Origin: Betaproteobacteria bacterium
GTDB lineage: Bacteria; Pseudomonadota; Gammaproteobacteria; Burkholderiales; Casimicrobiaceae
Assembly (NCBI GenBank): GCA_005881895.1
Contig: VBCG01000010.1
Span: 1-33,109, forward strand
Reading direction: 5' to 3'
DNA length: 33,109 bases
Part shown: in pieces, positions 1-33,109 of the stretch
Position numbering within the stretch: position 1 is the first letter of the stretch
Layout of the letters: the number at the start of each line of letters is the position of its first letter
Translations under genes and position numbers: made by a program
Notes under the pieces: generated by a model
Databases searched by the model: none
Told to the model about the DNA's origin: nothing
What the model saw: the letters and a program-made list of their open reading frames with translations, nothing else

Positions 1-5
1 TGCTG

Positions 6-13
6 TCTCCTCT
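6..13 (-). promoter_or_regulatory. Candidate Shine-Dalgarno for a gene starting at the window edge
   Basis: On the minus strand this stretch reads AGAGGAGA and is followed by CAGCA up to the window end. If the last base is the A of an ATG, the spacing is ideal for translation initiation. The gene itself lies outside the window. In betaproteobacteria rlmB (23S rRNA 2'-O-methyltransferase) commonly follows rnr, so it is the obvious guess, but no rlmB coding sequence is visible. Positions 1-125 otherwise hold no recognisable feature. Confidence 0.35.
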
Positions 14-125
14 CATCGCCGCCCTGGCAATGTCGTTAAGCTCGGTCTCGGTAGTGGGGAATGCGCTGCGCTTGCGCTCGGCTTAGTTGGAACGACGCTC
101 GAGTCGACCCTGGTGGGTTGTAGCG

Positions 126-2387
126 CTAACGGCGGCCCTTATCGCGACGCGGCCGACTATCGCGCGACAGCGGTTCCGCTATGCGCGGCCGACCGCGGGC
201 CGCTATATCAGACACGCTCTCCTCCGCTAGCGTGAAATCAATTTTCGCGGTCTCGAGATCGACGCGGGCGACCTTGACGCGCACGCGTCCGGCAAGCTGA
301 AACACGCGACCGCCGCGCTCGCCGATCAGGGCATGCCGCGGTGCGTCGAAGTGGAAATAATCGCGGCCGAGCTCGGTGACGTGCACAAGCCCATCGATGT
401 TGAGCCCGTCGAGCGTCACGAATATGCCGAAGCTCGCCACGCCGCTGATTGTGCCGGCGAAATCTTCGCCGATCTTGTCCTTCATGTAGTGGCACTTGAG
501 CCATTGCAGGACGTCACGCGACGCATCGTCGGCGCGGCGCTCGGCCATCGAGCAATGCGAGCCGAGTGCTTCCCACGACTGCGCGGAAGGCGTGTAGTGC
601 TTGCCTGCAAGCACCGCCTTGATAGCCCGATGCGTGAGCAGGTCAGGATAACGGCGGATCGGCGACGTGAAATGCATGTAAGCGTCGTAGGCGAGACCGA
701 AATGGCCGACGTTGTTGGGCCGATACTGTGCCTGCGACAGCGAGCGCAGAAGCACGGTCTGCAGCAGCGCGAAGTCCGGGCGCTCTCGAATTCGACCGAG
801 CAGCTCTGCATAGTCGGCGGCCGTTGGCTTGTTGCCGCCGGCGAGCGATAACCCCGAACCGCCCAGAAATTCGCGCAACGCGGCGAGCTTGTCGGGCGGC
901 GGGCCTTCGTGCACGCGATAAAGCGCGGGCTGCGCGTGCAGCGTCATGTACTCGGCGGCGCAAACATTGGCGGCCAGCATGCTCTCTTCGATCAAACGGT
1001 GCGCGTCGTTGCGCGGCGACGGCACGATACGAACGATCTTGCCGTGCTCGTCGAATTCGAGCGCCAGCTCGTCAGTGTCGAAATCAATCGCGCCGCGCGC
1101 CTCGCGCGTTGCCAGCAGCACGCGAAACAAGGCGTGAAGGTCCTGCAGATGCGGCAACAACGCTTTCGCTTCCGATGACTTCGCGCTCGCCGGTTGCGAG
1201 AGCCATCGCCAGACTTGCGTGTACGTCAAGCGGGCATGCGAGTGAATGACCGCTAGGTGGAACTCGTAGCGTTCGATTGCGCCGGCGGCTGATATCGTCA
1301 TGTCGCAAACGAGCGTCAATCGATCGACGTTAGGCTTGAGAGAGCAGAGATCATTTGACAGCGCTTCGGGCAGCATCGGGATCACGCGTCGCGGAAAATA
1401 GACCGACGTGCCGCGTTCCCGCGCGCAGGTGTCGAGTGCATCGCCGTCGCGCACGTAATGCGAAACATCGGCGATCGCCACGACGAGTCGGAAGCCGCTA
1501 CCTTTGCGTTCGCAATACACGGCGTCGTCGAAATCCTTCGCGGTTTCGCCGTCGATCGTCACGAGCGGCAGCGCCATCAAGTCGGTGCGACCCTTGCGAT
1601 CAGCAGGCCGCACTTCGGTGGGCAAACGTTCCGCCTGCCGACGGGCCGATGCGTCGAATTCAAAGGGCAGATCATGCTTGCGAAGCGCAATCTCAATTTC
1701 AATTCCCGGATCGGTCGCGCTTCCCAGCACGTGCTTTATTCGCGCGATCGCTTCGCGATGCTCGGATGGCTGCTCGAGAATTTCAGCGACGACAACCTGA
1801 CCGGCGTTCGCGCCGTTGACTTCATGCGGCGGAATCAGCAGGTCCTGGTTGATCTTGCGGTTCTCCGCTTCGACGAACCAGATGCCGCGCTCTTCATGGA
1901 GCCTGCCGACAACTTCGCGATTGGCACGAGTGAGTACGTCGACGATTTCGCCCTCGGGACGACCGCGGCGGTCGTAGCCGATGCGCTTGGCACTCACGCG
2001 ATCGCCGTGCAGAACCTTGCGCATCTCGCGCGGCGCAAGGAACAGATCGTCGCCGCCCTCGTCCGGTACAAGGAAGCCAAATCCATCGGGGTGTCCTTGC
2101 ACGGTGCCGGTCACGAGATCGAGCTTGGAGGCGATGCAAAGCTCACCCTTTCGGTTTCGCATGACGAAACCGGCGCGCTCCAACTCGGCCAGCTGCGCGT
2201 CGAAATCAGGCAGCGATCTTTCTGCTACGCCGAGGCGACGCAGAAGCTCATCCAGGCCGAGCGGCACACCGGCAGCGGTCAGCGCGGCCACAATTTCCTC
2301 GCGCGAAGTCGACGTGCGTGAATTGCGCGTTCGCCCTCCGCGCGATGCGGCTCGAGGCTCGTCGTTCACGTCATTTCGCTTTGACAA
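126..2387 (-). CDS. rnr: Ribonuclease R
   Basis: A 3'-to-5' exoribonuclease of the RNase II/RNB family that degrades structured RNA in the cytoplasm. The 753-residue protein has an N-terminal winged-helix-like region (about 28-85), cold-shock-type OB domains (about 90-220), the RNB catalytic domain and an S1 domain (about 640-725). The catalytic acidic motif IDGETAKDFDDA is intact, placing metal-binding aspartates at 279, 285, 287 and 288. The C-terminus is a basic tail rich in Arg and Lys, usual for RNase R and not for RNase II. The start used here is TTG at 2387, with no good Shine-Dalgarno upstream; an in-frame GTG at 2369 is an alternative. It is transcribed away from the tRNA-Leu gene. 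The identity is very secure, the start is not. Confidence 0.95.
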   Translation of the reverse strand: MSKRNDVNDEPRAASRGGRTRNSRTSTSREEIVAALTAAGVPLGLDELLRRLGVAERSLPDFDAQLAELERAGFVMRNRKGELCIASKLDLVTGTVQGHPDGFGFLVPDEGGDDLFLAPREMRKVLHGDRVSAKRIGYDRRGRPEGEIVDVLTRANREVVGRLHEERGIWFVEAENRKINQDLLIPPHEVNGANAGQVVVAEILEQPSEHREAIARIKHVLGSATDPGIEIEIALRKHDLPFEFDASARRQAERLPTEVRPADRKGRTDLMALPLVTIDGETAKDFDDAVYCERKGSGFRLVVAIADVSHYVRDGDALDTCARERGTSVYFPRRVIPMLPEALSNDLCSLKPNVDRLTLVCDMTISAAGAIERYEFHLAVIHSHARLTYTQVWRWLSQPASAKSSEAKALLPHLQDLHALFRVLLATREARGAIDFDTDELALEFDEHGKIVRIVPSPRNDAHRLIEESMLAANVCAAEYMTLHAQPALYRVHEGPPPDKLAALREFLGGSGLSLAGGNKPTAADYAELLGRIRERPDFALLQTVLLRSLSQAQYRPNNVGHFGLAYDAYMHFTSPIRRYPDLLTHRAIKAVLAGKHYTPSAQSWEALGSHCSMAERRADDASRDVLQWLKCHYMKDKIGEDFAGTISGVASFGIFVTLDGLNIDGLVHVTELGRDYFHFDAPRHALIGERGGRVFQLAGRVRVKVARVDLETAKIDFTLAEESVSDIAARGRPRIAEPLSRDSRPRRDKGRR

Positions 2388-2399
2388 GGAGAGAAGCGT

Positions 2400-2427
2400 C
2401 TTTTAAAATAAAGGGTTGCGGTTGCAA
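2400..2427 (-). promoter_or_regulatory. Candidate promoter of rnr
   Basis: On the minus strand TTGCAA (2427-2422) is followed after 16 bases by TAAAAG (2405-2400), each matching four of six positions of the sigma-70 consensus. The -10 box ends only 12 bases before the proposed TTG start of rnr, so the leader would be very short. This would fit the missing Shine-Dalgarno, but the prediction rests on weak matches. Confidence 0.3.
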
Positions 2428-2450
2428 GCCCCTTTGTTGGACGATGTAGG
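2422..2450 (+). promoter_or_regulatory. Candidate promoter of tRNA-Leu
   Basis: TTGCAA (2422-2427) is separated by 17 bases from TGTAGG (2445-2450), a weak -10 match. Transcription would start just before the tRNA 5' end at 2459. TTGCAA is its own reverse complement, so the same hexamer could act as -35 for both this promoter and the divergent rnr promoter. Confidence 0.3.
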
Positions 2451-2458
2451 CAAATAAG

Positions 2459-2545
2459 GCCCAGATGGCGGAATTGGTAGACGCACTAGGTTCAGGTCCT
2501 AGCGGTGGCAACACTGTGGAGGTTCGAGTCCTCTTCTGGGCACCA
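2459..2545 (+). tRNA. tRNA-Leu (anticodon CAG)
   Basis: An 87-nt class II tRNA including an encoded CCA end. The acceptor arms GCCCAGA (2459-2465) and TCTGGGC (2535-2541) pair perfectly, followed by discriminator A and CCA at 2543-2545. The D arm contains GGTAGACGC. The anticodon stem CTAGG/CCTAG encloses loop TTCAGGT, giving anticodon CAG at 2493-2495, which reads CUG leucine codons. A long variable arm (GGTGGCAACACTGTG region) and a TTCGAGT T-loop are present, as expected for leucine tRNA. It sits between rnr and a frameshifted gene, and no integrase or attachment duplication is seen at its 3' end. Confidence 0.97.
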
Positions 2546-2547
2546 GT

Positions 2548-3308
2548 TCATTTGTAAGTCACGACGACCGGCCTGCCGTTGATCATCAATTCGCCGGTTG
2601 TCATGTTGATCTGGAGCACCGGCTTATCGCCGTTATAGAGACCCCACGTTCCCGTTTCGGGGTCGAACTTGCTGGCGATCTGCGCCGACTCTTCCCACGC
2701 GCGCTTGTTGCCCGCCCGCATCGCGTAACACGCGTAGCGACAATGCGCCGATACCATCACGCCAAAATTAACGTCGGCTTCGCTGTCCTTGAGCGCCGCC
2801 GGCAAGATCCACATGCCATAGTCGATCGTCGCCTTCGGGCCTTCGCCTTGCGCGCGACCGAGCACGATGCCGAGTCCGATTCGATTGCCGCCGCCAAGCT
2901 CGTCGAATCGCGGCGGACCCGTCATGAACGCATCGATCTCCAAACCCCATAGCGCTCCGGTGCCGGCGTGGTCGTGCGCCTCGAGAACGCCGCCCCACGT
3001 TGGTCCGGTGTCGAATTTGTTGGCTTGTGCGTAAAGGGCGACACTCGCATCGTACGCGCTGTGGTTGTTCAGGATCGTGAGATTCGCCCATTCGAGCGAT
3101 CGCGTGTCGGCGTCCGTTGTCACGTGTGTATAGAGTGCGGGAACGAGCGACCCCGCCCGCCCGCCGGCGCGGAACGCGTGACGGTCAAGCTCGCGGGAAA
3201 CGCGTATACGTCCGGCGGACGCGGCGTAACGCCCTGGAAGTAACCGGTCTGCGCCGACACGGCGGACGCCAGCGCGAACGAGATGCCGAAGCATAACCAT
3301 GCGCGCAT
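2548..3308 (-). pseudogene. Frameshifted secreted hypothetical protein
   Basis: I do not recognise the family. Two reading frames must be joined to make a sensible protein. The upstream frame starts with ATG at 3308, preceded by AAGGA, and encodes a clear signal peptide (MRAWLCFGISFALASAVSA, cleavage before QTGYF). It runs into an early stop at 3120. The downstream frame continues without interruption from about 3165 to the stop at 2548 and looks protein-like (Gly-rich, with LWGLEIDAF, IDYGMWILPA and a C-terminal GELMINGRPVV segment reminiscent of phage-type structural proteins). The frames meet in a GC-only tract at 3151-3170 made of GGGC-like repeats, where one lost base explains the shift. 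The intact product would be about 250 residues and exported. It may be a real pseudogene, a phase-variable tract or a sequencing error. Confidence 0.6.
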
Positions 3309-3389
3309 CGCTCATTCCTTTCTTGGACGGTTGAATGCATTTGCAAGAGCCGATCATGTGCGACCCGCGTGCCATCGACTCGACCGTAC

Positions 3390-3908
3390 TCAGCGCATTT
3401 CGCCGGCGGCAAGCCGTGCCTTCAGCGCCTCAGGCCGCAACGTATCGTAGATCTCGAACGGCTGATGGATCCACGGGTTGTGCGGCAAATGCTCGACCCA
3501 GTAATCGGGCTTGAATACGGAAGACCCCTTCCACCAGAGGACCGCCGTCTTGAGCTCGGTGATATGAGGAAAGCGCTGCGGCAGCTCGCGATGCACCGCC
3601 TCGAGCGTGTGGCCCGAATCGACCATATCGTCGACAAGCAATACGCGTTCGCCAAGTCGCGGCCGCGTCATCGTCATGTGCTCGGCGATGACAAGCTCGC
3701 CGCGAATGGTTCCGCCCTCGGCGGTATACGAGTGGGTCGACAGAATCGCGAGTGGCAGCTCGTAGATGCGCGACAGCACGTCACCGACGCGCAGGCCGCC
3801 GCGCGCGATGCAGATGACCTGATTGAACGCGAAGGCCGATTCATAGATGCGAAGCGCCAGGCGTTCAACGAGCGTGTTGTACTCGTCCCAGCTCACATGC
3901 AGGCTCAT
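3390..3908 (-). CDS. Phosphoribosyltransferase (type I PRTase fold)
   Basis: A 172-residue PRTase-family protein. The 13-residue PRPP-binding motif is visible as VLLVDDMVDSGHT, with the two acidic residues and the Gly-Thr loop intact. The upstream ICIARGGLRVGD segment matches the PPi-binding loop. Type I PRTases transfer a base onto PRPP or act in reverse; xanthine or hypoxanthine-guanine salvage is the likely role, but the base cannot be assigned from sequence. I chose the ATG at 3908 because it follows GAGGATGAGG and lies four bases after the purA stop. The same frame extends upstream to 3974 inside purA, without support. Close linkage to purA fits a purine salvage and synthesis operon, and it appears to be the last gene of the long minus-strand block. 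Confidence 0.85.
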   Translation of the reverse strand: MSLHVSWDEYNTLVERLALRIYESAFAFNQVICIARGGLRVGDVLSRIYELPLAILSTHSYTAEGGTIRGELVIAEHMTMTRPRLGERVLLVDDMVDSGHTLEAVHRELPQRFPHITELKTAVLWWKGSSVFKPDYWVEHLPHNPWIHQPFEIYDTLRPEALKARLAAGEMR

Positions 3909-3912
3909 CGCC

Positions 3913-6255
<2,343 letters not shown>

Positions 6256-6257
<2 letters not shown>

Positions 6258-6324
6258 AGGGTCAGACTCCCATTTTTGCAGCAGCCTATCGGAGACCGGG
6301 TCGCAAATGGGAGTCTGACCCTAT
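6256..6324. repeat. Palindromic REP-like element at the hisZ start
   Basis: Two perfect 20-bp inverted arms, 6256-6275 (ATAGGGTCAGACTCCCATTT on plus) and 6305-6324, flank a 29-base spacer; the pairing resumes with GC/GC after a two-base bulge. Short palindromes containing GGGTCAGACTCC are widely scattered in proteobacterial genomes, often near REP-associated Y1 transposases, as I recall; no transposase is present here. Read in the gene direction, the proximal arm ends in GGGAGTCTGACCCTATG, so the element supplies both the GGGAG ribosome-binding site and the hisZ start codon. The distal end lies seven bases from the stop of the DUF2065 gene. Confidence 0.85.
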
Positions 6325-6331
6325 ACTGATT

Positions 6332-6523
6332 TTACGCATTCTGGAGCACCAGGAGCGAGACGATACCGAAGCCGATGGCGATCAAGCCGATGAAGCGCAG
6401 CTGTCCGTCGGTGAGCTCCGTCAAGCGCTGGAACGCTTCGCGCCAGACGCGCGGCGCAAGAAAAGGTAGCAGTCCCTCGAGAATCAGCAGCAAGGCAAAC
6501 GCGATCCAAAGCGATTCACCCAC
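6332..6523 (-). CDS. yjeT: DUF2065 (YjeT-like) small membrane protein
   Basis: A 63-residue protein with two hydrophobic segments, about residues 4-22 (LWIAFALLLILEGLLPFLA) and 42-61 (IGLIAIGFGIVSLLVL). The central PRVWREAFQRLTELTDGQLRFIGL segment matches the DUF2065/YjeT family. Its molecular function is unknown. The family regularly sits next to hflC, as here (25 bases downstream of the hflC stop), suggesting a link to the HflKC/FtsH membrane complex, but this is inference from context. The start is GTG at 6523; there is no internal ATG and the Shine-Dalgarno is weak, so translation may depend on coupling to hflC. Confidence 0.88.
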   Translation of the reverse strand: MGESLWIAFALLLILEGLLPFLAPRVWREAFQRLTELTDGQLRFIGLIAIGFGIVSLLVLQNA

Positions 6524-6547
6524 GGCGGGCTCGTGAGTCGTGAACCA

Positions 6548-7441
6548 CTATTTGGTCGGCAACTTCGATCCACGGCCCGATCCGTATTGCTTGAAATACT
6601 GGAAGAACTCGGAGCTCGGATCGAGGACCAGCATGTCGCTCTTGTTGCGGAACGTCGTTTTGTACGCTTCCAGACTGCGATAGAACGAATAGAACTCCGC
6701 ATTCTGGCCGTACGCATCGGCGTAGATGGTCGACGCGCGCGCATCGCCTTCGCCCTTGATCTTCTGTGCGGCGCGATAGGCGTCGGCCAGAATGACCTGG
6801 CGTTGGCGGTCGGCATCGGCTTGGATCTTTTCGCGCTCAGCGGAACCGAGCGAGCGGAGCTCGTTCGCGACGCGGCGGCGCTCCGACTCCATCCGTTGAT
6901 AGACGGGACCGGTGACGTCGGGCGGCAATTCGACGCGCCGCAGCCGAACATCGATGACCTCGACACCGATCGACGCCGCATCGGCATTTGCCTTTTGCCG
7001 CGTCAGCGACGTGATTAGATCGCGTTCGGTGGATATCGTCTCGTGCGCGGTGTGCTTGTTCACCTCCTCGGCCAGGTTGGCGCGAACGGTTTGCGACAAA
7101 CGGCGCCGCGCGGCTTCCTCGTCGCCGCCGACCGAAATGTAGTATTGCTTGACATCGAGAATACGCCAGAGAACGAAGAAATCGACGAGCAGCGGCTTCT
7201 TTTCCGACGTCGTGATCCGGTCCGGCTCCGCGTTGTCGAGCACTTGGTTGACTTTGTCGTAGTACTTGACGTTCTGCACGAGCGGCACCTTGAAATACAG
7301 TCCCGCGTTCGATTGGGTCTCGATCACTTCACCCAACTGAAACTTGATCGCATACTTGCGTTGGTCCACCGTATAGATCGCTTGCGAGGCGACGAGCAGC
7401 AACGCGACGACCAGCGCGAGGATCGGCATCGAGAATTTCAT
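6548..7441 (-). CDS. hflC: FtsH protease modulator HflC
   Basis: One half of the HflK-HflC complex, a membrane SPFH/prohibitin-type assembly that surrounds the FtsH protease and modulates its activity. The 297-residue protein has one N-terminal membrane segment (about residues 5-22, ILALVVALLLVASQAIYTV) followed by a periplasmic SPFH domain (VDQRKYAIKFQLGEVI to about 200) and a long charged helical region rich in Glu/Arg/Ala (REKIQADADRQRQVILADAYRAAQ pattern). The ATG at 7441 is chosen because the protein begins directly with the membrane anchor; the same frame extends upstream to 7471 only into a repeat. It follows hflK with an 82-base gap filled by the bridging repeat at 7442-7527. The Shine-Dalgarno is weak (GGGAAG, about 12 bases upstream). 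Confidence 0.96.
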   Translation of the reverse strand: MKFSMPILALVVALLLVASQAIYTVDQRKYAIKFQLGEVIETQSNAGLYFKVPLVQNVKYYDKVNQVLDNAEPDRITTSEKKPLLVDFFVLWRILDVKQYYISVGGDEEAARRRLSQTVRANLAEEVNKHTAHETISTERDLITSLTRQKANADAASIGVEVIDVRLRRVELPPDVTGPVYQRMESERRRVANELRSLGSAEREKIQADADRQRQVILADAYRAAQKIKGEGDARASTIYADAYGQNAEFYSFYRSLEAYKTTFRNKSDMLVLDPSSEFFQYFKQYGSGRGSKLPTK

Positions 7442-7527
7442 CGCTAGCAGCTTCCCGCCGGGCCGCCCCAAGGGAGGCTTGCTCCCCCTCTGGGGGCAGC
7501 GAACAAAGTGAGCGTGGGGGTCGTCAT
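7442..7527. repeat. GC-rich junction repeat, copy A, with bridging mini-ORF (hflK/hflC)
   Basis: This stretch matches copy B at 21327-21425 in opposite orientation relative to the genes. Shared blocks on plus are CCGCCGGGCCGCCCCAAGG, the hairpin core CTCCCCCTCTGGGGGCAG and AGCGTGGGGGTC. In the gene direction (minus) an ATG at 7527 overlaps the hflK stop as ATGA, and the frame stays open for 27 codons to TAG at 7446-7444, two bases before the hflC ATG. GAGGGA near the hflK end could serve as its ribosome-binding site. The predicted peptide is rich in Pro, Gly and Thr with no recognisable domain. It may keep ribosomes moving from hflK to hflC rather than make a useful peptide. Confidence 0.8.
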
Positions 7528-8723
7528 CTTCCCTCTCGACTGCGGAGTGTCTCGCGCGAGCGCGTTGGGTCGACCGTTACTGCCGGTTCTGGCGTCGTCG
7601 GCACGCGTGGCGGCGAAGTTGCCGAATCACCTGCCGACGAAGCGGAGGCCGCGGCGCCCTGCTGCAAAAGCTTGTCGAGCGGTAAGTTCAGCAAGTTCGC
7701 GCCGCTTTTCTGGTCGATCAGCACCTTGCTCGAATTGCCGAGCACCGATTGCATCATGTCCAGATAGAGCCGGTCGCGCGTGACGCCCGGCGCCTTCTGA
7801 TATTCGACGAGGATGTCGCGAAAGCGCGCCGCATCGCCTTCGGCCCGCTGCACGACCTCGGTCTTGTAACCGCTCGCTTCTTCGCTCAGACGCGATGCTT
7901 GACCACGCGCGCGCGGCACGACGTCGTTCGCATACGCTTGACCTTCGTTCTTCGAACGCTCGCGGTCCTGGCCCGCTTTTACGGCGTCGTCGAACGCGGC
8001 CTGTACCTTTTCGGGCGGCTGCACACTTTGCAGCGTCACTTTCTGCACGTAGATGCCGGTGCCGTAGCGATCGAGCATCTGCTGCATCAGCTGCTCGGTC
8101 TGCTTCGCGATCTGCTCGCGCCCTTCGTAAAGAACGAAGTCCATCTTCGCCTTGCCGACGACCTCGCGGATCGCCGACTCGGCGACGAACGCCGCGATCT
8201 GATCGGGCTTGCGGTTGTTGAAGACGTAGGCCTCGGCGCTTTTCAGGTTGTATTGGACCGCGAACTGGATGTCGATGATGTTCTCATCGTCCGTCAGCAT
8301 CACGGCCTCTTTGTCGACCTTGTTCTTGGGCGAATTGCGGTAACCGACCTCGATCGTCTTCACTTGCGAGAAGTCGACCAGCTCTACGGCCTCCACCGGA
8401 AAAGGCAGATGCCAGCGCGGGCCCGGGAGCATGGTCTCCGTGTATTTGCCGAAGCGGGTGACGACCCCGCGGCGACCTTCGTCTACGATGTAGAAACCGC
8501 TTGCAAGCCAAACCAGCAGCGCGAGCGCGACGAGGAGCCCCGCGCCGCCCAGCGGAAATTTCATCTTGGGACCGCTCGGGCCTTCGGGCGGCGTTTCTTC
8601 GCCGGGGGCCTTGCGTCCGAACAACTCGGCGAGTCGGCGGTTGACGTTGCGCCAGATCTCATCGAGGTCGGGCGGTCCGCTGCCCCCGCCGCGCTTGCCC
8701 CACTGCGGATCGTTGAGCGACAT
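7524..8723 (-). CDS. hflK: FtsH protease modulator HflK
   Basis: Partner of HflC in the membrane complex controlling FtsH. The 399-residue protein starts with a cytoplasmic Gly- and Pro-rich segment (MSLNDPQWGKRGGGSGPPDLDEIWR, typical of HflK), then a single membrane helix at about 58-77 and the SPFH domain (FYIVDEGRRGVVTRFGKYTE onward). RPDQIAAFVAESAIREVVGK and QAAFDDAVKAGQDRERSKNEGQAYANDVVPRARG-type sequence are family hallmarks. The C-terminal tail after about 350 is low-complexity (Ala/Ser/Pro/Thr). The ATG at 8723 gives the canonical N-terminus. It lies 64 bases after hflX. Its stop codon overlaps the ATG of a repeat-derived mini-ORF leading into hflC. Confidence 0.97.
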   Translation of the reverse strand: MSLNDPQWGKRGGGSGPPDLDEIWRNVNRRLAELFGRKAPGEETPPEGPSGPKMKFPLGGAGLLVALALLVWLASGFYIVDEGRRGVVTRFGKYTETMLPGPRWHLPFPVEAVELVDFSQVKTIEVGYRNSPKNKVDKEAVMLTDDENIIDIQFAVQYNLKSAEAYVFNNRKPDQIAAFVAESAIREVVGKAKMDFVLYEGREQIAKQTEQLMQQMLDRYGTGIYVQKVTLQSVQPPEKVQAAFDDAVKAGQDRERSKNEGQAYANDVVPRARGQASRLSEEASGYKTEVVQRAEGDAARFRDILVEYQKAPGVTRDRLYLDMMQSVLGNSSKVLIDQKSGANLLNLPLDKLLQQGAAASASSAGDSATSPPRVPTTPEPAVTVDPTRSRETLRSREGR

Positions 8724-8787
8724 GACGGTGCGTCTGCTTCTGGCGGGTGGAGACGAGATGGAAAATGAGGCGCGGCGATTCCGCGCG

Positions 8788-9930
8788 TTATCGAGACAGC
8801 GCCGGCGTCGAGATCGAATGCGGGGCAGGCGGCGTTGTTGGATCGCGCGGGAAACGTTCGGCCAGCGCGGCGCGCAATTCGGCGCATCCGGCGCCGGTCA
8901 ATGCGCTTGTTCGAATATTGCAAATGTTACCACAGGCATCGCGCTCGGCGCCCGCCGGCATCTGCGCGAGATCGCATTTGTTGTAGACGCGAAGCTGCGG
9001 CACGCCGTCGGCGCCGATGGCGGCCAGCACTGCTTCGACGGCGGCGATCTGATCGTCGCGATTCGCCGCGCTGGCGTCGATCACGTGCAGCAGCAAATCG
9101 GCGTCCGCCGCTTCGGAGAGCGTAGCGCTGAATGCCGCGACCAGATCGTGCGGCAGGTCGCGAATGAATCCGACGGTGTCCGAGAGGACCATCGACTCGG
9201 CAGCGTCGACGTGCAAACGCCGCAATGTCGTGTCGAGCGTCGCAAAGAGTTGATCCGCCGCATGGACGTGGCTGCCGGTCAAGCGGTTGAACAATGTCGA
9301 CTTGCCGGCGTTCGTGTAGCCGACAAGCGCGATCGTGCGCACCGCGGCGCGGCGCCGCGTTCGGCTTTGCGTCGCGCGCGAGCGAGCGACACGCGATAGC
9401 CGCCCGCGCAGCAGCTTGACGCGCTGCGCGATCAGTCGACGATCGGTCTCCAGCTGCGTTTCGCCGGGACCGCGCAGCCCGATGCCGCCCTTCTGGCGCT
9501 CGAGGTGAGTCCAACTGCCGACCAGGCGCGTCGCCATGTGATTCAACTGCGCGAGCTCGACTTGCAGCTTGCCTTCGGCGCTCCGCGCGCGTTGCGCGAA
9601 GATGTCAAGGATCAGCGTGGCTCGATCGACGACGCGGCATGACAACGCCTCTTCAAGATTGCGCTGCTGCACGCCGGAGAGCGAGTGATCGAAAATGACC
9701 AGATCGGCGCTGGTGGCTGCCTTGCGCTCGGCGATTTCGGCGACTTTGCCTCGTCCGGCGAACAGCGCAGCATCCGGCCGCTCGCGGCGACCGCGGACTT
9801 GGGCGACGACCTGCGCGCCCGCGGAGGCGGCGAGCGCCGTAACTTCGCTCATGCGATCGCGATCATCACCTCGCCCAAAGGCAAGCGCGACGATCAACGC
9901 ACGGTCGCCGCCTTCAGGACGCTCGAACAT
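8788..9930 (-). CDS. hflX: Ribosome-associated GTPase HflX
   Basis: A translational GTPase of the Obg-HflX superfamily that binds the 50S subunit and splits stalled or heat-damaged 70S ribosomes. The 380-residue protein has the HflX N-terminal domain, the conserved linker GGIGLRGPGETQLETDRR (about 148-165) and the G domain with P-loop GYTNAGKST (about 204-212), G3 DTVGFIRDLP and G4 NKCD. I chose the ATG at 9930 (MFERPEGGDRALIV), which matches the usual start of proteobacterial HflX; an in-frame upstream start at 9960 lacks support. It follows hfq by 87 bases and precedes hflK. The order hfq-hflX-hflK-hflC is conserved across proteobacteria. Confidence 0.97.
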   Translation of the reverse strand: MFERPEGGDRALIVALAFGRGDDRDRMSEVTALAASAGAQVVAQVRGRRERPDAALFAGRGKVAEIAERKAATSADLVIFDHSLSGVQQRNLEEALSCRVVDRATLILDIFAQRARSAEGKLQVELAQLNHMATRLVGSWTHLERQKGGIGLRGPGETQLETDRRLIAQRVKLLRGRLSRVARSRATQSRTRRRAAVRTIALVGYTNAGKSTLFNRLTGSHVHAADQLFATLDTTLRRLHVDAAESMVLSDTVGFIRDLPHDLVAAFSATLSEAADADLLLHVIDASAANRDDQIAAVEAVLAAIGADGVPQLRVYNKCDLAQMPAGAERDACGNICNIRTSALTGAGCAELRAALAERFPRDPTTPPAPHSISTPALSR

Positions 9931-10017
9931 CAACCTGCTGCGGCATCTTGCCGCGTGCACTGCCGGGGCGATTGATGCCCCCGTGTCGCATGTGCATTCG
10001 GACGCGAAGCGGTCGTA

Positions 10018-10266
10018 TCAGCTCTCCGCCTCGGCGCTGGGGGCGTGGTGCGGCATCGCGACCGAACGCGACGGAACGACCGTCGAGATGGCGTGCTTGT
10101 ACACCATCTGCGTGACGGTGTTCTTGAGCAGCACGACATACTGGTCGAACGATTCAATCTGTCCCTGTAGCTTGATGCCGTTCACGAGGTAGATCGACAC
10201 CTGCACGTGTTCCTTGCGCAGCGTGTTGAGGAATGGGTCTTGTAGCATTTGCCCTTTATTGCTCAT
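10018..10266 (-). CDS. hfq: RNA chaperone Hfq
   Basis: The Sm-like hexameric RNA chaperone that pairs small RNAs with mRNAs. The 82-residue protein has the Sm1 motif ([36 protein letters not shown]) and the Sm2 motif with the diagnostic YKHAIST sequence, in which Lys and His line the proximal uridine-binding site. Gln8 (in [10 protein letters not shown]) and the Phe of the proximal face are present. The C-terminal tail is short and acidic (SAEAES), as in other betaproteobacteria. The ATG at 10266 is preceded by GGAGC. It starts 70 bases after der ends, the largest gap in this part of the cluster, so an internal promoter could lie there; no strong box is visible. Confidence 0.98.
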
Positions 10267-10336
10267 GTTCGAGCTCCGCTCTTATTGATCGGCCGCACCT
10301 TTGCGCTCAGGCTGCCCGATGGTGGCAGGAGCGGCC

Positions 10337-11791
10337 CTAGCGGCGTGCGGTGGAATCCGCGTAGGGGTTGACACCCGTTTTGAATTGTATCCTAAGCGGA
10401 GTTCCCCGCAATTGGAACGCGTCGGCAAGAAATCGTTCAAGGTAGCGGCGATAGGCGTCGGGAACGTGCTTGAGCGCGCTGCCATGCACGATCACCAGCG
10501 GCGGATTCATCCCGCCCTGATGAGCGTAGCGCATCTTCGGGCGCACCAAACCGGCGCGCGGAGGCTGCTGCCGCTCGACTGCCGATTGCAGCGCTCGCGT
10601 AAGCCGCGGCGTCGACAGCTTTGCCATCGCCGCGGCGTAGGCGAGGTCGACCGAACCCAGCATCGCTTCGATGCCGCGCCCCTCTTTCGCCGAGATAAAG
10701 TGGTGCTGCGCAAATGACAGGAATGAGAGCTTGCGTTCGATGTCCCGCTTGACCCCGTCACGCTGCTCCTGCGTCAAGCCATCCCATTTGTTGACGCCGA
10801 TGACGACCGCGCGCCCGGCCTCGAGCACGTGACCGGCGAGGTGCGCATCCTGTTCCGAGATCCCGTCCTGCGCATCGAAGAGCAGGATGACGACGTTTGC
10901 ATCTTCGATCGCCTGCAGCGTTTTGATGACGGAAAACTTTTCGATCGACTCGAATATTTTGCCGCGCCGGCGTACGCCTGCGGTGTCGATCAGCGTGTAA
11001 CGGCGCACGGCCTCGTTGGACCCTCGCGGTTGAAGCAACGCCAATGTGTCGGCCTCTGTTCGCGATTCGCGTTTGCTCGTCGCCCTGCTGGCCTCGCCGT
11101 TCACGCGACCGTCACGGTCGAAGTCGACGTAGATCGAGTCACGCGTCGTGCCGGGCTCGTCGAATGTGACCAGGCGCTCCTCGCCGACGAGCGCGTTCGC
11201 AAGCGTCGATTTGCCGACGTTGGGCCGGCCGACAATAGCGACTTTGATTCTCGACCCCATCCCGCTTTCCGCGGGTGTTTCACTCGCTGCCGCGACCGCC
11301 GGAACGCACTCGAGCGCCGTTTCGACCATCGCCCGTACGTTTTCGCCGTGCGCGGCCGACACGGCGAGCGGCTCGCCGAGCGCGAGCTCGTGAAATTCGG
11401 CAACCGCGCGTTCGGGTACGAGTCCTTCCGCCTTGTTGACGGCGACGACGACCGGACGACCCGATCGCCGTAACAGCTGCGCGATCGCGCTGTCCTGCGG
11501 CGTGAGACCGGCGCGCGCATCGACGATCAGCACGATGACGTCGGACTCCGCGATCGCCGACTGCGCCTGCTTCGCCATTTCGAAATAGATGCCCGACGTC
11601 GCGACAGGCTCGAAGCCGCCGGTATCGACGACAATGTATTCACGATCGCCGGCGCGGCCGCGTCCGTAGTGCCGGTCGCGCGTCAATCCCGGATAGTCGG
11701 CGACGAGCGCGTTGCGCGTCTTCGTAAGTCGATTGAAGAGCGTCGATTTGCCGACGTTAGGCCGGCCAACAAGGGCGATGGTGGCAAGCAT
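10337..11791 (-). CDS. der: Ribosome assembly GTPase Der (EngA) with an insertion in the second G domain
   Basis: An essential double-GTPase needed for 50S subunit assembly. The first G domain has P-loop GRPNVGKST (9-17), DTGG (56-59) and NKAE (119-122). The second has P-loop GRPNVGKST (188-196), G2 TTRDSIY, DTAG (269-272) and NKWDG, followed by the C-terminal KH-like domain. At 484 residues it is about 39 longer than the roughly 445-residue betaproteobacterial proteins I recall. The extra length sits mainly at about residues 229-263 (11003-11107), between DFDRDG and [10 protein letters not shown], where other Der proteins pass directly from one to the other. The insert is hydrophilic and keeps the frame. 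ATG at 11791, seven bases after bamB. Confidence 0.97.
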
Positions 11792-11798
11792 CCAAGCT

Positions 11799-13019
11799 TC
11801 AGCGCGCAGTCACGGAGTACAGCGTCCCCGCATCGGACAGCCATAAGCCGCTTCCCGCCATTACGACGGGCTGTGCAGTCGGAGGGCGGCCATCAGTCGC
11901 GAGTCGTCCGACATAGGCGCCATCGGCGCGTGCAAGCAAATGCAGATAACCTTCGGTATCGACGGCGCCCACGAAATTGCCGACGAGCTGCGGACCGCCG
12001 ACGCGCCGTTCGGCGAGCGCGTCCTGTTTCCACACCGAGGCGCCGCTCGTCTTGTCGAGCGCATGAACCGCGCCTTTGTCGTCGGTTACGTAAAGATTTT
12101 TCTCATCGCCCGCGAGACCGCTCAAGCTCGACAGATCGCGCGACCATAGAAGAATCCCGCGGACGACGTCGAAGCACGCGACGCGGCCTTGATAGGCGAC
12201 TGCGCACACTTGCCGCTCATCGATGAAAGGAAGACTGGTGATGTCGGCGATGCGCTCCAATTCGGTGGCGCCTTTGGGCGAAGCGACGGTCGCGTCCCAG
12301 CCGACGTTCCCGGTCGTAACATCAAGTGCGAGCAGATGACCGCCCGCCGTCCCCGCGAACACGCCGCCGCGCGCTGTCACGCCACCGGCGGTGTTGCGGA
12401 TCGTCAGTGCCGGATTGCTCCGCTGATGTACCCATTTCGTCTTGCCGTCGGCGGACGACAAGCCGTAGATGCGTCCGTCACCCGAAAATACGATCGCGAC
12501 GCCTTCGTCGACACGCGGCGGCGCGATGACCTCGCTCGACACGTGCGCGGTCCACGTGGGCTTGCCGTCGGCGTCGAAGGCCAGCACGTCGCCTTTGTCG
12601 GTACCGACGACGACATGCGAATCGTCTGCACCCGGGCCTGCCGAGATCTTTTGACCCACGTTGATGCGCCAGACCTGGCGTCCGGTCGCCGCGTCGACGC
12701 GAACGAGCGCGCCGTCATTCGCCGCCGCATAGACCGCCGAGGGCGTAATCGCCGGTGCGAGTCCTGCGGCCGCTTTGCCGACGCTGACTTGCCAGTTGAG
12801 TTGCGGCGTGACCTTGGCGGTCAACGTCGGCAACGGTCCGGGCTTGTTGCTCTTGCCGAAGAGCCAGCCAAACGATGGCGCAGGTATTTTCGGCAGCGCA
12901 TCCGTCCACGATGTCAGCGTCGTCGAGCATCCGGCAACCGTGGTGGCCGCAAGGACCGCCACCGCCAATCGTTTTGTCCGTGGCCAGACTGCGAAACATG
13001 CGGAGTTGAAAAGGCTCAT
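11799..13019 (-). CDS. bamB: Outer membrane assembly lipoprotein BamB
   Basis: A lipoprotein of the BAM complex, which folds beta-barrel proteins into the outer membrane. The 406-residue protein begins with a signal peptide ending in lipobox VAGC, with the lipidated Cys at residue 31. The remainder is a PQQ-like eight-bladed beta-propeller: repeats such as [28 protein letters not shown] and [19 protein letters not shown] recur. The ATG at 13019 overlaps the stop of yfgM as ATGA, indicating translational coupling. The order hisS-yfgM-bamB-der is conserved in proteobacteria, and YfgM and BamB are functionally linked in envelope biogenesis. Confidence 0.96.
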
Positions 13020-13735
13020 GGTTTCGCGACGGTGGCGGGCGCCGGCGCAGCAGGCACCGCGGGCGCTTGTGCGGCCGGTCCCGATGCTGCAGGCGGCGCG
13101 GTCGGGCCTCCGACAGCGTCGAGCTTTACCTGAACATAAGCGCGGTACGGCGATTTCGGATCGAGCGCCGCCAGCGCTTCTTCGTAGGCGACGCGCGCTT
13201 CGGCCGCGTGGCCGGCGACGGTCAGTGCATCGCCGCGCAAATCGGCGTACAGCCCATTGAACGAAGCGGGGCGCTTCGCATCGAGCGTGCGCAGCGCTTC
13301 GTCGTACTGCTTATCGTCGAGAAGGGTTTCGGCCAGGCGATAGCGCGCGATCGCTTTCAACTCGTCTTCGCCGGCGTGCTCGATGACCCATGAAAGCTGC
13401 GCTTTAGCGCCCGCTTTGTCGCCCGCGTCGAAGAGCAGCTTCGCATACAGCAACGCCGCGCGCGGCGCGTATGCGGTCCCTGCAAACTTGTCGGTGAGTT
13501 GCGCCATCGCGTCCTTAACTTTTGCAGGATCGCTTTTGCGCACGCCATCGCTCACCGCCTGATAGAGGACCGACGCGTCCGCCGCGCGGCGTCCGGCCCA
13601 CCACCGCCAGCCTTGCACGCTGCCGATGACGATGCAGGCGAGCACAATGCCGACAGTGATCGTGTTGCCGTACTGCTGCCACCACGCTTTCAAGTCGTCG
13701 ATCTTTTCCTGCTCTTCCAAGTCGTAAGCCGCCAT
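13016..13735 (-). CDS. yfgM: YfgM-family membrane-anchored TPR protein
   Basis: A 239-residue inner-membrane protein of the YfgM (tetratricopeptide-like, DUF2133) family, which in E. coli associates with the SecYEG translocon and the chaperone PpiD. The N-terminal cytoplasmic segment (MAAYDLEEQEKIDDLKAWWQQYGN) is the family signature, followed by one membrane helix at about 25-43 and a periplasmic helical repeat domain up to about residue 205. The last 30 residues are Pro/Ala-rich and unstructured. ATG at 13735 is clear. It follows hisS by 15 bases and overlaps bamB by four. No unusual features. Confidence 0.94.
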   Translation of the reverse strand: MAAYDLEEQEKIDDLKAWWQQYGNTITVGIVLACIVIGSVQGWRWWAGRRAADASVLYQAVSDGVRKSDPAKVKDAMAQLTDKFAGTAYAPRAALLYAKLLFDAGDKAGAKAQLSWVIEHAGEDELKAIARYRLAETLLDDKQYDEALRTLDAKRPASFNGLYADLRGDALTVAGHAAEARVAYEEALAALDPKSPYRAYVQVKLDAVGGPTAPPAASGPAAQAPAVPAAPAPATVAKP

Positions 13736-13750
13736 CGCTGCTTCCTTGCG

Positions 13751-15097
13751 CTACAAAGTTTTATGCGCCGAAGCGCTGAGGTGTTCCGCTACATCTTGGG
13801 CGGCGACGGCGCGTTGCTCGCCGGGCTCGCGCAGCGGCTTGATTGCAACGGTTCCAGCCGCGGCCTCGTCATCGCCGACGATGAGCGCAAATCGCGCGTC
13901 GCTCGCATCGGCGCGTTTCATCTGCGCTTTGAAGCTTCCGCCACCGGCGTTCATCACGATGGAGTGACCGGCATCGCGCAGCTCCTCGGCGACGCGATGA
14001 GCGAGCTTCGCCGCGGCATCGCCGACGTGGACAATGTAAGCGAACGGCGCATCGCGCACGTCGCCCTTGGCGAGCTGCAGCAGCAGAATCATTCGTTCGA
14101 CGCCCATGGCGAAGCCACATGCGGGAGTGAACTTTCCGCCAAGCTCTTCGAACAATCCATCGTATCGGCCGCCGCCCGCCACCGTGCCTTGCGCACCCAA
14201 GCGATCGGTAACCCACTCGAACACGGTGCGGTTGTAGTAATCGAGGCCGCGCACGAGCCGTGGATTGACGATGTACGCGATGCCGGCGTCGGCCAGCATT
14301 TGTGTCAGGGCGTCGAAGTGCGTCCGCGCGGGAAGTTCCAAGCGGTCGACGAGGCGTGGCGCGCCGGCGATGATTTCCTGCAGCGCTGGATTCTTGCTAT
14401 CCAGTATGCGCAGCGGGTTGGTCGAGAGGCGTCGCCGAGAGTCGGCGTCGAGCGCGTCGGCGTAGCGCGTGAAATATTCGACCAGCGCGCTGCGGTGCGC
14501 GCGCCGCTCCGCCGCATCGCCGATCGAGTTGATCTCGAGATGGATGCCGTCGGCGAGGCCCAACTCGCGCCACAACCGCGCCAGCATGACGATCTGCTCG
14601 ACGTCGACATCGGGGCCTGCAAAGCCCAGCGCCTCGACGTCGAATTGATGGAACTGCCGGTAGCGTCCCTTCTGCGGCCGTTCGTGACGAAACATCGGTC
14701 CTGCAAGCCAGACGCGCTGCGGACGTTCGTAGAGGAGGTTGTGCTCGATCGCAGCGCGCACGATGCCGGCGGTCGCTTCGGGCCGCAGCGTCAGGCTTTC
14801 GCCATTCAACCGGTCCTCGAACGTGTACATCTCATGCTCGACGACGTCGGTCGCATCGCCGATCGCGCGTACGAAAAGCGGCGTCGGCTCGACGATCGGG
14901 ACGCGGAGATTGCGATAACCGTAACGGCGAAACACATCCCGGGTCGTCTCTTCGAACCGCTCCCACAGCGCTGCTTCGTCAGGCAGCACATCGTTCATGC
15001 CGCGAACGGCCTGCAGCGCCGTCTTGCGCGGCGGACGCGCGTCGTCGGCGCCGGGCGATGTCGCAGATCGCGGAGCGTCGGTCATTGCCGATTTCAT
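13751..15097 (-). CDS. hisS: Histidyl-tRNA synthetase
   Basis: Class II aminoacyl-tRNA synthetase charging tRNA-His. The 448-residue protein contains [20 protein letters not shown] at the N-terminus, motif 2 ([20 protein letters not shown]), the His-specific segments [15 protein letters not shown] and GGGRYDGL, and motif 3 ([13 protein letters not shown]). The C-terminal anticodon-binding domain is complete. The ATG at 15097 overlaps the ispG stop as ATGA; a second in-frame ATG at 15085 is possible, and the first 25 residues are a poorly conserved leader. The related HisZ lies 7.5 kb downstream, but the two are clearly distinct: only this one carries motif 2 and the anticodon domain. Confidence 0.97.
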
Positions 15098-16380
15098 GCC
15101 AGCGCCTTGAGCGCGATCGATTTCGCAGCCGGCCGGAGATTGGATGTCGCGGGCTCGCCGCCGTAGGTGGCCCGAACATAATCAGTGACGATCGCGATGA
15201 ACTCTTCGGCGATGCGATCGCCCTTGAGCGTTGCGGTTTTCTGTCCGTCCACGAACACCGGCGCCACTGGAATTTCGCCGGTACCCGGCAACGATATGCC
15301 TATATTCGCGAGCTTCGACTCACCGGGACCGTTGACGACGCAGCCCATCACCGCGACTTGCATCGTTTCGACACCCGGATATTGCGCACGCCATGCGGAC
15401 ATCGACGCGCGCAAATAGATTTGGATGCGGCCGGCAAGCTCCTGGAAATACGTGCTCGTTGTGCGGCCGCAACCCGGACATGCCGTCACCATCGGCGCGA
15501 ACGAGCGCAGTCCCATCGTTTGCAGAATTTCCTGCGCAACCTGAACTTCCTTGGTGCGATCGCCGTTGGGCTCCGGCGTCAGCGATACACGGATCGTGTC
15601 GCCGATACCTTCCTGCAGCAGCACCGCAAGCGCACCGGTCGACGCAACGACGCCTTTGCTGCCCATGCCGGCTTCGGTCAACCCCAAGTGCAGCGGGTAG
15701 TCGGAGCGGCGCGCAAGCTCGCGGTACACGATGATCAAGTCTTGCACGTTCGAGACCTTGCACGACAACAGGATGCGCTCGTGCGGGAGCCCGATATCTT
15801 CGGCCTGACGCGCGCTGCCGAGTGCCGATGCGATCAGCGCCTCGCGCATGACGGCATCGGCGCTGTCCGGCGTTGCGCGCTTCGCGTTTTCATCCATCAA
15901 CCGGGCGAGCAGCGCCTGATCGAGGCTTCCCCAATTCACGCCGATGCGCACGGGCTTGTCGTAGCGGAGCGCCTGCTCGATCATCATCGCGAACTGCGGA
16001 TCGCGCTTACTGCCTTTGCCGACGTTGCCGGGATTGATCCTGTATTTCGCAAGCGCTTGCGCGCAATCCGGATGATCGGCTAGCAATTTGTGGCCGTTGA
16101 AGTGAAAATCGCCGATCAACGGCACTGCGCAGTTTGCGCGATCGAGCGTGGCGCGGATCGCACAAACCGCGGCGGCGGCCTTGGCTGTGTTCACCGTAAC
16201 CCGAACGAGCTCGGATCCTGCGACGGCGAGCGCCTGAATCTGCGCGACAGTCGCGGCGATATCGACGGTGTCGGTATTCGTCATTGATTGGACGACGATC
16301 GGCGCGGTACCGCCGATGACGACGTCGCCCACGCGAACCGGCCGCGTCGGATGGCGAGCGATCGCCGATCGTTCCATCAT
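15094..16380 (-). CDS. ispG: 4-hydroxy-3-methylbut-2-enyl diphosphate synthase (IspG/GcpE)
   Basis: Iron-sulfur enzyme converting methylerythritol cyclodiphosphate to HMBPP in the MEP isoprenoid pathway. The product is about 428 residues with the TIM-barrel segment ([20 protein letters not shown]) and the C-terminal [4Fe-4S] domain, whose cysteines are seen in TACPGCGRT and GCVVNGPGE. The latter motif is diagnostic. The start is either ATG 16380 or the adjacent ATG 16377, two or five bases after the rodZ stop; the open frame extends upstream to 16584 but that part lies within rodZ and is not conserved-looking. It overlaps hisS by four bases. The neighbourhood rodZ-ispG-hisS is common in proteobacteria. 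Confidence 0.97.
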
Positions 16381-16382
16381 CG

Positions 16383-17318
16383 TCACTTGAGCAGGAGTCG
16401 AGCGACGTTCGCGCGCGTATAGGGCGCGATATCGATAGGCTGCCCGCGATAGGTCAGCATGACGCCGGCCGCATTGCCGATGCTGACGTCGAGTGGTGGC
16501 GTTCCGCTCAATGTTTGCGTCGTTCCCGCGGTTCCCGTTTGCACAAAGATCGCGGCACCGTTGCCGTCCTTCACTTCCACCCACGACTTTTCTTTAAACG
16601 TCAACAGAAGCGTGGCGCTCGGTGCGGCGGCGTTTGGCGTCGGCGACGCTGCAGTCGGGGCAGTCGATTCGGCTGTCGCCGTGGCCGTGTTCGCAGGTGT
16701 CGCCGACGTCGCGGCCGCGACCGGTGGCGTGACTGTCGCCGCGCTGTCGCTCTTTTCCATGGGTGCCGCGGATTCCGTTTTTGCCTTCGCGAGCGGATTG
16801 GGCAGCGCGGTCGTTGACGGACTCGCGGATTCAGGCGGTGGCGATGGCGCGACCGAGTCGTTTTCCACGGCCGGCCGTCGTGTCGCGGCTGAGGTTCGCA
16901 TGAACTCGTACACACCCGCGGCGGCGACGATCGCGAGCAACGCAATAGGGATCAGCCAACGCGTCCAGGAGTTGCGTCGCACGCTTGCCACCGGCAGCTC
17001 GACCATCGGCCGCGAAACCGCCGTAAGCGAGGGCCGGTCCAGCGGCGAGGTGCCGTCCCCGCGCGGTAGCGCAGCTATCACCGCGCTCGGATCGAGACGC
17101 ACCAACCGCGCGTAGTTGCGGACGAATCCGCGGACGAACGTGCGGCCCGGCAAGCGCGCGTAATCGTCCTCTTCGATGGCGCGCACTTGACGCGGTGCGA
17201 GCTTCAGCTGTTGCGCCACAGCCTCCTGCGACCAGCCGGCGGCTTCGCGGGCGGCGCGCAGCTGTGCGCCCGCGGTGGAAGCAACGGGCAGCGGCGTCGT
17301 GTGATCGTTCGTCATCAT
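16383..17318 (-). CDS. rodZ: Cytoskeletal protein RodZ
   Basis: A bitopic membrane protein that links MreB filaments to the elongasome and supports rod shape. The 311-residue product has a cytoplasmic helix-turn-helix domain (about 17-85: [41 protein letters not shown]), a membrane helix at about 119-138, a long Ala/Thr/Pro/Ser-rich periplasmic linker (about 145-230) and a C-terminal beta domain of the DUF4115 type ([18 protein letters not shown]). The ATG at 17318 overlaps the pilW stop as ATGA; the next codon is also ATG. The frame stays open to 17432 without supporting signals. Identity is secure from domain order and context. Confidence 0.95.
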
Positions 17319-18115
17319 TCGCAGGCCTGCGACGCAACCGCTTTCGCTTCGGGCGAGTCCGGAAATCGATTGCGAAGTTGCGTCATATACGAGATCTCGG
17401 CCTGCCGATCGCCCTGCTTGCGCTCGATGCACATGCCCAGGTACAGCGCTTCGGGGCGCGGGCTTGTGTCGCGCATCACGGGCCGCATCCAGCTACGTGC
17501 ATCGTCGAGCCGCGCCTCGCGGTAAGCAAGCAGCGCGAGGTTGTACGCGGCGATCGAATTTCCCGGCGACGCGCCGAGCGCGCGACGGAAATATTCGTCG
17601 GCCTTCTTGTTTTCGCCCAGCACGGCACTGCATTTGCCGGCGTTGATCAGCGCGATTTCCGGTGATCGGTAGAGTGGATCGCGCAGAACGGTTTCAAACT
17701 CGGGAATCGATTCGCGCGCGCGGCCCGTCGCGCAGAGGAATGCGCCCCAGTTGGCGCGGATATCCGAGTCGTTCGGCGCGAGCGCGAGTCCGCGCTGGAA
17801 GTTGCTTTCCGCCTTTTGCGTTTCGCCCAGCATCGTGTAGACGAGACCGTAGACGTTGTAAGTCTTCGGATAATTCGGATCAATCCTCTGCGCTTCGTCG
17901 AGCACCTGGAGCGCGACGTCGAATTGACCCCGCTCGTAATAGCCGGCGGCAAGATCCGTCTTGATCTGCGCGCGCTGCAGCGGCGTCGCTTCCTGCGGCT
18001 TCACGGGATCGGGCGCTGCCTGAGTCTGATTCTGACCGGTTTGCGCCGGCTTGTTGGATGCGCACCCGGCAACGACCACCAGGACCAGCATGCCGAGAAG
18101 AGCGTAGATGCGCAT
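17315..18115 (-). CDS. pilW: Type IV pilus biogenesis lipoprotein PilW/PilF
   Basis: An outer-membrane lipoprotein pilotin with TPR repeats, needed for PilQ secretin assembly in type IV pilus systems. From ATG 18115 the 266-residue protein begins with a lipoprotein signal peptide and lipobox VAGC, with Cys at residue 18. TPR motifs follow (AAGYYERGQFDVALQVLDEAQRIDPNYPKTYN, GLVYTMLGETQKAESNFQRGLALAPNDSDIR and others). An in-frame TTG at 18136 would add seven residues before the signal peptide and is less likely. No other pilus genes are in the window; the ndk-rlmN-pilW-rodZ order is standard in this lineage. Confidence 0.93.
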   Translation of the reverse strand: MRIYALLGMLVLVVVAGCASNKPAQTGQNQTQAAPDPVKPQEATPLQRAQIKTDLAAGYYERGQFDVALQVLDEAQRIDPNYPKTYNVYGLVYTMLGETQKAESNFQRGLALAPNDSDIRANWGAFLCATGRARESIPEFETVLRDPLYRSPEIALINAGKCSAVLGENKKADEYFRRALGASPGNSIAAYNLALLAYREARLDDARSWMRPVMRDTSPRPEALYLGMCIERKQGDRQAEISYMTQLRNRFPDSPEAKAVASQACE

Positions 18116-18139
18116 GGACGAGCGGCTCCCTATCAATGC

Positions 18140-19249
18140 CTAACGCGTCGCGACAACCGGAATTCGGCTGCCGAGCTTTCGCTTCGTGCGGTCCTGCACG
18201 CGCCCCGCGAGCTGACCGCAGGCGGCGTCGATATCTTCGCCGCGCGTCTTGCGAATGGTCGTCACGATGTCGCCGTCGATCAACGTCCGTTGGAACGCCA
18301 GAATGCGCTCACGCGGCGACGTCCGAAACTCCGTTCCCGGAAACGGATTGAACGGAATGAGATTGATCTTGCACGACGTATCGCGCAGCAGCGCGAGCAA
18401 TTGGCGCGCCGTCGCCGTATCGTCGTTGACGCCGTCGAGCATCACATATTCGAACGTGATGAAGTCGCGCGGCGCTTTTTCCAGATACCGTCGACACGCG
18501 GCCAGAAGTTCGTCGAGCGGATGCTTGCGATTGATCGGTACGAGACGATCGCGTAGCGCATCCGTCGGCGCATGCAACGACACGGCGAGCGCAACGGGGC
18601 ATTCGTCGCGCAAGCGATCGATCATCGGCACGAGGCCGGACGTCGACAGCGTGACGCGCCGGCGCGAGAGACCGTAAGCATTGTCGTCGAGCATCAGCTT
18701 GAGCGCCGCGACGACGTTATCGAAATTGGCGAGCGGCTCGCCCATGCCCATCATCACGACATTGGTGATCGGCGCACGGCCCGCAGTCATCCACGGCGCT
18801 GTTACGCCGTCCGCAATGAGCGCGCGGTTCGCGTGCCAGAGCTGGCCGATGATCTCGCCCGTCGACAGATTGCGATTGAAGCCCTGCTTCCCCGTCGAGC
18901 AGAAGGCGCAATCGAGCGCGCAGCCGGCCTGCGACGACACGCAAAGCGTGCCTCTGTCGTCTTCTGGAATGTAGACGGCTTCGATCGCGTTCGCGCCGCC
19001 GGCGTCGATCAGCCACTTGCGCGTGCCGTCTGCCGCGATCGTATCGGCGACCACTCGCGGTGCGCGGATGTCGACTTCGCTTGCCAGTCGTTCGCGCAGG
19101 GGCCGCGCGAGATCGCTCATTGCGCCGACATCGTCGACGAACCGTTGATGCAGCCAGCGCGAAACCTGCCGCGCGCGAAACGGCTTCTCGCCGCGTTCGG
19201 CGAAAAACGCGGTGAATGCATTCGGGTCGAGGTCGAGCAGGTTGATCAC
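18140..19249 (-). CDS. rlmN: Dual-specificity rRNA/tRNA adenine-C2 methyltransferase RlmN
   Basis: A radical SAM enzyme that methylates C2 of A2503 in 23S rRNA and A37 in some tRNAs. The 369-residue protein has the N-terminal HhH-like accessory domain, the radical SAM cluster CxxxCxxC in [20 protein letters not shown], the [12 protein letters not shown] motif and the C-terminal catalytic cysteine in [11 protein letters not shown]. The start is GTG at 19249, supported by the family N-terminus ([28 protein letters not shown]) following directly; no ATG fits. It begins 11 bases after the ndk stop with only a weak Shine-Dalgarno, so coupling to ndk translation is likely. Confidence 0.97.
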
Positions 19250-19260
19250 TTATGTTTCGC

Positions 19261-19686
19261 TCACCGGCTAAAAATGGCGCTGGTCGGAAAAAAGAAGTCG
19301 ATTTCGGTTCTCGCGGTTTCAGGACCGTCCGAACCATGGACCGCGTTGGCGTCGATCGATTCGGCGAACGCCGCGCGAATCGTTCCGGGCGCCGCCTTTT
19401 TGGGATCGGTTGCGCCCATCAGCTCCCGATTGCGGGCGATGGCATTTTCGCCTTCGAGCACTTGCACCATGACTGGTCCCGTCGTCATGAAGCCCACGAG
19501 ATCCTTGAAAAACGGGCGCTCGCGATGCACGGCGTAGAAACCTTCCGCTTCGGCACGCGACAACCGCATCATCCGCGCCGCGACGATTTTGAGCCCGGCC
19601 TTTTCGAATCGGGCATAGATCTCCCCAATGACATTCTTGGCCACTGCATCGGGTTTGATAATGGACAACGTACGTTCGACAGCCAT
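19261..19686 (-). CDS. ndk: Nucleoside diphosphate kinase
   Basis: Transfers the terminal phosphate between nucleoside triphosphates and diphosphates through a phosphohistidine intermediate. The 141-residue protein is of normal length and starts [18 protein letters not shown]. The active-site histidine is in [12 protein letters not shown]. The ATG at 19686 is fixed by this conserved start; an extension to 19758 in frame is not supported. It is the first gene of the long minus-strand cluster, with a promoter candidate 42 bases upstream, so it probably heads an operon of housekeeping genes running towards 3390. Confidence 0.98.
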
Positions 19687-19727
19687 TCTTTTTGGGCTCC
19701 GGAAGCGCGAAATCGATGAAACCGATA

Positions 19728-19736
19728 ATTCTAACA
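19728..19736 (-). promoter_or_regulatory. Extended -10 promoter candidate for ndk and the downstream cluster
   Basis: Minus strand TGTTAGAAT (19736-19728) is an extended -10 element: TG, one base, then TAGAAT matching five of six consensus positions. No good -35 is visible, which is normal for extended -10 promoters. Transcription would begin near 19721, giving a leader of about 35 bases before ndk. The upstream interval 19740-19932 contains no supportable gene. Confidence 0.5.
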
Positions 19737-19932
19737 TGCGTTCGTCATACGAGATCATCGCGAATCAGCCGATAGGTATCTGATCCACAACCATATTGAC
19801 CCCCCGCAGCGGCCGCAACGCTGCCCGGGAAAACGTGCTCCGGCGGACGGCAATCCTGGTCTTCGCCGCACTCATGACCGAGTGGCGGCGTGCCGGCCAG
19901 CTGCAGACGCGCGAACGTCTTACGCCGTGCCG

Positions 19933-21330
19933 CTACCCCATCATCCCGAGCGCCTTCGGCAGCCAGATCGACAGCGACGGCCAATAGGTGACGATGACGA
20001 GGAAGACCAACATCGTGACCAACCACGGCCAAACGGCGATCGTCAGCTCCGTGATGCCCATCTTCGTGATGCCGGACGCCACGTAGAGGTTCAAGCCCAC
20101 GGGTGGGTGGCACATGCCGACCTCCATGTTGACCACCATCATGATTCCGAAGTGCACGGGGTCGATGCCGAGCTTCATCGCGACCGGAAATAGAATCGGC
20201 GCCATGATCAGCACGATCGATGACGGCTCCATCACGTTACCGGCGAGCAGCAACAAGACGTTCACGACGAGCAGGAACGCGACGACGCCGAGGCCTTTGT
20301 CGAGCATCCATGCGGCGAGGACCTGCGGAATCTGCTCGGAGGTCATCAAATAGCTGAACATCACCGCGTTGGTGATGATGTACAACAGCATCGCGCTCAT
20401 GTTGGCCGAGTCGAGCAGTATCTTGGGCACGCGCGACAGCGGCATGTCGCGGTACACGAACACGGCGACAAAGAACGCGTACACGGCGCTCATCGCCGCG
20501 GCTTCGGTCGGCGTGAAGATGCCGGTGTAGATGCCGCCGATGACGACAACGATCAGCAGCAGCCCCCACATGCTTTCGCGAAAAGCGCGCAGACGCTCGC
20601 CCCAGCTCACCACCGGCTGGCGGGGATAGTTGTTCTTGCGCGCTCGCCACCATGTGGTCAGTCCAAGCATCGTCGCCAGAAACAGGCCCGGAATGATGCC
20701 CGCAATGAAGAGCTGGCCCACCGACGTATTGGTCGCGACCGCGTACATCACCATCACGATCGACGGCGGAATCAGGATGCCAAGCGCGCCTGACGTGGTG
20801 ATGACCCCCGCGCCGAAACGCTTTGGGAAGCCCTGGTTGACCATGGCGGGCAGAATGATCGAGCCGATGGCGACGACGGTCGCCGGCGAGGAGCCGGAAA
20901 CAGCGGCGAAAAGCGCGCAGGCCAGCACACCGGCGAGGCCGAGTCCGCCGTGCCAATGGCCGACCATTGAAGTGGCGAAATGGATCATCCGCCGCGCGAC
21001 GCCGCCGTGCGTCAGGAAATTGCCGGCAAGGATGAAGAACGGGATCGCCATGATCTCGAACTTTTCGATGCCGGTGAAGAGTTTCAGCGCCACCGACTGG
21101 ATCGGGACCTGAGTCATCGTGAACAGGTAAACGAGCACGGTGAGCCCGAGCGAGATCGAGATCGGCATGCCGGTCAGCATCAAGCCGATCAACAGCGAGA
21201 AGATGATCCATGCGTTGGCGATATCGACGCCGGCGAGCCGAAGCGAGAACGGAATCGCGATGATCGCGATGGGCAGTAGCGCGGGCCAGCGACCCCCGGT
21301 CGGCAGAACGACGGGCGCTGCGGCGGTCAT
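19933..21330 (-). CDS. dctM: TRAP transporter large permease subunit (DctM)
   Basis: The ion-coupled transport subunit of a tripartite ATP-independent periplasmic transporter, which imports carboxylates or related acids using a sodium or proton gradient. The 465-residue protein is almost wholly hydrophobic with a dozen or more membrane helices. Family segments include GIEKFEIMAIPFFILAG, SGSSPATVVAIGSIILPAM, GILIPPSIVMVMYAV, FTPTEAAAMSAVYAFF and MEVGMCHPPVGLNLYV. It has about 35 residues with one extra hydrophobic stretch before the usual DctM start (around ANAWIIFSLLIGLMLTG). The ATG at 21330 overlaps the stop of a repeat-derived mini-ORF (21327-21425). GGGGGT four bases upstream may act as ribosome-binding site. 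Confidence 0.95.
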   Translation of the reverse strand: MTAAAPVVLPTGGRWPALLPIAIIAIPFSLRLAGVDIANAWIIFSLLIGLMLTGMPISISLGLTVLVYLFTMTQVPIQSVALKLFTGIEKFEIMAIPFFILAGNFLTHGGVARRMIHFATSMVGHWHGGLGLAGVLACALFAAVSGSSPATVVAIGSIILPAMVNQGFPKRFGAGVITTSGALGILIPPSIVMVMYAVATNTSVGQLFIAGIIPGLFLATMLGLTTWWRARKNNYPRQPVVSWGERLRAFRESMWGLLLIVVVIGGIYTGIFTPTEAAAMSAVYAFFVAVFVYRDMPLSRVPKILLDSANMSAMLLYIITNAVMFSYLMTSEQIPQVLAAWMLDKGLGVVAFLLVVNVLLLLAGNVMEPSSIVLIMAPILFPVAMKLGIDPVHFGIMMVVNMEVGMCHPPVGLNLYVASGITKMGITELTIAVWPWLVTMLVFLVIVTYWPSLSIWLPKALGMMG

Positions 21331-21425
21331 TGGACCCCCACGCTTGCGGCTGTCGCCGCTACGCTCTGCCCTCTGCCCCCAGAGGGGGAGTAATTCCCGC
21401 CTTGGGACGGCCCGGCGGCGGTCAT
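21327..21425. repeat. GC-rich junction repeat, copy B, with bridging mini-ORF (dctQ/dctM)
   Basis: Second copy of the repeat at 7442-7527, inverted relative to gene direction. On minus it reads CCGCCGGGCCGTCCCAAGG, then CTCCCCCTCTGGGGGCAG, then AGCGTGGGGGTC. An ATG at 21425 overlaps the dctQ stop as ATGA. The frame is open for 32 codons and its TGA (21329-21327) overlaps the dctM ATG, again as ATGA. The sequence ATGACCGCCGC occurs at both ends, once in the mini-ORF start and once as the dctM start, so it may be a target duplication of an ancestral dctQ/dctM ATGA junction. The peptide is rich in Gly, Ala and Ser and has no known domain. Confidence 0.8.
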
Positions 21426-22012
21426 GGAGCGGCTTTCAGATCCGCGGGATGCAACGACGGAATTGCGGCCGGGGCGTCGACGCCTTCGACGTGCGCAATA
21501 TCGTGATGCGGCAACTCACCGGTGCGCCAAAACGACCACGCCACCTGAAGAAAACGAAAGCACATCAGGTACGAGCCCAGCGGGATGCACAAGTAGACGA
21601 TCCACTTCGGCACCTCGAGGTCGGGCGACGTCGAGTCGGTATGCCCGATGTCCCAAACGAATCCGGCGCCCAACGTGCCGACGATGCCCGTGAACAGCGC
21701 ACCGGCCAGGAGGCCGAACTGCACATACCATTTGCGCGTGTCGCCCGGCAGCCGGTTGATCATGACGTCGACGCCGACGTGGATGCCGGTGCGAACGCCA
21801 TAGGCGGCGCCGAACTTTGCCATCCACACGAACATGTAGATGCAAAGCTCCTGCGCCCAGGACAAGTCGAGCCGAATCAGAAAATCCTGCACACCGGGAA
21901 TCGCGACGCCCGCCGCGTACCGATGCACGACGGCGATGAAGATCACGAGCGTCGCCGCGCCCATGAGAAACGCGATCAACCATTCCTCGAGATGATCGAG
22001 CCATTTCAGCAT
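21422..22012 (-). CDS. dctQ: TRAP transporter small permease subunit (DctQ)
   Basis: The small membrane subunit of the TRAP system, pairing with DctM. The 196-residue protein has four membrane helices (about residues 12-33, 55-75, 95-120 and 138-160), with SWAQELCIYMFVWMAKFGAAYGVR matching the DctQ signature. I chose ATG 22012 because AGGGAGG lies seven bases upstream; an in-frame ATG at 22039 and the open frame up to 22096 lack such a site. It is separated from dctP by 253 bases, unusually wide for a TRAP operon, and from dctM by a repeat. Confidence 0.93.
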   Translation of the reverse strand: MLKWLDHLEEWLIAFLMGAATLVIFIAVVHRYAAGVAIPGVQDFLIRLDLSWAQELCIYMFVWMAKFGAAYGVRTGIHVGVDVMINRLPGDTRKWYVQFGLLAGALFTGIVGTLGAGFVWDIGHTDSTSPDLEVPKWIVYLCIPLGSYLMCFRFLQVAWSFWRTGELPHHDIAHVEGVDAPAAIPSLHPADLKAAP

Positions 22013-22067
22013 GGAGCCGCCTCCCTGTGTCTCGGTCATCCCGGACGGGCGCCGATTAGACGGGCGT

Positions 22068-22096
22068 AAAGTATCGAAAAGGACGGCACCACGCAA
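22068..22096 (-). promoter_or_regulatory. Weak promoter candidate upstream of dctQ
   Basis: Minus strand TTGCGT (22096-22091), 17-base spacer, TACTTT (22073-22068). Each box matches only three of six consensus positions. It lies in the 253-base dctP-dctQ gap and would give a leader of about 50 bases. It would allow dctQM to be expressed apart from dctP. No terminator with a T-run is visible in the gap. Confidence 0.25.
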
Positions 22097-22265
22097 TGCA
22101 AATCACGCGGCCGTTGCCGCGCTCGCGGCATCAATCGCGAGGTCTCATCCCGGCGGCACGGATTGGGTGGATTCCGGAAGGCCTCACGCGGACGGGGGTG
22201 CCGACGCCATTCCCGGCATGGTCACGTTCCGCGCGCGGGGTCCGTTGACAAACGCAGCGATGCGC

Positions 22266-23264
22266 TTACGGCTTGAACCCCGTCTCCTTGTAGACCGTTT
22301 CGATGATGTCCTTGCCGATTCGCGATTCGTTCTCCTTGTGCACCGCAACTGCTACCTTCTTCCAGGCCGCTTTTTCCTGTGGCGTCAGCGTGATGATTTC
22401 CGTCTTGCCCGACGCTTTCACTGCCGCGAGCGCCTCTTCGTTTTCCTTCTTCGCGATATCGTTCGCGTACTTCGTTGCGTCCTTCATCGCGCCTTCGAGC
22501 GTCGCGCGGATGTCAGCCGGCAGGCCGTCCCAGAATTTCTTGTTGACGATGACTGCGTACTCGATCACGCCGTGATCGGTCAACGTCAGGTATTTCTGCA
22601 CCTCGTGCATTTTTTGCGTATAGAAGTTCGACGGTGGATTCTCGGATCCGTCGACCACGCCGGTCTGCATCGCCTGATAGACCTCCGAGAACGCCATGAC
22701 CTGCGGTAGCGCACCAAACGCACGCATTTCGCCATCCAAAACCTTGGAAGACTGGATCCGCATCTTGAGGCCCTTCATGTCCTCGGGCTTGCGTAGCGCC
22801 TTGTTGGCGCTCATATCCTTGAAACCGTTGTCCCAAAAGGCAACGCCGACAATGCCCTTGGACTCGAGCTTCTTGAAGAGTTGCTTGCCGATCGGACCAT
22901 CGTTGACTTTGTGCAGCTCATCGTAGTTGTCGAAAATGTACGGCAGGTCGTAGACCTCGAATTCACGCACGCCGAGCGGCCCGAACTTCGACACCGACGG
23001 CGCCAGCATCTGCACCGATCCGAGCTGCAATGCTTCCATTTCCTCGCCGTCCTTGAACAGCGCGCTGTTCGGATAGACCTCGACCTTCACGCGGCCCTTG
23101 GTGCGCTCCTCCGCGAGCTTCTTGAAATATTCGGCGCCCTTGCCCTTCGGCGTGTTGACGGCGACGACATGACTGAACTTGATGACGATCGGCTGCTGGG
23201 CCGCGGCTGGCATCGCGGCGAGCCCGAGCGCGCAGAAAACGGCGAGCAATGCACGGACCTTCAT
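22266..23264 (-). CDS. dctP: TRAP transporter substrate-binding protein (DctP)
   Basis: The periplasmic solute receptor of the TRAP transporter. The 332-residue protein starts with a Sec signal peptide (MKVRALLAVFCALGLAAMPAAAQ) and continues as a DctP-type receptor: IKFSHVVAVNTPKGKGAEYFKKLAEE, the substrate-carboxylate arginine in GLKMRIQSS, and QTGVVDGSENPPSNFYTQKMHEVQKYLTLTDH. The pattern resembles C4-dicarboxylate receptors (DctP of Rhodobacter), so malate, succinate or fumarate are likely ligands, though specificity is not certain. The ATG at 23264 is preceded by GGAGGG with three bases of spacing, a strong site. The 196 bases upstream (23265-23460) hold no gene and only weak promoter-like boxes. 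A tartrate/D-malate dehydrogenase lies 3.3 kb away on the other strand. Confidence 0.95.
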   Translation of the reverse strand: MKVRALLAVFCALGLAAMPAAAQQPIVIKFSHVVAVNTPKGKGAEYFKKLAEERTKGRVKVEVYPNSALFKDGEEMEALQLGSVQMLAPSVSKFGPLGVREFEVYDLPYIFDNYDELHKVNDGPIGKQLFKKLESKGIVGVAFWDNGFKDMSANKALRKPEDMKGLKMRIQSSKVLDGEMRAFGALPQVMAFSEVYQAMQTGVVDGSENPPSNFYTQKMHEVQKYLTLTDHGVIEYAVIVNKKFWDGLPADIRATLEGAMKDATKYANDIAKKENEEALAAVKASGKTEIITLTPQEKAAWKKVAVAVHKENESRIGKDIIETVYKETGFKP

Positions 23265-23460
23265 GTTCCCTCCAAAAAATAACGATGGCGCCTTACCGCT
23301 TTCCGGGGCGCGCCGTGTTGTTGAAAGTCTTGCCCCAAACGGTTGTCGCCATCAGGAATCTCTCAGCACGGAGCAGCGGCGACGTGGTCATCCTATGTTA
23401 CCTCGGCTCGCTCTACAACACGACGTTGGACCGGGTCCGTCCAAGGGGCGGGTTCTCCGT

Positions 23461-24861
23461 CTACGCGCGCTCATCCCACTGGAGCTCGAACCCGTCTTCG
23501 CCGGCCGAGGCCGCAAAATGCGTGTCGATGCCGATCTGCGGTACGCCGGCCAGCACGTCACCACAAAAGACCAACGGCAATCCCATTCGCGTCCACGTCG
23601 GGATGTCGGCCTGCTGCAGCAGCGACTTGAGCGCTTGTCGGGGTCGATTCGCCGCCAGTTGAATCCGTTCGCCGCCGCGGCGTGATCGGATTACGACGCG
23701 TTCGCTCCGCAAAAGCGCAGCCTTGATGCCGCTTCCGATGGAGCGATCGAAGCGGAGCACGCCGTGCGGCAACGCGATGACGGCTTCGCCGCTCCAGTCG
23801 TACGCGAAGGACGCGGGCGGCGGCGCGTGCACGACAATGCGGTTGCGATGAATGCCGATCTCGGCGCCGGCATGCCGCACGCATGTGCGCGCATCGATGC
23901 GTGCGTCGCGTAACTGCTCGCACATCGCCGCCAGCCGTGCAGACGACGGTGGCGAAAGCCCGCGCTCGCGCAGAAACCAGCGAAGCACATTTCGCGCGCG
24001 ATGTGCGGGCAATCGAGCGAGCGCGGTGCGCGAGAGCGTTGCGCCATCGAAGGAATCCGCCGCATCGAGTGACGCCAGGTCGTCCGCGAGATGCGCGGCT
24101 TCTGCCTGGTGCGCGGCCGCTCGTGCGACAGTCCCCGGATAACCGGGCGCAATCGACGCAAGCGCGGGCACCACGCGCTTACGCAACGCGTTTCGCATAT
24201 AGCGGACATCGGCGTTGCTGTCGTCGTCGACCCAAGCAAGATGTCGCTCGTGAACGTAGGCGTCGATCGCGGTGCGCGGCACATCGATGAGCGGGCGCAG
24301 CCACTTCACTCCCATCGCGTCGGTGCGCGCTTCCGGCATGGCCGCCAAACCCTGTGGACCCGCGCCCCGGAGGAGCTGCAAAAGCACTGTCTCCGCCTGG
24401 TCGTCCTGATGATGCGCGAGTAGAACGACATCAGCGCCTGCCGACGCCGCAGCGTCCGCAAGCGCTGCGTAGCGCACATGGCGAGCTTCGGCCTCGACGC
24501 TTTTGCGCGGCTTGCGGGCGACATCGACGCGGCGCACGATCAACGGCACGCTGCATTCGCAGCACAAATCCTTGCAAAAGCGGACCCATGCGTCGGCGCT
24601 CATCGACAGGCCGTGATGGACGTGAACCGCGACAATGTCGTGCGCGCGCGCCGACGCTTGAGCGAGCGTTGCGTGTAGGAGCGCGACGGAATCGCGACCG
24701 CCCGACAGCGCGACGGCCACCTTGGCTCCGCGCGGCGCGTGCAACGCGAAGGCTCGGCTGACCGCGACCGTTACGCGTGCGGACGCCGGCGTGGGCGCGA
24801 CGGACGGTTCGTCGTGAGACCCGTCCGCGTCAGCTCGGGACCATCTCCTTGAACTTGCCAT
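23461..24861 (-). CDS. tilS: tRNA(Ile)-lysidine synthase
   Basis: Modifies C34 of the CAU-anticodon tRNA-Ile to lysidine using ATP and lysine, so that it reads AUA. The 466-residue product has the PP-loop [12 protein letters not shown] near residue 50, [26 protein letters not shown], the [15 protein letters not shown] segment typical of TilS and a C-terminal domain ending near [17 protein letters not shown]. The N-terminus has about 30 extra residues of low conservation. The best start is ATG 24861, which overlaps the accA 3' end by 32 bases; a GTG at 24882 is also in frame. Overlap with accA suggests co-transcription. Confidence 0.94.
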
Positions 24862-25798
24862 AGCCGAGGATCTTGTCCTCACGCGCTTCGATCAGCGCAT
24901 CGAGCGGCTGCTCCTGCAGGTTGCGCAATGCTTCGACGAGGGCCTTCTTGAGCGTCACCATCATTGCTGCGTGATCGCGATGGGCGCCGCCGAGTGGCTC
25001 ATTGACAACCTTGTCGATCAGACCCAGCTGTTTCAAGCGCGGAGCGGTGATGCCAAGCGTCTCGGCGGCTTCGGGTGCGTGCTCGGCGGATTTCCATAGA
25101 ATCGATGCGCAGCCCTCGGGCGAGATCACCGAGTACGTTGCGTATTGCAGCATCAACGTGCTGTCGCCGATGGCGATGGCGAGCGCGCCGCCGGAGCCGC
25201 CCTCGCCGATGACCGTTGCGATGATCGGAATACGGAGCCCGGCCATCTCATACAAATTGCGGCCAATCGCTTCCGACTGGCCGCGCTCTTCCGCGCCGAT
25301 ACCCGGATAAGCGCCGGGCGTGTCGACAAACGTGAGCAGCGGCAGCGCGAACTTTTCGGCGAGCTTCATGAGTCGCAACGCCTTGCGATAGCCCTCCGGC
25401 CGCGGCATGCCGAAATTGCGGTGGATCTTTTCCTTCGTGTCGCGGCCCTTCTGATGGCCGATCACCACGCACGGTTTGCCGTTGAACCGCGCGAGCCCGC
25501 CGACAATCGCCGGATCGTCCGCGTACGTGCGATCGCCATGCAGCTCCCGAAAATCGGTGAACAGCGCGCTTACATAATCGAGCGTATAAGGCCGTTGCGG
25601 ATGGCGCGCGACTTGGGCGATCTGCCATGACGTGAGCTTGGCGTAGATTTCCTTTGTGAGCTGCTGGCTCTTCTTCGTGAGGCGCGTGATCTCATCGGAA
25701 ATGTCGACGGCCGAGTCCTCGTGGACGTAGCGGAGCTCGTCGATCTTTTGCTGCAGCTCGGCGATCGGCTGCTCGAAGTCGAGAAAGGTCTGTTTCAT
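24830..25798 (-). CDS. accA: Acetyl-CoA carboxylase carboxyltransferase subunit alpha
   Basis: With AccD forms the carboxyltransferase that makes malonyl-CoA, the first step of fatty acid synthesis. The 322-residue protein matches the family from [23 protein letters not shown] to the end. Conserved parts are [71 protein letters not shown] and the oxyanion region [11 protein letters not shown] with [11 protein letters not shown]. The ATG at 25798 is clear, although no good Shine-Dalgarno precedes it. It lies 90 bases downstream of the EVE-domain gene and overlaps tilS. Confidence 0.98.
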
Positions 25799-25827
25799 AG
25801 AAACGTACGGCCTACGCGATGCTCGGC

Positions 25828-25833
25828 ATCATA
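25828..25833 (-). promoter_or_regulatory. -10 box candidate for accA
   Basis: Minus strand TATGAT matches five of six positions of the -10 consensus and lies 29 bases before the accA ATG. No convincing -35 box stands 16-18 bases upstream. If active, it would separate accA-tilS from the EVE-domain gene. Confidence 0.35.
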
Positions 25834-25888
25834 GCGCAACCGACCATCACCATCGGTAAGCTGTGCCGCCCGACCGATAAAGTCGGCG

Positions 25889-26431
25889 TCAGGCCCGCGC
25901 CACTTCGGTGGCAGTAAGCGAGCGACCGGTCGATGTGGGGATGACACCGCTGCCGGACGGAAAATCGGGAAAATCACGCGCGAAGTCACGTCCCATTGCC
26001 GCCGCGATGAGCGCGAAATCCGCTTCAGGGAGCTTGACGAAGCCGAACCGGAATGCCGCGCCCCAAAATGCCTTATTTCGGATGAACGAAAGGGCTTCGA
26101 TCAGCGGCTTGATCGGCGCTTCATGCGCAGGCAGATAGTCGACCGCGCGGCGGAAGGGGACAAAGCCGTCGCCCTCGTCGGCTTGAAAGATCGCGCCGCG
26201 GCCCACGCGGCCGATTGCCGTGAACGCCTGCAGTGGCGCACCGTACGGATGGTCGATTCGGGGTGAGTAGAACGCGAAGCCGTCGCCTTCCCGCATGCGC
26301 TCCAGCGGACCCGCCTTGCCGTGATTGAGTTGCGTGTAGCCGCCGGCGACGGCCTTGTCGACATGCGTCTTGGATACGACGCCGATCCAGTAGTTGCGCA
26401 CGAGCGTGGCTTGCTTCATGGTTTGCCTCAT
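25889..26431 (-). CDS. EVE domain-containing protein
   Basis: A 180-residue protein of the EVE (PUA-like) fold: NYWIGVVSKTHVDKAVAGGYTQLNHGKAGPLERMREGDGFAFYSPR, followed by LQAFTAIGRVG, a FVPFRRAVDYLP segment and FGFVKLPEADFALIAAAMG. EVE domains are thought to read modified bases in DNA or RNA; some occur in restriction systems, but stand-alone copies like this are common housekeeping genes of unknown role. Nothing around it looks like a defence system. The start is duplicated: a 12-base unit (GGCAAACCATGA) is tandemly repeated, giving ATG at 26431 and ATG at 26419, each with a purine-rich site six bases upstream. Confidence 0.88.
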   Translation of the reverse strand: MRQTMKQATLVRNYWIGVVSKTHVDKAVAGGYTQLNHGKAGPLERMREGDGFAFYSPRIDHPYGAPLQAFTAIGRVGRGAIFQADEGDGFVPFRRAVDYLPAHEAPIKPLIEALSFIRNKAFWGAAFRFGFVKLPEADFALIAAAMGRDFARDFPDFPSGSGVIPTSTGRSLTATEVARA

Positions 26432-26527
26432 GGTTTGCCCCTTGTCGCAAGTGTGAACTCATCACATGCGACGTTACGCTGCGGGGTTACGGCGTCGCCA
26501 TCGGCCAAACGGATGATGGACGAGCGT

Positions 26528-26533
26528 TACAAT
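26528..26533 (+). promoter_or_regulatory. -10 box candidate for the tartrate/malate dehydrogenase gene
   Basis: TACAAT matches five of six positions of the sigma-70 -10 consensus and lies 24 bases before the ATG at 26558. No clear -35 is seen. It is in the 126-base divergent region between the EVE gene and the dehydrogenase. Confidence 0.3.
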
Positions 26534-26557
26534 GACTGACGGCAAAGGGGAGGACGC

Positions 26558-27622
26558 ATGGCAGCGCATCGGATCGCCGTAATGCCCGGCGACGGCATCG
26601 GCAAGGAAGTCATGCCGGAAGGTCAGCGTGTCGTCGAGGCTGCCGCAAAAAAATTCGGCGTCGACTTCGCGTTCACTCACTACGACTGGAGTTGCGACTA
26701 CTTCGCCGCTCACGACCGGATGATGCCCGAGGACTGGTTCGAGCAGCTGAACGGTTTCGAGGCGATCTACTACGGTGCCGTCGGCTGGCCCGCCACCGTT
26801 CCGGACCACGTGTCGCTGTGGGGCTCGCTGATCCAGTTTCGCCGGCGCTTCGATCAGTACGTGAATCTGCGGCCGTGCCGATTGATGCCGGGCATTGCGA
26901 CGCCGCTCGCGAACCGCAAGCCGGGCGACATCGACTTCGTCGTCGTTCGCGAGAACACCGAAGGGGAATATTCGTCGGTCGGCGGACGGATGTTCGAGGG
27001 CACCGAGCGCGAGATCGTGTTTCAGGAAACGGTTTTTTCCCGCAAAGGCGTCGATCGAATCATGCAGTTCGCGTTCGATCTCGCGGGCACGCGTCCTGCC
27101 AAGCACCTGACGTCCGCGACGAAGTCGAACGGCATCTCGATCACGATGCCGTATTGGGACGAACGCTTTCGCGCAATGGCGGCAAACCATCCGGCGATTC
27201 GCACCGATCAGTTCCACATCGACATCCTGTGCGCGCATTTCGTTCAGCGCCCGCAGGTTTTCGACGTCGTCGTCGCATCGAACCTGTTCGGTGACATCCT
27301 GTCAGACTTGGGACCGGCCGTATGCGGCACGATCGGCATCGCGCCGTCGGCCAACATCAACCCCGAGCGGACGTTTCCGTCGCTGTTCGAGCCCGTGCAC
27401 GGATCGGCGCCCGATATTGCGGGAAAAGGCATCGCGAATCCGATCGGACAGATCTGGTCCGGCGCACTGATGCTGGATTTTCTCGGGCATCGCGACGCCG
27501 CTCGCGCGATCGTCGCGGCGATCGAGAACGTGCTCGCGGATGCCGCCGCGCCGCGGACACCCGATCTTGGCGGCCGCGCGACGACGACGGAGCTCGGGCG
27601 CGCCATCGCGGCCGCGCTGTAA
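26558..27622 (+). CDS. ttuC: Tartrate dehydrogenase / D-malate dehydrogenase (decarboxylating)
   Basis: An NAD-dependent beta-decarboxylating dehydrogenase of the isocitrate/isopropylmalate dehydrogenase family, subgroup TtuC/DmlA, acting on tartrate and D-malate. The 354-residue protein has RIAVMPGDGIGKEVMPEG, the subgroup segment YYGAVGWPATVPDHVSLWG, the substrate-binding arginines in FRRRFDQYVNLRP, ENTEGEYSSVGGRMF, the catalytic Lys in SATKSNG, metal-binding NLFGDILSDLG and the NAD-site HGSAPDIAGKGIANP. GGGGAGG four bases before the ATG is a strong ribosome-binding site. It is divergent from the EVE-accA-tilS-dctPQM group. A dicarboxylate TRAP importer nearby on the opposite strand could feed this enzyme; that link is inference. 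Confidence 0.9.
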   Translation: MAAHRIAVMPGDGIGKEVMPEGQRVVEAAAKKFGVDFAFTHYDWSCDYFAAHDRMMPEDWFEQLNGFEAIYYGAVGWPATVPDHVSLWGSLIQFRRRFDQYVNLRPCRLMPGIATPLANRKPGDIDFVVVRENTEGEYSSVGGRMFEGTEREIVFQETVFSRKGVDRIMQFAFDLAGTRPAKHLTSATKSNGISITMPYWDERFRAMAANHPAIRTDQFHIDILCAHFVQRPQVFDVVVASNLFGDILSDLGPAVCGTIGIAPSANINPERTFPSLFEPVHGSAPDIAGKGIANPIGQIWSGALMLDFLGHRDAARAIVAAIENVLADAAAPRTPDLGGRATTTELGRAIAAAL

Positions 27623-27691
27623 TATTTGTGGCAGGATAAGAAACTCACGAAAGAAAAGCCGCTGGCCAGCCGCGACCGTCGGCGGCAGCTG

Positions 27692-27782
27692 GTGGCCTGC
27701 AACAGGGGAACCGATAGTGTCTGGCTTGCTCTTCGTGCCGATAACGCAATCGCTCACTACCGATTCCCCTGTTACAGGCCAC
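27692..27782. repeat. Imperfect 28-bp inverted repeat upstream of pntAA
   Basis: The arms 27692-27719 and 27755-27782 pair with three mismatches across a 35-base loop. All three mismatches are C:A or A:C on the plus strand and therefore G:U or U:G wobbles if the minus strand folds, so the hairpin is complete in minus-strand RNA or DNA. The shared core is CCTGTAACAGGGGAATCGG. The element ends 18 bases before the pntAA ATG, in the 178-base gap after the dehydrogenase gene; the following AGGGGA, eight bases before the ATG, is the likely ribosome-binding site. It looks like a REP-type mobile palindrome. No transposase is nearby. Confidence 0.8.
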
Positions 27783-27800
27783 TGATAGGGGATACGCATC

Positions 27801-28925
27801 ATGCAAATCGGCATACCGCGCGAGACGCGCGCTGGTGAAACGCGTGTCGCCGCCACTCCGGAGACCGTCAAGAAAATGATGGCGAGCGGCCAGCACGCCG
27901 CCGTCGTCGAGGCGGGTGCGGGTTTGGCAAGCAGCGTGACGGACGCCGCATACGTCGATGCCGGCGCAACGGTCGGAACGGCATCCGACGCGCTCGGCAG
28001 CGACCTCGTGCTCAAAGTTCGTGCGCCACGCGGCGACGAGCTCACGCAATTGAAACGCGGCGGGTCGGTCATAGCGCTGCTCGATCCGTTCGACGCGGCG
28101 GGCGTGCAGGCGCTGGCTGCTGCAGGCGTCGCCGGGTTCGCGCTCGAATGGCTGCCGCGGATCACGCGCGCACAGTCGATGGACGTGCTCTCCTCGCAGG
28201 CAAACATTGCCGGCTATAAAGCGGTCATCATGGCTGCGAACGAATACGGCAAGTTCATGCCGATGCTGATGACGGCGGCCGGCACGGTGAAAGCGGCGCG
28301 TACGTTGATTCTCGGCGTGGGCGTCGCCGGATTGCAGGCGATCGCGACCGCGAAGCGATTGGGCGCCGTGATCGAAGCGTCCGACGTGCGTCCGTCGGTC
28401 AAGGATCAGGTCGAATCGTTGGGCGCGAAGTGGGTCGATGTGCCGTATGAAACCGATGAAGAGCGCCAAATCGCCGAGGGCGTGGGCGGGTATGCGCGGC
28501 CGATGCCGCCCGCGTGGATGGCGCGTCAGGCGTCGATCATTGCGGAGCGCTGCAAACTGGTCGACATCCTGATCACGACGGCGCTGATTCCCGGCCGTCC
28601 GGCGCCGAAGCTCATCAAGGCCGACACCGTTGCGGCGATGAAGCCCGGCTCGATCATCGTCGATCTCGCGGTCGAGCAGGGTGGCAATGTCGAAGGCTCC
28701 CGGCCGGACGAGCTCGTGAACATCAATGGCGTGAAGATCATCGGCACGACGAATCTTCCGGCGCTGGTTGCGGCCGATGCGTCGGCGCTCTATGCGCGTA
28801 ACGTGCTCAACTTTCTTGCACTGTCGCTCAACTTGAAAACCGGTGAATTCGCGCTGGCTCGCGACGACGAGATCGTCAAGGCGACGCTGGTGTGCGACAA
28901 CGGGCAGGTCGTACCAAGAGGGTAA
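27801..28925 (+). CDS. pntAA: NAD(P) transhydrogenase subunit alpha part 1
   Basis: The soluble NAD(H)-binding domain (dI) of the proton-translocating transhydrogenase, which moves hydride from NADH to NADP+ using the proton gradient. The 374-residue protein resembles the alpha1 subunit of three-gene systems such as Rhodospirillum rubrum: IGIPRETRAGETRVAATPETV, SMDVLSSQANIAGYKAVIMAA, the Rossmann loop LGVGVAGLQAIATAKRLGA and the RQVDQ-type loop region DVRPSVKDQVESLGAKW, then ITTALIPGRPAPKLI and VDLAVEQGGNVEGS. It ends where the alpha2 part would continue in two-gene forms, so the split is genuine. A 280-bp mobile element begins directly after its stop codon. Confidence 0.96.
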   Translation: MQIGIPRETRAGETRVAATPETVKKMMASGQHAAVVEAGAGLASSVTDAAYVDAGATVGTASDALGSDLVLKVRAPRGDELTQLKRGGSVIALLDPFDAAGVQALAAAGVAGFALEWLPRITRAQSMDVLSSQANIAGYKAVIMAANEYGKFMPMLMTAAGTVKAARTLILGVGVAGLQAIATAKRLGAVIEASDVRPSVKDQVESLGAKWVDVPYETDEERQIAEGVGGYARPMPPAWMARQASIIAERCKLVDILITTALIPGRPAPKLIKADTVAAMKPGSIIVDLAVEQGGNVEGSRPDELVNINGVKIIGTTNLPALVAADASALYARNVLNFLALSLNLKTGEFALARDDEIVKATLVCDNGQVVPRG

Positions 28926-29205
28926 GGAACCTCTGAACAACTCCCACGTGGAGCGCGTTGACGCGAGATGCGGATGAATGCAAGACGGATGACGAAGGTC
29001 GTAGTTCACACTACGAGCCGAGGAGGCGCGCGCAGCAGGCGCCGCATTCTCGCGTCAACCCGAAGGGACGGGGCTTGCCGGGGCGCTGGCTTTGTCGCTC
29101 GGCTCGCCAATAGCGCCGTGCTATTTATTGGCTTCGCCTCGCTTCGCGCCATCATCCCCGGCAAGCGACCCGTCGCGCCCGCGTGGGAGCTGTTCAGGAG
29201 GTTCC
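28926..29205. mobile_element. 280-bp MITE-like element between pntAA and pntAB
   Basis: Terminal inverted repeats 28926-28948 (starting GGAACCTCTGAACAACTCCC) and 29182-29205 match with one indel and one mismatch. Inside are further paired arms: 28957-28973 with 29041-29059 (GTTGACGCGAGA.TGCGG), 29067-29083 with 29156-29174 (GACGGG..CTTGCCGGGG), a perfect 7-bp hairpin at 28999-29016 (TCGTAGT-TCAC-ACTACGA) and GCCAATA/TATTGGC at 29106-29132. There is no transposase ORF and no clear target duplication, as in a non-autonomous element. It starts one base after the pntAA stop and accounts for most of the 320-base gap before pntAB; the rest (29206-29245) carries the pntAB ribosome-binding site. Confidence 0.8.
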
Positions 29206-29245
29206 CTCTAGAGCAATCTCTCGGCAGAATTTCGAGGAGCTCGCA

Positions 29246-29566
29246 ATGGCAGCCGCCGTCGATCCCATCGTCTTCTATCTGATCATTTTCGTATTGGCGA
29301 TTTTTGTCGGCTATCACGTCGTGTGGAGCGTCACGCCGGCATTGCACACGCCGCTGATGTCGGTGACCAACGCCATTTCGGCGATCATCCTGGTCGGCGC
29401 GATGCTCGCCGCCGGACCCGCAGCGTTCGATTGGGGCGGTTGGGTCGGCGCGGCGGCAGTTGTGATGGCATCGATCAACGCGTTCGGCGGGTTCCTGGTG
29501 ACGCAGCGAATGCTCGAGATGTTCAAAAAGAAAGAGCCGAAGGCGAAAGCGGTGGACAAGAAATGA
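29246..29566 (+). CDS. pntAB: NAD(P) transhydrogenase subunit alpha part 2
   Basis: The small membrane part of the transhydrogenase alpha chain, contributing to the proton channel. The 106-residue protein has three membrane helices (about 6-26, 37-55 and 61-83), with [33 protein letters not shown] the conserved core of PntAB and a Lys-rich C-terminus. The ATG at 29246 is preceded by GAGGAGC with five bases of spacing; the frame is open further upstream into the mobile element but lacks a start signal. The stop overlaps the pntB ATG as ATGA, indicating tight coupling. Confidence 0.95.
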
Positions 29567-30846
29567 GCGCCGACCAAGTCGCACTGTGGTATCTGATCGC
29601 GTCGATCTGCTTCATCCTCGCGTTGAAGGGCTTGTCGCATCCGACGACGGCGCGACGTGGCAACGTGCTTGGCATCATCGGCATGGCCATCGCGGTCCTC
29701 GTGACGCTGGCGCTGGTCTTTTCTCATACCAAGAACGTCGGCTACATCCTGGCTGGCATCGCGATCGCAGCCATTCACGATCCAGCCGCGTTCAGTCTGC
29801 CGGTGCCCATCCCGACCGGCAACAAGCTCGAGCTCTTCATCGGCACGTTCATCGGCGCGATCACGTTTTCCGGCTCGGTCATCGCGTTCGGCAAGCTGTC
29901 CGGAAAGATCAGCAGCGCGTCGGTCGTCTTCGGTGGCCAGCATTGGCTGAATCTCGCGCTCGCTCTTGCGATGATCGGCTTCGGCATCTGGTTCTTCCTG
30001 TCGGCCGATGAGCACAAATGGCTGCCCTACATCGTGATGACGGCGATCGCGTTCCTGCTCGGGGTGTTGATCATCATTCCGATCGGCGGCGCCGACATGC
30101 CGGTCGTGATCTCGATGTTGAACAGCTATTCGGGCTGGGCTGCGGCCGGCATCGGGTTTTCGCTCAACAACCCGATGCTGATCATCGCCGGTTCACTGGT
30201 CGGTTCGTCGGGCGCGATCCTGTCGTACATCATGTGCAAGGCAATGAACCGCTCGTTCTTCAGCGTGATTCTCGGCGGATTCGGTGCCGTGGCTGGCTCC
30301 GTTGCCACGGGCGCCGAGCAGAAAACCGTCAAGTCCGGTTCAGCCGACGACGCCGCTTTCCTGCTGAGCAACGCGGAGAGCGTGGTCATCGTGCCGGGCT
30401 ATGGGCTTGCCGTCGCCCGCGCCCAGCATGCCGTGAAAGAGATGGCGGACAAGCTTCGCGCGAGAGGCGTCGAAGTCCGCTACGCGATTCATCCGGTCGC
30501 GGGTCGCATGCCCGGTCACATGAACGTGCTCCTTGCCGAAGCCGAAGTGCCGTACGACCAGGTGTTCGAGATGGAAGACATCAACGGCGAGTTGGGCACG
30601 ACCGACGTTGCGCTGATTCTCGGCGCGAACGACGTCGTCAATCCGCTGGCCGAGCAAAAGGGCAGTCCGATCTACGGCATGCCGATCATCGAGGCGTTCA
30701 AGGCACGCAACGTCATCGTCAACAAGCGTTCGATGGCGGCGGGGTACGCCGGTCTCGACAATCCGCTTTTCTACATGGACAAGACGATGATGGTGTTCGG
30801 CGACGCGAAGAAAGTCGTCGAAGACGTCGGCAAGGCGATCGAATGA
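29563..30846 (+). CDS. pntB: NAD(P) transhydrogenase subunit beta, with an apparent internal deletion
   Basis: The beta chain carries most membrane helices of the proton channel and the NADP(H)-binding domain dIII. Conserved parts include [91 protein letters not shown], the NADP loop [33 protein letters not shown] and [16 protein letters not shown]. At 427 residues it is about 35 shorter than the 460-odd residues of E. coli and R. rubrum PntB. The missing part is specific: after ILAGIAI (about residue 66) the protein jumps to AAIHDPAAF, without the universal GGAIGTVIA..MTA.PQLVAAFHSLVGLAAV stretch. The start is the ATG overlapping pntAB; longer in-frame extensions lie within pntAB. Confidence 0.93.
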
Positions 30847-30859
30847 GCGGAACGCGCTG

Positions 30860-32749
30860 ATGTCGGTCAGCCGCAGGCTCGTCGCGGTGGTCGTCGCCGA
30901 CGTCGCCGGCTACTCGCGGCTCATGGAACGCGATGAAGCAGGCACGCATGAGCGGTTACGCGCGCTTCATTCCGAGTTGATTGCCCCAAAGATCGCCGAA
31001 CACGGTGGCCGGACGGTGAAAACATCCGGCGATGGCATGCTGCTCGAATTCGCAAGCGCGACCTCCGCCTTGCGCTGCGCGGTCGAGATCCAGCGGGAAA
31101 TGGGCGTGCGCAATCTCTATGTCGCGCCCGACGAGCGCATCGAGTTCAGGATCGGGATCAACCTCGGCGACATCATCGTCGAGGGCGACGACATCATCGG
31201 TGACGGCGTCAACGTCGCCGCGCGGCTCGAGACGCTGGCGCAACCGGGCGGCATCTGCGTCGCGTCCGCAGTATGGGAACAGGTGCACGAAGATCTGGGT
31301 GTCGAATTCGTTGATTCCGGCGAGCAGCACGTCAAGAACATCTCGAAACCGATTCGCGTGTTCCGCGTCGCGCTCGGGAAGGGATCGGCCGCGAAAGCGC
31401 CGCTCAAAGGCCCGCAGTCTGCAGCGACCAAGCGATTCACCGGTCGCCGCATCGCGATGATCGGCGGCGCAATCGCCGTTTTGGCTGTGATCGGAGTTGG
31501 AATATCGCAGTGGCTCCAGCGACAAGGCTCTGCTGGCTCTGCCGCGGCAGCAGGACCACCGCCAAGATCGCTGATGGTATTGCCATTCAGCGCCGCAGCC
31601 GGCGACGCGGCGCTAGGCACGCTCGCGGATTCGCTCACCGGGGACGTCACGCGTGCGCTTGCCAATAGCGTGCGCGACGCGCGAATCGCGGCTGCGAGCG
31701 GTGCGGCGGCGGAGAAGGGCAAGCCGATTGACGAGCGCGCGTTAGGGCGAGACGCTAACGTCCGTTATCTTGTCGCCGGAGACGTACGCGGCAGTGGCGA
31801 CGACATCGTCGTCAACGTGCGGCTGACGGACACGACGACGGGAAAGGAGCTCGGCAGCGAGCGGCGGACGATCGCGCGCACACGAACTGTTGAGGACCAC
31901 GACCTTCTAGTCGCACGCGTGACGGCCGCAACGCGTGTAATGTTCCAGAACGCCGAGGGGCGGCGTATCGCGGGCCTCCCGCTCGACACGAACGACGCGC
32001 AAAGTCTCGTCGCGCGCGCCGATGCCATCTTCACTGAAGAAGATCTCGCTACGACTCGCGCGGCGCGCAAGCTCTACGAACAGGCGCGCGAACGCGACCC
32101 GACGCTGGTCGCGGCGTGGATTGGACACATGTACACGCTCTGGTCGGAGCATTGGTCCGACTTTGCCGCCGGCCGCAACGAGGCGTTGCTCGCAGAAATC
32201 GATAGCGATTCGCGGCGCGCGATCGCGCTTGATGACCGCGACGCCAATGCATGGAATGCTCGCAAGAATGCGCTCGCCCTTCAGTGGCAGTGGAAGGCGG
32301 CCTTCGAGGCTTTCGACCGGGCGGCCGCGCTCGATCCGTCGAGCTTCAGGGCTCCAATTCTTCTTCTGTTCTTGACAGGCCGATCCGCCGAAGTGTTGCA
32401 GGCGGTCACCAAGCACAACGCGATGCTAGGGAAGGCTGATCCGGCATACCTGTTCGACGCTTGCCATGCGTACGTTCATCTCGGCCGCTACAAAGAGGGC
32501 ATCGACGAATGCGAACGCGCGGTCGCTGACAACAACGATTATTGGGTCTATCTGGACCTGACCGCGGCTTACGCGCAAACGGGCGACCTAGTGCGCGCCG
32601 CCGTAGCGAAGGCGCAACTCATGAAGCGCGTGCCCGATTTCACGATTTCGCGTCTCGAAGCCAAGAAGTTTTCGAATCACCCCGTTTGGATCGAGGAGAT
32701 CCGCACGCATTTCATAGCGGGCCTGCGCAAGGCGGGCGTGCCGGAATGA
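30860..32749 (+). CDS. Class III adenylate cyclase with membrane anchor and TPR-like C-terminal region
   Basis: A 629-residue putative cAMP-producing signalling protein. The cyclase domain (about 5-170) is complete. Metal-binding aspartates are D14 (VVADVAGYS) and D58 (KTSGDGM), adenine-selecting residues K54 and D111, and transition-state residues N118 and R122 (GDGVNVAARLE). Their spacing equals that of known adenylate cyclases, so ATP is the likely substrate. A membrane helix lies at about 198-216. Beyond it, about 235-345 resembles the TolB/FlgO-like domain (LMVLPFSAAAGDAALGTLADSLTGDVTRAL) and about 370-600 holds TPR-like helices. Proteins of this architecture are numerous in Bradyrhizobium and betaproteobacteria and their signals are mostly unknown. 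ATG at 30860, 13 bases after pntB, so it is probably in the pnt operon. Confidence 0.88.
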   Translation: MSVSRRLVAVVVADVAGYSRLMERDEAGTHERLRALHSELIAPKIAEHGGRTVKTSGDGMLLEFASATSALRCAVEIQREMGVRNLYVAPDERIEFRIGINLGDIIVEGDDIIGDGVNVAARLETLAQPGGICVASAVWEQVHEDLGVEFVDSGEQHVKNISKPIRVFRVALGKGSAAKAPLKGPQSAATKRFTGRRIAMIGGAIAVLAVIGVGISQWLQRQGSAGSAAAAGPPPRSLMVLPFSAAAGDAALGTLADSLTGDVTRALANSVRDARIAAASGAAAEKGKPIDERALGRDANVRYLVAGDVRGSGDDIVVNVRLTDTTTGKELGSERRTIARTRTVEDHDLLVARVTAATRVMFQNAEGRRIAGLPLDTNDAQSLVARADAIFTEEDLATTRAARKLYEQARERDPTLVAAWIGHMYTLWSEHWSDFAAGRNEALLAEIDSDSRRAIALDDRDANAWNARKNALALQWQWKAAFEAFDRAAALDPSSFRAPILLLFLTGRSAEVLQAVTKHNAMLGKADPAYLFDACHAYVHLGRYKEGIDECERAVADNNDYWVYLDLTAAYAQTGDLVRAAVAKAQLMKRVPDFTISRLEAKKFSNHPVWIEEIRTHFIAGLRKAGVPE

Positions 32750-32791
32750 ATAGATACAGCGTTCGATTTTGCCGCTGATCGACGATCGAAT

Positions 32792-33109
32792 CTAGGGACG
32801 AACCGGATCGACGACGTCGAACGACGTCCACACGAAATCGCGCTGCTGCTCGATCGGCTCTTTCAAGCGTACCGCGGCCTCGTTCGTGGACAGCATTGTG
32901 AATACGCGGCCCGGACTGTATTCATCTGCGGGCACGATCAATGTTTTGATCGGGATCCGCGGATAGGCGTCGCTTTCCGGCAGATAGAGCGCAACGATCT
33001 TGTTACGCTTTGCGTTCCCCGCGTCCTTGTTGTCGTGAGCGATCAGCAGAACGCGCTTTGGGTCGCGGCCGATGTGCTCGACGCCGAGCTCCACATTCTC
33101 GCCGACGAT
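32792..33109 (-). CDS. Partial hypothetical protein, 5' end outside the window
   Basis: An open frame runs on the minus strand from the window edge to TAG at 32794-32792, encoding at least 105 residues. The segments RVLLIAHDNKDAGNAKRNKIVALYLPESD, PIKTLIVPADEYSPGRVFTML and QRDFVWTSFDVVDP look like real protein with alternating strands, but I recognise no family or motif. A GTG at 33094 could serve as start, yet the frame is open to the edge, so the true start is probably further upstream. It converges with the cyclase gene across 42 bases that contain no convincing terminator. Confidence 0.6.
   Translation of the reverse strand: MVGENVELGVEHIGRDPKRVLLIAHDNKDAGNAKRNKIVALYLPESDAYPRIPIKTLIVPADEYSPGRVFTMLSTNEAAVRLKEPIEQQRDFVWTSFDVVDPVRP

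Follow-up and report, generated by a model that had tools for sequence, protein, structure and literature searches.

The original description of the MIRUs of mycobacteria reportedly included a DTGA target, an ORF that overlaps both neighbouring genes, and tandem copies. In the passages that a 2025 review devotes to them (PMC12548453, citing Supply 1997), MIRUs are mobile elements inserted at start codons, and the ORF of the repeat is coupled to the gene at a spacing of -4 nt. ORF-bearing MITEs, including the Rickettsia palindromic elements, ERIC, Correia-107, YPAL and RU-3, appear in the relevant part of PMC2229807 as dispersed elements of ~100-200 bp with stem-loops, whose frames are fused in frame to genes. 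For the GTAG REPs, the corresponding section of PMC3733652 notes that the termini often give a stop codon to flanking ORFs.

The repeat considered here lies in a window of 33,109 nucleotides (the whole stretch of DNA analysed) from a betaproteobacterial genome. Its copy B lies between dctQ and dctM of a TRAP transporter locus, where Pfam confirmed DctM, DctQ and DctP (Table 1). As the initial annotation had reported, a mini-ORF of 32 codons, encoding MTAAGPSQGGNYSPSGGRGQSVAATAASVGVQ and a stop, runs through copy B. It begins with an ATG that overlaps the dctQ stop in ATGA and ends with a TGA that overlaps the dctM start in a second ATGA, and the same 11-mer, ATGACCGCCGC, is found at both of its ends. 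Searched against Rfam at the gathering threshold, the window yields only a tRNA.

Table 1. Features of repeat copies A and B and of the dctQ/dctM junction (window coordinates).
Feature	Position	Strand	Basis or remark
Repeat copy B, 95-nt long form	21331..21425	-	nhmmer 90.7 bits, model 1-95; alignment of 40 copies
Putative relay mini-ORF of copy B, 32 codons + stop	21327..21425	-	reading frame
Left ATGA, dctQ stop / mini-ORF start overlap	21422..21425	-	within element left-end consensus
Right ATGA, mini-ORF stop / native dctM start	21327..21330	-	N-terminus from here resembles G021 orthologue
GTGGGGG, Shine-Dalgarno-like right end, 4 nt before dctM ATG	21335..21341	-	duplex energy -9.3 kcal/mol with a typical anti-SD
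Hairpin 1, CCGCC...GGCGG in copy B, GCGCC...GGCGC in most copies	21397..21421	-	alignment fold; 2 pairs with both-sided changes
Hairpin 2, CCCCCTCTGGGGG	21376..21388	-	alignment fold
Hairpin 3	21340..21364	-	alignment fold
dctQ, TRAP transporter small permease	21422..22015	-	Pfam PF04290; upper limit as used, start codon unrefined
dctM, TRAP transporter large permease	19933..21330	-	Pfam PF06808
Repeat copy A, divergent, antisense to its own operon	7455..7510	+	nhmmer 23.8 bits, model 8-64
Putative relay mini-ORF of copy A (mRNA sense), 27 codons + TAG	7444..7527	-	opens in ATGA at stop of upstream hflK-like gene

Copy B belongs to a large repeat family. At least 56 distinct copies, mostly 80-109 bp long, were found in its own genome by nhmmer, whose matches span 56-109 nt; the model was built from 25 copies and, run with --dna and --max, gave 74 matches in 60 loci, all in that genome. 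BLAST of the same genome gave at least 46 matches, with 40 of the 122 first-look candidates scored. A 13-base core matched with up to one mismatch occurs 53 times in the genome and once for the reversed control, which places the repeat far above chance. The consensus begins with ATGAGCGCCGC and finishes with GTGGGGGTCCA, and the alignment fold places three separate hairpins between ends that stay unpaired and thus form no terminal inverted repeats. Both-sided changes occur in 4 of the 22 predicted pairs, and the covariation term is small. The repeat exists in short and long-stem forms.

With at most 14 candidates scored per genome, the repeat was matched in at least 26 of 61 genomes searched, namely its own, 16 of 21 further genus members and 9 of 15 genomes from elsewhere in the family; at the same depth, the 24 genomes from other families of the order gave no match. 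A pattern scan omitting the left end found 37 copies in 36 stretches of MAGs labelled Betaproteobacteria or taxa within it, some of them Casimicrobiaceae, and these copies overlap with the 169-copy set used below and are not independent of it. The plasmid search returned one weak match, covering 52% of the query, in Azoarcus sp. KH32C, the phage search returned none for the repeat, and a literature search of open-licence papers found no paper on it. Y1-transposase genes are present in 10 of the 22 genus genomes, and none of their 14 loci (PF01797) has a copy within ~1.5 kb on each side at most, which lends no support to a RAYT as mobiliser.

The left ~29 nt (ATGAGCGCCGCCGGGCCG.CCC.AGGCGC) also recurs with other right halves in several genus members (among them G008, G012, G019 and G001; loci L204, L212, L260 and L275-L304), and some of these modules stand in tandem arrays with a period of ~75-95 bp. 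They are possibly sister families of the same element, and a left module common to differing right halves may suggest that a putative class of relay elements is diversifying. At L173 and L168, tandem arrays are read through as one frame of 126-127 codons that encodes a repeated peptide; this may be a repeat protein or a chain of merged relays.

The family carries a stop-start pair at its left end. From 182 unique copies, 169 had a usable left end, which reads NTGA in 123 (ATGA 104, GTGA 16, TTGA 2, CTGA 1) and NNTC in 28. In the pattern scan, where the left end played no part in the search, 31 of 37 copies have TGA there. Enough flanking sequence was available for 160 copies (114 NTGA, 28 NNTC and 18 with another left end), and coding frames around them were called with a home-made codon model. 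A co-directional gene was called upstream in 50 of the 114 NTGA copies, an antisense one in 7 and none above threshold in 57. For 40 of the 50, the stop of the gene is the TGA of the element (p = 1.7e-11 against one third).

Downstream frames are also unevenly used. A forward coding call was missing for 42 of the 114 NTGA copies; among the remaining 72, the gene lies in the relay frame in 43, in the frame continuous with the element (fusion) in 22 and in the third frame in only 7 (p = 3e-6 against one third), which suggests a general rule. These p-values, like the others given here, are too small, since copies share ancestry or stand in tandem and are not independent. In the own genome alone the deficit of the third frame is modest (3 of 24, p = 0.02). 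The NNTC copies (4 relay, 6 fusion, 2 third) resemble the NTGA copies and so provide no clear contrast, and of the 18 copies with another left end, 9 had a call, 6 in the relay frame, 3 in the fusion frame and none in the third. At L094 (G011) and L108 (G016), a probable single shared insertion, one copy is in the third frame and one is frame-shifted, in this order or the reverse. In 51 of the 114 NTGA copies the mini-ORF ends in DTGA near the right end, giving a relay at -4 nt spacing; 40 of these 51 run into starts that are not element sequence, and 38 of the 40 have a coding score above 5. In a substitution test by codon position, which gives weak support, synonymous changes slightly exceed expectation in 53 short-form copies (138 against 106) but not in 10 long-form copies (20 against 17.6).

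Fusion frames read like MSAAGPSQGANYSPSGG... and then the protein. We listed 30 long frames that start in NTGA copies and chose 10 for Pfam analysis. All 10 keep their domains, and the match to the first one begins within positions 1-4 of the profile and within residues 28-60 of the protein, where the element ends or beyond it. Among the proteins are a nucleotidyl transferase (rfbA-like), prephenate dehydrogenase, MurB, RNase H, a YbgC-like thioesterase, AnmK and a CoA-transferase. Within the list of 30, the frames at L026, L027, L043, L168, L173 and L183 look spurious or confined to the element, and that at L037 may be a broken gene.

The right end supplies a Shine-Dalgarno-like site. Duplex energies were computed against a typical anti-SD, with random sites rather than gene starts as the control, and on this scale the median energy before the right start of the 51 relays is -9.3 kcal/mol. 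An energy of -7 kcal/mol or better is found at 92% of these right starts, at 39% of the left starts and at 4.8% of random sites (n = 1500). The G run of the right end is also present in copies away from starts. In the fusion copies (n = 21) the site before the left start is weak (median -2.7 kcal/mol), so that some fusion genes may start at a GTG within the element or further in. At L025 (positions 1501-1593), a copy stands at the start of a gene that is cmk-like by eye; an SD-like GAGGA precedes the ATG of the element, the mini-ORF soon reaches a stop, and the true start of the gene may be the GTG within the element.

Relatives provide occupied and empty sites for comparison. The element is absent beside four dctQ orthologues that are 74-82% identical. 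In G021, G020 and G004 the two genes share a direct ATGA overlap; in G006 they are separated by a short spacer. This agrees with the ancestral ATGA junction that the initial annotation had proposed, and copy B probably sits at such a former junction. Similarly, ruvB and ybgC (RuvB and a thioesterase by Pfam) overlap in ATGA in G003, G007 and G008. In the own genome a native-looking ATG at this site starts a frame of 5 codons (MTPRR) closed by the TGA of the element, and the ATG of the element lies 14 bases beyond the native start, inside the gene and in frame into ybgC; in this case the ATGA belongs to the element.

At ilvB/ilvH, 16 loci of the genus were readable, with both genes supported by Pfam in G002. 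The two genes overlap directly in ATGA in G005 only and in TGATG in G006, G008, G017 and G020, and are a few bases apart in G000 and G013. Longer spacers occur at the other 9 loci, two of which carry this repeat: G011 has one copy with a 31-codon frame, and G002 has two tandem copies that form one 60-codon frame, each frame ending in the ATGA of ilvH. The nine spacers of this hot spot (L203-L219) range from ~50 to >160 bp and differ in sequence; many open in TGA at the ilvB stop, and several have a GGAGG-like or GGGAG-like run before ilvH.

Copy A is flanked by an hflK-like gene (HflK_N and Band_7 by Pfam) and a second Band_7 gene, probably hflC from the gene order. The TAG of its mini-ORF stands 2 nt ahead of the next ATG. 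Both operons are read on the minus strand, with copy B on the minus and copy A on the plus strand, so B is sense and A antisense. The relay frame is open in both orientations (32 codons in B, 27 in A), as first noted.

So, what is copy B? We favour, at a probability of roughly 0.7, a family of short palindromic repeats, dispersed and presumably non-autonomous, that are compatible with operons and carry a portable stop-start pair and a ribosome site. The left end bears NTGA (nearly always ATGA or GTGA), whose TGA would end the upstream gene and whose ATG or GTG would open the frame of the element; the body has three hairpins and is usually free of stops in that frame, and the right end holds a Shine-Dalgarno-like site just ahead of the start that follows. 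Placed in a former ATGA overlap, such an element would create a two-step termination-reinitiation relay, from dctQ to the mini-ORF to dctM. Where the frame runs on into the gene, the element would become an N-terminal extension of ~27-36 residues, the frame thus setting the outcome, relay or fusion. Dispersal and element-free sites point to mobility, and the frame bias would stem from the loss of insertions that break the frame. The structural pattern is real, with fair statistical support, and the arrangement agrees with the stop-start relay first proposed; that the mini-ORF is translated and passes ribosomes on is what we infer from the sequence.

An ordinary REP- or MITE-like palindrome with no translational role, its ATGA and open frames arising from GC-rich sequence and subfamily ancestry, would account for the hairpins, the tandem arrays and the two orientations, and high GC does make open frames common. 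It would also accommodate the 28 of 160 flanked copies with NNTC, where none of three called co-directional upstream frames ends at the left-end position. The openness of the element itself speaks both ways. With the right anchor found in 112 of 114 NTGA, 25 of 28 NNTC and all 18 other copies, the stretch from the left ATG to GTGGGGG is in frame and stop-free in 85 of 112 NTGA against 10 of 25 NNTC copies (Fisher p = 0.0013) and in 12 of 18 others, but only the own genome shows the contrast, with 28 of 40 against 3 of 15; relatives have similar shares of open copies in the two classes (57 of 72 NTGA, 7 of 10 NNTC). Against a palindrome of this kind stand the upstream frame match, the rarity of the third frame and the common length offsets of 75, 84, 87, 90, 96 and 102, which keep the frame, although 74 is also common (12 copies). 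We consider it unlikely. Less likely still is a module recruited by the host for regulation, in which the GGGGG ribosome site would be masked by the hairpins as long as the mini-ORF is untranslated, making the downstream gene dependent on the upstream one. In the single fold of copy B RNA, some of the right-hand Gs do pair with the left end, and the site before dctM is stronger (-9.3 kcal/mol) than at element-free dctM orthologues (-7.1, -5.0 and -6.6). That fold is little better than shuffled sequence, however (z = -1.72; 10 of 200 shuffles equally good), and the empty site in the four orthologues found argues against conserved regulation at dctQ/dctM.

The 11-mer at both ends of copy B had been read as a possible target duplication. 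In the corresponding alternative, the element would have no ATGA of its own, and ~4-11 bases of an ATGA junction, the start codon among them, would be duplicated when it inserts. Some statistics lean this way: left positions 5-8 match the copy's own right start 104 times against 92.4 when shuffled (p = 5e-5; 40 relays with non-element starts), and 94 against 83.6 (p = 1.5e-4) in 37 coding copies minus copy B. Among the 123 NTGA copies, moreover, C at position 5 is found in copy B alone, whose right start carries C there as well; in hairpin 1, however, that C has a matching G as its partner, and 3 NNTC copies have C at position 5 too. The match is less remarkable than it seems, since 10 of its 11 bases are those of the consensus left end, ATGAGCGCCGC. 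ATGAGC stands at the left of most copies regardless of the right side (second codon AGC in 38 of 44 left and 22 of 44 right ends), and the ybgC element brings its ATGA 14 bases into the gene. A left-end/right-start match of 11-12 bases, ignoring the first base, occurs in 9 of 51 relays, of which 8 run into further element-like sequence and the ninth is copy B, the one case in which the matching start is that of a real gene. Nor is long duplication general: matches of at least 7 bases occur in 12% of 75 NTGA copies against 4.7% of shuffled pairs. Long flank repeats occur at L167 (12 bp), L117 (10 bp) and L017 (9 bp), 3 of the 100 copies (from 160) kept in this test. L017 (1193-1286) is a copy with an NNTC left end between 9-bp direct repeats, TACTCATTC. 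We therefore reject the 11-bp target duplication as a general rule, the match being mostly the element's own left end, and regard duplication as the origin of the ATGA pair as rather unlikely; the weak copy-specific similarity may, in some copies, stem from the duplication of a few bases or from gene conversion at a later time.

If the portable stop-start reading is correct, insertion into gene-dense operons becomes tolerable through a carried stop-start pair and ribosome site, a trick otherwise cited for MIRUs. The same insert beside different genes, with and without it, offers many natural replicates for measuring termination-reinitiation, and the fusions offer a route for the birth of new N-terminal protein segments. 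They are also a warning for annotation, as the starts of rfbA-, tyrA-, murB-, rnhA- and ybgC-like genes may be mis-set by the insert.

How, then, does the family compare with described systems? It shares palindromic repeats with the REP/RAYT systems as covered in the source cited above, but is longer and is tagged by NTGA (123 of 169), NNTC (28 of 169) or other ends rather than GTAG/CGTC. With the Rickettsia palindromic elements, as far as the cited part describes them, it shares in-frame joining to protein genes (22 of 72 NTGA copies); unlike in those elements and MITEs, fusion here occurs at the protein start with the element's own ATG or GTG, the relay is commoner, and the consensus fold leaves the ends unpaired. 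The MIRUs are closest. Like them, the family is a short dispersed repeat at many loci, with at least 56 copies in one genome; as in the review's passages on MIRUs, it is inserted at start codons with an ORF coupled at -4 nt (51 of 114 NTGA copies). The reported DTGA target has its counterpart in the NTGA of 123 of 169 copies, nearly all ATGA or GTGA. The relay idea, for which the initial annotation knew no name, thus has a published precedent (PMC12548453). The host differs, being betaproteobacterial rather than mycobacterial, with all 36 pattern-scan stretches from betaproteobacterial MAGs. Set against the MIRU description only, the three GC-rich hairpins, the NNTC second class, the fusion outcome (22 of 72) and the SD-like right end appear particular to the repeat described here. 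Tentatively, and at somewhat less than even odds, DTGA relay elements may form a general, convergent class of selfish DNA, in which at least two unrelated lineages, in mycobacteria and betaproteobacteria, would each have arrived at a portable junction for operons, made up of a stop, a start, a hairpin frame without stops and a ribosome site. Such a junction would let a repeat spread among operons at little cost, N-terminal fusion being the other outcome. A start-codon repeat with a coupled ORF is known from the MIRUs, as the review's passages present them; the host clade is new, and the hairpins, the fusion outcome and the SD-like end appear to be.
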